From positions 1,860,001 to 1,924,000 of the forward strand of contig JAGFXX010000001.1 in the NCBI GenBank assembly GCA_017599285.1: a stretch of 64,000 nt of DNA. The letters run 5' to 3'. Made by a program: the position numbers and the translations under genes. The notes under the pieces are model-generated. The model was not told where the DNA came from and did not search any database. It saw only the letters and a list, made by a program, of their open reading frames with translations. Of this stretch, positions 1-64,000 are shown piece after piece. The DNA is from Cereibacter azotoformans. Its GTDB lineage: Bacteria; Pseudomonadota; Alphaproteobacteria; Rhodobacterales; Rhodobacteraceae. Positions within the stretch are counted from its first letter, which is position 1. Each line of letters begins with the position of its first letter.

Positions 1-95
1 CATTTGGAATGGCCCGCCATGACCCTCTCCGATCCTTTGATACCGGGCGCCTATAGCCCAGCGCCCGCCCCCCCCGCAAGCCTTGGCGACCTGCG

Positions 96-1874
96 TCAGA
101 AGGGGAAGAACAGCGGGATCAGCAGGCTCATCGCCACCATCATCAGGATGTTGAGCGGCAGGCCGATGCGCAGGAAGTCGGTGAACCGGTAGCCGCCGGG
201 GCCATAGACCAGCGTGTTGGTCTGGTAGCCGATGGGGGTGGCGAAGCTGGCCGAGGCGCCGAACATCACCGCCACGACGAAGGGCCGCGGATCCACCCCG
301 AGCGAGGCCGCCAGCCCGATCACGATGGGCGTCAGGATCACGGCCACGGCGTTGTTGCTCACAAGCTCGGTCAGGAGCGAGGTCAGGGCATAGACCACGA
401 ACACCAGCAGGAACGGCGGCAGACCCTGCATCAGCGGCGCGACCGCGCCCACGATCATCCCCACCGCGCCGGAATGTTCGAGCCCCGCCCCGACGGCGAG
501 CATCCCGAAGATCAGCGCAAGAAGGCGACCCTCGATATAGCCGAAAGCCTCGTCGGCATCGATGCAGCGCGTCACGAGCACCACCGCCACGCCGATCATC
601 GCCAGCACCGCGATCGGCGCCACGTTCAGCGCCGACAGCAGCACCACCGCCGCCAGCACCGCCATCACCACGGGCGCCCGGCTGCGGCGGTAGGCACGGT
701 CGGACGGCTGGGCGATGTCCACCACCTGCATCTCGCTGGCCAGCCGCTCGATGTCCTGCTGCGCCCCTTCCAGAAGCAGGGTGTCGCCCACCTGCACCAC
801 GAGATCGTCGAGCTGCCGGCCGATGTTCTGGTTGCGCCGGTGCGCCGCCAGCACATAGACGCCGTAGCGCCGCCGAAGCCGCATCGCGCCAAGCGACCGG
901 CCCACCATGAAGCAGCCCGGCGTGATCAGCACCTCGACCACCTGCGTCTGGACCGAGGACAGCTTGTCCACCAGCCGCAGCTCCTTGTTCGATTGCAGGC
1001 TGAGGACCTCGGACATCGGGGTGCGCAGCACGACCCGGTCGCCCGCCTCCAGCACCGCCTCGCCGAGATTGCGGCGAAGCGAGGCATCGCCGCGCAGCAC
1101 GTCGATCACGCGCAGGCTCTCGCGCTTGAAGATGTCCACCTCCTCGACCTTGCGGCCGATCAGCGCCGAATCCTCCGGCACGGCCACCTCGGTGAAGAAC
1201 TTCATCCGCGTCCGGTCCGAGAGCAGCATCCCCATGCTGTCCCGGTCGGGCAGCAGGCGCGGCGCAAAGAACCACAGGTAACAGAGGCCGATCAGCGCCA
1301 TCGCGATCCCGAGCGGCGTGATCTCGAAGATCGAGAAGGGCTCAAGTCCCGAGCCGCGCGCGACGCCATCCACCAGCAGGTTGGTCGAGGTGCCGATCAG
1401 CGTCACCGTCCCGCCGAAGATCGAGAGATAGCTCAGCGGGATCATCACCTTGGAGGGCGAGATCTTCATCTGCCGCGCGATCTGCATGAAGACCGGGATC
1501 ATCACCACGACGATCGGCGTGTTGTTCATGAAGGCCGACATGCCGATGATCACCACCGACAGCAGGCCCAGCGTCCGCAACGGCCGATCGGCCGCGTGGC
1601 GGATGGCAAGCTGCGTCACCGCATCGAGGGTTCCGGTCCGGACAAGGGACCCCACGATGATGAAGAGCGCGGTGATCGTCCAGGGCGCGGGGTTCGAGAG
1701 AACCTTCAGCAGATCGTCCTGCGGCAGGATGCCCACCGCCAGCATCAGCGCCCCGCCCGCGATGGCCGTCACCTCGACGGGATAGATCTCGCGGACAAAA
1801 AGCACCAGCATCCCGGCGAGGATCGCCAGCGCCGTCCACGCCTGCATCGGTTCCGAAAGTTCGAGACCGAACAT
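96..1874 (-). CDS. SLC13/DASS-family permease with two TrkA-C domains
   Basis: This is an inner-membrane transporter of the SLC13 (divalent anion:sodium symporter) type, about 592 residues long. The N-terminal half has several hydrophobic helices with the motif MNNTP. A soluble middle section of roughly 200 residues resembles two TrkA-C (RCK C-terminal) regulatory domains. The C-terminal half has more helices with a second NNAVA motif. The two Asn-rich motifs match the substrate/Na+ sites of the family. I chose the ATG at 1874 because AGGAG lies 5 bases upstream; an earlier in-frame ATG at 1925 has no comparable site. The substrate cannot be read from sequence; sulfate, dicarboxylates or other anions are possible. 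Confidence 0.85.
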   Translation of the reverse strand: MFGLELSEPMQAWTALAILAGMLVLFVREIYPVEVTAIAGGALMLAVGILPQDDLLKVLSNPAPWTITALFIIVGSLVRTGTLDAVTQLAIRHAADRPLRTLGLLSVVIIGMSAFMNNTPIVVVMIPVFMQIARQMKISPSKVMIPLSYLSIFGGTVTLIGTSTNLLVDGVARGSGLEPFSIFEITPLGIAMALIGLCYLWFFAPRLLPDRDSMGMLLSDRTRMKFFTEVAVPEDSALIGRKVEEVDIFKRESLRVIDVLRGDASLRRNLGEAVLEAGDRVVLRTPMSEVLSLQSNKELRLVDKLSSVQTQVVEVLITPGCFMVGRSLGAMRLRRRYGVYVLAAHRRNQNIGRQLDDLVVQVGDTLLLEGAQQDIERLASEMQVVDIAQPSDRAYRRSRAPVVMAVLAAVVLLSALNVAPIAVLAMIGVAVVLVTRCIDADEAFGYIEGRLLALIFGMLAVGAGLEHSGAVGMIVGAVAPLMQGLPPFLLVFVVYALTSLLTELVSNNAVAVILTPIVIGLAASLGVDPRPFVVAVMFGASASFATPIGYQTNTLVYGPGGYRFTDFLRIGLPLNILMMVAMSLLIPLFFPF

Positions 1875-1977
1875 CATCTCTCCTGTTGAACTCTGCTCGC
1901 CTGCATACGCGGTGACCGCCGGCAAGCAAAGCCGGCGCGAGACCGCCTGTCACGTTCCGTCGTGAAGACGGGCAGCC

Positions 1978-2787
1978 TCAGGGCCGCGACTCCTGCAACC
2001 GGCCGCCCAGCCGGACAGGCACGACCCGCTGGGCGAGGCCCGTGCGGTCGTCCGTCTCGACATAGACGCCCGACAGGGTGGCGGGCCCCGAGGCGGGCTC
2101 GAACCGGCCCTTCGGCATCTGGGTGATGAAGCGCCGCAGCGGCTCGGACTTTTCCATGCCGATCACGGAATCATAGTCCCCGCACATGCCCGCATCGCTG
2201 AGGTAGGCCGTGCCACCGCGCAGGATCTGCGCATCCGCTGTCGGCACATGGGTGTGCGTCCCCACCACAAGGCTCGCCCGTCCGTCGCACCAGTGGCCCA
2301 TGGCCATCTTCTCGCTGGTGGCCTCGCAATGGATGTCGAGGATCGTGGCCTGCACCGCGCCGCCCAGCGGCGAGCCCTTCAGCACCCCGTCCACCGCCGA
2401 GAAGGGATCGTCGAAGGGCCGCTTCATGAAGACCTGACCCAGCGCCTGCAGCACCAGCACCTTGCGCCCGCCGACGGTGAAGATCCGCGCGCCCTTGCCC
2501 GGTGCGGTCCGGGCGTAGTTCAGCGGCCGCACGATGCGCGGCTCGGTCTCGATGAACTGGAGCATTTCCTTCTGGTCGAAGGCATGGTCGCCAAGCGTGA
2601 CGCAGTCCGCGCCCGAGGCGAGCAGCTTCTTCGCATGGTCGCCGGTGATGCCCGCCCCGCTGGATGCGTTCTCGCCATTGACGACGACGAAATCGAGCCC
2701 CCAGTCCGTGCGCAGCGCCGGCAGCCGTTCCGCCACCGCCGAGCGCCCCGCACGCCCCATCACATCGCCAAGAAAGAGAAGCCTCAT
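1978..2787 (-). CDS. YmdB-family metallophosphoesterase (TIGR00282 type)
   Basis: This 269-residue protein belongs to the YmdB/TIGR00282 calcineurin-like phosphoesterases, cytoplasmic enzymes that hydrolyse cyclic nucleotides or related phosphodiesters. Visible metal-binding motifs are GDVMGRAG at the N-terminus, GENASSGAG, GDHAFDQ, HCEATSEK and GTHTHVPTADA near the C-terminus. The family start MRLLFLGDVMG corresponds to the ATG at 2787; the frame is open further upstream but without family similarity. It is divergent from the helicase gene, with about 85 bases between them. The physiological substrate is not established for this branch. Confidence 0.88.
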   Translation of the reverse strand: MRLLFLGDVMGRAGRSAVAERLPALRTDWGLDFVVVNGENASSGAGITGDHAKKLLASGADCVTLGDHAFDQKEMLQFIETEPRIVRPLNYARTAPGKGARIFTVGGRKVLVLQALGQVFMKRPFDDPFSAVDGVLKGSPLGGAVQATILDIHCEATSEKMAMGHWCDGRASLVVGTHTHVPTADAQILRGGTAYLSDAGMCGDYDSVIGMEKSEPLRRFITQMPKGRFEPASGPATLSGVYVETDDRTGLAQRVVPVRLGGRLQESRP

Positions 2788-2872
2788 GGCGGCAGCGTTA
2801 GGGCGCGGGCGTGCCAAGAGCAAGAGGATTCCGCCCCTTTCCGCCCCTTCCCGCGCGCCCTATCCTTTGCGC

Positions 2873-5272
2873 ATGAGCCTCCTGCCGCCGTTCCTTGCGC
2901 CCTTTTTCGCCGCCCGTGGCTGGACGCTGCATCCGCATCAGGAAGAGATGCTGGCCGGCGCGGACGCGCCGGCGCTGCTCCTCGTGGCGCCCACCGGCGG
3001 GGGCAAGACGCTCGCCGGTTTCCTGCCGACGCTGGCCGAGCTGGGCCCGCATCCCGCGCCGGGCCTGCACACGCTCTACATTTCGCCGCTGAAGGCGCTG
3101 GCGGCCGACATCCGCCGCAACCTGCGCGCCCCGATCGAGGGAGCGGGTCTCGCGATCCGGGTCGAGGACCGCACCGGCGACACGGGCAGCCACGTCCGCC
3201 GCCGACAGCGGGCCGATCCGCCCCACATCCTGCTCACCACGCCCGAGAGCCTCGCGCTCTTGCTGTCCTACGAGGATGCGCCGCGGATCTTCGCGGGCCT
3301 GCAACGGGTGATCGTGGACGAGATCCACGCGCTGGCCGAATCCAGGCGCGGCGACCAGCTCATGCTGTGCCTTGCCCGGCTCCAGCGGCTGGCGCCCGGC
3401 CTGCGCCGGGTGGGCCTCTCGGCCACGGTCGAGGACCCGCCGGCGCTGGCCCGCTTCCTCGCCGCCCACCCGGGCCCCTGCCGGGTGCTGATGGCCGATC
3501 CCGGCCCCGATCCCGACATCGCCATGCTCGAGACCGAGACGCCCCCGCCCTGGGCGGGCGGCGGCGGGCGGCACGCGATCCCCGAGGTGCTGGCCGAGAT
3601 CCGCCGCCACCGCACGACGCTCGTCTTTCACAACACCCGCGCGCAGGCCGAGCTGTTCTTCCACGCGCTCTGGCTTGCCAACGAGGACGACCTGCCCATC
3701 GGCATCCACCACGGCTCGCTCTCGCGTGAGCAGCGCGAGCGGGTCGAGGCGGCGATGGTCGCGGGAGAGCTGCGCGCCATCGTCTGCACCGGCTCGCTCG
3801 ATCTGGGCATCGACTGGGGCGACGTCGATCTGGTGATCCAGGTCGGCGCGCCGAAGAACGTCAAGCGCCTCGTCCAGCGCATCGGGCGGGCGAACCACCG
3901 CTACAACGCGCCCTCCAAGGCGCTTCTGGTGCCGGCCAACCGCTTCGAGGTGGTCGAATGCCTCGCCGCGCTGGAAGCCGTGCGCGACCATGCGCTCGAC
4001 GGCGAGCCGCGGGGGCCGGGTCCGCGCGATGTCCTCTGCCAGCATATCCTGATCACCGCGGCGGCCGGGCCCTTTGCGGCCGACGCCCTCTTTGCCGAGG
4101 TGATCAGCGCCGGACCCTACGCCGGCCTCTCGCGGGCCGACTTCGACGCCTGCCTCGATTTCGTGGCGACCGGCGGCTACGCGCTGCGCGCCTATGACCG
4201 CTGGCAGCGGATCATGCTGCGGGGCGGCCTCTGGCAGCTGCGCGACCCGCGCACGGCGCAAGTGATCCGCATGAACATCGGCACGATCATCGACACCGAG
4301 GTGCTCAAGGTGCGGATGCGCGGCCGGGGCGGCGCGCCGCTGGGCGAGATCGAGGAAGGCTTCGCCGCCACCCTCACCCCCGGCGACACCTTCCTGATGG
4401 CAGGCCAGGTGGTGCGCTACGAAGGCCTGCACGAGATGACCGTCGAGGTCACGCGAAATCCCGGCCGCGATCCGCGGGTGGCCACCTTCAACGGCACCAA
4501 GTTCGCCACCTCCACCCTTCTCACGCACCGGATCCTCGAGCTGTTCCGGCAACCCGGCTGGCCCGGCCTTCCACGCCACACCGCCGACTGGCTGGCCCTC
4601 CAGCGCAAGGTCTCGCGCCTGCCCGAGGCCGACCGGCTGCTGGTCGAGAGCTTTCCCCACGACGGGCGCGAGCATCTCTGCCTCTACGGCTTTGCCGGCC
4701 GCAACGCGCAGCAGACGCTGGGCCTTCTGCTCACCAAGCGCATGGAGGAGGAGCGCCTCTCGCCCCTCGGCTTCGTCGCGACCGACTATGCCACGCTGAT
4801 CTGGGGGCTGGAGGCCGTGACCGATCCCGCCCCGCTCTTCGAGGCCGAACGGCTGCGCGAGGGGCTCGAGAGCTGGCTTGCCGGAAATGCGGTGATGAAG
4901 CGGACCTTCCGCAACTCGGCCATCATCGCGGGGCTGATCGAGCGCACCCACATGGGCCGGCGGCGCACGGGCAAGCAGGCGACCTTCTCCTCGGACATCC
5001 TCTACGACACGCTGCTTCGGCACGATCCGGGTCACCTGCTGCTGCGCATCACGCGCGAAGAGGCCGAGCGTGGCCTCGTGGATTTCGGCCGGATCGAGGA
5101 GATGCTGGCCCGCACCCGCGGCCGCGTGGATTGCCTGCGGCTGGACCGCGTGACCCCGCTCGCCGCGCCGCTCTTCCTCGAGATGGGCCGCGTCCCCGTC
5201 GAAGGCGCGGGGCGCCAGCGGCTGATGGAGGAGCAGGCCGCGGCCCTCATGGCCGCCGCAGGACTGAGCTGA
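2873..5272 (+). CDS. Ligase-associated DEXH-box helicase (Lhr-like)
   Basis: This 799-residue superfamily 2 helicase resembles the Lhr core and the 'ligase-associated DNA damage response DEXH box helicase' family. Walker A is APTGGGKT, the DEXH box is DEIH, motif III is SATV, and the motif VI region is QRIGRANHRY. The C-terminal half is the winged-helix/Lhr extension. It is predicted to be a cytoplasmic 3'-5' translocase in DNA repair. The ATG at 2873 begins MSLLPPF; the longer open frame upstream covers the divergent ymdB-like gene and is not credible. The PdeM-type nuclease follows 96 bases downstream, the usual partner. The ligase and exonuclease partners of this set are not next to it. 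Confidence 0.9.
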   Translation: MSLLPPFLAPFFAARGWTLHPHQEEMLAGADAPALLLVAPTGGGKTLAGFLPTLAELGPHPAPGLHTLYISPLKALAADIRRNLRAPIEGAGLAIRVEDRTGDTGSHVRRRQRADPPHILLTTPESLALLLSYEDAPRIFAGLQRVIVDEIHALAESRRGDQLMLCLARLQRLAPGLRRVGLSATVEDPPALARFLAAHPGPCRVLMADPGPDPDIAMLETETPPPWAGGGGRHAIPEVLAEIRRHRTTLVFHNTRAQAELFFHALWLANEDDLPIGIHHGSLSREQRERVEAAMVAGELRAIVCTGSLDLGIDWGDVDLVIQVGAPKNVKRLVQRIGRANHRYNAPSKALLVPANRFEVVECLAALEAVRDHALDGEPRGPGPRDVLCQHILITAAAGPFAADALFAEVISAGPYAGLSRADFDACLDFVATGGYALRAYDRWQRIMLRGGLWQLRDPRTAQVIRMNIGTIIDTEVLKVRMRGRGGAPLGEIEEGFAATLTPGDTFLMAGQVVRYEGLHEMTVEVTRNPGRDPRVATFNGTKFATSTLLTHRILELFRQPGWPGLPRHTADWLALQRKVSRLPEADRLLVESFPHDGREHLCLYGFAGRNAQQTLGLLLTKRMEEERLSPLGFVATDYATLIWGLEAVTDPAPLFEAERLREGLESWLAGNAVMKRTFRNSAIIAGLIERTHMGRRRTGKQATFSSDILYDTLLRHDPGHLLLRITREEAERGLVDFGRIEEMLARTRGRVDCLRLDRVTPLAAPLFLEMGRVPVEGAGRQRLMEEQAAALMAAAGLS

Positions 5273-5368
5273 CAGCGAACCTCGGCAAGGGCACGCACCG
5301 TGCCAAGCCTCTGGCCGGATCCACAGCCTGCGCTTGCGTGGCGCGCGCGGATGAGACAGGAACGGGCC

Positions 5369-6055
5369 ATGAACGGCCATACCTTCTTCCTTGCCGATGC
5401 GCGGCTGGTGGCGATGCCCTCAGGGGCCCTCTGGTGGCCCGAGGAGCGGCTGCTCTGTGTCTCGGACCTGCATCTGGGCAAGGCCGAGCGGATGGCGCGG
5501 CGCGGCGGCACGCTGCTGCCGCCCTACGAGACGCAGGCCACCCTCGCCCGGCTGACCGCCGATCTCGAGGCCACGGGCGCGGCGCGGGTGCTCTGCCTTG
5601 GCGATTCGTTCGACGATGCCGAGGCGGCGGGCGCGCTGGTCGAGGCCGAGCGCCTCTGGCTCATGCGGCTGATGGCCGGGCGCGAGTGGATCTGGATCCT
5701 CGGCAACCACGACCCGGCCCCCACCGACTGCGGCGGAAGCTACCGGGGCGAGATCACGCTCGGGCCGCTCACCTTCCGCCACATCGCGGCGGGCGAGGCC
5801 GAGGTCTCGGGCCATTACCATCCGAAATGCACGCTCGCGGGCCGGGCCCGGCCCTGTTTCCTGACCGACGGCCGACGCCTGATCCTGCCCGCCTATGGCG
5901 CCTATACCGGCGGGCTCTGGTGCCACGATCCGACGCTGGTGGCGCTGATGCGGCCGGGCGCGCTCGCGATCCTCACCGGCACCAAGGCCATTCCGGTGCC
6001 CATGCCGCGCCGGGCCCCTCAAATCAGGCCGCGCTCTTCCAGCTTTGCGCGGTGA
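5369..6055 (+). CDS. pdeM: Ligase-associated endonuclease PdeM (calcineurin-like phosphoesterase)
   Basis: This 228-residue metallophosphoesterase shows the signature set VSDLHLGK, LGDSFDD, GNHDPAP and SGHYHPK, which supply the Asp, Asn and His ligands of the two-metal site. It matches the PdeM family that accompanies the Lhr-like helicase in a predicted DNA-damage repair set. Start ATG 5369 has AGGA about 7 bases upstream; an alternative in-frame ATG at 5351 is possible. Its last 37 bases overlap the end of the convergent LytTR gene on the other strand. Function in repair is known for the family and inferred here from the neighbour. Confidence 0.88.
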   Translation: MNGHTFFLADARLVAMPSGALWWPEERLLCVSDLHLGKAERMARRGGTLLPPYETQATLARLTADLEATGAARVLCLGDSFDDAEAAGALVEAERLWLMRLMAGREWIWILGNHDPAPTDCGGSYRGEITLGPLTFRHIAAGEAEVSGHYHPKCTLAGRARPCFLTDGRRLILPAYGAYTGGLWCHDPTLVALMRPGALAILTGTKAIPVPMPRRAPQIRPRSSSFAR

Positions 6056-6849
6056 GCGCGGCTGACGGGAATGCGGCTGCCGTCCCTCAGCAGCAGGAAC
6101 AGCTTGCCCGGCCCGCGCTCGACCCCGGTGACGGCCGACCAGGCCACCCAGTGCGAGCGGTGGACCTGCGCCCCCGGCACGCCCTCGGTTTCATCCATCG
6201 CGTCCGAAAAGCGCAGCAAGAGGCTCACGAGGCCCGCGCTCGTCATCACATCCACATAATGATCCCGGACCGAGATCGAGATCAGCTCGCCGCGCTGGCC
6301 CGGCTCCATCCGCTGCAGGAGGCGCGGGCTGCCGTCCCGGGAGGGCTGCGGCCGCGTGCCCACGCGGAAGGCCGACAGACCCAGCGCCGCGCAGAAGAGC
6401 GCGGGCGCCACCTCGACCGCGCTCGGCGCCTCGGGGCCGAAGGCGAGGCGCATGAGCCACCAGATCGGCAGCGTGAGGAACGCCGCGACGGCAAGCGCCA
6501 GCCCCGCCCCGCGCCTCAGCTCGCGCAGGCCCGCCGAGGCGAACCAGATCCGAAGGGCAAGCCCCAGCCCGAGCGTGATGGCGACCAGCGCGCTCCACAC
6601 CAGGAGACGTTCGGGCAGGGCCACGGTCTGATAGCTGCCGAACGGACCCGAGACGGCCAGACCGACAGAAAGGGCCGCCCAGACGATCCAGGGCAGCGGA
6701 GCGGCAAGACATTCGGCATAAAGGCGCGAGAAGGACAAGGAAGCCTCCGCCAAGACCTGAACGAATGACTCGTCGCTACAGGGCCGGCGGGGGCCGATCA
6801 ACTCCGCCGTGTGACGCAGGCGCGAGGCCGCTTCCCGAAGGCGCGGCAT
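6019..6849 (-). CDS. Membrane-anchored LytTR DNA-binding regulator
   Basis: The protein is about 276 residues. Residues roughly 50-160 contain about four hydrophobic helices, and the last ~100 residues form a LytTR DNA-binding domain (motifs SVRDHYVDV, HRSHWV, PVSRAH). This architecture suggests a transcription factor tethered to the inner membrane, with no receiver domain. No signal or target can be read from it. The start at 6849 has only a weak ribosome site and the first ~45 residues are poorly constrained, so the true start could lie downstream. It lies 25 bases after folD in the same direction and could be the last gene of that transcript. It overlaps pdeM tail to tail. Confidence 0.8.
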   Translation of the reverse strand: MPRLREAASRLRHTAELIGPRRPCSDESFVQVLAEASLSFSRLYAECLAAPLPWIVWAALSVGLAVSGPFGSYQTVALPERLLVWSALVAITLGLGLALRIWFASAGLRELRRGAGLALAVAAFLTLPIWWLMRLAFGPEAPSAVEVAPALFCAALGLSAFRVGTRPQPSRDGSPRLLQRMEPGQRGELISISVRDHYVDVMTSAGLVSLLLRFSDAMDETEGVPGAQVHRSHWVAWSAVTGVERGPGKLFLLLRDGSRIPVSRAHRAKLEERGLI

Positions 6850-6874
6850 CCGGCCCGGTCCGGCGGGCGCGGTG

Positions 6875-7765
6875 TCAGGCGGTCAGGCCCTGCGGCTCGG
6901 GCAGGCCGTTCGCGCGGCAGCAGGCGGTCAGCGTGTTGGCTAGCAGGCAGGCGATCGTCATCGGCCCCACCCCGCCCGGAACCGGCGTGATGGCCCCGGC
7001 CACCTCGGCCGCCGAGGCATGATCCACATCGCCCACGAGCTTCGTCTTGCCGTCGCGCTCGATGCGGTTGATCCCCACGTCGATGACGGTGGCACCCGGC
7101 TTCACGAAGTCGCCGGTGATCATCTCGGGCCGGCCCACGGCCGCCACGAGGATGTCGGCGCCCCGGCAGACGGCCGCGAGATCCTTCGTGCGCGAATGGG
7201 CGATCGTGACCGTGCAGCTGTCGCCCAGCAGCAGTTGCGCCATCGGCTTGCCGACGATGTTCGACCGCCCCACCACCACGGCGTTCATCCCCGAGAGATT
7301 GCCCAGATGGTCGCGCAGCATCATCAGGCAGCCGAGCGGCGTGCAGGGGACCATGCTCTTCTGCCCCGTCCCGAGGCGGCCCACGTTCGAGATGTGGAAC
7401 CCGTCCACGTCCTTGGCCGGGTCCAGCGCGTTGATCACGAGGTCCGAGTTCAGATGCGGCGGAAGCGGCAGTTGCACCAGAATGCCGTGCACCTGAGGAT
7501 CGCGGTTCAGCCGGTCGATCAGCGCCAGCAGCTCGGCCTCGGAGGTCTCGGCGGGCAAACGGTGCTCGAACGAGGCCATGCCCACCTCGACCGTCTGCTT
7601 GCCCTTGGCGCCGACATAGACCTGACTGGCCGGATCCTCGCCCACGAGAACGACGGCGAGGCCCGGCACGAGGCCGTGATCGGCCTTCAGCCGCGCCACA
7701 TGGTCCGCCACCTGCGCGCGCACGCCCGCCGCAAAGGCCTTGCCGTCGATCCGCTTCGCCGTCAT
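6875..7765 (-). CDS. folD: Methylenetetrahydrofolate dehydrogenase/cyclohydrolase FolD
   Basis: FolD interconverts 5,10-methylene-, 5,10-methenyl- and 10-formyl-tetrahydrofolate in the cytoplasm using NADP. The 296 residues are the standard length. The catalytic motif with Tyr50, Lys54 and Lys56 (YVGAKGK) is present, as are PLPPHL and the NADP-binding [10 protein letters not shown] stretch. Its ATG overlaps the stop of the chorismate mutase gene by 4 bases, so the two are translationally coupled. With fhs upstream it completes the C1-tetrahydrofolate path from formate. Confidence 0.97.
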
Positions 7766-8079
7766 TCCGTCCCCTCCTGCGGGGCGTCGGGCCCCAGAAC
7801 CTCTTCCTCGCGCGCGATCGACCAGTCGATCAGGATCCGCCAGAGCGTCTCGATCAGCGCCGGATCCAGTCCTTCGGCCATGGCGCGCACACGCACGTTG
7901 CGCACCACCTCCTCGACGCGCGACTCGATGCGCGCGGGCAGGCCGATGTCGGTCTTGATCTCGGCGGCACGGTCGATGTAGCCCGCGCGCTGCGCCATGA
8001 GCCCGACGATCTGGGCGTCGAGCGCGTCGATCATCGCGCGCAGGTCTTCCATCGAATGGCAGTCTTCCGGGGCTCGCAC
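7762..8079 (-). CDS. Chorismate mutase (AroQ type, IrpB-like)
   Basis: This small all-helical AroQ-type chorismate mutase converts chorismate to prephenate for Phe/Tyr synthesis. It carries the typical pattern of an ED..R..ID.LD opening helix, [13 protein letters not shown], and [11 protein letters not shown] selected the GTG at 8079 (105 residues) because GAGG lies 6 bases upstream and the resulting N-terminus resembles relatives; the ATG at 8052 (96 residues) is the alternative. The stop overlaps the folD start by 4 bases and fhs lies upstream, so an aromatic gene sits inside a one-carbon operon. PheA at 53.9 kb would use its product. Confidence 0.88.
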
Positions 8080-8153
8080 CTTGGTCCTCGCTTCTGGGTC
8101 CGGTCCCCGTTTCAGATACGGGGCATCCGAGGTCAAGGGGGCGAAACGCGCCG

Positions 8154-9827
8154 TCAGAAGAGGCCCTCGATCCGTCCCTCGCCGTTCAGGCGGATCACTT
8201 CCGCGGCGGGCTCGCGCGGCAGGCCCGGCATCGTGCGGATCTCGCCGCAGATGGCCACCACGAACCCGGCCCCGGCCGACAGCCTCACCTCGCGGATCGG
8301 CACCGAATGGCCCTCGGGGGCACCGCGGATCGCGGCGTCGGTCGTGAAGCTGTATTGCGTCTTGGCCATGCATACCGGCAGCGCCCCGTAACCCGCGTCC
8401 TCCCAGGCCCGCAACTGATCGCGGATCACATGGTCGGCAATCACGTCATGTGCGTGATAGATGCGCCGGGCGACGGTCTCCATCTTCTCGAAAAGCGGCA
8501 TCTCGTCGGGATAGAGCGGCGCGAACATCGAAGGCGTCTCGGCCAGCTGCACGACCTTGCGCGCCAGATCCTCGATCCCGGCCGAGCCGTCGGCCCAGTG
8601 ACGGCAGAGGATCGCCTCGGCCCCCTGCCCCGCCGCATAGGCGCGGACGGCCTCGATCTCGGCCTCGGTATCGGTGGTGAAGTGGTTGATCGCCACCACG
8701 ACCGGCACGCCGAAGCCCTTCACATTGGCGATATGGCGGCCGAGGTTCGCGCAGCCGCGCTTCAGCGCCGCGACATCCTCGCGCCCCAGATCCTCGCGCG
8801 CGACACCGCCGTTCATCTTGAGCGCCCGCACCGTCGCGACCACCACCGCGGCCGAGGGCTTCAGCCCCGCCTTGCGGCACTTGATGTCGAAGAACTTCTC
8901 GGCCCCGAGGTCGGCCCCGAACCCCGCCTCGGTCACCACATAGTCGGCGAGCTTCAGCGCCGTCCGCGTGGCGATGACGGAATTGCAGCCGTGGGCGATG
9001 TTGGCGAAGGGCCCGCCGTGCACGAAGGCCGGATTGTTCTCGATCGTCTGCACGAGGTTCGGCTGCATCGCATCCTTGAGCAGCACCGCCATCGCACCAT
9101 CCGCCTTCAGGTCGCGGCAGAAGACCGGGCTGCGGTCGCGCCGGTAGCCCACCACGATGTCGCCCAGCCGCCGTTCGAGATCCTCGAGATCCTCGGCGAG
9201 GCAGAGGATCGCCATGACCTCCGAGGCCACCGTGATGTCGAACCCCGTCTGACGGGGAAAGCCGTTCGAGACCCCGCCGAGGTTCACCACCATGTCGCGC
9301 AAGGCCCGGTCGTTCATGTCCATCACCCGCCGCCAGGTGATGCGCCGGGCATCGAGGCCCAGATCGTTGCCCCAGTAGATGTGGTTGTCGATCATGGCCG
9401 ACAGCAGGTTGTGGGCCGAGGTGATCGCGTGGAAATCCCCGGTGAAATGGAGGTTCATGTCCTCCATCGGCACCACCTGCGACCGCCCGCCGCCCGCCGC
9501 TCCGCCCTTCATGCCGAAGTTGGGGCCGAGCGACGCCTCGCGAATGCAGATGACCGCCCGCTTGCCGATCCGGTTCAGCCCGTCGCCGAGGCCGACCGTC
9601 GTCGTGGTCTTGCCCTCACCCGCGGGTGTCGGATTGATCGCGGTGACGAGGATCAGCTTGCCGTCCGGCCGGTCGGCAAGCCCGCGGATGAAGCCCTGCG
9701 AGACCTTGGCCTTGTCGTGGCCATAGGGGATCAGATCCCCCGACGGAATGCCGAGACGCGCCCCGATCTCCTGGATCGGCAGCTTGTTCGCCGCGCGGGC
9801 GATCTCGATATCGCTCTGGAATGTCAT
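8154..9827 (-). CDS. fhs: Formate-tetrahydrofolate ligase
   Basis: This enzyme makes 10-formyl-tetrahydrofolate from formate, ATP and tetrahydrofolate. The 557-residue length is typical. The ATP-binding loop [10 protein letters not shown] is at residues 67-76, and family stretches such as MKGGAAGGG and VVVAINHF are visible. The start ATG at 9827 gives [10 protein letters not shown], the usual N-terminus; the frame is open far upstream but without similarity. It is first in the minus-strand series fhs, chorismate mutase, folD. Confidence 0.97.
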
Positions 9828-9907
9828 GCCCTCTCCCTCATGCCCTGTCGGACGTCTCCCCTCCATCCATCTAGCGCCCGTCAGGATGAAGGTCGAGGCG
9901 GCCGGCG

Positions 9908-10537
9908 CTAGGCCGTTCGTCGGAGATGGGCGATGGCCTGGATGAGGCAGAGCGCAAAAGCCAACTCGAGCACCTCCTCGATCCGGCCGGCCCGCAGGCC
10001 GATCTCGCGCGGCACGTCGATGCCGAACGGGGCGAGCTTGCGGTCGAGCCCGTCGATCGTCTTGGCGATGGTCACGAGCGCAAGCCCGACGAACACCCAC
10101 AGCGCGCCCGGCTCGAGGCGGGGGAGCCGCGACAGCCAGTCCGACAGGTTGCGGCGCAGGAACCGCACCAGGACAACAAGGATCAGCAGGAGCACGAGGG
10201 CACCCACCAGCTTGTCCTCCCATCCGCCGGGGCTGGTGTAGGTGCGGAGCTTCAGGAGCCCCTGGTCGGTCAGACGCTTGTCGAAGTCCAGTTCGCGTGC
10301 CGCCATCAGCAGAAGCGCCGCGGGCACATGCCAGCCGCCAAGTCCGCGGCGCAGCCCCTGCTTGACGAACCACAGCAGGATGGCGGCCGCGAACAGGATC
10401 ACGGTCAGCCGCTCGACGCCGTGCCCCTCCTTGAAGAAGAGATTGAGATCGTCGAGAAAGATCAGATCCCCGAGCAACAACGCAAGCGTGAGGGTGACGC
10501 TTGCGGCAAGGACGGGAACCGGCTGGAAGGTCATCAT
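9908..10537 (-). CDS. Multi-spanning membrane protein of unknown function
   Basis: I do not recognise this protein. From the ATG at 10537 it is about 209 residues with five or six hydrophobic segments, one of them very leucine/valine rich ([14 protein letters not shown]), and short charged loops. Codon usage looks coding, with a strong GC third position. The frame is open to 10657, and an ATG at 10534 is also possible; no strong ribosome site distinguishes them. It lies 80 bases upstream of fhs in the same direction. An 8-bp inverted repeat (CTAGCGCC/GGCGCTAG, 9871-9911) spans its stop codon. No function is proposed. Confidence 0.65.
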
Positions 10538-10668
10538 GTCGGCTGTGCCACTGAATTGATGGAAACGCCGCAAGGGTCGAAACTGCGGGCCCTCCTGTGA
10601 AGCACGGAACCCCCGAAAGGACAAGCCGGAGAGCAGCCCGAGGCGCTTGCGTCGCAAGCGCAGCCCCT

Positions 10669-11442
10669 TCAGTCCGGGCGGGTCATCACGAAGAAGCAGC
10701 GCCGGAAGGTAAAGAGCACGCTGCCGTCCGGCCGCAGGGGATAGGCGGCCGCGAGCGAGCTTTCATAGGCCGCGACGAAGGCCGATGCCTCATCCGCCGC
10801 AAGCCGCGCGAGGAAGGGCCGCATTGCGGTCGATTCCGTGAAACGCCGGACGGGATGCGCGCCGGGGGTGGGCTCGAGGTGCTGGATGAACTCCGTCTCC
10901 CAGGCTTGCACCTCGCCGAAGGGGCAGAGCAGTTCCCAGTAATGCGCCGCGGGTGCGACAGGATGGGCATCCTCGAGCGTGAAGCGGTCGGGGAACATGG
11001 CCGCCGCGATGTCGCGCAGGAACCGATGCGAGGGCGCGCCATACTGGCGGGGCATCTGCACCGCAAGCGAGCCGCCGGGTGCAAGCATGGCCGCAAGGCG
11101 CGGCATCAGCCGGTCGTGGTCGCCCAGCCACTGGAGGGCCGCGTTCGAGAAGATCAGGGCCGGCGCCTCGTCCGGTGTCCACTCGGCTATGTCGGCCTTG
11201 ACGAGTGCGCTGTAGGCGCCCGACTGCCCGGCCGCGGCCATCATGGCGGGAGAAGCATCGACGCCGACAAGCCGACGGTCCGGGAAACGCGACGCCAGCG
11301 CCGGTCCGACCGCCCCACCCCCACAACCAAGATCCACCACGCAGCCCATCGGCAAGGCCGGGATACGGGCCAGAAGATCCAGCGCGGGCCTCAGACGCAA
11401 ACCCCGAAACCTGGCGTAGGTTTCGGGGTTCCAGTCGCTTAT
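10669..11442 (-). CDS. tam: Trans-aconitate 2-methyltransferase-like SAM methyltransferase
   Basis: This class I SAM-dependent methyltransferase is close in layout to E. coli Tam, which methylates trans-aconitate. SAM motif I is [10 protein letters not shown], followed by GVDASPAMM, the NAALQWL stretch and [10 protein letters not shown]. The family N-terminus MSDWNPxxY aligns with ISDWNPETY here, which puts the initiator on an ATA codon (11440-11442) with GAGG 8 bases upstream. No ATG or GTG exists nearby in frame; a CTG at 11458-11460, a TTG about 12 codons downstream, or an internal start inside ftsH are alternatives. The start given is therefore uncertain. The first codons contain a perfect 12-bp hairpin. 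It follows ftsH on the same strand. Confidence 0.8.
11400..11430 (-). terminator. 12-bp hairpin after ftsH, inside the start of tam
   Basis: AACCCCGAAACC (11400-11411) and GGTTTCGGGGTT (11419-11430) are perfect inverted copies with a 7-base loop. Read on the minus strand the stem begins 22 bases after the ftsH stop and is followed by TTTGCG. It could terminate ftsH transcription or attenuate tam, because it lies within the first dozen tam codons. The T tract is short, so termination is an inference. Confidence 0.55.
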
Positions 11443-11452
11443 GTCGTTGGCC

Positions 11453-13354
11453 TCAGACAGAGGGCTCGAGGCCGCCGTCGGCCTTGATGACCTTGGGCCG
11501 GGTCTTGGGGATCGCGGCGATCGAGCCGCCGCCCACCGGACGATCGGCATCATCATCCGAGTCGATCGACTCGCCCGCGATGACGCGGCGGATCTGGTCG
11601 CCGGTCAGGGTCTCATACTCCAGAAGGCCCTTGGCCAGACGTTCGAATTCTTCCGACTTCTCGGTGAGAATCCGGTAGGCGGTCTGGTAGCCCTCGTCGA
11701 TCAGACGCTTCACCTCGGCCTCGATCATCTTCTTGGTCTCGGCCGAGACCGAGAAGCCCGCGGTGTTGCCCTGATAGCCCTCATGCGCCTCGGCATAGTC
11801 GATGTTGCCCACGACGTCCGACATGCCCCAGCGCATGACCATGGCGCGAGCCAGGGCCGACGCCTGCTGGATGTCGCCCGCCGGGCCCGACGACACGGCC
11901 TCCTCGCCGTATTTCAGGATCTCGGCGGCCTTGCCCGCCATGGTCATGGCGATCTTCTGCTTGCCTTCGTCCTTGTGCATGTTCAGCCGGTCCATCTCGG
12001 GCAGGCTGACCACCATGCCGAGTGCACCGCCCCGCGGGATGATCGTCGCCTTGTAGACCGGATCGCACTTGGGAAGGTTCATGCCGACGATGGCATGGCC
12101 CGCCTCGTGATAGGCGGTCTTTTCCTTCTGGTCGGCCGTCAGCACCATCGAGCGCCGCTCGGCCCCCATCATCACCTTGTCCTTGGCGTTCTCGAAATCG
12201 TCCATCGTGACGAAGCGGCGGCCAACGCGAGCGGCCAGAAGCGCCGCCTCGTTCACCAGGTTCATCAGATCCGCCCCCGAGAAGCCCGGCGTGCCGCGGG
12301 CGATCAGGCGCAGGTCCACGTTCGGGCCCAGCGGCACCTTGCGGGCATGGACGCCCAGGATCTTCTCGCGGCCCTTGATGTCGGGGTTCGGCACATGAAT
12401 CGTGCGGTCGAAGCGACCGGGACGCAGCAGCGCCGGGTCGAGCACGTCCTTGCGGTTGGTCGCCGCGACGATGATCACGCCCTCGTTGGCCTCGAACCCG
12501 TCCATCTCGACCAGAAGCTGGTTCAGCGTCTGCTCGCGCTCGTCGTTGCCGCCGCCGATCCCCACACCGCGCGCACGGCCCACGGCGTCGATCTCGTCGA
12601 TGAAGACGATACAGGGCGCGTTCTTCTTGGCCTGCTCGAACATGTCACGGACGCGGGACGCACCCACACCCACGAACATCTCGACGAAGTCCGAGCCCGA
12701 GATGGTGAAGAAGGGCACCCCGGCCTCGCCTGCGATGGCGCGCGCCAGCAGGGTCTTACCCGTGCCGGGCGGGCCCACGAGCAGCGCGCCCTTGGGGATC
12801 TTGCCTCCGAGACGGCTGAACTTCTGCGGATTGCGCAGGAATTCGACAATCTCTTCCAGTTCTTCCTTGGCCTCGTCGATGCCGGCCACGTCGTCGAAGG
12901 TGACGCGGCCCTGCTTTTCGGTCAGGAGCTTGGCCCGGCTCTTGCCGAAGCCCATGGCGCCACCACGCCCGCCGCCCTGCATCCGGTTCATGAAGAAAAT
13001 CCAGATGCCGATCAGCACGAGGAACGGCAGCCAGAGCGAGATCAGCGAGAAGAATCCCGACTGCTCCTGCGCCTCGGCGCGGACTTCCACGCCCTGATTG
13101 ATCAGACGGTCGGTGATCTCTTCGCCCTGCGGCTTGATCGCCACATATTGCGTGCCGTCCTTGCCGCGCACCATTACCCGTTCGCCGTCGAGCGTGACCG
13201 AGGAAACCTCGCCACCATCCACCCGGGCGATGAAATCGGAATAGGAGATGGTGCGCGAACTGCTGGTGGTCTGGCCGCCGCTGAACAGGTTGAACAGCGC
13301 CAGGATCAGCAGGAACAGGACCACCCAGAAAGCGATATTTCGCGCGTTGCCCAC
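11453..13354 (-). CDS. ftsH: ATP-dependent zinc metalloprotease FtsH
   Basis: FtsH is the membrane-bound AAA protease that removes misassembled membrane proteins and unstable regulators. The 633 residues have the normal order: N-terminal helix, periplasmic segment, second helix near residue 100, AAA domain with Walker A GPPGTGKT around residue 195 and the second region of homology LRPGRFDR, then the zinc motif HEAGH around residue 415. The start ATG at 13354 gives MGNARNIAF and is preceded by AAGGAG. It lies downstream of tilS on the same strand, with a likely promoter of its own in the gap. Confidence 0.97.
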
Positions 13355-13408
13355 AAATGTCTCCTTGCAGAGTCTCTCCGCGGGCCCGCCCGCAGGTCAT
13401 TGCGGCTT

Positions 13409-13436
13409 AAGATAGACATAAGCGCGGACCGTTCAA
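13409..13436 (-). promoter_or_regulatory. Putative ftsH promoter
   Basis: On the minus strand TTGAAC (13436-13431) and TATCTT (13414-13409) are separated by 16 bases, about 55 bases upstream of ftsH. The -10 side (TCTATCT) also resembles the CYTATNT box of alphaproteobacterial RpoH promoters, which would fit a heat-shock protease. The -35 overlaps the tilS stop codon. Assignment is by pattern only. Confidence 0.4.
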
Positions 13437-14671
13437 TGCGATAGTCGTGAAAGAAAGTCGCCATTTCGCAGGGGATCGGTCAGGGCGACCCATCCGTTCG
13501 GCCGGGCCGCGAGCGGGGCAGCCAGCAGATCCGGCCCCCGCCACACCCCCGGCGAGGCGAGCAGGCTGGCCCGGGGCATGTTCGTCGCACGCCAGCCGGG
13601 GCAGCGGTCAAGTCCGTCGGCGCCGAGGGCCCGGACCTCAAGCGGCTGATCGGAAATGTCTTCCTGCGGCGGACCTTGCAGCCGCCAGCGCCCGTCCCAG
13701 AGCGCCTCCACCGGGGCTGTCAGATCCCTCACCGCCTGCCATTCGCGCCCGATCCGCAGCCCGTCGCGTCGCCACACCAGCCGGCAGCCGTGGAGCGTCC
13801 GCCCCTTCCCCTGCCGCAGGTCCCGCATGAGCCGCGCCAGCGCCGGGCCGCGCGGGCCATATTCCGCCGATGCCACCCACTGAACGGCGCCTCGCAGCAG
13901 CCTCCGCAGGATCTCGTCGGGCAGATCGAGAACGCCGGGCGCCATCAGCACGTCCCCGCGGTCCACCCGCACGAGTGTCCGCGCCGCCTCGTGCAGTTGC
14001 GCATCGAGCGCCGCGCGCACCTCGGCCAGATGCCCCGCGACTTCGGCCAGACGTTCGGGGCCAAGGCCAAGGCCGGCAAGCCCCTGCATCGCCTGCCGCA
14101 CCCGAACCCGGTCGAAGGCGCGATTCTCGTTGGACGGATCCTCGAACCAGGCCACCCCCCGGCGGCGCAGCTCCTCGCGCAGTTCCTCGCGCCCGATCCC
14201 CAGCAGGGGCCGCAGCCAGAGCATCCCCTCGGCCCGCCGCTCGGCCCGCATGGCGGCAAGCCCGTCCACCCCCGCCCCGCGCGCCAGCCGCATGAGGAAA
14301 GTCTCGGCCACATCGTCCCGCGTATGACCCAGCGCCACCGCATCAAGGTCCGCCCCCCGCGCCCATTCCGAGACAAGCCGCAGCCGCGCGCGTCGCGCCT
14401 GGTCCATCAGATTGCCGCGGCCGTCCCAGCCCTCCCAGCGGAGGATGTCGTGCGGCACGCCAAGGCGCGCGCAGACGCGGCCGACCTCGAGCGCCTCGGC
14501 GGCGGCCTCGGGGCGAAGCCCGTGATCCACCGTCACCGCGCGGGCCGCGATGCCCGCCTCGGCCGCAAGATGCAGGAGCGCCATCGAATCGCCCCCCCCG
14601 GAAACGGCGAGGCCCAGGGCGCGCACCTCACGCAGCCCCGGGCCCCTCAGGAACCGTTCAAGGATCGGCAT
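13433..14671 (-). CDS. tilS: tRNA(Ile)-lysidine synthase TilS
   Basis: TilS attaches lysine to C34 of the tRNA(Ile) CAU anticodon so that it reads AUA instead of AUG. The PP-loop SGGGDS is at residues 24-29, and the protein is 412 residues with the usual C-terminal substrate domain. Its ATG overlaps the cpoB stop by one base (TGATG). It is the last gene of the tol-pal series. Its activity is relevant to decoding of AUA codons, including the ATA at the start of the nearby tam frame. Confidence 0.95.
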   Translation of the reverse strand: MPILERFLRGPGLREVRALGLAVSGGGDSMALLHLAAEAGIAARAVTVDHGLRPEAAAEALEVGRVCARLGVPHDILRWEGWDGRGNLMDQARRARLRLVSEWARGADLDAVALGHTRDDVAETFLMRLARGAGVDGLAAMRAERRAEGMLWLRPLLGIGREELREELRRRGVAWFEDPSNENRAFDRVRVRQAMQGLAGLGLGPERLAEVAGHLAEVRAALDAQLHEAARTLVRVDRGDVLMAPGVLDLPDEILRRLLRGAVQWVASAEYGPRGPALARLMRDLRQGKGRTLHGCRLVWRRDGLRIGREWQAVRDLTAPVEALWDGRWRLQGPPQEDISDQPLEVRALGADGLDRCPGWRATNMPRASLLASPGVWRGPDLLAAPLAARPNGWVALTDPLRNGDFLSRLSH

Positions 14672-15495
14672 CAGTTGCAGCCGAGCCCCTGCATCGCCGT
14701 GGCCGCCTCGGCCGCCGAGGGGCTGCCGGGGAAGCGGGTGCCGACCTCGGCCAGCGTCACGCAGGCCTCGGGCGTCTGGCGCAGGTCGCCGAGCGCGCGG
14801 CCGAGCTTCAGCAGCGCCTCGGGGGCGCGCGGCCCGTCCGGGTCGCCCGAAAAGCTCTCGAGATAGGCGCGGGCGGCATTCGCGGTCTCGCCGAGCTGCC
14901 TCAGCGCCTCTCCCCGCAGATAGTGCGCCTCGTAGGTCAGTTGGCCGCCCGTGTAGGTCTCGGCAAAGGCCTTAAAGAGGTCCGCGGCGGAGCGAAAGTC
15001 ACCTTGACCGAGCACCTCCTGGGCCCGGTCGAAGTCGGCTTTCTCGTTGACGGCGAAGGTGCCGGCAGGATCGGCCGCCGGGGCCGGAGCGGGGGTTGCC
15101 ACGGGCGCCGCGGAGGCCTGCCCGCCCAGGGGCGCGGTTTCTCCGAGGGCGCCGATGTCACAGCCGTCCTCAAGCTCGCAGACCCGGAACTCCAGATCGC
15201 CCACCCGGTTCGTGCCGTCGCTGACCACGCGGTTGATCTTCAGCTCCAGCGCCTCGGCCTTGGCGGTGACCTGCGACAGCGCCGCCTCCATCGCATCCAT
15301 GCGCTGAAGCGCCGAGCCGCCCGCCGCCCCCGAGGTCGCGGCGCCGGTCGAGACCAGCTCGCGTTTGAGATCGTTGAACTGGGCCTGAAGCGTGGACAGT
15401 TCGGCCTTGATGTCGGCCAGCGTCTGCGCGCGATCCTGCGCCGCCGCCGGAAGCGGCGCAAGCGCAAGCGCGGCGGCCAGGATCAGGGTGCGCAT
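14671..15495 (-). CDS. cpoB: Cell division coordinator CpoB (YbgF)
   Basis: This periplasmic protein of 274 residues has a signal peptide (MRTLILAAALALAPLPAAAQ), an N-terminal coiled coil of about 80 residues, an Ala/Pro-rich linker and C-terminal TPR-type repeats. CpoB links Tol-Pal to septal peptidoglycan synthesis. The ATG at 15495 is preferred to 15513 because it begins the signal peptide directly. It is 4 bases from pal and overlaps tilS. Confidence 0.93.
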   Translation of the reverse strand: MRTLILAAALALAPLPAAAQDRAQTLADIKAELSTLQAQFNDLKRELVSTGAATSGAAGGSALQRMDAMEAALSQVTAKAEALELKINRVVSDGTNRVGDLEFRVCELEDGCDIGALGETAPLGGQASAAPVATPAPAPAADPAGTFAVNEKADFDRAQEVLGQGDFRSAADLFKAFAETYTGGQLTYEAHYLRGEALRQLGETANAARAYLESFSGDPDGPRAPEALLKLGRALGDLRQTPEACVTLAEVGTRFPGSPSAAEAATAMQGLGCN

Positions 15496-15499
15496 GGGA

Positions 15500-16048
15500 T
15501 CAGACCCCCGCACCCATCGAGAGCACCGTCACCGCGCGGCGGTTCTTCGAGTAGCATTCCTCCGTCGAGCAGACCTCGACCGGGCGCTCCTTGCCGTAGG
15601 ACACCGTCTTCATCCGCGAGGGCGCGATGCCCTTCGAGATCAGGTAGTCCTGCACCGCCGAGGCGCGCCGGGCGCCGAGGGCGAGGTTGTATTCCCGCGT
15701 GCCCTGCTCGTCGGCGTGGCCTTCGATGATGATGGCATAGTCGGCGTTCGCCATCAGCCACTGCGACTGCGTGTCGAGCGTGGCGCGCGCCGAGTCGTTC
15801 AGGGTGCTCTGGTCCACCAGGAAGAACACGCGGTCGCCCAGGGTCTGCTGGAAATAGGCGATCGAGCGCGGATCGCTCGGCCCGCCGAGACCCTGGCTGT
15901 CGATCCCGCCCGCGCCGTAGCCGCCCGCCCCGTAGCCGCCCGTGCCGCCGGCCCCACCGGCCCCGCCCGCGCCGTAGCGGTCCGGGTTGTTGCAGGCGGC
16001 AAGGCCCAGGGCCGCCAGGAGAATCAGGGCCTTCGGAAGATGGGTCAT
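15500..16048 (-). CDS. pal: Peptidoglycan-associated lipoprotein Pal
   Basis: Pal is the outer-membrane lipoprotein that anchors the Tol system to peptidoglycan. The 182-residue protein has a signal peptide ending in the lipobox LAAC, and a C-terminal OmpA-like domain with the motif EGHADEQGTREYNLALGARR, which binds diaminopimelate. Between them is a glycine-rich linker built of GAGG and GYGAGG units. The ATG at 16048 gives MTHLPKALIL. It sits between tolB and cpoB. Confidence 0.96.
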   Translation of the reverse strand: MTHLPKALILLAALGLAACNNPDRYGAGGAGGAGGTGGYGAGGYGAGGIDSQGLGGPSDPRSIAYFQQTLGDRVFFLVDQSTLNDSARATLDTQSQWLMANADYAIIIEGHADEQGTREYNLALGARRASAVQDYLISKGIAPSRMKTVSYGKERPVEVCSTEECYSKNRRAVTVLSMGAGV

Positions 16049-16132
16049 GGAAATGTCCTTCGCAGATCGGGCGCAGTGCGGCCGAAGGTAACAGGTTTGG
16101 CCGCCGCGGGAAACGGCGGCCGGCATGTCATG

Positions 16133-17467
16133 TCACGGCAGAAGCGGCGACCAGGCCGGGTCCGAGGCCGGAACGCTGAGCGGCACCTTCTTGAGGTTCC
16201 GCCCCGAGATATCCACCGAATAGAGCGCCGGCTGCCCGCCCGCCCCCGCGCCCTCGCGGGTGAACATCAGCACGCGGCCGTTCGGCGCCCAGGTCGGGCC
16301 CTCGTCGAGGAACGAGGCGGTCAGCAGCCGCTCCTCCGAGCCGTCGGTCCGCATCACGCCGATGTGGAAGCGGCCCTGGTGCTGCTTGGTGAAGGCGATG
16401 AGGTCACCGCGCGGCGACCAGACCGGGGTGCCGTAGCGGCCCGCTCCGTTCGAGATCCGCCGCGGCTCGCCCCCGCCCGCGGGCATGATGTAGAGCTGCT
16501 GGCCGCCCGAGCGGTCGCTCTCGAACACGATCTGGCTGCCGTCCGGCGAATACGACGGCGCGGTCTCGATCGAGGGCGAGTTGGTCAGCTGGCGGCGCGT
16601 GCCGCTCGCGGTGTCGAGCGTGTAGATGTCGGTGTTGCCGCCCTGTTCGAGCGAGAAGGCGACCGTCCGGCCATCGGGCGCGAAGCGGGGCGCGAAGGTC
16701 ATCGTGCCGGGCTGCTCGGCAAGGCTGCGGGTCGCGAGCGAGCCCACATCCATCAGGTAGATCCGGGGAAAGCCCGTCGAATAGGAGGTGAAGAGGATGC
16801 GGTCGCCGGTGGGCGAGAAGCGCGGCGCGAGCACGATGGACGAGGAGTCCGTCAGATACTGCACGTTCGCACCATCGTAATCCATCACCGCAAGGCGCTT
16901 GGCGCGGGCGTTCTTGGGCCCCGTTTCCGAGACGAAGACCACGCGACTGTCGAAATAGCCGCCCTCGCCGGTGATCCGGCTGTAGGCCACGTCGGCCACC
17001 TTGTGCGCCATGCGCCGCCAGCCCGAGGCCGAGCCCGCGAACTGCAGCCCCTCGCCGAGCGGCTGGTCGGAGAAGACGTCGTGCAGACGGAACTTCACCA
17101 CCACCCGGTCGCCCGAAGCCGAGACCGAGCCGGTGATCAGCGCCTGCGCGTTGATCGCCTTCCAGTCGTTGTAGGCGATCGGCGCGTCAAAGCTGGTCAC
17201 GCGGCTGATGTGGGCCGAGGCCGGGATCTCGCGGAAGAGCCCCGTGCCCGACAGGTCGGCCGCGATCACGCGGGCCATGTCCTGCGCCAGCTGCGAGGCG
17301 CCCGACGTCTCGGCCACGAAGTTCGGCACGGCGAAGGGCAAGGGCTCGATCACGCCTTCGGTGATCTGGATGCGCAGCGGCCCCTGCTGGGCCAGGGCGG
17401 GGGCCGCCGCCGGCAGAAGCAGGGCCAGGGCAAGGCCCATCGGGGCGAGGGATCTGAACAGGTTCAT
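16133..17467 (-). CDS. tolB: Tol-Pal system protein TolB
   Basis: TolB is the periplasmic beta-propeller that shuttles between TolA and Pal. The 444-residue protein has a signal peptide ([20 protein letters not shown]), an N-terminal alpha/beta domain, and repeated blades with the pattern [27 protein letters not shown] and VWSPRGDLI. The ATG at 17467 begins the signal peptide; the open frame to 17521 is not needed. It is in the tol operon between tolA and pal. Confidence 0.97.
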
Positions 17468-17534
17468 GGAGTCCTCATGCTCTCCGGGTTCCGTTGAACC
17501 GGGCCCGAGGCCCGGATACACGCGCGCTGTATCG

Positions 17535-18785
17535 TCATTTCATCCGCATCCCGTTGGGATCGAACTCCATCTCGACCTCGCGCCACTGGTCATACTTCTC
17601 GGGCGGCAGCGGGAAGCCCCGCGTTCCGCAGCGGATGATGGCGCGCCGCGCGGCCTCGAACGCCTGACGTGCGCCGGCGTCGGTCCCGCCGCGCGATTCG
17701 ATCATGCGGATCGAGCCGGCATCGGGCGTTCCATCCTGCCTCATGCTCATGGCCACCGTGACGGTCGTGGCCAGCGCCTCGGTCGAAAGCGCCCCCACGT
17801 TCCAGCATTGCTGCACGGCGATGCGGAAGGCGTCCTTCTCGCCGCTGGTGACGGGCGGGCCCGAGCGGGCGGGCGCCGAGGGCCGCTCGGACGCGGGCTC
17901 GGTGCCGCCACCAAGAGCCTCGGCCAGGGCATCCTCGACCGCGCGGCTGTCGTTCTGGCGCGGCGTTTCGGCCGCGGGCCGCTCGGGCCGCTCGGCCGGT
18001 GTCTCGGCGGGCTCCGCCGCGGCGGTCTCGGTGCGGCTGGTCGAGGCCGGGCGCGGCTCTTCGGCCGCCGGTTCCGGCGCACGGGCGCGCTGCGGGCGCA
18101 CCTTGGGCCGGGCCGAGCTGGTGGGGGCGAGCTGCGCCACCTCCTCGGTCTCGGTCGTCTCGGTCACGATCTCGGTCGTGGCCTCCTCGGGCGCGGCCGG
18201 GGGCTTCTCCTCGACCACCTCGGGCGCCGGCGTCTGCGGATCGGGCGCCACCGGCGGGGTCGGCACCTCGGCCACCTCGGCCTCGGGCGGCGGCGCGGGG
18301 GCCGGGGTCGGCGCCACGCGCGGCGCAGGCTTGGGCTTGGGGCGCGGCGAGCTTTGCGGCACGAGGATCGGCTGCTCGACCTCGGCCACCGGAGCCAACG
18401 GCTCGGGCGCCTCGGCGATCTCGGGCTCGGGCACCGGCGCGATCTCGGGCGCGGTGGGTGCGGCGTCCGGCTGCGGCGCGGGTTCGGGCCGCGGCTCGGG
18501 CGCGAGCGGCGGCGGCGTCTCCGCCACCGGAGCGGGGGCCGGCGCGGGCGCGGCCTCTTCAGGGGGGGGCGCCGGCTGTTCCGGCTCGACCGAAGGGGTC
18601 GGGCGCTGCTCGGAGGGCTGGGTCGCGGCCGAGGTCATGGCGTCGAACTCGGCGCTCGTCATCAGCGAGACCGAGGTCACGGCCACTTCAGGCGCGTGCT
18701 GCGGCTGGAAGAACCAGTCGCCGAACAAGAGCCAGAGGATCAGGCTGAAGTGCCCGATGCCGGAGATGATGACCCCCTTGTCCAT
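17535..18785 (-). CDS. tolA: Tol-Pal system protein TolA
   Basis: TolA spans the periplasm from an inner-membrane helix to TolB/Pal. The 416-residue protein has one N-terminal transmembrane helix ([15 protein letters not shown]), a central region of about 280 residues dominated by Pro, Ala and Glu, and a C-terminal globular TolA/TonB-like domain starting near residue 320. Overall sequence conservation in this family is low, so the call rests on architecture and the tolQ-R-A-B order. The ATG at 18785 gives [11 protein letters not shown]. Confidence 0.92.
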
Positions 18786-18795
18786 GCCGGATGGC

Positions 18796-19266
18796 CTAGC
18801 CGCCGCTTCCGCCGAACGTCGGGCCGCCGACATCCGTCACCAGACCGATGTCCTGGAAACCGCCCCGGTTGAGCGCCCCCATCACCTGCGCCACGCGCTC
18901 GTAGGGGATCGCGCCGTCGGCGCGCAGGAAGACCTTCTTCGAGGTCCGCTCGGCCGCGATGGCCGAGAGCTTGGGGATCAGCTCGGCCTCGGGCGTCTCG
19001 GTGGTCTGGATCGTCAACCGCCCGTCGGCGGCGATCGTGATCGTGAGGGGCTCTTCCTGCTCGGTCGGCAGGGCATTGGCCGCGGTCTCGGGCAGCTTCA
19101 CCGGCACGCCCACCGTCAGAAGCGGGGCCGCCACCATGAAGATGATGAGCAGCACGAGCATCACATCCACGAAGGGCGTGACGTTGATCTCGGACATGGC
19201 GGCCGACTGGCCGCGACGCCGCCCGCGGCGTCCTCCGCCGGACTTCTTGATGACACCCGCCCCCAT
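18796..19266 (-). CDS. tolR: Tol-Pal system protein TolR (ExbD family)
   Basis: This 156-residue ExbD/TolR protein has one transmembrane helix with the critical Asp in the motif INVTPFVDVMLVLLIIFMV, followed by a periplasmic domain. With TolQ it forms the proton-driven motor that energises TolA. The N-terminus is rich in Gly and Arg before the helix. It lies 3 bases after tolQ and 10 bases before tolA. Confidence 0.97.
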   Translation of the reverse strand: MGAGVIKKSGGGRRGRRRGQSAAMSEINVTPFVDVMLVLLIIFMVAAPLLTVGVPVKLPETAANALPTEQEEPLTITIAADGRLTIQTTETPEAELIPKLSAIAAERTSKKVFLRADGAIPYERVAQVMGALNRGGFQDIGLVTDVGGPTFGGSGG

Positions 19267-19269
19267 GGT

Positions 19270-19968
19270 TCAGGCCGCGTCCAGCTGGCGCGAGAGGATG
19301 GTCGCGAACTCGTCCGAGAAGGCCTCGTAACCGCCGATGATCCGCTCGGAATCGGCGTTGAGCTTGTTGTAGAAGACCACGGCCGGGATGGCGGCCACGA
19401 GGCCGAAGGCGGTGGCCAGGAGCGCCTCGGCGATGCCCGGCGCCACCACGGCGAGGTTGGTGTTCTGCGAGATCGCGATCTGCTCGAAGGCGTGCTTGAT
19501 GCCCCAGACCGTGCCGAAAAGGCCGATGAAGGGCGCGGTCGAGCCGGTGGTGGCCAGGAACGAGAGGCCCGCGTTCAGGGTCTCGCTTTCCTTGTCGATG
19601 GCCACACCCATCGAGCGGTCGATCCGCGACTGCGCCCCCGCGATCAGCCCGCCGTCGGTGCGGTGGCTGCGGCGCCATTCGAGCATCCCGGCCGCGAAGA
19701 TCTTCTCCGAGGCGCCCTCGGGCTGCGGCCCGAGACGCTCGAACAGCTCGTCGAGCGGCTCGCCCGACCAGAAGGCGCGATCGAAGATCGCCGCCTCGCG
19801 CCGCGCCTGCCGGTAGAGGAGGTGCTTGCGGATGATGATGGCCCACGACCAGAAGGACATGACGATCAGCAGGATCATCACCACCTTCACCGTGAGCGTC
19901 GCGCGCGCGAAGAGGGCGAGCATGGAGAAATCAATCTCCTGCGCCATCGCAAGGGTTTCCGTTTCCAT
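19270..19968 (-). CDS. tolQ: Tol-Pal system protein TolQ (ExbB family)
   Basis: TolQ is the ExbB/MotA-type channel subunit of the Tol motor. The 232-residue protein has three transmembrane helices and the conserved stretch LATTGSTAPFIGLFGTVWGI. It is the first gene of the tolQRAB-pal-cpoB series and is preceded by a likely promoter. METETLAMAQ is taken as the start; an internal ATG at codon 8 is an alternative. Confidence 0.97.
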   Translation of the reverse strand: METETLAMAQEIDFSMLALFARATLTVKVVMILLIVMSFWSWAIIIRKHLLYRQARREAAIFDRAFWSGEPLDELFERLGPQPEGASEKIFAAGMLEWRRSHRTDGGLIAGAQSRIDRSMGVAIDKESETLNAGLSFLATTGSTAPFIGLFGTVWGIKHAFEQIAISQNTNLAVVAPGIAEALLATAFGLVAAIPAVVFYNKLNADSERIIGGYEAFSDEFATILSRQLDAA

Positions 19969-20013
19969 CTGCCTGCTCTCTGGTGGCCGTTCTGCGGGCC
20001 GTTCTTACCGGTG

Positions 20014-20043
20014 ATTCTATCTTGGTTTTAGAGGGATTGCCAA
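20014..20043 (-). promoter_or_regulatory. Putative tolQ promoter
   Basis: On the minus strand TTGGCA (20043-20038) and TAGAAT (20019-20014) are separated by 18 bases, about 45 bases before tolQ. This would allow the tol genes to be transcribed separately from ybgC. Pattern evidence only. Confidence 0.45.
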
Positions 20044-20103
20044 CACATCTGCGTCAAGTGGCAAAGCGGCGCCAACAGGGCCGATCGCGCCGGATCCGGG
20101 CCC

Positions 20104-20493
20104 TCAGCGCAGAAGCTGGCGGACTTCCGCCGGAAGGCGGGCCGCCCGCCCCTCGGGCCCGAGGCATACGAGGACCACGCGGGCGCCGAACAGCTTCTCG
20201 GGCCCGCGGAGCACATCCTGCTCGAGCACGATCCGCGCGCCCCCCGTCTCGACAAGCCGCGTCTCGACCTCGAGAAGATCGTCGAAGAGCGCCGGGCGCA
20301 GGTAGTCGGCCTCGACCCGCCGCACGGCGAAGACGATGCCGGAATCGGCCTTCAGGCGCACCTGATCCACGCCCAGCGCCCGGACCCATTCGCTCCGGGC
20401 GCGCTCGATGAACTTGAGATAGTTGGCGTAGTAGACGATTCCCGCGAGATCGGTGTCCTCGTAGTAAACGCGCAGGGCGAAACGGTGCTGCAT
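20104..20493 (-). CDS. ybgC: Tol-Pal system-associated acyl-CoA thioesterase
   Basis: This 129-residue hotdog-fold thioesterase has the family signature YYEDTDLAGIVYYANYLKF, with the catalytic Asp in EDTD. It hydrolyses short- or medium-chain acyl-CoA in the cytoplasm and is regularly found at the head of tol-pal operons. The ATG at 20493 gives MQHRFALRVYYED; the frame is open upstream without similarity. It lies 135 bases before tolQ. Confidence 0.95.
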   Translation of the reverse strand: MQHRFALRVYYEDTDLAGIVYYANYLKFIERARSEWVRALGVDQVRLKADSGIVFAVRRVEADYLRPALFDDLLEVETRLVETGGARIVLEQDVLRGPEKLFGARVVLVCLGPEGRAARLPAEVRQLLR

Positions 20494-20761
20494 GAGGCGC
20501 CTCGGAGGGGGAATCGATCTAGGGCGCGGCCTAGCCCGAAGCGGCCGCCCCCGCAAGGAAGATGCGGAAATTGCAGCCGAAATGGGCGTGCCCTCGCCCA
20601 TTCGCCATGCGGTGCGAGTGTATGCCGCACCTTTCGTTGCGCGTTTCTGCGTGAGGAAGCCGCGGCGCATGCTAACTTCGGGACCGCAGGTGCATCCGCA
20701 TCATCCCGAGGCGTGTTGCGCGTCTGATCATGAGTTCTAATGCCCGTTAGAGGAGAGCACT

Positions 20762-21055
20762 ATGTCTGATATGGAAAAGGCGATGTCGCAGATGCTGACC
20801 GACATGACGCCGAAGAAACTGCCCACCAACGAAGAGATCTTCGGCAAGGGCGCCCAGCTTGGCGACGCGAAGGCGATGGGCTTCACCGACATCCTCGATT
20901 CCATGACGCCGAAGAAGCTGCCGACCAACGAAGAGATCTTCGGCCAACTCGCCGAACTCGACACGACGGCCTTCGACGCGCTGCTCGAGCTCTTCACCCC
21001 GAAGAAGCTGATGAGCTACGACGAACTCGGGAAAAGCCTCGGCCTCAAGCTCTGA
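20762..21055 (+). CDS. Small protein with three TPKKL repeats, unknown function
   Basis: I do not recognise this 97-residue protein. It consists almost entirely of three repeats: MTPKKLPTNEEIFG occurs twice identically, 33 codons apart, and a third degenerate copy (FTPKKLMSYDELG) follows 30 codons later. Each copy is preceded by a short helix-like segment (QMLTD, DILDS, ALLEL). There is no signal peptide, no transmembrane helix, no Cys and no Trp. AGGAG lies 6 bases before the ATG, and a strong GC hairpin follows the gene, so it looks like an independently expressed, well translated monocistronic gene. Neighbours (ybgC divergent, holB downstream) give no clue. The repeats suggest a multivalent binding or scaffold protein, but that is inference. 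Confidence 0.8.
   Translation: MSDMEKAMSQMLTDMTPKKLPTNEEIFGKGAQLGDAKAMGFTDILDSMTPKKLPTNEEIFGQLAELDTTAFDALLELFTPKKLMSYDELGKSLGLKL
20804..20944 (+). repeat. 42-bp direct repeat inside the triple-repeat gene
   Basis: The 42 bases at 20804-20845 and at 20903-20944 agree at 40 positions. Both differences are synonymous third-position changes, so all 14 residues are identical. A diverged third copy begins at 20993. The spacing is 99 then 90 bases, keeping frame. Confidence 0.9.
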
Positions 21056-21091
21056 TCGTCTGAGAGGACGCTGACCCTTCGGGGCCCGGGC

Positions 21092-21111
21092 GGCCGGCCA
21101 CAGGGCCGGCC
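21092..21111 (+). terminator. GC hairpin after the triple-repeat gene
   Basis: GGCCGGCC at 21092-21099 is repeated (self-complementary) at 21104-21111 with a 4-base loop, 37 bases after the stop. The following bases (ACGTCATTT) give only a weak T tract. Confidence 0.5.
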
Positions 21112-21254
21112 ACGTCATTTCCGGCCAGCGCGCCGCGACGGCGGCGGGATCCGCTGACGGCGGGCGTCGCGCACGAGGGTTGCAATCGCCCCGGCGACCG
21201 TCCTACCTCCGGTTTGCGTGGCCCCGGCCTCGCACATCCAGCCGAGAGGAAGCG

Positions 21255-22376
21255 ATGGCGCAGCCCGCGCAGGACGAGATCCCGGAGCCCGACCGCGTCG
21301 AAGGTGCGCCGCACCCGCGCGAGACGCTGGCGCTCTTCGGGCATGAACGGGCCGAGGACGAGTTCCTCGCCGCCTTCACCATGGGCCGCCTGCATCACGG
21401 CTGGCTGATCACGGGGCCGCTGGGGGTGGGCAAGGCCACCCTCGCCTGGCGCATCGCCCGGTTCCTTCTGGCCACGCCCGAGGGCGGCGGGCTCTTTGAC
21501 GCCCCACCCCCTGCCTCGCTCGAGGTGCCGGCGGATCACCCCGTCGCGCGGCGCATGGCGGCGCTGTCGGAGGGACGGCTCTTCCTGCTCCGCCGCGCCT
21601 GGGACGAAAAGGCCAAACGGCTCAAGACCCAGATCACGGTCGAGGAGGTGCGGCGGATGAAGGCCTTCTTCGCCCTGTCGGCCGCGGATGGCGGGCGGCG
21701 GGTGGCGATCGTCGATCCCGCCGACGAGATGAACGTCTCGGCCGCCAACGCGCTGCTCAAGCTGCTCGAGGAGCCGCCCGAAGGGGTGACGATCCTCCTC
21801 GTCTGCCACCAGCCCTCGCGGCTGCTGCCCACGATCCGCTCGCGCTGCCGCGAGTTGCGCCTGTCTCCGCTCTCGCCCGAGGACATGGCCCGCGCCCTCA
21901 CCGCGGCGGGGGTCGAGGCGGGCGATCCGCAGGCCCTGGCCGAGCTGGCGGGCGGCTCGGCGGGCGAGGCGATCCGGGTGGCGAACCTGGAGGGGGTGAA
22001 GCTCTATGCGGCACTGGTGGGGCTGCTTTCGACCCTCCCGCGGCTCGACCGGGCCAAGCTCGTGGCGCTGGCGGATGCCGCATCCGGCAAGGGGGCCGAG
22101 CCGCAGTTCGAGCTGATGCTCACGCTGATCGACCTCTTCCTTGTGCGGGTGGCGCGGGCGGGCACGCTGCGGCTTCTGCCGCCCGAAGCGGTTCCCGGCG
22201 AGGGCGACCTGATCGCGCGGCTCGCGCCCGACGCGCGGGCGGCGCGGCTCTGGGCCGATCTGGCGCAGACGCTCGGAAACCGGGCACGGCGCGGGCGGGC
22301 GGTCAACCTTGACCCTGCCGCGCTTCTCATGGATATGGTTCTCCGGATTGACGAGACGGCGGCCCAGCTCGCCTGA
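21255..22376 (+). CDS. holB: DNA polymerase III delta' subunit
   Basis: Delta' is part of the clamp loader that places the sliding clamp on DNA. The 373-residue protein has a Walker A-like GPLGVGKATLA, the clamp-loader stretch NALLKLLEEPPEG and the sensor region RSRCRELRLSPL. The start ATG at 21255 follows GAGAGGAAGCG. It heads a plus-strand series holB, tatD, MBL hydrolase, AEC transporter; tmk, which often precedes holB, is not present here. Confidence 0.93.
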   Translation: MAQPAQDEIPEPDRVEGAPHPRETLALFGHERAEDEFLAAFTMGRLHHGWLITGPLGVGKATLAWRIARFLLATPEGGGLFDAPPPASLEVPADHPVARRMAALSEGRLFLLRRAWDEKAKRLKTQITVEEVRRMKAFFALSAADGGRRVAIVDPADEMNVSAANALLKLLEEPPEGVTILLVCHQPSRLLPTIRSRCRELRLSPLSPEDMARALTAAGVEAGDPQALAELAGGSAGEAIRVANLEGVKLYAALVGLLSTLPRLDRAKLVALADAASGKGAEPQFELMLTLIDLFLVRVARAGTLRLLPPEAVPGEGDLIARLAPDARAARLWADLAQTLGNRARRGRAVNLDPAALLMDMVLRIDETAAQLA

Positions 22377-22387
22377 AGGTAAGCCTG

Positions 22388-23185
22388 ATGACGCCCCAAA
22401 CGCCCCCGCAGATCGTCGACAGCCATTGCCACCTGGATTTCCCCGACTTCGACGGCGAACATGCGGCGCTGATCGAACGGGCACGGGCGGCCGGGGTCAC
22501 GCGGATGGTCACGATCTGCACCCGCCTGCGCCATGAGCCGCGGGTGCGCGCCATTGCCGAGGCGCATGAGGGGGTCTTCTACGCCGCGGGCACCCACCCG
22601 ATGAGCGCCGCGGAAGAGCCCATGGCCACCGTCGAGGAGTTGGTGGCGCTGGCCGCCCATCCGAAGTTCGTGGGCATCGGGGAAAGCGGGCTCGACTACC
22701 ACTACACGCCCGAAAGCGCGCCCGTTCAGCAAGAGAGCCTGCGCATCCATATCGAGGCGGCGCGGCGCACGGGCCTGCCGCTCATCATCCATGCGCGCGA
22801 TGCCGACGAGGACATGGCCCGCATCCTGACGGAAGAGCATCGTGCGGGCGCCTATTCCTGCGTGATGCATTGCTTCTCGTCGGGGGCGGCGCTGGCGCGG
22901 GCCGCGCTGGATCTGGGCTTCTACCTCTCGATGTCCGGGATCGCGGCCTTCCCGAAATCGGCCGAGCTGCGCGCGATCTTCGCCGCGGCCCCGCTCGACC
23001 GCATCCTGCTGGAAACCGACAGCCCCTATCTCGCCCCCCCGCCCTACCGCGGCAAGCGCAACGAGCCGGCCTACACCGCCCACACGGCCGCGAAGGGCGC
23101 CGAGGTCTTCGGCCTGAACCTGTCCGACTTCGCCGCCGCCACCTCGGCCAACTTCGACCGGCTGTTCGCGAAGGCCGCCGCCTGA
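22388..23185 (+). CDS. tatD: TatD-family metal-dependent DNase
   Basis: This 265-residue TIM-barrel hydrolase of the TatD/YcfH family begins with the metal motif DSHCHLDF and contains GIGESGLDYHY, HARDAD and LLETDSPYLAP. Family members are 3'-5' exonucleases or D-aminoacyl-tRNA deacylase-like enzymes. It starts 11 bases after holB, and its stop overlaps the next ATG by one base (TGATG). Confidence 0.93.
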   Translation: MTPQTPPQIVDSHCHLDFPDFDGEHAALIERARAAGVTRMVTICTRLRHEPRVRAIAEAHEGVFYAAGTHPMSAAEEPMATVEELVALAAHPKFVGIGESGLDYHYTPESAPVQQESLRIHIEAARRTGLPLIIHARDADEDMARILTEEHRAGAYSCVMHCFSSGAALARAALDLGFYLSMSGIAAFPKSAELRAIFAAAPLDRILLETDSPYLAPPPYRGKRNEPAYTAHTAAKGAEVFGLNLSDFAAATSANFDRLFAKAAA

Positions 23186-23982
23186 TGGCCCGGCTGCATT
23201 GCACCATCCTGGGCTGCGGCTCGTCGGGGGGTGTGCCGCGCCTGGGCGGGCTCTGGGGTGAGTGCGACCCGACCGACCCGAGGAACCGCCGCCGCCGCTG
23301 CTCGCTGCTGATCGAGCGGGTCACGGCGGACGGCACGACGCGGGTGCTGATCGACACGACGCCCGACATGCATCCGCAGCTTCTGGATGCGGGCGTGGGG
23401 GAGCTGGACGCCGTGGCCTGGACCCACGCCCATGCCGATCATGTCCACGGCATCGACGACCTGCGCCAGATCGTCTTCAACATGCAGAAACGCCTGCCGG
23501 TCTGGGCCGACGCCGATACGCAACAGGCGCTGCTCACGCGCTTCGGCTATGCCTTTGCGCAGCCCGAAGGTTCGCTCTACCCGCCGATCCTCGACCTCAA
23601 CACGATCGAGGGCCCGTTCGAGATCACGGGCGCGGGCGGCACGGTCCGGCTCGAGCCCTTCCGCGTCAGCCACGGGCCCACCGAGGCGCTCGGCTTTCGC
23701 GTCGGCGCCCTGGCCTATCTGCCGGATGTGGTGGCCATCCCCGAAGAGGCCTGGCCCCGGCTCGAGGGGCTCGAGATGTGGGTGCTCGACGCGCTGCGCC
23801 GCAAGCCGCACCCGACCCATGCCCATCTCGCGCTCGCGCTGGAATGGATCGCGCGGGCGCGTCCCCGGCGGGCGATCCTGACCAACATGCATATCGACCT
23901 CGACTATGCGACGCTGGCGGCGGAGCTTCCGGCGCATGTCGTGCCGGCCTACGATGGGCTGACGTTCGACCTCGCCGCATGA
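23185..23982 (+). CDS. Metallo-beta-lactamase fold hydrolase, PhnP-like
   Basis: The 265-residue protein has the metal motif THAHADHVHGID, the opening LGCGSSGGVPRLGG typical of PhnP-like phosphodiesterases, and later His/Asp ligands (VSHGPTEA, TNMHIDLDY). PhnP hydrolyses cyclic ribose phosphates, but members outside phosphonate operons have unknown substrates; no phn genes are present here. It overlaps tatD by one base and the transporter by four. Confidence 0.88.
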   Translation: MARLHCTILGCGSSGGVPRLGGLWGECDPTDPRNRRRRCSLLIERVTADGTTRVLIDTTPDMHPQLLDAGVGELDAVAWTHAHADHVHGIDDLRQIVFNMQKRLPVWADADTQQALLTRFGYAFAQPEGSLYPPILDLNTIEGPFEITGAGGTVRLEPFRVSHGPTEALGFRVGALAYLPDVVAIPEEAWPRLEGLEMWVLDALRRKPHPTHAHLALALEWIARARPRRAILTNMHIDLDYATLAAELPAHVVPAYDGLTFDLAA

Positions 23983-24917
23983 GCGCGCTGATCGACGTCA
24001 TCCTGCCTGTCTTCCTCGTCATCGGATTCGGATATGCCGCCGCGCGTGCGGGCCTCGTGTCCGATCTTGCCGTGGATGCGGTGATGCGGTTCGCGCAGAA
24101 CTTCGCCGTACCCTGCCTGCTCTTCTCGTCGATCGCGCGGCTCGACCTTGCGGCGAACTACGACCTCGGCCTGTTCGCGGCCTTCTATGTCGGCGCCTTC
24201 ACCGGCTTCGGCCTCGGCTTTGCCGGCGCGCGCTACCTGGCCCGCCGTCCGGTCGAGGATTGCGTGGCCATCGGCTTTGCCTGCCTCTTCTCGAACTCGC
24301 TGCTGCTGGGCCTGCCCATCACCGAACGCGCCTATGGCCCGGAGGCGCTGGCCGCGAACTACGCGATCATCTCGATCCACTCGCCGCTTCTCTACGGCTT
24401 CGGCATCACGGTGATGGAGCTTGTCCGCTCGCGCGGGATGGGCTTGTCGAAGGCGCGGCTCGGGCGGCAGGTGGTGACGGCGATCTTCCGGCAGCCGCTG
24501 GTGATCGGGATCTCGCTGGGCTTCGTCGTGAACCTCACGGGTCTGGCCCTGCCCGGCGCGCTCTCGGCCGCGGTCGAGATGATGAGCCGCGCGGCGCTTC
24601 CCACCGCGCTCTTCGGTCTGGGGGGCGTGCTGCTGCGCTACCGGCCCGAGGGCGACATGAAGCTGATCGGGATGGTCACGATGATCTCGCTGATCGTGCA
24701 TCCGGGGATCGTCTGGCTTCTGGGCCGGCATGTCGCGAGCCTCGATACGGCCCAGATCCGCTCGGCCGTGGTCACGGCGGCGATGGCGCCGGGGGTCAAC
24801 GCCTATCTCTTCTCCAACGTCTATGGCGTGGCAAAGCGCGTCACCGCCTCGGCCGTGCTGATCGCGACGGGCGTCTCGATCCTCACCACCTGGTTCTGGC
24901 TGCAACTGCTGCCCTGA
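23979..24917 (+). CDS. AEC-family transporter
   Basis: This 312-residue integral membrane protein has about ten hydrophobic helices in the pattern of the auxin efflux carrier (AEC, malonate/auxin permease) family, opening with LPVFLVIGFGYAAARAGL and with GLGGVLLRY in the second half. The substrate cannot be assigned. Its ATG overlaps the stop of the MBL hydrolase gene by four bases (ATGA), so it is co-translated with DNA-metabolism genes without an obvious functional tie. Confidence 0.9.
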   Translation: MSALIDVILPVFLVIGFGYAAARAGLVSDLAVDAVMRFAQNFAVPCLLFSSIARLDLAANYDLGLFAAFYVGAFTGFGLGFAGARYLARRPVEDCVAIGFACLFSNSLLLGLPITERAYGPEALAANYAIISIHSPLLYGFGITVMELVRSRGMGLSKARLGRQVVTAIFRQPLVIGISLGFVVNLTGLALPGALSAAVEMMSRAALPTALFGLGGVLLRYRPEGDMKLIGMVTMISLIVHPGIVWLLGRHVASLDTAQIRSAVVTAAMAPGVNAYLFSNVYGVAKRVTASAVLIATGVSILTTWFWLQLLP

Positions 24918-24929
24918 CGCACAGAGCCG

Positions 24930-25688
24930 TCAGGGGCGCTTGCGCTCGGTGACATAGGCCAGCGCGAGCGGCAGCGCGTTCAGCCCGCGCGAGGCCGGCC
25001 GGGCGAGGCGCAGGGCGGCGGCGGCGGGCGTGATCATGGCCAGCAGCATCGCCATCCGGCGGACGGCCCTCCAGGTTCCTTCGGGCGCATGGTCGAGATA
25101 GGTGTTCAGCGCCACCCCCAGAACATCGTGCGAGGTCCGGTCGGCGCAGAGGCACGAATGAATGAAGATCATCACGTCGAGCGCGAAATGCCGCCGTCTC
25201 CGCCGCCGGTCGGACCAGTGCGAGAGGCTGATGAAGCGCGCGGAGGCGCCGTCCCAGCAGATCGCCCGGACCGTGGGCCGACCGTGGGTAACGCCCGCGC
25301 TGTGAAGCAGGGCAAGCGCCTTGCCCGCGGCCGCGAAGGCCGCCGTCCGCTCGCGCGTCCGCACATCGGAGGAGCGCAGGAGGTGGCGAAGGTTCGCCCC
25401 CGCATCGCGCGTCACGAGCCAGTCGCCGTGGCCGCTCACTATCGTGCCGACGGGAAGGCCCGCCGCGGCCATCCGCTCGAACGCCTCACGTTCCCGCCGG
25501 AGCAGGCGGCGCATGTCGCCCTTGCGCTGCCAGGCACGGTGGGTCAGATCCTCGATGCGCTTCAGCCAGAGCTGATCGCCGTCCGGCAGAGGCAGGGGCC
25601 GGACCCGCACCGGCGGCTCGCAGAGCCCGGCCCGGATCACCTCGGCGAAGGGATCAGCGGAGGAAGAGGCTGCATCGACCTGGGACAT
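24930..25688 (-). CDS. Kinase-fold protein with degenerate catalytic residues
   Basis: The 252-residue protein has the outline of a small Bud32/lipopolysaccharide-kinase type protein kinase. It has a lysine at 43 (WLKRIE), a C-helix glutamate near 68 (RREREAFERM), a hinge-like GDWLVTRDAG, and a catalytic-loop position HGRPTVRAICW at 135-145. The expected HGD/HRD Asp, the loop Asn and the DFG/DFE Asp are replaced (HGR, RA, ISLS). It is therefore probably catalytically weak or inactive, or belongs to an HGRP subfamily I cannot verify. A GTG at 25697 is an alternative start. It is convergent with the AEC transporter gene. Confidence 0.65.
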   Translation of the reverse strand: MSQVDAASSSADPFAEVIRAGLCEPPVRVRPLPLPDGDQLWLKRIEDLTHRAWQRKGDMRRLLRREREAFERMAAAGLPVGTIVSGHGDWLVTRDAGANLRHLLRSSDVRTRERTAAFAAAGKALALLHSAGVTHGRPTVRAICWDGASARFISLSHWSDRRRRRRHFALDVMIFIHSCLCADRTSHDVLGVALNTYLDHAPEGTWRAVRRMAMLLAMITPAAAALRLARPASRGLNALPLALAYVTERKRP

Positions 25689-25855
25689 GAGGAACACCCC
25701 GGCGGCACCGTGCCGTCATGCTCCGAGGTTAGCAGCGGATTCCGGCCGGCCGAGAGCGCCTGTTGACGCACCCACGAAAGAATATGTCGCCAAGGGGTCT
25801 CGATCGTCCGCGGCCGACGCCGCGCCGCCCTTCCGGGTGACGCTCGACATGCGAA

Positions 25856-25875
25856 GGGCGGCCCGAAGGCCGCCC
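25856..25875 (-). terminator. Hairpin after hemC
   Basis: GGGCGGCC and GGCCGCCC form an 8-bp stem closed by a 4-base loop (TTCG when read on the minus strand), 22 bases after the hemC stop. There is no good T run, but stem and UUCG-type loop are typical of GC-rich terminators. Confidence 0.6.
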
Positions 25876-25897
25876 CCGTCACTCCTGCCCGCCCGGC

Positions 25898-26842
25898 TCA
25901 GCGCCAGCTGAAGAAGTCGGACGGCGCCCGGCCGAGAAGCTCCGAGGCCAGTTCGGCGCCCAGCGCGGCCGCGTCGGGAATGCCGCCCCGGATCTCGCCC
26001 GAGATCGACTCGGAGCCGTCGGGCCGCAGGATCTCGCCGCGCAGCCAGATCTGGTCGCCTTCCAGCACCGCAAGGCCCGCGATCGGCGTCTCGCACGAGC
26101 CGTCGAGCTTCAGCAGGAAGCTGCGCTCGGCCGCAAGCCGGTGGCCGGTGGGCACGTCATGGATCGCGGCCAGCATCTCCTGCGTGCGCGGATCGTCGAT
26201 CCGCCGCTCGATCCCGATGGCGCCCTGCGCGACGGCCGAGAGCATCTCTTCGGGCTCGATGGCGACACGGGGCACGTGGTCCATCTTCAGCCGGTTCAGC
26301 CCGGCCATCGCGAGGAACGTGCCCCGCGCCACCCCGTCATTGAGCTTCTTGAGACGGGTCTGGAGGTTTCCGCGGAACTCGACCACCTGAAGGTCCGGCC
26401 GCTTGTTCAGGAGTTGCGCGCGGCGGCGCAGGCTCGACGAGCCGACCGTGGCGCCCTGCGGCAAATCAGCCAGCCCGCCCTCGGCGTAGGTGATGAAGGC
26501 GTCCCGCGTGTCCTCGCGCGGCAGGTAGGTGTCGAGGATCAGCCCCTCGGGCTGAAGCGTCGGCATGTCCTTCATCGAATGGACGGCGATGTCGATTCCC
26601 CCGTCCAGCAGGGCCTCCTCGATCTCGCGCGTGAACAGGCCCTTGCCGCCGATCTCTTTCAGAGGGCGGTCCAAGACCTTGTCACCCGTGGTTTTTATGA
26701 CCACGATTTCGAATGCCTCTTTCGGCAGCGAGAACGCGGCCGACAGGCGGCTCCGGGTCTCGTAGGCCTGAGCCAACGCAAGCGGCGAGCCGCGCGTGCC
26801 GATCTTGAGGGGTTCAGCGGGGGTGGGCATGGAGTGTGTCAT
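25898..26842 (-). CDS. hemC: Porphobilinogen deaminase (hydroxymethylbilane synthase)
   Basis: HemC polymerises four porphobilinogens into hydroxymethylbilane for tetrapyrrole synthesis. About 314 residues. It shows IGTRGSPLALAQ near the start, the Arg-rich VGSSSLRRRAQL, and the cofactor-attachment Cys in SCETPIAGLA. The start could be the ATG at 26842 or the one at 26830; neither has a strong ribosome site. It is divergent from hemE across about 100 bases. Confidence 0.96.
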   Translation of the reverse strand: MTHSMPTPAEPLKIGTRGSPLALAQAYETRSRLSAAFSLPKEAFEIVVIKTTGDKVLDRPLKEIGGKGLFTREIEEALLDGGIDIAVHSMKDMPTLQPEGLILDTYLPREDTRDAFITYAEGGLADLPQGATVGSSSLRRRAQLLNKRPDLQVVEFRGNLQTRLKKLNDGVARGTFLAMAGLNRLKMDHVPRVAIEPEEMLSAVAQGAIGIERRIDDPRTQEMLAAIHDVPTGHRLAAERSFLLKLDGSCETPIAGLAVLEGDQIWLRGEILRPDGSESISGEIRGGIPDAAALGAELASELLGRAPSDFFSWR

Positions 26843-26942
26843 GCCGATTTGGTTAGCGCTGTCCATTTGCCCTGACAACTCCCCATATTGACATCCCATG
26901 CGCAGCTTGGGAACCAGCAGGCAAGCTGAGAAGGAGCACCCC

Positions 26943-27974
26943 ATGACCAAGACGATGCTGCGTGCGCTGCGGGGCGAGACCCTGCCCACGCCCCCGATCT
27001 GGCTGATGCGTCAAGCCGGCCGTTACCTGCCGGAATACCGTGCGACGCGGGCCGAGGCGGGCGACTTCCTCTCGCTGTGCTACAACCCCGAGCTGGCCGC
27101 CGAGGTGACGCTGCAACCGATCCGCCGCTATGGCTTTGACGCCGCGATCCTGTTCGCGGACATCCTGCTCCTGCCGCAGGCGCTTGGGGCGGATCTGTGG
27201 TTCGAGACGGGCGAAGGCCCGCGGATGTCCACGATCACCGACATGGCCGGGGTCGAGGCGCTGAAGGGCAAGGATGAGATCCACGAGAAGCTGGCTCCGG
27301 TCTATGAGACCTGCCGCATCCTCGCCCGCGAACTGCCCAAGGAAACCACTTTCATCGGTTTTGCCGGGATGCCCTGGACGGTCGCGACCTACATGATCGC
27401 GGGCCGCGGCTCGAAGGACCAGGCGGCTGCGCACAAGCTGAAGGACACCGACCGTCCGGCCTTCGAGGCGCTGATGGACCGGATCACCGAGGCCACGATC
27501 GAATATCTCTCGAAGCAGGTCGAGGCCGGCTGCGAGGTGGTCAAGCTCTTCGACAGCTGGGCCGGATCGCTGAAAGGTCAGGACTTCGAGGATTTCGCGG
27601 TCGCCCCGGCGAAGAAGATCATCGCCGAGCTGAAGGCGCGTCATCCGGGCCTGCCGATCATCGCCTTCCCGCGCGAGGCGGGCGAGGGCTACATCGGCTT
27701 CGCCGAAAAGACCGGCGCCGATTGCGTGGCCATCGACAACTCGGTCAGCCCGGAATGGGCCGCCGAGAACGTCCAGAAGGGCAAGAGCTGCGTGCAGGGC
27801 AACCTTGACCCGAAATACATGATCACGGGCGGCGACGAACTCGTGCAGGCCACGAAGCGCGTGGTGGAGGCGTTCAGGAACGGCCCGCACATCTTCAACC
27901 TCGGCCACGGCATCACCCCCGAGGCCGACCCCGAGAACGTGACGCTGCTGATCGAGACGATCCGCGGCAAATGA
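26943..27974 (+). CDS. hemE: Uroporphyrinogen decarboxylase
   Basis: HemE removes four carboxyl groups from uroporphyrinogen III to give coproporphyrinogen III. The 343-residue protein has the signature [17 protein letters not shown] near the start, [13 protein letters not shown], and [13 protein letters not shown] at the end. AAGGAG lies six bases before the ATG at 26943. It is divergent from hemC; hemF, on the other side of the secreted-protein gene, and hemN at 44.7 kb encode the alternative next steps. Confidence 0.98.
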
Positions 27975-27980
27975 TCCCTC

Positions 27981-28012
27981 GGGGGCGGCTCACGCAGGCT
28001 TGAGCCGCCCCC
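27981..28012 (+). terminator. hemE terminator
   Basis: GGGGGCGGCTCA (27981-27992) pairs with TGAGCCGCCCCC (28001-28012) across an 8-base loop, starting 6 bases after the hemE stop. The downstream T content is low. Confidence 0.75.
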
Positions 28013-28070
28013 CGTTGCCTCGGCCCCACGTCCGCGACAGGGTAGCCCTTCCCTCTCCCGGAGTTGACCC

Positions 28071-28700
28071 ATGCGGCCCTCCCGCAGATCCCTGTCTGTC
28101 CCCTGCATCGCGCTGGCGGCGCTTCTGCCGATGCTGCCCGCCGCGGCACTCGCCAAGCCCGAAGCCTGTCTGACCTCGCTGGAAGGCTTTCCGACCGCCC
28201 TCGCCTACGATACCGGGGACGAGGAGGTGCGGGCCAACCGCTCGATCCGCGAGAGGTGGCTGGGCGGCTATGGCAGGATCACCTGCCCCGGCTATGTGAC
28301 GCTGCGCGCGATGACCCCGGGGCTGAATGACCGCGAACGGTCGGTCTTCTGCCTGCAGTTCGATCGCGAGGCGAACACCTACACCGGCTTTGCCGAGGGC
28401 AAGCGCGACGCCTACCTGCATTGCGCGAAGCCGTCGGGGGCCTTCTGCGAGAAGGTGAATGCCTCGGCCGAGACGGCCGGCAAGGTCGCGGGCGCGGCGG
28501 GCAAGGCGCTGAACGGGGTCCGGGCGGTCGAGAACAGCGCGGGCGCCGTGGTGCTCTCGGGAACGACCGGATCGGTTTCGGCGGCGCTCTCCAACCTGGG
28601 CGCGACGGCCCTTGCCACGGTCACCGCCCCGGCCGCCCTCACGGCCGCCGCTGTCACCGTCGTGGCGGTCGGCGGCGCGGTCTATGTCTGCAGCGAGTAG
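28071..28700 (+). CDS. Secreted or membrane-associated protein of unknown function
   Basis: I do not recognise this 209-residue protein. It has a signal peptide cleaved near AALAKPEA. The first half contains five Cys residues, suggesting disulfides in the periplasm. The second half is rich in Ala, Gly, Val and Thr with GxxxG-like spacing (AGKVAGAAGKAL) and ends in a hydrophobic stretch and a Cys four residues from the end. GGAG lies seven bases before the ATG. It stands alone between hemE (with its terminator) and the convergent hemF. Codon use is like its neighbours. Confidence 0.75.
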   Translation: MRPSRRSLSVPCIALAALLPMLPAAALAKPEACLTSLEGFPTALAYDTGDEEVRANRSIRERWLGGYGRITCPGYVTLRAMTPGLNDRERSVFCLQFDREANTYTGFAEGKRDAYLHCAKPSGAFCEKVNASAETAGKVAGAAGKALNGVRAVENSAGAVVLSGTTGSVSAALSNLGATALATVTAPAALTAAAVTVVAVGGAVYVCSE

Positions 28701-28727
28701 ACCGCCCCGCCGGTGGCGCCGCCTCTG

Positions 28728-29603
28728 TCAGATCCACTTGGCCAGCGGCGGCAGGCTCATGAGCACGGCGTTGGCATCGTGTCCGGTCTCGAGGCCGAAC
28801 TTCGTCCCGCGGTCATAGACGAGGTTGTATTCCGCATAGAGCCCGCGATGGATCAGCTGCGCCTCGCGGTCGGCCTCGGTCCAGGGGGTGCCCATCCGCC
28901 TCTCGACGAGGGGCACGAAGGCGGGCAGGAACGCCTCGCCCACCGCGCGGGTGAAGGCGAAGTCCGCCTCCCAGTCGCCGCTGTTCAGGTCGTCGTAGAA
29001 GATCCCCCCGACGCCCCGCGCGCGGCCGCGGTGGGGAATGAAGAAATACTCGTCGGCCCAGGCCTTGAAGCGGGGATAGTAGTCCGCCCCGTGCGCCTCG
29101 CAGGCCCGGCGCAGCGTGGCGTGGAAATGCTCGGTGTCCTCGGGATGGTCAAGGCAGGGATTGAGGTCCGAGCCGCCGCCGAACCACCAGGCGTGCGGGG
29201 TCCAGAACATGCGGGTGTTCATGTGGACGGCGGGCGCGTGCGGGTTCTGCATATGCGCCACGAGGCTGATGCCCGAGGCCCAGAACCGCGGATCCTCGGC
29301 CATGCCCGGCACACCGCGCGCGGCCATCGCCTGCTGCGCCCGCGCCGCCAGCGTGCCGTGGACGGTCGAGACATTCACGCCCACCTTTTCGAACACCCGC
29401 CCGCCGCGCAGCACGCTCATCAGCCCGCCGCCCCCCGCCTCGCGGGTGGTCTCGGTCACCTCGAACCGGCCCGGCGCCGGATCGGTGGGAGAGCCGCCCG
29501 CCGCGGCATCCTCCAGCCCCTCGAAGGCCGCGAGGATCCGGTTCCTCAGCTCGCGGAACCAGTCGGCGGCCCGTGCCTTCTGCCCGTCCATCGCATCATT
29601 CAT
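28728..29603 (-). CDS. hemF: Oxygen-dependent coproporphyrinogen III oxidase
   Basis: HemF oxidatively decarboxylates coproporphyrinogen III to protoporphyrinogen IX using O2. The 291-residue protein shows the family signature FHQ-less HMNTRMFWTPHAWWFGGGSDL and PCLDHPEDTEHFH, GVGGIFYDDL, and YVEFNL-like YAEYNLVYDRGTKFG. Start MNDAMDGQ at 29603 or the ATG four codons on. The anaerobic counterpart is hemN at 44.7 kb. Confidence 0.97.
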   Translation of the reverse strand: MNDAMDGQKARAADWFRELRNRILAAFEGLEDAAAGGSPTDPAPGRFEVTETTREAGGGGLMSVLRGGRVFEKVGVNVSTVHGTLAARAQQAMAARGVPGMAEDPRFWASGISLVAHMQNPHAPAVHMNTRMFWTPHAWWFGGGSDLNPCLDHPEDTEHFHATLRRACEAHGADYYPRFKAWADEYFFIPHRGRARGVGGIFYDDLNSGDWEADFAFTRAVGEAFLPAFVPLVERRMGTPWTEADREAQLIHRGLYAEYNLVYDRGTKFGLETGHDANAVLMSLPPLAKWI

Positions 29604-29715
29604 GCATCCCTCCCGCAGCTTTGTGCTCAGGGCTAGCAGCTTTCCTGCCAGCGATCCAGAAAAGGCGGCTCAGAATCCTCTGGCGCGGCGCCGGGAATGG
29701 ATTAGCTTCAGCCTC

Positions 29716-30126
29716 ATGAAACATGCCGCGCTCCTCCTACTGCCCCTGCTTGCCGCCTGCGCCACACCGCAGGAGCGGTGCCTCCTGCAGGCGACGCGCG
29801 ATCTGCGCGTGGTGGACGAGCTGATCCAGGAGGGAGAGCGCAATCTCGCCCGCGGCTACGCGATCGAGGAAGTGACGGATTACCGCACCGAATGGGTGCA
29901 ATGCCGTCCGCCGATCGTCCGCTACAGGCCCGACGGCCGGCGCGTGGTCTATCCCGCGCGGCACTGTTTCGATCAGGTGCCCTACACGGTGCGCCAGCCG
30001 CGCGCGATCGACCTCGCGGCCGAGGCCCGCACCCTTGATCAGCTCAAGCGCAAGCGGGTCGAGCTGGCCCGGACGGCCGGCCCGGCGGTCCAGCAATGCA
30101 AGCTGATCTATCCCGAGACGAACTGA
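29716..30126 (+). CDS. Small lipoprotein of unknown function
   Basis: The 136-residue protein begins MKHAALLLLPLLAACATP, a lipoprotein signal with lipobox LAAC, so it is predicted to be lipid-anchored at an envelope membrane. The mature part has four further Cys residues, two near the start and end of the domain, and a basic Tyr-rich middle (VRYRPDGRRVVYPARHCFD). I do not recognise the family. It is divergent from hemF and convergent with the SDR gene. Confidence 0.8.
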   Translation: MKHAALLLLPLLAACATPQERCLLQATRDLRVVDELIQEGERNLARGYAIEEVTDYRTEWVQCRPPIVRYRPDGRRVVYPARHCFDQVPYTVRQPRAIDLAAEARTLDQLKRKRVELARTAGPAVQQCKLIYPETN

Positions 30127-30157
30127 CGGCGGGGCCCCTGCGCCCGCCGGAACGCTC

Positions 30158-30967
30158 TCAGTGAACGGGGGCCAGGGCCGGGTCGATCAGGCTGCGCCCC
30201 CCGTCCAGCGTCACGACCTGCCCGGTCATGAAGGCCGCCGCGTCCGAGGCGAGGAACTGCACCGTCTCGACGATCTCGGCCGGCGAGGCGATGCGCTTCA
30301 TCGGCGTGCGCTCGGTGATCTGGGCGCGCATCGCCGGGCTGTCCTTCAGCGCGGTCTGGAGGCTCGCGCTCATGACCGAGCCGAAGGAGACGGCGTTGAC
30401 GCGGATGCCCTTGGACGCCAGCGCCACGGCCATCGAGCGGGTCATCTGCTCGACCGCGGCACAGCTGATCGAATAGGCCAGCAACTCGGGCTGGGTGCGG
30501 ATCGCGGCAATCGACGACAGATTGATGATCGAGCCGACCTGCGTGGGCTTTTCCTCGCTCTTTTCCGCGCGCGCGATCATGCGTTTGGCGGTCATCTGGG
30601 TGAGGCGCAGGCCGGTCAGCAGGTTCTGCTGCAAGAGCAGTTCGACCGCGTCCTCCTCCATGCAGAGCGGGTCCGAGAGCGCGATCTGCCGGCTGGCGTT
30701 CACGAGGATGTCCACCCGGTCGAAGGCGTCCATCGTGGCCGAGAGCAGGTTGGTGATGGTGAGCTTTTCGCGCAGGTCGCCGGCGAACATGCGCACGGGC
30801 CCCTCGCTGCGGGCCTCTTCGCCGATCTGGTCGGCGAGGCGCTCTTCGTCCATGTCCACGAACATCACGTTCGCGCCCTTGTCCACGAAATGCCGGGCCA
30901 CGGCGAGGCCGATGCCGGCGGCGGCTCCGGTCACGATGGCGGTCTTGCCGGAAATGACGAGCGACAT
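30158..30967 (-). CDS. Short-chain dehydrogenase/reductase-like protein lacking the catalytic Lys
   Basis: The 269-residue Rossmann protein is clearly of the SDR family: TGAAAGIG nucleotide-binding motif at 13-20, an NLSS stretch at 149-152, Tyr165, and the C-terminal GQVVTLDGG. The NNAG motif reads NASR, and the catalytic Lys expected at 169 (YxxxK) is Cys (YSISC). Either activity is lost or altered, or the protein has a structural or regulatory role. It starts 12 bases after the RsmC-like gene and probably shares its transcript. Confidence 0.85.
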   Translation of the reverse strand: MSLVISGKTAIVTGAAAGIGLAVARHFVDKGANVMFVDMDEERLADQIGEEARSEGPVRMFAGDLREKLTITNLLSATMDAFDRVDILVNASRQIALSDPLCMEEDAVELLLQQNLLTGLRLTQMTAKRMIARAEKSEEKPTQVGSIINLSSIAAIRTQPELLAYSISCAAVEQMTRSMAVALASKGIRVNAVSFGSVMSASLQTALKDSPAMRAQITERTPMKRIASPAEIVETVQFLASDAAAFMTGQVVTLDGGRSLIDPALAPVH

Positions 30968-30979
30968 GCGAGGCTCCCC

Positions 30980-31981
30980 TTATGCAGATGTGCCGGCCGT
31001 GCGTTGCGGTCGCGCGGCACGGACGATGCGGAAGGCGGCATCGCCGCTGATCTCCTCCACCTCGCGGAAGAGGGCGCGGAGACCGCGGTCATAGGGCAGA
31101 TGCCGGTTGGCCACCAGCCAGAGCACGCCGGACGGGGCCAGAAGCCGGGCCGCCGCCTGCAGGAAGCCCATCCCGAGCGTCGGATCGGCCTCGCGCGTGG
31201 TGTGGAAGGGCGGGTTGCAGACCACCACATCGGCCGGTTTCGACAGGCGGAAGCGCGTGGCGTCGGCCCAGTGGAAATGGGCGCGCTCGTCAGTGATGTT
31301 CAGCCGCGCGCAATCCAGCGCCGCATGCTCGGCCTCGACCAGGTCGATCCGCTTCACGGCCCGCCGCTCGAGCACCGTGCGCGCGAGGAAGCCCCAGCCC
31401 GCGCCCAGATCCACCACCCGGCCCGAGAGATCGGGCGGAAGGGCCTCGAGCAGAAGCTGCGAGCCGCGGTCGGGCGCATCGGCCGAGAAGATGCCGGGAA
31501 GGGTGCGGAAACCGCCTGCAATCTCGGCCGGACGCGCCGCCCAGTCCTCGAGCCCCGGCTCGGCCGCGAAGGTGAAGAGCTTGCCATGCGCCTTGGAGAG
31601 CGTCGCCGACACGGCCAGACGCTCGGCCAGATCGCGCCAGACCGCTTCGATCCCGTCGGTCTTCTGCCCGTCCACGACGATGAGCCCGCCCGGCTCGACC
31701 GCGGCGGTGGCCTCGGCCAGCAGCGCCCGCGCCTCGGCCCGCGCGCGCGGCAGGCAGACGACGGCGGCCGCATGGCCCGAACCGCCCGCCACGGCCACGC
31801 GGTATCCCTGCGCCGCGAGCGCATCGTGATCGGGCCGGAAGCCCTGCACCAGCAGAAGCCGGTCCTTCGGCAGCGCCGACAGATCATCGGCCGCGCGCGG
31901 ACGATAGACGACGATGCTGCCCGCGTCGGGCAGCACGACCGCGCCGGTTTCCAGCGCCAGTGTCAAGCGGGCAGATCGCAT
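30980..31981 (-). CDS. RsmC/RlmG-like class I methyltransferase
   Basis: The 333-residue protein has the two-domain layout of RsmC-type 16S rRNA guanine-N2 methyltransferases. The N-terminal half is a degenerate methyltransferase domain; the C-terminal half holds SAM motif I VVDLGAGWGFLA and the catalytic NPPFH. Its exact rRNA target is inferred from the family only. It precedes the SDR-like gene by 12 bases and follows clpS by 16 bases on the same strand. Confidence 0.85.
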   Translation of the reverse strand: MRSARLTLALETGAVVLPDAGSIVVYRPRAADDLSALPKDRLLLVQGFRPDHDALAAQGYRVAVAGGSGHAAAVVCLPRARAEARALLAEATAAVEPGGLIVVDGQKTDGIEAVWRDLAERLAVSATLSKAHGKLFTFAAEPGLEDWAARPAEIAGGFRTLPGIFSADAPDRGSQLLLEALPPDLSGRVVDLGAGWGFLARTVLERRAVKRIDLVEAEHAALDCARLNITDERAHFHWADATRFRLSKPADVVVCNPPFHTTREADPTLGMGFLQAAARLLAPSGVLWLVANRHLPYDRGLRALFREVEEISGDAAFRIVRAARPQRTAGTSA

Positions 31982-31997
31982 CCGCAGGCCCCGGGGC

Positions 31998-32339
31998 CTA
32001 TTCCTTTTCCATGGTGCACTGGAGCGGATGCTGGTGGCGCCGCGCGAAATCCATCACCTGGGCCACCTTGGTCTCGGCGACCTCGAACGAGAAGACGCCC
32101 ACCACCGCCAGCCCCTTCTTGTGGACGGTCAGCATGATCTCGAAGGCCTGCGCATGGCTGAGGCCGAAGAACCGTTCGAGCACATGGACGACGAACTCCA
32201 TCGGCGTGTAGTCGTCATTGAGCAGCAGCACCTTGTAGAGAGGCGGCCGCTGCGTCTTGCTGCGGGTCTTGGTCAGGATGGACGTGTCGTCGCCGGTGCC
32301 GCCCGTCTTGTCGGACATCTGAAGCGGACGAAGTTTCAA
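31998..32339 (-). CDS. clpS: ATP-dependent Clp protease adaptor ClpS
   Basis: ClpS delivers N-degron substrates to ClpAP. The protein shows the substrate-pocket motif [13 protein letters not shown] and the later [18 protein letters not shown] stretch. Two starts are possible. TTG at 32339 (113 residues) has AGGAG 8 bases upstream, whereas ATG at 32318 (106 residues) lacks a site; I prefer TTG. clpA is not adjacent. Confidence 0.95.
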
Positions 32340-32489
32340 GATCGTGGCTCCTGCCGGTGGGCGGATTCGCGGTTTGCGAGAGAGAAACAGTATAGTCGGT
32401 TTTCATCCGTCGGAAAGGGGCGGACATGACGCGGAGAGGCTTGCGGCCGGGGGGGCTTGCGGCTTAATCCGGCTGCGACGGGAGGGGCT

Positions 32490-33203
32490 ATGGACCGGCG
32501 CATCACCACCATCGCGTTCGACGCGGACGACACACTCTGGCAGAACGAGGCCTTCTACCGGCTGACGCAGGAGCGTTTTGCGGCCCTGCTCGCCGACCAT
32601 GTCGAGGCGGGCCGGCTGCATGACCGGCTGCTCGAGGCCGAGCGGCGCAACCTCGGCCACTACGGATTCGGCATCAAGGGCTTCATGCTGTCGATGATCG
32701 AGACCGCCATCGAGGTGACCGAGCAGCGGGTTCCGGCCGCGGTGATCGGCGAGATCATCGCCGCAGGCCAGGAGATGCTGGCCCACCCGATCGAGCTTCT
32801 GCCCCATGCGCGTCAGGCCGTGGAGGTCCTGGCGGCCGATTTCCGTGTCATTCTTGTCACGAAGGGCGATCTTCTCGACCAGGAGCGGAAGCTCGCCCAG
32901 TCGGGGCTGGGAGAGATGTTCGACGCGGTCGAGATCGTTTCGGACAAGAACGCGCGCGTCTATGACCGGATCTTCCGGCAGCACGGCGACGGACCGGAGC
33001 GCGCGCTGATGGTGGGCAACTCCTTGAAATCCGACGTTCTGCCACCGATCGAGGCCGGGGGATTCGGCGTGCATGTGCCCCACGGCCTGACCTGGGCGCT
33101 GGAACATGCCGATCCGCCCGACGGGCACCCGCGGTTCTTCACGCTGCCGGACCTCGCCGGGCTGGCCTCGCTCATCGAGACCCTTAACGAGAATCCGCCG
33201 TAA
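32490..33203 (+). CDS. HAD-family phosphatase
   Basis: This 237-residue haloacid dehalogenase-type hydrolase has motif I DADDTLW near residue 10 (catalytic DxD), a helical cap, motif III Lys in LVTKGD, and motif IV GNSLKSDV. It resembles YjjG/FMN-phosphatase-like members; substrate unknown. GGGAGGGG precedes the ATG at 32490. It is divergent from clpS and followed after 177 bases by the carboxypeptidase; I see no clear signal in that gap. Confidence 0.9.
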   Translation: MDRRITTIAFDADDTLWQNEAFYRLTQERFAALLADHVEAGRLHDRLLEAERRNLGHYGFGIKGFMLSMIETAIEVTEQRVPAAVIGEIIAAGQEMLAHPIELLPHARQAVEVLAADFRVILVTKGDLLDQERKLAQSGLGEMFDAVEIVSDKNARVYDRIFRQHGDGPERALMVGNSLKSDVLPPIEAGGFGVHVPHGLTWALEHADPPDGHPRFFTLPDLAGLASLIETLNENPP

Positions 33204-33380
33204 CTTGAAGTTCTTGACCGGGCGCGCCCCACTTTTGCCACAGACGTTAAAAAGGCTGGCGAAAGCCCTTGAAATGGAGGGGTTTTCCTGAATCGCCTCC
33301 TGTGCTAGCGTCGGGTCAAATCATAAGATCCCCGGACTGCGTAAACCGGCGGAAACGAGGCAGACAGAAGGACAGGCGAC

Positions 33381-34802
33381 GTGACATCGCAGCTGGGGCA
33401 GTACGTCCGGAAAATGCTATTCGTGGTCGCAGCCGTGGTGGTTGCAGCGCAGTCGGCCGTTGCCGCGCCCTACGCGGCCATCGTCATGGATGCGCGAACG
33501 GGCGAGACGCTTTACGAGACCAACGCCCGCACGCGCCTGCATCCGGCGTCATTGACCAAGATGATGACGCTCTACATCACCTTTCAGGCCATCCAGCGGG
33601 GCGAAATCTCGCTCGACAGCATGGTGACGGTGACGAAGAACGCGGCAGCGGAACCCCCCTCCAAGCTGGGCCTGAAGAGCGGGCAGCGCATCGCGCTCCG
33701 CTATCTGATCCGCGCCGCCGCCGTGAAGTCGGCCAACGACGCCGCCACCGCGATCTGCGAGGCGGTGGGCGGCTCCGAGGCCGCCTTCACCGAAAGGATG
33801 AACCGGACGGCGAAGGCCATCGGGATGACCAACTCGACCTTCAAGAACTGCCACGGCCTCACGGCCGAGGGTCATCTGTCCACCGCCTATGACATGAACA
33901 TGCTGGGCCGGCGGCTCTTCTTCGATTTCCCCCAGTATTACAACATCTTCTCGCGCCGGACGGCGGATGCGGGCGTGACCACGGTCTCGAACACCAACAG
34001 ACGTTTCCTCGATGCCTACAAGGGCGCGGACGGGATCAAGACCGGCTACACCTCGCCCGCGGGCTACAACCTGACCGGCTCGGCGCAGCGCGGCAACAAG
34101 CGCATCATCGCCACGGTCTTCGGCGGCAAGAGCACCGCCCACCGCAACGCCAAGATGGCCGAACTGCTCGACCTCGGCTTTCGTGAGGCGCCGGCGAACG
34201 CCAAGGTCCGCAAGCCGGCCCCGATCGACACCAATGCCCTTGCGATCGCCTCGGCTCAGGCGGCCCAGCAGCCGCCGCTCGAGATGGCGTCGCTGACACG
34301 GTCTCCGCGGCCGCAGGCCCGGCCGGGCTCGTCCGCGGCCATCGCGGCGGCCGCCGTGGTGAACTCGATGCAGGGCGGGATCGAAAGCGCGCTGGCGCAG
34401 GCTTCGGCCGAGGATGTGGTGGCGATGCAGGTGGCGCAGGCGGTTTCGTTCGAGGGCGAGGGCTCCGATTCGGGCATCGCACCCCGCAGCCGCCCGGCGA
34501 TGCAGCTGGTGGCTGCCTCGCCGGTGCCCACCTCACCCGAGGTGATCACCCGCATGTCCACCTCGGGCGGGCGCCACTGGGGCGTGAACGTGGGCCGTTT
34601 CCCCTCGCGCACGGCGGCCGAGCGGCAGCTCATGCAGATCGCGCTGGCCGAGACCGGCACCCTCGCCGAGGGCCTGCGCAAGATCATCGACCGCCCCGGC
34701 GGGTATGATGCGAACTTCATGGGTCTCACGCAGGACCAGGCCGATCTCGCCTGCCGCCGCCTGCAGGCCCGCGCCATCCAGTGCTTTGCCATCGGCCCCT
34801 GA
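33381..34802 (+). CDS. D-alanyl-D-alanine carboxypeptidase with C-terminal SPOR domain
   Basis: This penicillin-binding protein (DacA/DacC type, 473 residues) trims the terminal D-Ala of peptidoglycan peptides in the periplasm. The N-terminal signal ends near AVAAPYAA. Catalytic motifs are SLTK (57-60), SAND (about 116) and KTGYTS (about 219). A Pro/Ala-rich linker leads to a C-terminal SPOR-type domain of about 75 residues that would direct it to septal, denuded glycan. The GTG start at 33381 follows AAGGACAGG. A strong terminator follows. Confidence 0.93.
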   Translation: MTSQLGQYVRKMLFVVAAVVVAAQSAVAAPYAAIVMDARTGETLYETNARTRLHPASLTKMMTLYITFQAIQRGEISLDSMVTVTKNAAAEPPSKLGLKSGQRIALRYLIRAAAVKSANDAATAICEAVGGSEAAFTERMNRTAKAIGMTNSTFKNCHGLTAEGHLSTAYDMNMLGRRLFFDFPQYYNIFSRRTADAGVTTVSNTNRRFLDAYKGADGIKTGYTSPAGYNLTGSAQRGNKRIIATVFGGKSTAHRNAKMAELLDLGFREAPANAKVRKPAPIDTNALAIASAQAAQQPPLEMASLTRSPRPQARPGSSAAIAAAAVVNSMQGGIESALAQASAEDVVAMQVAQAVSFEGEGSDSGIAPRSRPAMQLVAASPVPTSPEVITRMSTSGGRHWGVNVGRFPSRTAAERQLMQIALAETGTLAEGLRKIIDRPGGYDANFMGLTQDQADLACRRLQARAIQCFAIGP

Positions 34803-34823
34803 GCTCACAGCCGACCCTCCAAC

Positions 34824-34855
34824 AAAAGGCCCGCGAGGTGACTCGCGGGCCTTTT
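34824..34855. terminator. Bidirectional terminator between the carboxypeptidase gene and ccoS
   Basis: AAAAGGCCCGCGAG and CTCGCGGGCCTTTT form a perfect 14-base inverted repeat with a 4-base loop. The A/T flanks make it a canonical intrinsic terminator for both converging transcripts. Confidence 0.95.
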
Positions 34856-34877
34856 GCCATGCGCCTCTGGTCCGCCC

Positions 34878-35036
34878 CTATTGCCGGGGCTGATCGTCGT
34901 AATCGGTCTTGAGGATGCGGTTCGCGTCGCCTTCCGGGTCGTCATACTGGCGCGACTTCAGCGACCAGAAGAAGGCGGCCAGCCCCAGCCCCCCGAGGAA
35001 GAGCGAGATGGGGATGAGGTAGGCAAGAATGTCCAT
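34878..35036 (-). CDS. ccoS: cbb3-type cytochrome oxidase assembly protein CcoS
   Basis: The 52-residue protein has one N-terminal transmembrane helix (AYLIPISLFLGGLGLAAFFW) and a short charged tail with the YDDPEGDANRIL signature. CcoS is needed for cofactor insertion into the cbb3 oxidase (RdxS in Rhodobacter). Its ATG overlaps the ccoI stop by one base. It is the last gene of ccoGHIS. Confidence 0.95.
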   Translation of the reverse strand: MDILAYLIPISLFLGGLGLAAFFWSLKSRQYDDPEGDANRILKTDYDDQPRQ

Positions 35037-37249
35037 CACTTCACCCGCAGCGCATTGAGCGAGACGCTGATCGACGAGAGCGACATGGCCAGCGCCGCAG
35101 CGAGCGGCGTGGCGAGGCCCACCAGCGCGATCGGAACGGCCACCACGTTGTAGAGGCCCGAAATGGCAAAGTTCTCGCGGATCCGCCGGGTCGCCTTGAC
35201 CGCGATCCGGGCGGCATCGGCGATGGGCGCCATGTCCTTGCCCAGAAGCACGATGTCGGACGCCACCCGCGCCGCATCGAGCGCCGAGGCCGGCGATATC
35301 GACACATGGGCCGCCGCCAGCGCCGCCGTATCGTTGAGCCCGTCGCCCACCATCAGCACGCGCCGCCCCTCGGCCGTGAGGTCGGAAACGCGCGCGGCCT
35401 TCTCGGCCGGAAGCTGGCCCGACCGCCACTCCGCAATCCCGAGCCGGTACGCCAGATCCGCCACGGCGCCTTCGGTGTCGCCCGAGAGCAGCAGGATGCG
35501 CTTGCCCTGCCCCGTCAGCGCGCGCACCGCCTCTTCGGCGCCGGGCCGGAGCCGGTCCGCGAAGGTGATGGCGCGGGTGGCGCCCGAGATCGAAAGGTAG
35601 GTGGCGGTGACCGGCTCGGGCGCGGCACCGACCCATTCGGCGCGGCCGAGGCGGACGGTGCGCCCGCCGTGACGCCCCTCGACGCCGAAACCGGGCACCT
35701 CACGCAGGTCGGTGACGTGGGCGGGGCGCAGGCCCATGTCCCGCGCGGCCGCCGCCAGCGCCGTGGCGAGCGGGTGCGACGAGGCCCCGGCCAGCGCCGC
35801 CGCCACCTCCAGTTCGGCCCGCGCGAGCGTCGCCAGATTGGTGGGTTGCGGCGTGCCCAGCGTCAGCGTGCCTGTCTTGTCGAAGACGACCGTATCCACC
35901 TCGGCCAGACGCTCGAGCGCGGTCCCGTCCTTGATCAGCAGCCCCTTGCGGAAGAGCCGCCCGCTCGCCGCCGTCACCACGGCGGGCACCGCCAGACCGA
36001 GCGCGCAGGGGCAGGTGATGATGAGAACCGCCGCCGAGATGTTGATCGAGGTCCGCAGGTCGCCGTTCGTGATCCACATCCAGACCCCGAAGGCGCTGAA
36101 GGACAGCAGATGCACCAGCGGCGAATAGAGACGCGAGGCGCGCTCGGCCAGCGAGGTGTATCGGGTCCGCGCGCTCTCGGCCACCGCCACCAGATCGGCC
36201 ATCCGGTGCAGCGAGCTGTCCCGGCCGGCCGCCGTCACCCGCAGGGTGAGCGGGCCGGTCAGGTTGACCTCGCCCGCCGAGACGACCGTATCCGGGCCCG
36301 CCGGGACCGGCAGGCTTTCGCCCGTCAGAAGCGAGCGGTCCAGCTCGGAAAAGCCCTGCGTCACGACGCCATCGACCGGCATCCGCCCGCCCGGACGCAC
36401 GCGCACCAGATCGCCGGCGGCCAGCTCGGCGATGGGCACGGTGACTTCCTCGCCGTCCCGCAGGAGCGTCGCGCGCGGCACCTCGAGCGCCGCCAGTTCC
36501 TCGGCCGCCGATCGCGCCACGGCGCGGGTGCGATGGTCGAGATACCGCCCGGCCAGAAGGAAGAAGGTCAGCATCACCGCCGCGTCGAAATAGGCGTGGT
36601 GACCCGAGTGGAAGGTCTCGAACAGCGAGATCGAGGAGGCGAGGACGATGGCCAGCGAGATCGGCACGTCCATGCCGAGCCGCCCGGCCCGGAGCGAACG
36701 CCACGCGCTGCGGAAGAAGGGTTGCCCCGCGAAGACGACCGTCGGCAGGGCGATCGCCGCCGAGATCCAGTGAAACAGGTCGCGCGTCGCGGCCTCGGCC
36801 CCCGACCAGACGGCCACCGAGAGCAGCATGACGTTCATCATCGAGAAGCCCGCCACGCCCAGCCGCATCAGCAGGTCGCGCCCCTGCCGGTCGGTCTCGG
36901 TCGCAGACAGCATCCCCGCATCCAGCTCGTGCGCCTCGTAGCCGAGCCGCGACAGGGCCTCGATCAGGACCGGAGCGGTCACTTCGGCCTCGGCATCGAC
37001 CGACACCCGGCGCAGCGTCAGGTTCACCCGCGCCGAACGGACACCGGGGAGTTTCTCGAGCCCGCCCTCGACCGTGGTCATGCAGGCGGCGCAATGGGCC
37101 GTCGGCAGGGACAGCACGAGCCGCCCCGACGCAGGCCCCACCATGGCCGCCAGCCGCTCGGCCGAAGGCGCCGCGAGGCAGGCCGGGCAGGCCGACGCGC
37201 CTCCGGCGGCCTCGGCCTGGGGCACGTCCATCCGCTCGACCACCGACAT
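35036..37249 (-). CDS. ccoI: Copper-transporting P1B-type ATPase CcoI
   Basis: CcoI (RdxI) exports copper for assembly of the cbb3 oxidase binuclear centre. The 737-residue protein has an N-terminal metal-binding region (CPACLAAP and HCAACMT), eight transmembrane helices, the TGES motif, the ion-site ITCPCALGL, the phosphorylation site DKTGTLTLG, and the hinge MVGDGLNDTAAL. It begins 3 bases after ccoH. Confidence 0.97.
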   Translation of the reverse strand: MSVVERMDVPQAEAAGGASACPACLAAPSAERLAAMVGPASGRLVLSLPTAHCAACMTTVEGGLEKLPGVRSARVNLTLRRVSVDAEAEVTAPVLIEALSRLGYEAHELDAGMLSATETDRQGRDLLMRLGVAGFSMMNVMLLSVAVWSGAEAATRDLFHWISAAIALPTVVFAGQPFFRSAWRSLRAGRLGMDVPISLAIVLASSISLFETFHSGHHAYFDAAVMLTFFLLAGRYLDHRTRAVARSAAEELAALEVPRATLLRDGEEVTVPIAELAAGDLVRVRPGGRMPVDGVVTQGFSELDRSLLTGESLPVPAGPDTVVSAGEVNLTGPLTLRVTAAGRDSSLHRMADLVAVAESARTRYTSLAERASRLYSPLVHLLSFSAFGVWMWITNGDLRTSINISAAVLIITCPCALGLAVPAVVTAASGRLFRKGLLIKDGTALERLAEVDTVVFDKTGTLTLGTPQPTNLATLARAELEVAAALAGASSHPLATALAAAARDMGLRPAHVTDLREVPGFGVEGRHGGRTVRLGRAEWVGAAPEPVTATYLSISGATRAITFADRLRPGAEEAVRALTGQGKRILLLSGDTEGAVADLAYRLGIAEWRSGQLPAEKAARVSDLTAEGRRVLMVGDGLNDTAALAAAHVSISPASALDAARVASDIVLLGKDMAPIADAARIAVKATRRIRENFAISGLYNVVAVPIALVGLATPLAAALAMSLSSISVSLNALRVK

Positions 37250-37252
37250 GGT

Positions 37253-37711
37253 TCAGTTCCGGACGTGCAGATCGAGCCGCTGGCGGAACAGCGTGCCCGA
37301 TGCGGAGGTGGCCTCGACCCGCAGGATCCATTTGCCGGGCGCAAGCTCCTGCGCCGCGCGGAAGGCGCCGTCGCGGAGGAGGAACTCGGGCCGGCGGTCG
37401 TCGCGCGCCTCGGTCGAGCGGCCGATCAGGACGTCGAGCGTATGGACGGCGGCCGGTCGGCCCTCGGCGTCGCGGAAGCGCAGCGTGATCTCGTGGGCGG
37501 TGTCGTCATAGTCGGCCGCCAGAGACCAGCCGAGCGCCTGCTGCGCCGTCCGCTCGGCGTCGAAGGTCTGGCTGGCCACGTAAGGATTCTGCACCTCGAG
37601 CCCCGGAAAGGTCGAGACCGCCTTGAACGCCATGAGAAGATTCACCGCGATGATGACGCCGAAGGCCCCGACGGTGATGGCCAGAACCTTGCGCCCGGTG
37701 ATTTCGGCCAT
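37253..37711 (-). CDS. ccoH: FixH-family protein CcoH
   Basis: The 152-residue protein has a single N-terminal helix (AITVGAFGVIIAVNLLMAF) and a periplasmic FixH domain. CcoH (RdxH) assists assembly of cbb3 oxidase. The ATG at 37711 is chosen since it begins the helix region MAEITGRKVL; it lies one base after the ccoG stop. Confidence 0.95.
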   Translation of the reverse strand: MAEITGRKVLAITVGAFGVIIAVNLLMAFKAVSTFPGLEVQNPYVASQTFDAERTAQQALGWSLAADYDDTAHEITLRFRDAEGRPAAVHTLDVLIGRSTEARDDRRPEFLLRDGAFRAAQELAPGKWILRVEATSASGTLFRQRLDLHVRN

Positions 37712-37712
37712 G

Positions 37713-39146
37713 TCAGTTGCCCCTTCCGTTGAAGATCGTGTCGTGATGGACCCGCTGCGCGGCCGAGAGATCCTCGACCCAGAGCCGGACATCGGTGCGC
37801 TCGGCCTCGGCAGCCGAGGTGCCACGGTTCGCGATGATATAGACGCGCTGGGTCATGGTCTCGTTCGCGGGAACGGTTACCACGGAACCCGGCACCCCCT
37901 CCAGCGAAAGGGCGAGATCGGCGGCGCTGGTCACCGAGATCTGATAGTCGCGCGCCTCGCCCTGCTTGTTGCGCAGCCGGACGTCGTAGGTGTTGCGGAT
38001 CGACCCGTCGGAGAGCGTGACGAAGATCGGGTTGCGCAGCGGCGTCACGTTGATGTCGATCGGCGAGCGCAGGAAGAGGGCCACGACGAGCGCCACGCCC
38101 ACCCCGCTCCAGAGGGCGGTGTAGAACAGGGTCCGCACCCGGAAGATGTGCCGCCAGGCGGACCGGGCCGGCTGGCCCGCACGCTCGGCGCGTTCGTCGG
38201 TCAGCGCGAGGTAGCCGATCAGGCCGCGCGGCTTGCCGATCTTGTCCATCACCTCGTCGCAGGCGTCGATGCAGAGCGCGCAGGTGATGCAGGCAAGCTG
38301 CTGGCCATCCCGGATGTCGATGCCCATCGGGCAGACGTTCACGCAGGCCATGCAGTCGATGCAGTCGCCCTGCGTCTCCGAGACCGGCTCACCCTTCTTG
38401 AGCTTGCCGCGCGGCTCGCCGCGCCATTCGCGGTAGGCGACGGTGATGGTCTCCTCGTCCATCATCGCGGCCTGGATGCGCGGCCAGGGGCAGGCATAGA
38501 TGCAGATCTGCTCGCGCGCGAAGCCGCCGAAGGCGAAGGTCGTGGCGGTCAGGGTCGCCATCGTGATGTAGGCGACGGGATGGGCGTTGCCGGTCACGAG
38601 ATCGACGAGAAGCGTCGGCGCATCGGTGAAGTAGAACACCCAGGCCCCGCCGGTGGCGAGGCCGATCAGCAGCCAGAGCGTCCATTTCGTAAGATATTTC
38701 CGCGTCTTCTCTAAGTCCCACCGCTGCCGCAGCAGGCGGATGCGCGCGTTGCGGTCGCCTTCGACCCAGCGTTCGACGAGGATGAAGAGATCGGTCCAGA
38801 CCGTCTGCGGGCAGGCATAGCCGCACCAGACGCGCCCCGCGGCCGAGGTAAAGAGAAAGAGGCCAAGTCCCGCCATGATCAGCAGGCCCGCCACGAAGTA
38901 GAATTCGTGCGGCCAGATCTCGATCATGAAGAAGAAGAAGCGCCGGTTCGCGATGTCGACGAGGATCGCCTGATCGGGAAGGCTCGGGCCACGGTCCCAG
39001 CGGATCCAGGGCGCGATGTAGTAGATCCCCAGCGTCACGGCCAGGATCCACCACTTGAGAGTGCGGAACTGGCCGCTCACCCGCTTGGGGAAGACAGGCT
39101 CGCGCTTGGCATAGAGGCTGGACGTTTCGGTATCGGGGCTGGTCAC
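37713..39146 (-). CDS. ccoG: Cytochrome oxidase accessory protein CcoG (RdxB)
   Basis: CcoG is a membrane iron-sulfur protein that reduces Cu(II) during cbb3 oxidase assembly. The 477-residue protein has about five transmembrane helices, two ferredoxin-like 4Fe-4S motifs (CIDCMACVNVCP and CITCALCIDAC) and additional Cys in CGYACPQTVW. The start is GTG at 39146, with GGAG six bases upstream; the open frame to 39242 extends across the FNR box and is unlikely. In Rhodobacter sphaeroides the gene at this place is called rdxB. Confidence 0.95.
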   Translation of the reverse strand: MTSPDTETSSLYAKREPVFPKRVSGQFRTLKWWILAVTLGIYYIAPWIRWDRGPSLPDQAILVDIANRRFFFFMIEIWPHEFYFVAGLLIMAGLGLFLFTSAAGRVWCGYACPQTVWTDLFILVERWVEGDRNARIRLLRQRWDLEKTRKYLTKWTLWLLIGLATGGAWVFYFTDAPTLLVDLVTGNAHPVAYITMATLTATTFAFGGFAREQICIYACPWPRIQAAMMDEETITVAYREWRGEPRGKLKKGEPVSETQGDCIDCMACVNVCPMGIDIRDGQQLACITCALCIDACDEVMDKIGKPRGLIGYLALTDERAERAGQPARSAWRHIFRVRTLFYTALWSGVGVALVVALFLRSPIDINVTPLRNPIFVTLSDGSIRNTYDVRLRNKQGEARDYQISVTSAADLALSLEGVPGSVVTVPANETMTQRVYIIANRGTSAAEAERTDVRLWVEDLSAAQRVHHDTIFNGRGN

Positions 39147-39204
39147 GACGGACTCCGGCTTCGTGGATGTTCCGGGTGCTATCAGACAGGACCGCCATGG
39201 CAAC

Positions 39205-39218
39205 TTGACATCGGTCAA
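39205..39218. promoter_or_regulatory. FnrL box upstream of ccoGHIS
   Basis: TTGACATCGGTCAA is a symmetrical match to the FNR consensus TTGAT-N4-ATCAA, with one change in each half. It is centred about 65 bases before the ccoG GTG start, in the 232-base ccoP-ccoG gap, so ccoGHIS likely has its own low-oxygen promoter. Confidence 0.8.
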
Positions 39219-39339
39219 AATTACGCATCCGTGATGCATCATTCACGGCAGGGACAGGCCCTCCATCTCCCGCTCTGGGGCATGGGAGGCGCCGACCCTC
39301 CGCACTCGGAACGCGTGAACTGAACCGAGGGCCGGCGTC

Positions 39340-39365
39340 GGCCCGGGAGATCATCCCCCCGGGCC
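39340..39365 (-). terminator. Putative ccoNOQP terminator
   Basis: GGCCCGGG and CCCGGGCC flank a 10-base loop, 14 bases after the ccoP stop on the minus strand. There is no T run. Its place between ccoP and the FnrL box of ccoG fits separation of the two transcripts. Confidence 0.45.
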
Positions 39366-39378
39366 GCTTCAGCACCAC

Positions 39379-40257
39379 TTACTCGCCGCCGCCGAGGCCG
39401 TGGACATAGATGGCCACCGACCGGATGTCCGCTTCGGACAGGCGGTTGTTCCAGTTGGGCATCACGCCGAAGCGCGCGTAGGTCACCGACTCGGTGATCG
39501 TCTCGCGGCTTCCGCCATAGAGCCAGATCGCGTCCGTCAGGTTCGGGGCGCCCACGTCGCGGCTGCCGGTGCCATCGTCGCCGTGGCAGGCGGCGCAGTT
39601 GTCGAGGAAGACCGTCGCGCCTTCGGTGGCAAGAGCGGCGTCATGCTCCTGCCCCGAGATCTGCAGGACATATTCGACCACCTGCGAAAGCTGGGTGTCA
39701 TCCAGCAGACCGTCGGCGCCGAAACGCGGCATCTCGGAATAGCGCGCGTTGTCGTCGGTCGTGTTGCGGATGCCGTGCGTGACGGTGGTGTGGATCGACT
39801 CGATGTCGCCGCCCCAGATCCAGTCGTCGTCGAGCAGGTTGGGATAGCCCTGCCCCTGCACGCCCGCCGCCCCCGAGCCGTGGCACTGCACGCAGTTGGT
39901 GCGGAACACGGCCGCACCGGCGTTGGTCGCGTACTGGACCAGATCCGGGTTGGCCGCGATCTCGGTCAGCTCCGTCTCGACGAGCCGCGTGCGGATCTCG
40001 GCATTGGCGTCGGCGTAGGCCTGGATCTCGGCGGCCACATCGGCCCGCGTCGATTGGCCGAGAAGCCCCTTGGTGGCGTCGTTCACCAGCGGCCAGGCCG
40101 GGTAGAGGATCGAATAGCCGATCGCCCAGATGATGGTGACATAGAAGGTCCAGAGCCACCAGCGCGGCATCGGATTGTCATATTCCTCGATGCCATCCCA
40201 GGAATGGCCCGTGGTCGGCGGCTCGCCCGGCTTCTGTTTCGTCGGTTTCACACTCAT
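39379..40257 (-). CDS. ccoP: cbb3 oxidase subunit III, diheme cytochrome c CcoP
   Basis: CcoP passes electrons toward the catalytic subunit. The 292-residue protein has an N-terminal membrane helix region ([20 protein letters not shown]) and two heme-c sites, CVQCH and CAACH. Its ATG overlaps the ccoQ stop by four bases. Confidence 0.98.
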
Positions 40258-40457
40258 TTCCTCGCCTCCTCGGACGACGACTCCGGGTCGTCATCGGCGG
40301 GTTTTGTCTCGTGACGGAAGATCGCGTTGGCGGCGTCCTCATGGTGCTTTCGGCTTCTCGGACGCCAGGCCCAGAACACCACGCCCACGAAGAAGAGCGT
40401 CATCACGACCAGCATCCAGCTGTCCGCAAAGCCGCGCAGCAGGCTGTAGGTCTCCAT
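40254..40457 (-). CDS. ccoQ: cbb3 oxidase subunit CcoQ
   Basis: The 67-residue protein has one transmembrane helix ([16 protein letters not shown]) followed by a charged tail. CcoQ protects the oxidase core under oxygen and, in R. sphaeroides, has been linked to signalling to the photosynthesis regulators. It lies between ccoO and ccoP, overlapping ccoP by four bases. Confidence 0.95.
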
Positions 40458-40468
40458 GCCCCGCCCCT

Positions 40469-41194
40469 TTACCGGCTGTCGTCAGGCGTGAAGGTCGAGA
40501 AATCGACCATCGTGCCCAGCACCTGCAGGTAGGCGATCAGCGCGTCCATCTCCGTCAGCTGCGGCTGGCCGTCGAAGTTGCGCACGGCGGCCTTGCCATA
40601 GCGCTCGAGCAGCCCGTCGCTGTCACCCAGCGGATCCGCCTGCACCCGGAAATCGGCAACCGCGGCTTCCATCATCTCGTCGGAGTAGGGCACGCCGACG
40701 ATGCGGTGCGTCGCCATCGTGTCACGGATGTAGCGTCCGTCGATCACTCGGTTCGAGAGGAAGCCGTATTTCGGCATGATCGATTCGGGCACCACCGACT
40801 GCGGGTCGGTGAGGTGATCGACGTGCCACTCGTCCGAGTAACGCTCGCCCACGCGGGCGAGGTCCGGGCCGGTGCGCTTGGAGCCCCACTGGAACGGGTG
40901 GTCGTACATCGACTCGGCCGCAAGGCTGTAGTGGCCATAGCGTTCGAACTCGTCGCGCATCGGACGGATCATCTGGCTGTGGCAGACATAGCAGCCTTCG
41001 CGGATGTAGATGTCGCGGCCGGCCAGCTCGAGCGGGGTGTAGGGGCGAACCCCTTCCACCTTCTCGATCGTGTTCTCGAGATAGAACAGCGGCACGATCT
41101 GGACCAGGCCGCCGATGGTCACCACGAGAAAGCTGAAGATCAGCAGCAGCGTGGCGTTCGTCTCGAGGATCTTGTGTTTTGCAAGGATACCCAT
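40469..41194 (-). CDS. ccoO: cbb3 oxidase subunit II, monoheme cytochrome c CcoO
   Basis: CcoO carries one heme c. The 241-residue protein has an N-terminal membrane anchor and the site [11 protein letters not shown]. The start ATG at 41194 has GGAGGGG just upstream; the in-frame ATG at 41209 overlaps the ccoN stop and is less likely. Confidence 0.98.
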
Positions 41195-41205
41195 GGTCCC
41201 CTCCG

Positions 41206-42813
41206 TCACTCAGCGGGAACCGCCGTGGCGCGCACCACCCGGGCGGGGGCGGACGTCACGGTTTTCCACATGTTGTAGCACATGATCAGCGCACCGACGA
41301 GGTAGAGCACCCCACCGAGACCCCGCACCACGTTCATCGGGAACTTGGCGGCCACCGTGTCGGCAAAGGCGTTCACGAGGAAGCCGTTCGCATCGACTTC
41401 ACGCCACATCAGCCCTTCCATGATCCCCGAGACCCACATCGACGAGGCGTAGAGCACGATGCCGATGGTCGCGAGCCAGAAGTGCCACGAGACGAGGCTG
41501 AGGCTGTAGAGCCGTTCCTTGTTCCAGAGCTTCGGCGTCAGGAAATAGAGCGCACCGAAGGTGATCATGCCGTTCCAGCCAAGCGCGCCGGAATGGACAT
41601 GGCCGATGGTCCAGTCGGTGTAGTGCGACAGCGAGTTGACGGCCTTGATCGACATCATCGGGCCTTCGAAGGTGGACATGCCGTAGAAGCCGATCGAGAC
41701 GACCATCATGCGGATGATCGGGTCGGTGCGCAGCTTGTCCCAGGCGCCCGAGAGCGTCATCAGGCCGTTGATCATGCCCCCCCACGACGGCATCCACAGC
41801 ATGATCGAGAAGACCATCCCGAGCGTCGAAGTCCAGGTCGGCAGCGCCGTGTAGTGCAGGTGGTGCGGACCGGCCCAGATATAGAGGAAGATCAGCGCCC
41901 AGAAGTGCACGATCGACAGCTTGTAGCTGTAGACCGGACGCTCGGCCTGCTTGGGCACGAAGTAATACATCATGCCGAGGAAGCCCGCGGTCAGGAAGAA
42001 GCCCACGGCGTTGTGGCCATACCACCACTGCACCATGGCGTCCTGCACGCCCGAGAAGACCTGCACGGATTTCGAGCCGAAGAACGAGACCGGCACCGAG
42101 AGGTTGTTGAAGATGTGGAGCATCGCCACGGTGACGATGAAGGCAAGGTAGAACCAGTTGGCCACATAGATGTGGGGCTCCTTGCGCTTGATGATCGTCC
42201 CGAGGAACACGGCCAGGTAGCAGACCCAGACGATCGTCAGCCACCAATCGAGATACCACTCGGGCTCGGCATATTCCTTCGACTGGGTCGCCCCCAGCAG
42301 ATAGCCCGAAGCCGCGAGCACGATGAAGAGGTTGTAGCCCCAGAAGACGAACCAGGCGAGGTTGCCGCCCCACAGGCGCGCCGCCGAGGTCCGTTGCACG
42401 ACATAGAAGCTCGTCGCGATCAGGGCGTTGCCGCCGAACGCGAAGATCACCGCGGACGTGTGCAGGGGACGCAGACGGCCGAAGTTCAGATAGCCTTGCG
42501 CCCATTCGAAGTTGAGCACCGGAAAGGCCAGCTGGAAGGCGATGAAGACCGCCACGAGGAAGCCCACCACACCCCAGAAGGCCGTCGCCACCACACCGTA
42601 GCGGATGACGCCGTCCATGTATTCGGTCTGGAGCGCGGGCTTGGGACGGATCTCGTCCCCCACCCGGCGCACCTGCCACAGAAAGAGACCGCCGGCCACC
42701 AGCATGACCGTCACGGCGTTGACCAAATATGCCAGGTCGCGCGCATAATTGGCTGCGATCGCGGCGCACAGCGCGATCACGCCGAGCGCGACCAACTTAA
42801 CGTAATCCCACAT
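41206..42813 (-). CDS. ccoN: cbb3 oxidase catalytic subunit CcoN
   Basis: CcoN is the heme-copper catalytic subunit of the high-affinity cbb3 terminal oxidase in the inner membrane. The 535-residue protein has about twelve helices with the conserved His-bearing stretches ([36 protein letters not shown]). It is the first gene of ccoNOQP. Two FNR-type boxes lie 94 and 126 bases upstream of its start. Confidence 0.99.
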
Positions 42814-42900
42814 CTTGCGTCCCTTCGTCTTCGCTAGGCCGACTCCCCCGGCCGATGCTTATCGACAGGCCGTGTGTGGCGGCATGTCGCGGAATGTGCC

Positions 42901-42914
42901 TTGATCCATGTCAA
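42901..42914. promoter_or_regulatory. FNR-type box, ccoN-proximal
   Basis: TTGATCCATGTCAA matches TTGAT-N4-ATCAA at all but one position. It lies 94 bases (centre) upstream of ccoN and 100 bases upstream of the universal stress gene. Confidence 0.7.
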
Positions 42915-42932
42915 CGGTTTCGGTCCTGATAC

Positions 42933-42946
42933 TTGATCAGCATCAA
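42933..42946. promoter_or_regulatory. Perfect FnrL box between ccoN and the universal stress gene
   Basis: TTGATCAGCATCAA is an exact TTGAT-N4-ATCAA palindrome. It is centred about 126 bases from ccoN and 68 bases from the divergent universal stress protein gene, so it may serve either or both. Confidence 0.85.
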
Positions 42947-43007
42947 GGAACAAAGCCCCATTCGATCACACATTCGAGGCGGATGCTCATCGGCTGGAGG
43001 TAGTGAA

Positions 43008-43856
43008 ATGGCCTATAAATCCTTGTTGACGGTGGCCACCTCGCCCGACCGGGTCGAGCCGGCCATCTCGGTTGCGTCGCGGCTCGCCCTGAACGAGGAC
43101 GCGCACCTGGACGTGCTGGCGCTTGGCATCGACGGAACGCAGGTGGCCTACTACAACATGGGCGGCACGGCGGTCGTGCTGCAGATGGCGCTGGAACGCG
43201 CCGAGCACGATGCCCAGGCCGTCGAGAAGGCCGCCACTGCGGCGCTTTCGGGGCAGCCCTCGATGCTGCGCCATTCGGTCGAGACAGCGGTGGCCCAGAT
43301 GGGCGGGCTGGCCGGTCTCGTCGCGCTGCGCTCGCGCTTTGCCGATCTCGTGGTGCTGTCACGGCCCTACGGCAAGGGCCGGGGTGCCGAATCCGAAGCC
43401 GTGGTCGAGGCGGCGCTGTTCGAGGGCCAGGCCCCGGTGCTGGTGGTGCCGGACGATCCCTCGCTCAGCACGAACTTCGGCCGGCGGATCGTGATCGCCT
43501 GGGACCAGAGCCGCGAGGCGCTGACCGCGGTGCGCAAGGCGATGCCCTTCCTGCTGCGGGCGGACAACGTGAACATCGTGATCGTGGACCCCGCCGCACA
43601 TGGCGCCGAGCGGTCCGATCCGGGCGGGGCGCTGTGCCAGATGCTCGTGCGTCATGGCGTGCGGGCCGAAGTGTCGGTTCTGGCAAAGACCCTGCCGCGC
43701 GTCTCGGACGTGATCGCGCGCCATGTGCGCGACCAGGATGGCGACCTGCTGGTGATGGGGGCCTACGGTCACTCGCGCTTCCGCGAAGCCATTCTGGGCG
43801 GCGCCACCCGAGACATGCTGGAACTGGCCGAGGTGCCGGTCCTGATGGCGCACTGA
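43008..43856 (+). CDS. Universal stress protein with tandem UspA domains
   Basis: The 282-residue protein contains two UspA-type folds. The second retains the nucleotide-binding-like end VMGAYGHSRFREAILGGATR (G-2x-G-9x-G(S/T) pattern). GGAGG lies seven bases before the ATG at 43008. Divergent placement from ccoN across two FNR boxes suggests low-oxygen induction. Usp proteins in anaerobic regulons often help survival in energy-limited conditions; that role here is inferred. Confidence 0.92.
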   Translation: MAYKSLLTVATSPDRVEPAISVASRLALNEDAHLDVLALGIDGTQVAYYNMGGTAVVLQMALERAEHDAQAVEKAATAALSGQPSMLRHSVETAVAQMGGLAGLVALRSRFADLVVLSRPYGKGRGAESEAVVEAALFEGQAPVLVVPDDPSLSTNFGRRIVIAWDQSREALTAVRKAMPFLLRADNVNIVIVDPAAHGAERSDPGGALCQMLVRHGVRAEVSVLAKTLPRVSDVIARHVRDQDGDLLVMGAYGHSRFREAILGGATRDMLELAEVPVLMAH

Positions 43857-43889
43857 GGCGCAAGGGACCGCCGGTCGGGCGGGCCCTTC

Positions 43890-44636
43890 TCAGACGGGAA
43901 GGCCGCCGTCGCTGTCGTCGCCCGCCTCTTCCAGAAGGCGGGCGAAGTCGTTCACGATCACATGCCGCTTGCCCTCAAGCGCGATCACCCCGTCGCGCTT
44001 GAGCGCCGAGACCTGACGGCTCACGGTCTCGAGCGTCAGGCCCAGATAGTCCGCCATCTCCTCGCGCGTGAGCGGCAGGTCGAAGGTCAGCGGCCCCTTG
44101 GCGTCACGCAGCTTAAGCGACGCGTCGCGCCGGGCGATGATGGCAAGCAGGCTCGCGATCTTCTCACGCGCAGTCTTGCGCCCCAGCAGCAGCATCCACT
44201 CCCGCGCGGCATCCAGTTCGTCCAGCGTCATCTCGAGCAGCCGCTGCCCGACATGGGGCGTCTTCTGCATCATGTCCTCGAACGGCTTGCGCCGGAAGCA
44301 GCACATGAGAAGATCGGTCGTGGCCGTGACATCATAGGCCACCGTCTGCCGGCCCGGACGGCCGACGAAATCCGACGGAAGGAGAAGCCCGACCATCTGC
44401 CGGCGGCCATCCTCGAGGGTCTGGGTCAGCGTGGCGATCCCGGTCACGACCGAGGCCACGAAATCCATCTTGTCCCCCGACCAGATCACCGTCTGGCCGG
44501 CCTGATAGCTGCGGTAATACTTGATCTGCTCAAGGGTCGTCAGCTCTTCGCTGTCGCAGCGCGCGCAGACGGCGCGATGACGGATCGGGCAGTCGCCGCA
44601 GCGGTGGAGGAGGGTTGGGACTTCGTGCAGCGTCAT
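43890..44636 (-). CDS. fnrL: Oxygen-sensing regulator FnrL
   Basis: This 248-residue Crp/FNR-family activator has N-terminal Cys at 13, 16, 24 and 27 and further Cys near 113, consistent with an oxygen-labile 4Fe-4S cluster, and a C-terminal helix-turn-helix with the recognition helix ETVSRQVSAL. The ExxSR pattern reads TTGAT-N4-ATCAA half sites. The ATG at 44636 gives MTLHEVPTLL. A perfect FNR box just upstream of its start suggests autoregulation. It is divergent from hemN and convergent with the universal stress gene. Confidence 0.97.
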   Translation of the reverse strand: MTLHEVPTLLHRCGDCPIRHRAVCARCDSEELTTLEQIKYYRSYQAGQTVIWSGDKMDFVASVVTGIATLTQTLEDGRRQMVGLLLPSDFVGRPGRQTVAYDVTATTDLLMCCFRRKPFEDMMQKTPHVGQRLLEMTLDELDAAREWMLLLGRKTAREKIASLLAIIARRDASLKLRDAKGPLTFDLPLTREEMADYLGLTLETVSRQVSALKRDGVIALEGKRHVIVNDFARLLEEAGDDSDGGLPV

Positions 44637-44649
44637 GCTGTTTCCCCGC

Positions 44650-44663
44650 TTGATCTGAATCAA
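44650..44663. promoter_or_regulatory. Perfect FnrL box between fnrL and hemN
   Basis: TTGATCTGAATCAA is an exact TTGAT-N4-ATCAA match, centred about 41 bases before the hemN start and 20 bases before the fnrL start. The location suits activation of hemN and repression or autoregulation of fnrL. Confidence 0.9.
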
Positions 44664-44697
44664 AGCAATAAACGACTTTCGCACCTAGCGAAAGCCG

Positions 44698-46050
44698 ATG
44701 GAGTCGGTTTCTCATCTTGCAAAACTCGGGCTCTTTGACGCGCGGGTTCCACGCTACACGAGCTACCCGACCGCCCCCCACTTTGGCGAAGGGGTGACGC
44801 AACAGCTTCATGCGGGATGGATCTCGTCCATTCCTGCCGGAAGTTCAGTGTCCTTGTACCTGCACGTCCCCTTCTGCCGCCGGTTGTGCTGGTTTTGCGC
44901 CTGCCGCACGCAGGGCACGAGCTCTGACGCCCCGGTGCGCGCTTATGCCGCAGCCCTCAAGTCCGAGATCGCCCTGATCCACGCGCGGCTCGCGCCGGGG
45001 GTGCGCCTGTCGCGGATGCACTGGGGCGGAGGCACCCCCACGCTCCTGCCGCCCGACCTGATCCGCGAACTGGTGCTGGCGATTCGCGACGCCCTGCCCT
45101 ACGGGCCCGAGACCGAGTTCTCGGTCGAGGTCGATCCGAACGAGATCGACGCCGCCCGGCTCGATGCGCTCTTCGAGGCCGGCATGAACCGCGTCTCGAT
45201 CGGCGTGCAGGATTTCGACCCGATGATCCAGAAGGCCATCGGCCGCGAACAGGGCCATGACCTGACCCGGCGCCTCACCGAGGATCTGCGCGCCTGCGGG
45301 CTCGAGGGGCTCGACATCGACATGCTCTACGGTCTGCCGCACCAGACCCCGCAGGGCATCGCGGCCACGGTGCAGAAGCTGCTGGCGCTTTCGCCCGATC
45401 GGGTGGCGGTGCTGGGCTACGCTCATGTGCCCGCGATCTCGCGGCGGCAGCTGATGATCCCCACGGCCGCCATCCCCCGCCCGGAAGAGCGTCTGGGCCT
45501 GTTCGAGACCGCGCGCGACCTGATCCTGTGGGACGGCTACCAGCCCGTCGGCCTCGACAGGTTCGCCCGCGCCGGCGATCCTCTGGCCCACGCCCGCGCC
45601 TGCGGCCGGCTGCGCCGCTCGTTCGCGGGCTACACCGATGACCGGGCCGAGACGCTGATCGGGATCGGGGCCTCGGCCATATCCCGCTTTCCACAGGGCT
45701 TCACCCAGAACGCGCCCAGCACCTCCGATCACCTCCGCGCGATCCGGTCCGGGCGGTTCTCGACCAGCCGCGGCCACGCGCTGACCGACGAGGACCGGCT
45801 GCGCGGGCGGATGATCGAGCAGCTTCTCTGCGATTTCCGCATCAGCCGCGCCCAGATCCTCGCCCGGTTCGCCATCACGCCCGAGCGGCTCGAGGCCCTG
45901 TTCCGCAGCTGCGCGGCCGCCTTCCCCGGCATGGTCGAGATCACGGGCCACGGGCTCGAGATCACCGACGAGGGCCGCCCCCTCACCCGCATGATCGCCC
46001 GCACCTTCGACGCCTACGACCAGAGCCGCAGGCGGCCGGACACGGTCTGA
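44698..46050 (+). CDS. hemN: Oxygen-independent coproporphyrinogen III oxidase
   Basis: This radical-SAM enzyme converts coproporphyrinogen III to protoporphyrinogen IX without oxygen. The 450-residue protein has the cluster motif CRRLCWFCAC (CxxxCxxC plus one) following LYLHVPF, the GGGTP motif, and VSIGVQDF. R. sphaeroides has more than one such gene; the one beside fnrL is known as hemZ. Its control by FnrL is supported by the box 41 bases upstream. It is the anaerobic alternative to hemF. Confidence 0.96.
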   Translation: MESVSHLAKLGLFDARVPRYTSYPTAPHFGEGVTQQLHAGWISSIPAGSSVSLYLHVPFCRRLCWFCACRTQGTSSDAPVRAYAAALKSEIALIHARLAPGVRLSRMHWGGGTPTLLPPDLIRELVLAIRDALPYGPETEFSVEVDPNEIDAARLDALFEAGMNRVSIGVQDFDPMIQKAIGREQGHDLTRRLTEDLRACGLEGLDIDMLYGLPHQTPQGIAATVQKLLALSPDRVAVLGYAHVPAISRRQLMIPTAAIPRPEERLGLFETARDLILWDGYQPVGLDRFARAGDPLAHARACGRLRRSFAGYTDDRAETLIGIGASAISRFPQGFTQNAPSTSDHLRAIRSGRFSTSRGHALTDEDRLRGRMIEQLLCDFRISRAQILARFAITPERLEALFRSCAAAFPGMVEITGHGLEITDEGRPLTRMIARTFDAYDQSRRRPDTV

Positions 46051-46071
46051 ACCCGCCTCGACGTCGACCCT

Positions 46072-47295
46072 TCACGCCGGACGGCGCCGCTCGACAAACT
46101 CCACCAGCCGCGGCAGGCAGACCGTGCGCAGGTCGTAGCGGCCGAGGATCGTGTCGCGCGCGGCCTCGCGCAGCGGCCGGAACCGCTCGGGCTCGGCCAG
46201 GGCAAGGATCATGGCGCGCGACCAGCCCGGCACGTCGAAGAAATCGACCAGCAACCCGTTTCGCCCGTCCTCGATCACCTCTTCGACCGGCGCGGTGCGC
46301 GAGCCGATCACCAGCGCGCCCGCCGACATCGCCTCGAGCATCGACCAGGAGAGGACGAACGGATAGGTCAGATAGGCATGGGCCCGGCTGACCTGCATCA
46401 GCGCCCTGAACCGGTCGTAAGGCACGCGGCCCATGAAATGCACGCGCGAGAGATCGAGCCCGCCGCCCGCCTCGTCGAGGAAACGCTGCTTCCAGCTGCC
46501 CGTCGCCGGTGCGGGGCCGTAGCTCACGCCCTCGCCGCCCACCAGCACCACCTGCGCCTGGGGGCGTGCCGAGAGAACCTCGGGCAGGGCGCGCAGGAAG
46601 ATATGATAGCCGCGGTAGGGTTCGAGGTTGCGGTTGACGAAGGTCAGCACCTCATCGCCGGGGCGGAGCACACGCCCGTCCGGCAGCGCGAAGGATGCGC
46701 CGGGGTCGGGCGCCATCGAGAGGGTATCCACCCCGTCGTGAATGACCTCGATCTGCCGCCGCAGCGCCGCGGGATAGGTCGAGGCCTGCCACTGCGTCGG
46801 TGACAGCCCGGCGTCAGCGTGCAGCAGCGCCTGCCCCAGATGCGCCGCCCTGCCCTGCGCGATCATCACCGCGTCAAAGGCGTGCCGGTCGAACTCGGGA
46901 TCGAAGCCCACATCCTGCCCGATCCCGCGATAGTAGAACTCGGCATAGATCAGCAGCTTCGCCTCGGGCCAGACTTCCTTCAGGAACAGCGTCTCGCCCC
47001 AGCCGGAGTGACCGAAGATGACATCGGGCCTGTAGCCCTTCTGGTCGCGCAGCTGCAGCGCCGCGCGCGCCACGGTCACGCCCCGATCGCTCATCTGCGT
47101 GAAATTCCGCCCCAGCCGCGTCGCCTGCGGATCTGGGACGGGGGTCGCGTGGCGATAGCGCAGCACGGGGATGGGCGCCTCGCGCCCGTTGGTCGCATCG
47201 GTCAGGGCCAGACACTCGTGCCCGCGGCGCGCAAGCTCGGGTGCGAGATGCAGGAACTGGCCGGGAAAGTTCTGGTGGACGAACAGGATCTTCAT
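46072..47295 (-). CDS. Glycosyltransferase family 4 protein
   Basis: The 407-residue protein has the two-domain GT-B pattern, with MKILFVHQNFPGQFLHLAPE at the start and the C-terminal donor-site region SWSMLEAMSAGALVIGS followed by V..VIEDG. The acceptor is unknown; a surface polysaccharide is plausible. It starts six bases after the peptide-importer ATPase gene, in the same direction, so it appears to be the last gene of that operon. Confidence 0.88.
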   Translation of the reverse strand: MKILFVHQNFPGQFLHLAPELARRGHECLALTDATNGREAPIPVLRYRHATPVPDPQATRLGRNFTQMSDRGVTVARAALQLRDQKGYRPDVIFGHSGWGETLFLKEVWPEAKLLIYAEFYYRGIGQDVGFDPEFDRHAFDAVMIAQGRAAHLGQALLHADAGLSPTQWQASTYPAALRRQIEVIHDGVDTLSMAPDPGASFALPDGRVLRPGDEVLTFVNRNLEPYRGYHIFLRALPEVLSARPQAQVVLVGGEGVSYGPAPATGSWKQRFLDEAGGGLDLSRVHFMGRVPYDRFRALMQVSRAHAYLTYPFVLSWSMLEAMSAGALVIGSRTAPVEEVIEDGRNGLLVDFFDVPGWSRAMILALAEPERFRPLREAARDTILGRYDLRTVCLPRLVEFVERRRPA

Positions 47296-47301
47296 GGCGC
47301 C

Positions 47302-48903
47302 TCAGGCGGGCTGGCGCACCGGCCCTCCGAAGGCGGCGGCCAGCAGGGTGCGGGTGTAGTCGGTCTTGGGCCGCTCGAAGACCTCGTCGCCCTCGCCGGC
47401 CTCCACAACATCGCCGTCCTTCATGACCAGAACCTTGTGCGACAAGGCCCGCACCACCCTCAGGTCGTGGCTGATGAACAGATAGGCCAGCCCCCACTTG
47501 CGCTGCAGCGCGCGCAGAAGATCCACGATCTGGACCTGCACGGTCATGTCGAGCGCGCTTGTGGGCTCGTCCAGCACCACGAACTTCGGGCGCAGGATCA
47601 TCGCCCGGGCGATGGCGATGCGCTGGCGCTGCCCGCCCGAGAATTCGTGCGGGTAGCGGCCCATCGCGGCGGGGTCGAGGCCGACCTCGGTCATGATCTC
47701 GGCCACCATGTCGCGGCGGTCGCGGCCCTTCTCCACGCCATGCACGCCCAGCCCCTCGGCGATGATCTGCTCGACCGTCATGCGTGGCGACAGGCTGCCA
47801 TAGGGATCCTGGAACACGATCTGCATGTCGCGCCGGATCTCGCGCAGCGCCCGCGCCCGGCGCGACTGGATCTCCTGCCCGAGGAAGGTGATCGGCCCCT
47901 GCGACTCGATCAGCCGCAGAAGTGCAAGCGCCAGCGTCGTCTTGCCCGAGCCGCTCTCGCCCACCACGCCCAGCGTCTCGCCCTCGCGGATCGAGAGGCT
48001 GGCGGCGTTGACCGCCTTCACATGGCCGACGGTGCGCCGCAGGATGCCGCGCTGGATCGGGAACCAGATGCGCAGGTCGCGGGTGCGCACGATCTCGGCC
48101 GCGCCGGCCGGCACCGGATCGGGCCGGCCCTTCGGCTCGGCCGCCAGCAGCTTCTGCGTGTAGGGATGCTGCGGCGCCGCGAAGATCTGCGCCGCCGGCC
48201 CCTGCTCGACGATCTCGCCGCCCTGCATGACGCAGACCCGATCGGCAATGCGCCGCACCACGCCGAGATCGTGGGTGATGAACAGAAGGCTCAGGCCTTC
48301 CTTCGCCTTCAGTTCGGCCAGAAGGTCGAGGATCTGCGCCTGGATCGTCACGTCGAGCGCGGTGGTCGGCTCGTCCGCGACCAGCAGGTCGGGGCCGTTG
48401 GCCAGCGCCATCGCGATCATCACCCGCTGCCGCTGCCCGCCCGACAGCTGGTGCGGATAGGCGCCCAGCCGGCTTTCGGGCTCGCGGATGCCCACCTTCA
48501 CCAGCAGGTCGAGGATGCGCGCCCGCGCCTTCTCGCCGGTCAGGCCCTGATGCAGGGCGAGGCTCTCACCGATCTGCCGCTCGATCGTGTGCAGCGGGTT
48601 CAGCGAGGTCATCGGCTCCTGGAAGATGAAGCTGATGTCGTTGCCGCGCACCTTGCGCAGCGCGGGTTCCGGCGCGCCCACCATCTCGCGCTCGCCATAG
48701 CGGACGGACCCCGAGACCTCGGCGCTGTCGGGCAGAAGCGACACGGTGGACAGCGCCGTCACCGACTTGCCCGAGCCGCTTTCCCCCACCAGCGCCACCG
48801 TCTCGCCGCGCCCGACCGAGAAGCTGACGCGCTTGACAGCCTCGACCACGCGGCCGTCCTGCCGGAAGCGGACGGTCAGCTCTTTCACCTCGAGAACGCT
48901 CAT
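47302..48903 (-). CDS. yejF: Peptide ABC transporter, fused dual ATPase (YejF-like)
   Basis: The 533-residue protein holds two ABC ATPase domains in one chain. The first has Walker [11 protein letters not shown] and signature LSGGQRQR; the second has [11 protein letters not shown] and FSGGQRQR. Each is followed by [10 protein letters not shown] or [10 protein letters not shown]. The two halves correspond to DppD- and DppF-type domains. Its ATG overlaps the yejE stop by four bases. Confidence 0.93.
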
Positions 48904-50006
48904 CGGAAGGTCTTTCGCGGGTCGAAGGCGTCGCGCACGCCCTCGAAGATGAAGACCATCAGCGACAGCATGATCGCGAAGGCGAAGAAGGCGGTGAAGC
49001 CCAGCCACGGCGCCTGCAGGTTCTGCTTGGCCTGCAGCGTGAGTTCCCCCAGCGACGGCGCCGACGAGGGCAGCCCGAAGCCGAGGAAGTCCAGCGCGGC
49101 GAGGCTGCCGATCGTGCCGGTGATGATGAAGGGCAGCATGGTCAGCGTGGCCACCATCGCATTCGGCAGCACATGGCGGAACATGATGACCAGATCGGAC
49201 ACGCCCAGCGCCCGCGCCGCCCGCACATATTCGAAGTTGCGCGCGCGCAGGAATTCGGCCCGGACGACGCCGATCAGGCTCGTCCAGCCGAACAGAACCA
49301 TCAGCCCCACCAGCAGCCAGAAGTCCATCTGCCAGATCGCGGCCACGATGATGATGATGTAAAGCGAGGGGGTCGAGCCCCAGAGTTCAATGATCCGCTG
49401 AAAGATCAGGTCGGTCAGGCCGCCGAAATAGCCCTGCACCGCACCCGCCGCGATCCCGATGACCGAGGTCAGGAAGGTCACGATCAGCGCGAAGGCCACC
49501 GACAGGCGGAAGCCGTAGATCACGCGGGCCAGCACGTCGCGCGCCGTGTCGTCGGTGCCGAGCCAGTGGTTGGCGTCGGGCGACGAGGGCGCGGCGCGGC
49601 CGATGTCGTTGATCGTGTCATAGCTGTAGGGGATCGGTGGCCAGAGCAGCCAGCCCGCCTCGATCGGCTCGCCATCGACGCTGCCCGTGTCGATCTGGGC
49701 CTCCACCGCCTCGGGATCGTCGAGGCAGGCCTCCAGCCCGCCCGAGCGGATCAGGCAGCGCACCTCGGGGTCGCGATAGGCGGCCTCGGTCTGGAAGTCG
49801 CCGCCGAAGACGGTCTCGGGGTAGAAATGGGTGATGGGCGTGTAGAGGCTGCCGCGATAGCTGACCAGCAGCGGCTTGTCGTTGGCGATGATCTCGGCGA
49901 ACAGCGACAGGCCGAACAGGATCGAGAAGATGAACAGCGACCAGTAGGCGCGCCGGTTGGCCTTGAAGTTGCGCCAGCGGCGTTGGTTGAGCGGGGAGAG
50001 CGCCAT
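48900..50006 (-). CDS. yejE: Peptide ABC transporter permease (YejE-like)
   Basis: The 368-residue inner-membrane permease belongs to the DppC/OppC type, with an N-terminal helix, a periplasmic insert of about 120 residues characteristic of YejE, and a transmembrane domain including the EAA-type loop (ARALGVSDLVIMFRHVLPNA). Start ATG 50006 gives MALSPLNQRR. It follows yejB by one base. Confidence 0.93.
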   Translation of the reverse strand: MALSPLNQRRWRNFKANRRAYWSLFIFSILFGLSLFAEIIANDKPLLVSYRGSLYTPITHFYPETVFGGDFQTEAAYRDPEVRCLIRSGGLEACLDDPEAVEAQIDTGSVDGEPIEAGWLLWPPIPYSYDTINDIGRAAPSSPDANHWLGTDDTARDVLARVIYGFRLSVAFALIVTFLTSVIGIAAGAVQGYFGGLTDLIFQRIIELWGSTPSLYIIIIVAAIWQMDFWLLVGLMVLFGWTSLIGVVRAEFLRARNFEYVRAARALGVSDLVIMFRHVLPNAMVATLTMLPFIITGTIGSLAALDFLGFGLPSSAPSLGELTLQAKQNLQAPWLGFTAFFAFAIMLSLMVFIFEGVRDAFDPRKTFR

Positions 50007-50007
50007 C

Positions 50008-51096
50008 TCAGCCCCGCGTCCCGAAGTCGATCCGCGGGTCGATCCAGACATACATCAGGTCCGACAGGATCCCCATCAGCAGCCCCAGCAGGCCGAAGAC
50101 GAAAAGCGTGCCGAAGATCACCGGATAATCGCGCGCCACCGCCGCCTCGAATCCCAGCCGCCCCAACCCGTCGAGCGAGAAGATCGTCTCGATGATGAGG
50201 CTGCCGCCGAAGAAGACCGACACGAAGACCGACGGGAAGGAGGCGATCACGATCAGCATGGCGTTGCGGAAGACATGGCCGTAGAGCACCCGACCCTCGG
50301 TCAGGCCCTTGGCCCGCGCCGTCATCACATATTGCTTGCGGATCTCCTCGAGGAACGAGTTCTTCGTCAGCAGCGTCAGCGTGGCGAAGGCCGAGATGGT
50401 CGAGGCCACCACCGGCAGCGTGATGTGCCAGAAGTAGTCCACGATCTTGCCCCAGAGCGACAGGCTCTCCCAGTTGTCGGATGTCAGCCCGCGCAGCGGG
50501 AACCACTGCCAGTAGGAGCCGCCGGCAAACAGCACCAGCAGAAGGATCGCGAACAGGAAGCCCGGAATCGCATAGGCCACGATGATGGCGCCGCTGGTCC
50601 AGGTGTCGAAGCTGGTGCCGTCGCGCACCGCCTTGCGGATGCCCAGCGGGATCGAGACCAGATAGGCGATCAGCGTGGACCACAGCCCCAGCGTGATCGA
50701 GACGGGCATCTTCTCCAGCACCAGGTCCACGACCGAGATCGAGCGGAAGTAGCTCTCGCCGAAGTCGAAGCGCATGTAGTTCCACATCATGTCGAGGAAG
50801 CGTTCCAGCGGCGGCTTGTCGAAGCCGAACTGCTTCTCGAGCTGGGCGATGAACTCGGGCGGAAGCCCGCGCGAGCCGACATAGCGTTCGTCGGCCTGCA
50901 TGGTGGGCGTGCTCGTGGTGCCGGCGTCGCCTCCGCCGGCCACGGTCTGGAACACGTCGCCCTGCCCTTCCAGCCGCGCGAGCACCTGCTCGATCGGGCC
51001 GCCGGGCACGAACTGCGTCAGGGCGAAGTTGATGACCATGATGCCGAACAGCGTCGGCACGATCAGCAGCAACCGCCGGAGGATGTAGGCTCCCAT
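50008..51096 (-). CDS. yejB: Peptide ABC transporter permease (YejB-like)
   Basis: The 362-residue DppB-type permease has the opening [20 protein letters not shown] and [10 protein letters not shown], and an EAA loop ([20 protein letters not shown]). It pairs with the following permease in the importer. It begins 15 bases after the binding-protein gene. Confidence 0.94.
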
Positions 51097-51111
51097 TTGG
51101 GATGCGACCCC

Positions 51112-53043
51112 TTAGCGTCTCAGCGCGCCCGCCGCGCGCAAGGCCTCGGCCTTGTCGGGGTTGAACCACCAGAAGTCCAGCTCTCCCAGCGCATAGGGCG
51201 GAAGTTCCTCGGGATGCTCGTACATGTCGTAATAGGCGACGGTGTGGCTGGCCTTGTACCATTGCGGCACCCAGAACCGCTGAAGCCGCAGCACACGATC
51301 CAGCGCCTTGGTCGCCACCTCGAGCTCGTCCGAGGTCTCGGCCGCCAGCACCATCTCGATCATCCGGTCCACCGCCGGGCTCTTGAGCCCCATCATGTTG
51401 AAGCTGGAGACATCGGCGGTTTCCGACCCGTAATACTGCTTGAGTTCCGAGCCGGAGATGTAGTTCGTGCGCGCGTTCCCGGTGGTGATGTCGAAATCGT
51501 AGCTCGGCGGCCGGGTGCGGCTTTCCATCTGGGCGTTGTCCACCCGCGTCATCAGCGCGTCGATACCGAGCGCCCGCAGGTTCTCGATGAACGGGTTGAT
51601 GACGCGGTCGAAGGTCTGGCTGTCGTTCAGGAACTCGATCCGCAGCACCTCGCCGCTGGCGTTGCGGCGCAGGCCGTCGGCGCCCACCGCCCAGCCGGCC
51701 TCGTCCAGAAGCCGGCTCGCCGCGCGCAGGTTGCCACGGTCGAGTTGCCGGTCGCCCGATCCGGCGGGGCTGACGGGAGGGTCCGTCAGGATCGACTCGG
51801 GCAGCAGCCCCTCGTCCACCAGCGGCTTCATCAGCGCCACCTCGGCCTCGGACGGCGGGCCCTCGGCCTCTAGGTAGCTGTTTTCCCAGAAGGAATCGAC
51901 GCGGGTATAGAGGCCGTAGAACAGCGTCGCGTTGGACCATTCGAAGTTGAACATCAGGCCCAGCGCCTCGCGCACGCGGGGGTCCTGGAACTTCTCGCGG
52001 CGCAGGTTCATCATCCAGCCCTGCCCGGTGGCCTTGGCGCCCGAGGGCAGTTCGACCTTCGTCACATGGCCGTCGTTGACCGAAGGAAAGTCGTAGCCCG
52101 TGGCCCAGAGGATCGAGGAGGCCTCGTTGCGGAAGGTGTAGCTGCCGCCCTTGAAGCCCTCGAAGGCCGCGTTGTAATCGGCGTAATATTCAATGCGGAT
52201 CGTGTCGAAATTGCCCCGCCCGCGGTTGATCGGCAGATCATTGCCCCAGTAGTCGGGATTGCGGCGATAGACGACCGTCTGGCCCACGTTCATCCGGTCG
52301 AGCACATAGGGCCCCGAGCCGAGGAAGGGCTTGAGGCTGCCCTCCTCCAGATCCAGCCCCTCGCGCTCGTACTGGGCCTTGGACAGGACCGGCAGGCCGC
52401 CCACGTCCTGCGGCAGGTCGCGGGTGGGGATGCCCGGCTTGAAGGTGAACCTGACCCGGTGACTGTCGAGCGCCTCGGCGCTTTCGACCTGCTGGGCAAA
52501 GACGGTGCGGAAATCGGTCAGCCCCTTGGTGACGAAGGTCTCGTAGGAAAAGACCACATCCTCGGCCGTCACCGGCGTTCCGTCCGAGAACTTCGCCTCG
52601 GGGCGCAGGTTGAAGATCACCCAGCTGCGATCCTCGGGATATTCCAGCGTCTCGCAAAGCAGGCAATAGGAGGCGCCGATCTCGTCGGCAGTGCCGGTGA
52701 GGATCGATTCGTACATGATCGACGAGAGCGCGGCGGCCCGGCCCTTCACCGAGTAGGGGTTCATCGAATCGAACCCGCCGAAGGTCCACTCCGAGATCTC
52801 GCCCCCCTTGGGCGCGTCGGGGTTCACATAGGCGAGATGCGTGAAATCGGCCGGGTATTTCAGTTCGCCGAAGGTCGAGATGCCATGCGAGCGGATGATC
52901 GTCTCAGCCTCCTGCGCGCGGACCGGAAGCGCCGCGGCCGTGACGATCAGAAGGCCAAGCCCCCCCAGAAGCCATGACTGCACGTCGGGAAGTCTCGAGG
53001 TTGCGACCCTGCCCTGCGCCGTGCGCGCCGCGACTCCACCCAT
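51112..53043 (-). CDS. yejA: Peptide ABC transporter substrate-binding protein (YejA-like)
   Basis: This 643-residue periplasmic binding protein of the SBP_bac_5 family has a signal segment near residues 22-44 (SWLLGGLGLLIVTAAALPVR) and family features such as YPEDRSWVIFNLRPEAKFSD and VTAEDVVFSYE. The YejABEF importer takes up oligopeptides, including some antimicrobial peptides in enterics; the ligand here is unknown. AGGGAG precedes the ATG at 53043. It is first in yejABEF. Confidence 0.92.
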   Translation of the reverse strand: MGGVAARTAQGRVATSRLPDVQSWLLGGLGLLIVTAAALPVRAQEAETIIRSHGISTFGELKYPADFTHLAYVNPDAPKGGEISEWTFGGFDSMNPYSVKGRAAALSSIMYESILTGTADEIGASYCLLCETLEYPEDRSWVIFNLRPEAKFSDGTPVTAEDVVFSYETFVTKGLTDFRTVFAQQVESAEALDSHRVRFTFKPGIPTRDLPQDVGGLPVLSKAQYEREGLDLEEGSLKPFLGSGPYVLDRMNVGQTVVYRRNPDYWGNDLPINRGRGNFDTIRIEYYADYNAAFEGFKGGSYTFRNEASSILWATGYDFPSVNDGHVTKVELPSGAKATGQGWMMNLRREKFQDPRVREALGLMFNFEWSNATLFYGLYTRVDSFWENSYLEAEGPPSEAEVALMKPLVDEGLLPESILTDPPVSPAGSGDRQLDRGNLRAASRLLDEAGWAVGADGLRRNASGEVLRIEFLNDSQTFDRVINPFIENLRALGIDALMTRVDNAQMESRTRPPSYDFDITTGNARTNYISGSELKQYYGSETADVSSFNMMGLKSPAVDRMIEMVLAAETSDELEVATKALDRVLRLQRFWVPQWYKASHTVAYYDMYEHPEELPPYALGELDFWWFNPDKAEALRAAGALRR

Positions 53044-53177
53044 ACCGTTCTCCCTGCCCCGTTCCGTTCCGCCCCTGGACCTCGAGCGGCCCTGCGGTGG
53101 ACCATGCTACGGTGCAACCCGCAGCGGCCTCAAGTTGCGATTGCGTGACAGGGGCTGCAAGAGCCGGCCCCGACAGC

Positions 53178-53201
53178 AAAAAGGCCGCCCGGTGGGCGGC
53201 C
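53178..53201 (-). terminator. Cytochrome cy gene terminator
   Basis: On the minus strand GGCCGCCC and GGGCGGCC make an 8-bp stem with a 3-base loop followed by TTTTT, 24 bases after the stop of the cytochrome gene. It is a standard intrinsic terminator. Confidence 0.9.
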
Positions 53202-53224
53202 TGCCGCAGGGCGTGGGCCGTGCG

Positions 53225-53752
53225 TTACTGAAGCGAGGCGAGATAGGCCACGACATCCGCCCGGTCCTGCTCTTTCGGCAGGCCCGCGAAGGTCATCTTG
53301 GTGCCGGGCACATGGCTCCGGGGGTTCTGAACGAAGGCGCCGAGTTCCTCGACTGTCCAGGCCGGCGCATCGGCCGCGTGGGCCACCATCGCGTCCGAAT
53401 AGGCAAAGCCGTCAACACCCGCCACCGCGCGATCGATGATCCCGTCGAGATGCGGGCCGGTGGCGTTCGACCCGTCGAGCTTGTGGCAGGCTGCGCATTT
53501 CGCATAGACCTTCTGACCGGCCGCCGGATCGGCCGCGGCCACCAGCTCGGCGAAGGGCACGGCCTCGGCATCGGGCTCTTCCTCGGCCGCCCCGCCTCCG
53601 CCCGTCTCGATCACATAGGCCTGCACGGCATCCTCGCCATGACCCCCGCCGGTGGTGTAGAGCCCGGTGGCCGCCCAGGATCCGAGCAGGAATACCAGGA
53701 GCGCGCCGCACCCGGCGCCGACCGCCTTCGTCAGGGTCATCGTGTCGAACAT
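53225..53752 (-). CDS. cycY: Membrane-anchored cytochrome cy
   Basis: The 175-residue cytochrome c has an uncleaved N-terminal anchor (GAGCGALLVFLLGSWAA), a linker of about 45 residues rich in Gly, Ala and Glu, and a mitochondrial-type class I heme domain (CAACHK, later Met in GTKMTFAG). Cytochrome cy shuttles electrons between the bc1 complex and oxidases or the reaction centre. The linker is short, as reported for R. sphaeroides cy, whereas R. capsulatus has a longer one. It is divergent from pheA. Confidence 0.92.
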   Translation of the reverse strand: MFDTMTLTKAVGAGCGALLVFLLGSWAATGLYTTGGGHGEDAVQAYVIETGGGGAAEEEPDAEAVPFAELVAAADPAAGQKVYAKCAACHKLDGSNATGPHLDGIIDRAVAGVDGFAYSDAMVAHAADAPAWTVEELGAFVQNPRSHVPGTKMTFAGLPKEQDRADVVAYLASLQ

Positions 53753-53872
53753 GTCGCATTTACCTCGATTTGGGTCCGCGGGACATGTATCCGCTTCTTC
53801 CCGATCCTTTCAAGGTGTAGTAGCGCCGCCGGACGCGGGGACAACCTGTTTTTGATCGCGGAGACCCTAGTC

Positions 53873-54706
53873 ATGACCGGCCGAATCGCTTTCCAGGGGG
53901 AACCCGGAGCCTATTCGCACCAAGCCTGCCGGCAGGCCCGGCCCGGGATGGAGGCCGTCCCCTGCCGCACCTTCGAGGATGCGATCGAGATGGTCCGCGC
54001 GGGCGAAGCCGATCTGGCGATGCTGCCGGTCGAGAACTCGACCTACGGCCGGGTCGCCGACATCCACACGCTGCTGCCGGGCTCTGGCCTGCGGATCGTG
54101 GACGAGGCGTTCGTGCGGGTCCATATCAACCTGCTGGCGGTGCGCGGCACGCCCGTCGGGCGGATCGAGCGCGCCATGAGCCATACGGTGCTGCTGGGCC
54201 AGTGCCGAACCTTCCTGCGCGACCACGGGCTCCGCCCGGTGACCGGCGCCGACACGGCAGGTTCGGCGCGGCTGGTGGCCGAGAAGAACGACCCCGCGCT
54301 CGCGGCCCTCGCCTCCGAGCTTGCGGGCGAGATCTATGGCCTCGACGTGATCGCGCGCCACATCGAGGACCAGTCCAACAACACCACCCGGTTCCTCGTC
54401 ATGTCGCGCGAGGCCGACTGGAGCCGGCGCGGCCCCGGCAAGATGGTCACGACCTTCACCTTCCGCGTGCGCAACATCCCGGCCGCGCTCTACAAGGCGC
54501 TCGGCGGCTTTGCCACCAACGGGGTGAACATGACCAAGCTCGAGAGCTACATGGTCGGCGGATCCTTCACGGCGACCGAGTTCTACGCCGACATCGAGGG
54601 CCATCCCGAGGATGCGAACGTGGCGCTTGCGCTCGAGGAGTTGCGCTTCTTCACCAGCCAGTCCGAAATCCTCGGCGTCTATCCCGCCGATCCGGGGCGG
54701 GGCTGA
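53873..54706 (+). CDS. pheA: Prephenate dehydratase
   Basis: PheA converts prephenate to phenylpyruvate in phenylalanine synthesis. The 277-residue protein has the catalytic-domain start IAFQGEPGAYSHQA, the NNTTRFLVMS motif with its TRF triplet, and a C-terminal ACT domain (ALGGFATNGVNMTKLES) for feedback by phenylalanine. No chorismate mutase domain is fused; the separate enzyme is at 7.8-8.1 kb. GGAG lies nine bases before the ATG. Confidence 0.96.
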   Translation: MTGRIAFQGEPGAYSHQACRQARPGMEAVPCRTFEDAIEMVRAGEADLAMLPVENSTYGRVADIHTLLPGSGLRIVDEAFVRVHINLLAVRGTPVGRIERAMSHTVLLGQCRTFLRDHGLRPVTGADTAGSARLVAEKNDPALAALASELAGEIYGLDVIARHIEDQSNNTTRFLVMSREADWSRRGPGKMVTTFTFRVRNIPAALYKALGGFATNGVNMTKLESYMVGGSFTATEFYADIEGHPEDANVALALEELRFFTSQSEILGVYPADPGRG

Positions 54707-54736
54707 CCCGAGCATCGGGGCACGCGGCCTTTCGGT

Positions 54737-55222
54737 TCAGCCCTGCGTGTCGCTGCGGCGCGCCTTCCAGCGATCCTCGATGTCGGCGGCAAGGCCCGCG
54801 ATGCGCCTGTCGTACTTCTCCTGCAGCTTGCCCCGCGCAAGCCGCAGCGACTGGATGAAGACCCGCGCGGTCATCGACAGGGGCCGGACCTCCGAGACCA
54901 CCGTCACCCGCGTCCGACGCAGGGCGACCTCATGGAGATCGAGCATCAGGTCGGCCTTCATGGAGTGTCCGATGGCCTCGAACAGCAGGCGCTGGCCCGG
55001 CTCGGCCCCGGCGAGGCGCATGTCCACCTCGCGCGGCTTGCCCTGAAATCCGAAGCGGATCAGCCAGGCCATGCCCGGCCCTTCGGTCGGCGCACCGTCG
55101 AGCCGCTGCATCTCGACCCCGCGCCTGAGCGCCGTCCGCTCCCAGAGGGTGAAATCCGAAAGCTGCCCCCATACGAAATCTATCGGAGCCTCGACGACTT
55201 CCTTCGCGCTCAGCCGCATCAT
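54737..55222 (-). CDS. SRPBCC-family protein
   Basis: The 161-residue protein has the START/SRPBCC fold pattern (VVEAPIDFVWGQLSDFTLWE at the start and a long C-terminal helix). These proteins bind hydrophobic ligands in a central cavity; the ligand here is unknown. Two adjacent ATGs (55222 and 55219) follow GGGGACGG. It begins 33 bases after nudC on the same strand and is convergent with pheA. Confidence 0.85.
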   Translation of the reverse strand: MMRLSAKEVVEAPIDFVWGQLSDFTLWERTALRRGVEMQRLDGAPTEGPGMAWLIRFGFQGKPREVDMRLAGAEPGQRLLFEAIGHSMKADLMLDLHEVALRRTRVTVVSEVRPLSMTARVFIQSLRLARGKLQEKYDRRIAGLAADIEDRWKARRSDTQG

Positions 55223-55255
55223 CCGTCCCCTTTCGCGTTCCGGCGCCTTCTGGCC

Positions 55256-56209
55256 TCAATCCAGCCGGTCCGCAAGCCAGTTGGCGATGAGGAAATGCGC
55301 GATCGAGCCCTCGCGCGCCGGCTTGATCGCGGGATGGCGCCCGGCCATCACTGTCAGCATCTCCTCGCGTGAGACCCAGCAGGCCTGCTCGAGTTCGGCC
55401 GGGTCGAGGGTGATCTCCTCCGTGAGGGCGATCCCGTGGCAGCCCATCATCAGCGACGCCGGAAAGGGCCAGGGCTGGCTTGCGAGGTAGCGCACGGGGC
55501 CGACGGTCACGCCCGCCTCCTCCAGCACCTCGCGGCGCACGGCGGCCTCGATCGTCTCGCCCGGCTCGACAAAGCCCGCGAGACAGGAATGGACGCCCTC
55601 GGGCCAGCCGGGCGAGCGGCCGATCAGCGCGCGGTTTCCGTGGGTCACGAGCATGATGACCACCGGATCCGTCCGCGGAAAATGCTGCGCCGCGCAGACG
55701 GTGCAGCGGCGGTGCCAGCCGCCCTCGGTGGGCGCCGAGGGCGCCCCGCAGGCCGAGCAGAAGCGGTGGCTCCGGTGCCACTGGACCAGCGCCTTGGCCG
55801 TCGCCGCAAGCTCTGCCTCGCGGGGCGAGAGCCGCAGCATGACCCCGCGCAGCTCGCCGAAGCCCAGGGCCCCGGGCAGCGCCGGATGGGTCTGGAACGA
55901 AGGATCGAAGAAGCCCGCCTGAACCGCCTCGGCCCCCGCTTCGGCCGACCAGTGCGAGATGTCGGCGGCAAAGCGGGGCAGGTCTCCGTCGAGCCCCAGA
56001 AAGACCGGCGCATCGGCGCCGGCCAACGCCGGATGGCCGGCCTCGAGCCAGCCCAGGTGCCCGCCATCCGCGCAGAGCGGGCGGCCTCGCCAGACCGGCA
56101 GGATCCGCCCGGCCTTGAGCAGACCCGCCAGCCCCTCGGCATCCCCCCTCAGCCGCCCTGCCCGATCCAGTCCCGAGCCTCCGAAGGTCACCGTTTCCGC
56201 GATGCGCAT
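55256..56209 (-). CDS. nudC: NAD(H) pyrophosphatase / RNA deNADding enzyme NudC
   Basis: NudC hydrolyses NADH and removes NAD caps from RNA. The 317-residue protein has an N-terminal domain, a zinc ribbon CSACG..CTVC and the Nudix box GFVEPGETIEAAVRREVLEE followed by EAG, and the family QPWPFPASLM motif. The ATG at 56209 is preceded by GGGAGGGCGG; the frame is open to 56710 but crosses the SRP RNA gene. Confidence 0.95.
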   Translation of the reverse strand: MRIAETVTFGGSGLDRAGRLRGDAEGLAGLLKAGRILPVWRGRPLCADGGHLGWLEAGHPALAGADAPVFLGLDGDLPRFAADISHWSAEAGAEAVQAGFFDPSFQTHPALPGALGFGELRGVMLRLSPREAELAATAKALVQWHRSHRFCSACGAPSAPTEGGWHRRCTVCAAQHFPRTDPVVIMLVTHGNRALIGRSPGWPEGVHSCLAGFVEPGETIEAAVRREVLEEAGVTVGPVRYLASQPWPFPASLMMGCHGIALTEEITLDPAELEQACWVSREEMLTVMAGRHPAIKPAREGSIAHFLIANWLADRLD

Positions 56210-56362
56210 TCCGCCCTCCCACAGCCGGCGCCCCCGCCACCCGTCGGCCGTCATGCCACGCCGCGCCCGCCCGGCCAAGGGGCCCGGAGGCGCCTTGCGG
56301 CCGGGCCGCCGCGAGAGCAGCGCGGCGCATGAGCCTCGAGCCACCCTGCGTCCCCGGGGCGC

Positions 56363-56391
56363 TTGCAAATGCGGACGGCCCGGCCTATATC
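56363..56391 (+). promoter_or_regulatory. SRP RNA promoter
   Basis: TTGCAA (56363-56368) and TATATC (56386-56391) are separated by exactly 17 bases. The predicted start seven bases downstream coincides with the 5' end of the paired SRP RNA stem. The 150 bases between nudC and this promoter show nothing else I can name. Confidence 0.8.
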
Positions 56392-56397
56392 GGCCGC

Positions 56398-56491
56398 GAG
56401 AGGTTGGCGCGGGCAGGCGCCTCGCCAACCCGGTCAGGTCCGGAAGGAAGCAGCCGTAACGAGCCCCGTCTGGGTCGATGTCCAGCCTCTC
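56398..56491 (+). ncRNA. ffs: Signal recognition particle RNA (4.5S type)
   Basis: The conserved apical domain GGTCAGGTCCGGAAGGAAGC, which binds Ffh, is at about 56432-56451. The ends pair: GAGAGGTTGG at 56398-56407 with CCAGCCTCTC at 56482-56491. The size of about 94-98 nucleotides is typical of the short bacterial form. It targets nascent inner-membrane proteins together with Ffh and FtsY. It lies between nudC and dnaX. Confidence 0.96.
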
Positions 56492-56697
56492 ACCTTTCCG
56501 CACGTTCGTGACTACAGGGTGCCTCCGGGGCGGCGCTGGCGCGTCGGCCCTCGTCACATGGCCGTTTCCCGTGTCAGAATGACGGTGGCTTGCGATCCGA
56601 CGCGATCCGCTCCACGGCGCGGCGGCGGGCCCCTTCGGGTGGACGTTGCGCGTTTGCGGCCCTAATCTCGCTCCGTCCCCGAATCCGCCGAGGCCCG

Positions 56698-58446
56698 ATG
56701 TCCGACACACCCGAGCAAGGCTACCAGGTCCTTGCCCGCAAATACCGTCCGCAGACCTTCGCCGACCTGATCGGGCAGGATGCGATGGTGCGCACGCTGA
56801 AGAACGCCTTCGCGGCCGACCGGATCGCCCATGCCTTCGTGATGACCGGCGTGCGGGGCGTGGGCAAGACCACCACCGCGCGGATCATCGCCAAGGGGCT
56901 GAACTGCGTCGGCCCCGACGGAGACGGCGGACCGACCACCGAACCCTGCGGGGCCTGCGAAGCCTGCCGCTCGATCGCCGAGGGCCGGCACGTCGATGTC
57001 CTGGAGATGGACGCGGCCTCGCGCACCGGCGTGGGCGACATCCGCGAAATCATCGATTCGGTGCATTATCGCGCGGCCTCGGCGCGCTACAAGATCTACA
57101 TCATCGACGAGGTCCACATGCTCTCGACCAGCGCGTTCAACGCGCTGCTCAAGACGCTCGAGGAGCCGCCCGCCCATGTGAAGTTCATCTTCGCCACCAC
57201 CGAGATCCGCAAGGTGCCGGTCACGGTGCTGTCGCGCTGCCAGCGGTTCGACCTGAAGCGGATCGAGCCCGAGGTGATGATCGCGCATCTGGCGAAGGTG
57301 GCCGACAAGGAAGGCGCGCGGCTTACGGCCGACGCGCTCGCGCTGATCACCCGCGCGGCCGAGGGATCGGTGCGCGACGCGATGAGCCTGATGGATCAGG
57401 CCATCGCGCACGGCGCGGGCGAGACCACGGCCGACGAGGTGCGGGCGATGCTGGGCCTCGCCGACCGGGGCCGGGTGCTCGACCTCTTCGATCTGGTGAT
57501 GAAGGGCGATGCGGCGGGGGCGCTGGCCGAGCTTTCGGGCCAGTATGCCGACGGGGCCGATCCCATGGCCGTCCTGCGCGATCTGGCCGAGATCACGCAC
57601 TGGATCTCGATCATCAAGATCAGCCCGGACGCCGCCGACGATCCGACCACGCCGCCCGACGAACGCACGCGCGGCCTCGAGATGGCCGAGCGGCTGCCGA
57701 TGCGGGTGCTCACCCGCATGTGGCAGATGCTGCTGAAGGCCATCGAGGAGGTCTCGCTGGCCCCGAACGCCATGATGGCGGCCGAGATGGCGGTGATCCG
57801 CCTGACCCATGTCGCGGACCTGCCCGACCCCGAGGCGCTGATCCGCAGGCTCCAGTCCGAGCCGCGGCCTTCGGGCCCGGGGGGCGGTGGTGGGGGCATG
57901 CCGGCGGGAGCGCCGGCCGCGGCGCCGATGGCGCGGATGCAGGCCGCCGCGCCGCGCACCGCCGCCCCTGCGCCGCAAGCCTCGGGCGCCGCCACCGCCA
58001 TGGCGCTCGCGCCGGGCGCCGTCCTCTGTCAGAGCTTTGGCCAGATGGTGGAGCTGATCCGGCAGAAGCGCGACATGAAACTGCTTTACGAGGTCGAGAC
58101 GGGCGTGCGGCTCGTCCGCTTCGCCCCCGGCCGGATCGAGTTCGAGCCCGCGCCCGATGCCGCGCCCGACCTGGCCGCCCGGCTCTCGCAGCGGCTCCAG
58201 GGCTGGACCGGCGCGCGCTGGGGCGTCTCGGTCGTCTCGGGCGGCGGCGCGCCGACGCTCGCCGAAGAGCGCGACAAGGGGCGCCTTGAAGAAGAGGCGC
58301 GGGCGCTGGAAAACCCGCTCGTCCAGGCGGTGATGGCCGCCTTCCCGGGCGCGCGCATCGCCGAGATCCGCAAGCTCGAGGAACAGGCCGCGGCCGAGGC
58401 TCTGCCCGAGGTCGAGGATGAGTGGGACCCGTTCGAGGACAATTGA
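56698..58446 (+). CDS. dnaX: DNA polymerase III gamma/tau subunit
   Basis: DnaX is the motor of the clamp loader. The 582-residue protein has Walker A GVRGVGKTTTAR, a zinc module (CGACEAC with an upstream Cys), DEVHML, the SRC motif, and a C-terminal tau-like region after a Gly/Pro/Ala-rich linker. I see no clear A-rich slippery site for a gamma-producing frameshift. Start ATG 56698 gives MSDTPEQGYQ. It leads dnaX-ybaB-recR. Confidence 0.97.
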   Translation: MSDTPEQGYQVLARKYRPQTFADLIGQDAMVRTLKNAFAADRIAHAFVMTGVRGVGKTTTARIIAKGLNCVGPDGDGGPTTEPCGACEACRSIAEGRHVDVLEMDAASRTGVGDIREIIDSVHYRAASARYKIYIIDEVHMLSTSAFNALLKTLEEPPAHVKFIFATTEIRKVPVTVLSRCQRFDLKRIEPEVMIAHLAKVADKEGARLTADALALITRAAEGSVRDAMSLMDQAIAHGAGETTADEVRAMLGLADRGRVLDLFDLVMKGDAAGALAELSGQYADGADPMAVLRDLAEITHWISIIKISPDAADDPTTPPDERTRGLEMAERLPMRVLTRMWQMLLKAIEEVSLAPNAMMAAEMAVIRLTHVADLPDPEALIRRLQSEPRPSGPGGGGGGMPAGAPAAAPMARMQAAAPRTAAPAPQASGAATAMALAPGAVLCQSFGQMVELIRQKRDMKLLYEVETGVRLVRFAPGRIEFEPAPDAAPDLAARLSQRLQGWTGARWGVSVVSGGGAPTLAEERDKGRLEEEARALENPLVQAVMAAFPGARIAEIRKLEEQAAAEALPEVEDEWDPFEDN

Positions 58447-58458
58447 GAGGAGCAACGA

Positions 58459-58803
58459 ATGCTGAAGGGTTTGGGCGGTCTTGGCGACATGGCCAAGATG
58501 ATGAAGGCCGCGCAGGGATTCCAGGAGAAGATGGCGCAGCTGCAGGAGGATCTCGGCAGCATGACCGTCGTGGGCGAGTCCGGTGCGGGCCTTGTGCGCG
58601 CCACGGCGACCGCCAAGGGCGAGCTGACGGGTCTCGAGATCGACCCCTCGATCTTCGTGGCCTCGGAGAAGGAAGTGGTCGAGGACCTGATCCTCGCCGC
58701 CATCAAGGACGCGCAGTCCAAGGCCTCCGAGCGGGCCAAGCAGGAAATGGGCAAGCTGACCGACGGTCTCGGCCTGCCGCCGGGCATGAAGCTGCCCTTC
58801 TGA
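58459..58803 (+). CDS. YbaB/EbfC nucleoid-associated protein
   Basis: The 114-residue protein of the YbaB/EbfC family starts [19 protein letters not shown] and has the pattern QLQEDL, a central beta region ([19 protein letters not shown]) and a final LPPGMKLPF. It binds DNA as a dimer. GAGAGG precedes the ATG. It sits between dnaX and recR, an order conserved widely. Confidence 0.97.
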
Positions 58804-58804
58804 C

Positions 58805-59404
58805 ATGGCCGAGGCCCCGGGCGACATCGAGCGGCTGATCGAGCTGATGGCGCGCCTGCCGGGCCTCGGGCCGCGCTCGGCCCGCCGGGCCGTGCTTGTG
58901 ATGCTGAAGAAACGGGGGGCCGTGATGGCCCCTCTGGCGCAGGCCATGGCCGAGGTTGCGGCCACGGCGCGCGACTGCGCCCGCTGCGGCAACATCACCA
59001 GCGCCGACCTCTGCGACATCTGCCGAGACGACCGCCGCGCCACGGGCGAGCTTTGCGTGGTCGAGGATGTGGCCGACCTCTGGGCGCTGGAACGCGCGGG
59101 CGTGTTCCGCGGCCGCTACCATGTGCTGGGCGGCGTGCTCTCGGCGCTCGACTCGGTGGGGCCGGACGAGCTGCGCATTCCCCGCCTTGCCGAAAGGGTC
59201 CGGGATGAAGGCATCTCAGAGGTGATCCTCGCACTCAATGCCACCGTGGACGGGCAGACGACCGCCCACTACATCGCCGACGTGCTCGAACCATCGGGCG
59301 TGCAGGTCACTTCGCTGGCGCAGGGCGTGCCCATCGGCGGCGAGCTGGATTACCTCGACGACGGCACCATCGGCGCGGCGCTTCGGGCGCGCCGGAGGTT
59401 CTGA
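58805..59404 (+). CDS. recR: Recombination mediator RecR
   Basis: RecR acts with RecF/RecO to load RecA at gaps. The 199-residue protein has the helix-hairpin-helix start [12 protein letters not shown], the Cys4 zinc motif [16 protein letters not shown], and a Toprim domain with [12 protein letters not shown]. It begins one base after the ybaB stop. Confidence 0.97.
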
Positions 59405-59468
59405 AGGCGGCCGCCCCGCCGGACGGCCGCCCCCTCGCCCCCACGGACGGGTCGGCCCCTCGCCTGCC

Positions 59469-60689
59469 CTACCCCCTCGACGGCACGAGCCGCGACACCG
59501 TCCCGTCCACCGGCCGCTGCATCCAGCGCACGAGGCGCTGAAAGCGGGTGGCAACCGCCCGCCAGATCCGGCTCGCATCCGCGGCAACCGGCGTCATGAG
59601 CCGCAGGAAGAGCCAGCTCTGCCCCATCATGATCGCGAAGACCACCAGCGCAAGCGGCAGCCCGCCGCCGATCACGGGAACCCTCTCTGGCGCCAGATAG
59701 AGCAGGATGTTGCCGAAGGCGAAGGTAAAGAGGCTCGTCCGCCCGAGGAACAGCAAGGGGCTGCCCCAGCGCCGCCCGAGCCGGTCAAAGAGCAGGATCG
59801 CAAGCAGCACCTCGAGCAGGGTCGCGGTGAGGCCGATGGTGGCATAGATCGGGTGGTTGTCGTTCCGCAGGCTCATGTCGGCGATGGCCGCGACGGTCTC
59901 GAAGGGCGCGTGCCAGTTCCACATGAGCGCCGAAGCCGCCGCCGTGGTGCCCAGCATCAGGCCGAGGATGACGCCGCCCCGACGCCGCTCGCGCACGTCA
60001 GACGATAGCAGCAGCCGAACCCCACGACCGAGGAGCATCCCGGCCGCAACCAGCGCCAGCCCGTGCAGCACGGACGGGCCGCCCGCCTCGTTCGTGCCTC
60101 CGTAAAGGAAGCTCGCAGGTTTCAGCAGATAATCGCGCCCCAGCAGGAGAGGCGGCTCGGGGATCTGCGAAAGCAGCGGATAGGCCGCCGGCACCGCCAC
60201 CGCGAACAGAAGGATCGCCTTCAGCCCGTGCCGCATCCTCAGGCGCAGCAGGAGGGGCGCCGCCAGCAGCGCCAGCGCGTAGAACTTCAGGATATCGGCA
60301 TAGGGCGTGATGCCCAGCATCAGCAGGCAGCGGATCGTATAGCCGAGCGACTGCTCGCCCGAGACATGCAAAGCAAACACGGTCAGCGCATAGAGCAGGT
60401 AGCATTGCAGCGCCCGCGTCCAGAGTTGCCGCGTGGCAGCTGCGGCCCCGCCGTTGGCAAAGCGCGGCGCATAGACGATCTCGAGCATCGCGCCGAAGAG
60501 GCCGATGAAGGTCACCGGCGCCGTCTGCATCGCAAAACGTGTCACGGTGGCGGCGGTGCCTTGCCAGATCTGGAAGACATCAAACTCGATCAGCGCGTGG
60601 CTCAGCATCGCCAGCATGATCGCCAAGGAGCGGGTGACGTCCACGCCATTGATGCGCGGTGTCGAGCTTCGGGAAATCTTGGTCGGCAT
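59469..60689 (-). CDS. Integral membrane acyltransferase-like protein (OpgC-like)
   Basis: The 406-residue protein has about ten transmembrane helices. Its opening RINGVDVTRSLAIMLAMLSHALIEF resembles acyltransferase-3/OpgC or heparan-acetyltransferase-like membrane proteins, in which an Arg/Asp and a His near the first helix are functional. Substituents might be added to periplasmic glucans or surface glycans; R. sphaeroides glucans are known to be succinylated, but I cannot show this is that gene. It is convergent with recR and stands alone. Confidence 0.6.
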   Translation of the reverse strand: MPTKISRSSTPRINGVDVTRSLAIMLAMLSHALIEFDVFQIWQGTAATVTRFAMQTAPVTFIGLFGAMLEIVYAPRFANGGAAAATRQLWTRALQCYLLYALTVFALHVSGEQSLGYTIRCLLMLGITPYADILKFYALALLAAPLLLRLRMRHGLKAILLFAVAVPAAYPLLSQIPEPPLLLGRDYLLKPASFLYGGTNEAGGPSVLHGLALVAAGMLLGRGVRLLLSSDVRERRRGGVILGLMLGTTAAASALMWNWHAPFETVAAIADMSLRNDNHPIYATIGLTATLLEVLLAILLFDRLGRRWGSPLLFLGRTSLFTFAFGNILLYLAPERVPVIGGGLPLALVVFAIMMGQSWLFLRLMTPVAADASRIWRAVATRFQRLVRWMQRPVDGTVSRLVPSRG

Positions 60690-60786
60690 GGTCGGTCCTG
60701 CAAGGGAGGCGACTGCCCGGCGCTCGACCGGCGGCAGCCCCCAAGGCGGAAAAGGGAATGTGACGTCAATGCGGCACGATCAAAAG

Positions 60787-60813
60787 CGAACAGCCGCACG
60801 AGGCGGCTGTTCG
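60787..60813 (-). terminator. trcR terminator
   Basis: CGAACAGCCGC (60787-60797) and GCGGCTGTTCG (60803-60813) form an 11-bp stem; on the minus strand it is followed by CTTTTG. It lies about 75 bases after the trcR stop. The remaining bases 60690-60886 contain no gene. Confidence 0.85.
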
Positions 60814-60886
60814 AGTCCTCACCCATCGAACGAGTGAGATCAATCATAAATTGTCCGGCGCCGCCCTGCCGGCGATCGGTCGCCGG

Positions 60887-61648
60887 TCAGCGGCGGGGAT
60901 CCTCGTCCTCGTCCTCGTCCTCGTCCGCATCATCGCCGTGCGGCAGATTGAAGAAGGAGTCGGCGTCCGAGAAATCCGCGGGCCGCTTTTCTTCTTCGGG
61001 GCGCCCGAACTGCTCGAGCCCCGCCAGGCCCGAGGGCATCCGCGGCTCGTCCGGCATCGAGAGCGACTGCTCGGTCGAGACGAGCTTGCGGCGCTCGTCA
61101 TCGCTCATCACCACGCCCTCGGCGGCCTTGCGGCGGGCCGCCTGCTGCACGGCCGTGTCAAGCTCGGTCTGGCGGCAGAGACCCAGTGCCACCGGGTCGA
61201 TCGGCTGGATCGAGCCGATGTTCCAGTGCGTCCGCTCACGGATCGACTGGATGGTGGGCTTGGTGGTGCCGACAAGCTTGGCGATGGCGCCGTCCGAAAG
61301 CTCGGGGTGGAACTTGACAAGCCACAGGATCGCCGCCGGCCGGTCCTGCCGCTTGGAGAGCGGCGTGTAGCGCGGGCCGCGGCGCTTCTCCTCGCCCACC
61401 GCGGCGGGGTTGAACTTCAGCTTCAGCCGGTAGAGCGGGTCCTTCTCGCCCTTCTGGATCTCGATCTGGTCGAGCTGGTTGTTGGCCACCGGGTCGAAGC
61501 CCTTGACCCCGGTCGCCACATCCCCGTCGGCGATGCCCTGCACCTCGAGTTCGTGCATGCCGCAGAAGTCCGCGATCTGCCTGAACGAGAGAGTGGTGTT
61601 GTCGATCAGCCAGACCGCGGTGGCCTTGGACATCAGCGGCTTGTTCAT
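60887..61648 (-). CDS. trcR: DUF1013 cell-cycle transcriptional regulator (TrcR family)
   Basis: The 253-residue protein is the DUF1013 family found throughout alphaproteobacteria. It has two helix-turn-helix-like regions (LSFRQIADFCGMHELEVQGI near residue 20 and LSDGAIAKLVGTTKPTIQSI near 118) and an acidic C-terminus made of DE dipeptides. The Caulobacter homologue TrcR associates with RNA polymerase and affects cell-cycle gene transcription. GAGGA lies seven bases before the ATG at 61648. It is divergent from the RNase gene. Confidence 0.88.
   Translation of the reverse strand: MNKPLMSKATAVWLIDNTTLSFRQIADFCGMHELEVQGIADGDVATGVKGFDPVANNQLDQIEIQKGEKDPLYRLKLKFNPAAVGEEKRRGPRYTPLSKRQDRPAAILWLVKFHPELSDGAIAKLVGTTKPTIQSIRERTHWNIGSIQPIDPVALGLCRQTELDTAVQQAARRKAAEGVVMSDDERRKLVSTEQSLSMPDEPRMPSGLAGLEQFGRPEEEKRPADFSDADSFFNLPHGDDADEDEDEDEDPRR
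60901..60924. repeat. CCTCGT hexamer repeat in the trcR tail
   Basis: Four perfect copies of CCTCGT encode the alternating Asp/Glu tail of the DUF1013 protein. Gain or loss of units would keep the reading frame. Confidence 0.9.
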
Positions 61649-61769
61649 CGGACGATCCTCTGCAAATCTTGACCATGCCGGGAAAACGGCTGCGGCCTGG
61701 CCGCGTCTTCTCGTTTTCGGGAAGTTCACGCTGGCATATACTGCCGATCCGCAGCGAGGGGAAGTAAAA

Positions 61770-62390
61770 ATGCGCATCCTGGCTGTCATGCTCGCACTGG
61801 GCGCGGCACCGGCCCTTGCCGATCACGACCGGGCGGGCGACTTCACCCACTACATCCTCGCCCTCAGCTGGGAGCCGACCTGGTGTGCGCTGGAAGGCGA
61901 GGCCCGCGGAGCCGAGGAATGCAGCTGGGGCCGCGGCTTCGTGCTGCATGGCCTCTGGCCGCAGCGCGAGGAAGGCTGGCCGGCCTATTGCCTCACGGTC
62001 GAGCGCGACCCCTCGCGGCGCGAGACGAATGCCATGTCCGACCTGATGTCGCCGGGCCTCGCCTGGCACCAGTGGAAGAAGCATGGCCGCTGCGCGGATC
62101 TGCCGCCGACGGACTATTTCGCCCTCATGCGCGAGGCCTTCGCCCGCGTCACCGTGCCCGAGCCGCTGCGACGGCTGGAGGAGGACATCTCGCTGCCGCC
62201 GCGCGTGCTCGAGGAGGCTTTCACCGAGGCCAACCCGGGGCTGATGCCCGACGGGATCACGATCACCTGCGAAGGCGGCCATGTGCAGGAGGTGCGGATC
62301 TGCCTGACGAAGGACCTCGCGTTCCGTGACTGCGCGCCGGACACGCGGAGGGACTGCCGTCTGCCGGTTGCGATGATGGACCGGCCGTAG
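61770..62390 (+). CDS. Ribonuclease T2 family protein
   Basis: The 206-residue protein has a signal peptide (MRILAVMLALGAAPALA) and the two RNase T2 active-site blocks: FVLHGLWPQ with His60, and HQWKKHGRC with His100 and His105. The second block normally reads HEW or HEY; here Glu is Gln101. Cys residues for disulfides are present. It is predicted to cleave RNA in the periplasm or outside. Start ATG 61770 follows GAGGGGAAG. Confidence 0.9.
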   Translation: MRILAVMLALGAAPALADHDRAGDFTHYILALSWEPTWCALEGEARGAEECSWGRGFVLHGLWPQREEGWPAYCLTVERDPSRRETNAMSDLMSPGLAWHQWKKHGRCADLPPTDYFALMREAFARVTVPEPLRRLEEDISLPPRVLEEAFTEANPGLMPDGITITCEGGHVQEVRICLTKDLAFRDCAPDTRRDCRLPVAMMDRP

Positions 62391-62408
62391 CGACCGGAGC
62401 CGGCGGCC

Positions 62409-62434
62409 GGGGGCGCTGCCCCCGGACCCCCGGG
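62409..62434 (+). terminator. GC hairpin after RNase T2, Rhodobacterales-type gene-end element
   Basis: GGGGGC and GCCCCC (62409-62423) form a short stem, followed by GGACCCCCGGG and GATATTT. I recall this hairpin-plus-GATATTT arrangement as a common gene-end element in Rhodobacterales, which is unverified here. The rest of the 240-base gap to the lipocalin gene is GC-rich with no open frame I would support. Confidence 0.5.
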
Positions 62435-62630
62435 ATATTTGGACCAGAGTGAAAGCCGCAGCGGCGGCAGGCTGTAGCGAGGGTGCTCTCGGGATATCCG
62501 GGCAGCGTGGGTATCCGGGCGTTCGCGGTCACCGTCTGTCGGCGCACGGGCCTCCTTCCGCGGCAGCGCCGCCCGAGGGGGTTCGATGCCCCCGAGGGCG
62601 GCTCCGCCTGCCGGTCCGGGCGGCGCCGTC

Positions 62631-63149
62631 TCAGCGCTGGTCCGTGCGCTGGAGTGAAGCGGCGTCATAGCCGCTCCGCTCGAAGAGGTCGCGGGCCGCG
62701 CGCAGTTCCTCGGGCCCGATCTGCCTGTCGCGGTGCAGCACCCATCCGGCGATGCGCGTCGGTGTGCCGACGACCAGCGTCCGCCCGTCGCGCGACTGGC
62801 CGAGGATCCAGTAGTCGCCCCCGAAGGGCACGCCCCGCAGGTCCACCGTCAGTCTGCCCGGTGCCACCACCCGCGCCGTGCCCGAGATCTGGCGCACCAT
62901 GCCGTTCACCTCGCAGCGGTTGGTGAGGGCGAGGGTCCCGTCCGGCAGCGGGCGGTATTCCGCGGTCGTCCGGCGACAGCCCTGCTGGAAGGGCGCGGGA
63001 TAGCTCGCCACCTCATACCACAGGCCCGCGATGTCGGCGGGCTGCACCGTCGGATCGAGGAAGAAGGGCGCCCCCAGCCAGCGATCCGAGGGCACATGCC
63101 GCTCGCAGGCCGCCAGTGCGAGTAGAGCGATAAGGGCCAGGCCTTTCAT
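62631..63149 (-). CDS. Lipocalin-family lipoprotein
   Basis: The 172-residue protein has a lipoprotein signal with lipobox LAAC at the end of MKGLALIALLALAAC. The mature part shows the lipocalin GLWYEVASYP motif (GxW), FQQGCRRTTAEY and GDYWILGQS, as in Blc-type outer-membrane lipocalins that bind lysophospholipids or other lipids. It is the separate neighbour of the M3 peptidase gene, 75 bases away. Confidence 0.93.
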   Translation of the reverse strand: MKGLALIALLALAACERHVPSDRWLGAPFFLDPTVQPADIAGLWYEVASYPAPFQQGCRRTTAEYRPLPDGTLALTNRCEVNGMVRQISGTARVVAPGRLTVDLRGVPFGGDYWILGQSRDGRTLVVGTPTRIAGWVLHRDRQIGPEELRAARDLFERSGYDAASLQRTDQR

Positions 63150-63224
63150 CCGGAACTCCCTTGTCCAGTTGCCGCATTGCAGGGTGCGGCTGTCGGCGGC
63201 CGCAACCCGTTCTGTGCTGCCGCC

Positions 63225-64000
63225 TCAGGCGGCGTCGAGCAGTCCGCGGCCGCGAAGCAGCGCCTCCACCCCCGGCATCCGGCCGCGGAAGGCGGTGTAG
63301 AGCGCCTCTGCCTCATCCGACCCGCCGGCCGACAGCACATGCCGCTCGAGCCGCCGTGCCATCTCGGGGCTGAAGGCGCCCCCCGCCTCCTCGAAGGCGG
63401 CGAAGGCGTCCGCATCCATCACCTCGGACCACATGTAACTGTAGTAGCCCGCGGAATAGCCGTCGCCAGTGAAGACATGCGCAAAGTGCGGCGTCGCGTG
63501 GCGCATCCGGATTGCCCGGGGCATTCCGAGGCTCTCGAGCACCTCGGCCTGCCGCGCCATCGGATCGGCCGGGGCCTCACCCTCGTGGAACGCCAGATCC
63601 ACCATGGCCGAAGAGATGAACTCGACGGTCGCAAAGCCCTGATCGTAGGTCGAGGCGGCGAGCAGCCGTTCCCGCATCTCGGCCGGCATCGGCTCGTCCG
63701 TCTGCCAGTGGCGCGCGTGCCGTTCCAGCACCTCGGGCACCTCGAGCCAATGTTCGTAAAGCTGGCTCGGCAGTTCGACGAAATCGCGCGCGACCGAGGT
63801 GCCCGAGATGTAGCCGTAGGTCACGTCCGAGAGCATCTGGTGCAGCGCGTGGCCGAACTCGTGAAAGAGCGTGCGCGCATCGTCCCACGACAGCAGCGCC
63901 GGCTCGCCCTTGGCGAAGTTGCAGACATTGACCACGATGGGCCGCACCTCGCCGCCAAGCTTGCGCTGCCCCCGCATGGTCGAGCACCAGGCGCCGGAGC
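63225..64000 (-). CDS. M3-family zinc metallopeptidase, 3' part (N-terminus beyond the window)
   Basis: The frame runs off the right edge; 258 C-terminal residues are visible. The zinc motif HEFGHALHQM, the upstream GAWCSTMRGQRK stretch, and GTSVARDFVELPSQ and HVFTGDGYSAGYYSYMW identify an oligopeptidase A/peptidyl-dipeptidase Dcp type enzyme, a cytoplasmic peptidase that degrades oligopeptides. An ATG at 63977 within the frame is not the start because similarity continues upstream. The stop is at 63225-63227. Confidence 0.95.
   Translation of the reverse strand, partial: SGAWCSTMRGQRKLGGEVRPIVVNVCNFAKGEPALLSWDDARTLFHEFGHALHQMLSDVTYGYISGTSVARDFVELPSQLYEHWLEVPEVLERHARHWQTDEPMPAEMRERLLAASTYDQGFATVEFISSAMVDLAFHEGEAPADPMARQAEVLESLGMPRAIRMRHATPHFAHVFTGDGYSAGYYSYMWSEVMDADAFAAFEEAGGAFSPEMARRLERHVLSAGGSDEAEALYTAFRGRMPGVEALLRGRGLLDAA

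Follow-up and report, generated by a model that had tools for sequence, protein, structure and literature searches.

A soluble three-unit TPKKL repeat protein of Cereibacter and its kinship with membrane-anchored proteins of phototrophic Rhodobacteraceae

The stretch of DNA analysed here, referred to as the window, comprises 64,000 nucleotides of a Cereibacter azotoformans contig (JAGFXX010000001.1, positions 1,860,001 to 1,924,000). On its forward strand, positions 20762..21055 encode a 97-residue protein with TPKKL repeats, and in each of the six loci where this gene was found, ybgC motifs lie upstream on the opposite strand and holB motifs downstream. Translation bears out the first-pass annotation of this DNA, which had described the 97-codon reading frame with two 14-residue units that are identical and a third that has diverged. 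The identical units, MTPKKLPTNEEIFG, occupy residues 15–28 (20804..20845, forward strand) and again residues 48–61 (20903..20944, forward strand), a spacing of 33 codons, and 40 of their 42 bases are the same, the two differences both being synonymous. The third unit, FTPKKLMSYDELG, starts 30 codons past the second; positions 20996..21031 (forward strand) cover TPKKLMSYDELG. The longest exact self-repeat is thus 14 residues, against 5 at most in 1000 shuffles of the protein, and is far beyond chance for its composition. As translated, the 97-residue protein has no membrane anchor, and it is small and soluble, and most likely cytoplasmic. The short amphipathic segments said to precede the units have as their sole support a low-confidence AlphaFold model (three sequences, mean pLDDT 54.5, pTM 0.18), which suggests short helices linked by TPKKL turns and is too weak to serve as a foundation.

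In searches of Pfam and NCBIfam, nothing exceeded the curated cut-off, the single Pfam row being DNA_polI_exo1 at 16.1 bits, below its cut-off of 27, and PHROGs gave no match with E up to 1. A mobile origin was rejected, as 50,697 phage and 72,556 plasmid records gave no match with E up to 1 and the 96 candidate stretches examined from viral contigs yielded no relative; the anchored relative described below had no match in plasmids. Mimicry of the LH2 beta polypeptide, considered for the likeness of the PKKL unit to PKKVWPSGLT, was not supported, given that 11, 14, 22 and 40 of 417 control chunks scored equally against four beta polypeptides. Literature searches by short peptide and by locus tag, with supplements outside their scope, retrieved nothing on the gene. 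If hemC is RSP_0679, as we assume, counting from tolQ leaves no RSP_06xx number for it. In R. sphaeroides, tolQ is RSP_0672 according to the accessible part of PMC9275681, and the gene is not named in the accessible parts of PMC4949548 or PMC5513736.

The gene is preceded by a Shine-Dalgarno sequence, AGGAG (20751..20755, forward strand), read directly six bases before the ATG, as described at first pass; AGGAG is retained in the five Cereibacter genomes sampled, and GGAGAGCACTATG in all six genomes. The surrounding stretch, 20691..20761 on the forward strand, is highly conserved and probably constitutes a 5' leader. Across the five Cereibacter genomes, mean pairwise identity is 97.5% over these 71 bases, compared with 88% over the gene and 53% over 20493-20607, in the half of this intergenic region nearer to ybgC. 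The inverted repeat GGTGCG-N9-CGCACC (20611..20631, no strand assigned) is identical in six of six aligned genomes and is a candidate operator; a second copy was not found at up to three mismatches in the 84% of the genome searched, and a terminator scan lists the repeat as terminator-like on the forward strand (one site, 0.4 expected). Behind the gene lies the G+C hairpin reported at first pass, GGCCGGCC-ACAG-GGCCGGCC (21092..21111, forward strand), whose stem is retained and whose loop varies among the five Cereibacter genomes, the homologue of the further genus described below being left out of this alignment. The hairpin is a possible terminator; it has no T-run and is absent from the terminator scan. 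A six-codon frame starting at 20730 was dismissed because, as read from the alignment, it is not retained in C. ovatus or in the further genus. A pattern scan upstream of the gene detected no PpsR, FnrL or CenR pattern, and one loose ECF-sigma-like match, at 20725, is unconvincing so near the start codon. The gene is probably controlled as its own unit. Elsewhere in the window, positions 20042-20056 between tolQ and ybgC read AACACATCTGCGTCA. On the opposite strand this is the CenR site that has been reported for the region upstream of R. sphaeroides tolQ (accessible part of PMC9275681).

The conservation of the leader extends into the coding sequence, the leader and the first 14 codons together being about 97% identical in the five genomes, against 77% at the third codon positions of the gene. 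This contrast raises the alternative that the leader is a regulatory RNA or an RNA target, with the reading frame contained in a dual-function RNA whose transcript would matter as much as the protein. We regard this as very improbable: no Rfam match was obtained at E up to 1 over 20400-21300, the 20690-20790 segment folds no better than shuffled sequences (z -0.11), the consensus fold has compensatory changes at 2 of 37 pairs with an unfavourable covariation term, and selection on the protein is clear.

Homologues outside the strain, which the first-pass annotation had wished to see, do exist, and Rhodobacterales, the group in which it proposed to look for them, is indeed the order of the source genus, Cereibacter. 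The gene is present in five of five Cereibacter genomes sampled, the window genome included, among them Cereibacter johrii and C. ovatus, and one further genus (G118) carries a soluble homologue with 68% identity. Over the 15 pairs formed by these six homologues, NG86 dN/dS ranges from 0.03 to 0.40 rather than lying near 1, and the early proposal of purifying selection is thereby upheld. Constraint is strongest in units 1 and 2, with a pooled pN of 0.03, compared with 0.18 for unit 3 and 0.12 elsewhere. The weaker constraint on unit 3 than on the linkers does not favour three equal binding sites; the multivalent peptide-display or scaffold protein suggested at first pass is a possible reading. 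At one of the synonymous differences between the identical units, all five Cereibacter genomes have CCC in the first copy and CCG in the second; the duplication therefore predates these species, and recent gene conversion between the units is not supported.

A profile of the soluble set was searched against 394 family genomes from 393 genera, and the only distant relatives found are, by sequence, membrane proteins in which a two-helix hairpin is followed by TPKKL-type units, a relationship that emerges from this analysis. There are four of these proteins in three of the 394 genomes: L013 and a second copy at locus L042 in genome G366, L014 in G279 and L015 in G413, with E-values against the soluble-set profile of 6.7e-11, 3.6e-4, 5.9e-4 and 0.027, respectively. 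In the reverse direction, the L013 protein picks out the soluble gene in the window genome (E 2.6e-9), while the second G366 copy, L014 and L015 are linked to the family through full-length alignment. On the strength of this significant similarity of the unit module, the window protein can be placed in a TPKKL-unit family, as defined here. At E up to 10, 42 of the 394 genomes match the soluble profile, and six were kept; the weak loci L016, L017, L022, L023, L026 and L029 revealed no TPKKL units on reading, and a weak match in G050 (E 0.063), from a separate search, was dropped. A profile of the four anchored proteins recovered no further full-length member in the 394 genomes, and a class-wide search of 385 genomes yielded three matches beyond the window genome, in frames of 420-961 residues with no TPKKL units discernible by eye.

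The anchored proteins, of approximately 128-169 residues, consist of the two-helix hairpin, a segment of G-x-D-x-x-T-Q type and TPKKL-type units, the last poorly retained in L015 and in the second G366 copy. They share with the window protein a TPxKL-type unit, a D-x-K-A segment and the C-terminal unit, with which unit 3 aligns. Residues 1-12 of the window protein (MSDMEKAMSQML) align to GRDPETQMKGML, directly after the second helix of the relatives, so that the window protein starts where their hairpin ends. Unlike these membrane proteins, it is soluble and has three units, one more than the L013, L014 and L042 proteins, which align with two, and unit 2 is the extra one; L015, the most diverged, was excluded from the unit alignment.

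L013 and L014 sit between nuoE and nuoF. In both genomes (G366 and G279), the NuoE frame ends in a helix-hairpin-helix domain and the adjacent membrane hairpin bears the TPKKL units, which looks like a split of an O-chain type gene, discussed below. The anchored gene of G413 lies about 1.2 kb from divergent pucB, pucA and pucC genes (L045), where PucC matches the PUCC family at E 6.6e-155 and both short genes are LHC matches, with cco-type genes on the other side, and the second G366 copy adjoins a gene read by eye as ileS. In the window genome, the slot between nuoE and nuoF holds a short hydrophobic frame and no TPKKL protein.

The anchor itself has a wider kinship. Frames in a further 37 genomes match the hairpin part of the anchored profile, with per-genome E-values between 2.2e-6 and 0.009, and 24 of these loci were read; apart from L079, an unrelated oxidase-like frame, 22 of 23 have nuoE motifs upstream, 18 of 23 have a helix-hairpin-helix motif and, within the sequence stretch available, 14 of 23 have nuoF motifs. 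An hhalign comparison of the two hairpin alignments returned 97.6% and E 4.6e-12, a score that is not independent because its 23 nuo-slot sequences were selected by the same profile. One of these nuoE-nuoF frames (L063) matches PDB chain 8yy9_O at E 8.6e-52 over both the hairpin and the C-terminal domain. Going by PDB titles, that chain is the 'Reaction center protein O chain', 9lts_A, whose hairpin stretch is near letter-for-letter equal to that of the O chain, is 'Protein LRC', and the related chain 9wqv_a is a 'complex i 41 kd subunit'; the three entries also contain reaction-centre L chains. The anchored profile matches 9lts_A directly at E 0.018, a value weak by itself, with a score equalled by none of 2000 composition-class shuffles of the stretch and none of 295 apolar window chunks, and the match stops before the TPKKL units. 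The two-helix hairpin is common to the anchored relatives, the O chain and LRC, and the nuoE-nuoF two-helix proteins, and with the last of these the anchored relatives also share, in two genomes, the slot. The window protein, by contrast, has no N-terminal two-helix hairpin according to its translation and alignment, and it also differs from 8yy9_O in the absence of the C-terminal helix-hairpin-helix domain (translation; no Pfam match above cut-off). Neither the protein nor its profile matches any PDB chain at E up to 10, and the window protein is therefore not a recorded subunit of the solved complexes.

These positions admit an explanation in terms of complex I (NADH dehydrogenase), under which the anchored members would be nuo-operon proteins and the soluble form would aid assembly or regulation of that complex. 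The location of L013 and L014, the hairpin they have in common with the usual occupant of the slot, the nuoE motifs upstream of 22 of 23 such occupants and the title of 9wqv_a all agree with it, and it is a serious rival because O-chain type proteins are present in two genomes, G006 and G014, that have no reaction-centre match. We nonetheless consider it unlikely, since L015, the L042 copy and the soluble gene all lie outside nuo operons, the window genome lacks a TPKKL protein in its nuoE-nuoF slot, and reaction-centre chains are part of the entries that supply the PDB homologues. As a separate observation, the nuo-operon protein with two helices and a helix-hairpin-helix domain (L056, L059, L063 and other loci), which matches the O chain, is present in at least two genomes without a reaction-centre match, G006 and G014, and may have its first job outside photosynthesis.

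The distribution of the family bears on the same question. Members are found in 6 of the 394 family genomes, and nine carriers were compared: the five Cereibacter genomes, G118, G366, G279 and G413. A reaction-centre family match is present in 9 of 9 carriers and in 12 of 32 other genomes tested. PufX scores above cut-off in 91 of the 394 genomes, all five carrier genera included, for which the chance, uncorrected for ancestry, is 5.8e-4. Every carrier has six LHC matches, corresponding to two LH2 operons. Of the 85 non-carriers above the PufX cut-off, the 23 with the best scores were tested; none has six, and their matches number either two (17 genomes) or four (6 genomes). In a PufLM tree of 40 genomes, the nine carriers and a single non-carrier, G392, form one clade with support 0.974, the placement of G392 being weak (0.407). 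The co-occurrence may consequently reflect shared ancestry, and with carriers forming nearly a single clade, its exactness in this sample amounts to very few independent events.

In a further reading, the protein performs a separate cytoplasmic task, in stress, envelope or storage, having only ancestry in common with the membrane family and owing its distribution to descent. The constant ybgC-holB location in six of six loci, the missing anchor, the near-monophyly of the carriers and the upstream region, with no recognized photosynthesis-regulator site and with the ECF-sigma-like match at its unconvincing distance, are all compatible with such a task. The restriction of the family to 6 of 394 genomes, all of them phototrophs with two LH2 operons, speaks against it, as does the finding that the sole non-carrier within the clade, G392, has four LHC matches and not six, and we judge it rather unlikely.

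Our tentative preference, which falls a little short of being probable, is that a protein family of the photosynthetic membrane gave rise to the window protein as a soluble offshoot with three units, which would help on the cytoplasmic side as an accessory or assembly factor. The family relation, the kinship of the anchor with a nuoE-nuoF frame that matches an RC-LH subunit, and the fact that the carriers found are phototrophs with two LH2 operons are established by the comparisons above. The ancestor would have been anchored in, and have worked at, the photosynthetic membrane. The Cereibacter line would have lost the anchor and duplicated the first unit, probably in that order, and the gene would have acquired a conserved leader of its own. 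In its free form, the protein would serve at the cytoplasmic face, where its TPKKL units might bind a partner, as suggested by the constraint on units 1 and 2. Running counter to a photosynthetic role, the gene adjoins ybgC/tol and holB and not photosynthesis genes, no PpsR- or FnrL-type site was found upstream, and the hairpin nuo frame also occurs in G006 and G014. A bolder version, in which a photosynthetic-core subunit of the Cereibacter line became, through loss of the anchor and multiplication of its binding unit, a free multivalent adaptor that organizes or assembles LH2-rich photosynthetic membranes from their cytoplasmic face, appears decidedly unlikely.

Cereibacter (Rhodobacter) sphaeroides serves as a model organism of bacterial photosynthesis, and small accessory proteins of its photosynthetic membrane, such as protein-U (PMC8564508), are reportedly still emerging. 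Should the TPKKL protein act at this membrane, it would be encoded by an easily deleted gene of narrow range, and that gene would connect a reaction-centre subunit with the nuo operon and with the species that have two LH2 operons. Otherwise, the units still represent a clear case of the tail of a membrane protein giving rise to a free repeat protein. The second puc operon of the carriers could be read in eight of the nine (L113-L120, carriers alone) and in each encodes a PucA with a long tail rich in Ala, Glu and Pro, cut in one case by the contig end. In six of these eight loci, from four Cereibacter genomes, G118 and G413, a small conserved domain of the ..NALGYSV..NMTDANGMPV.. type forms the end of the tail.
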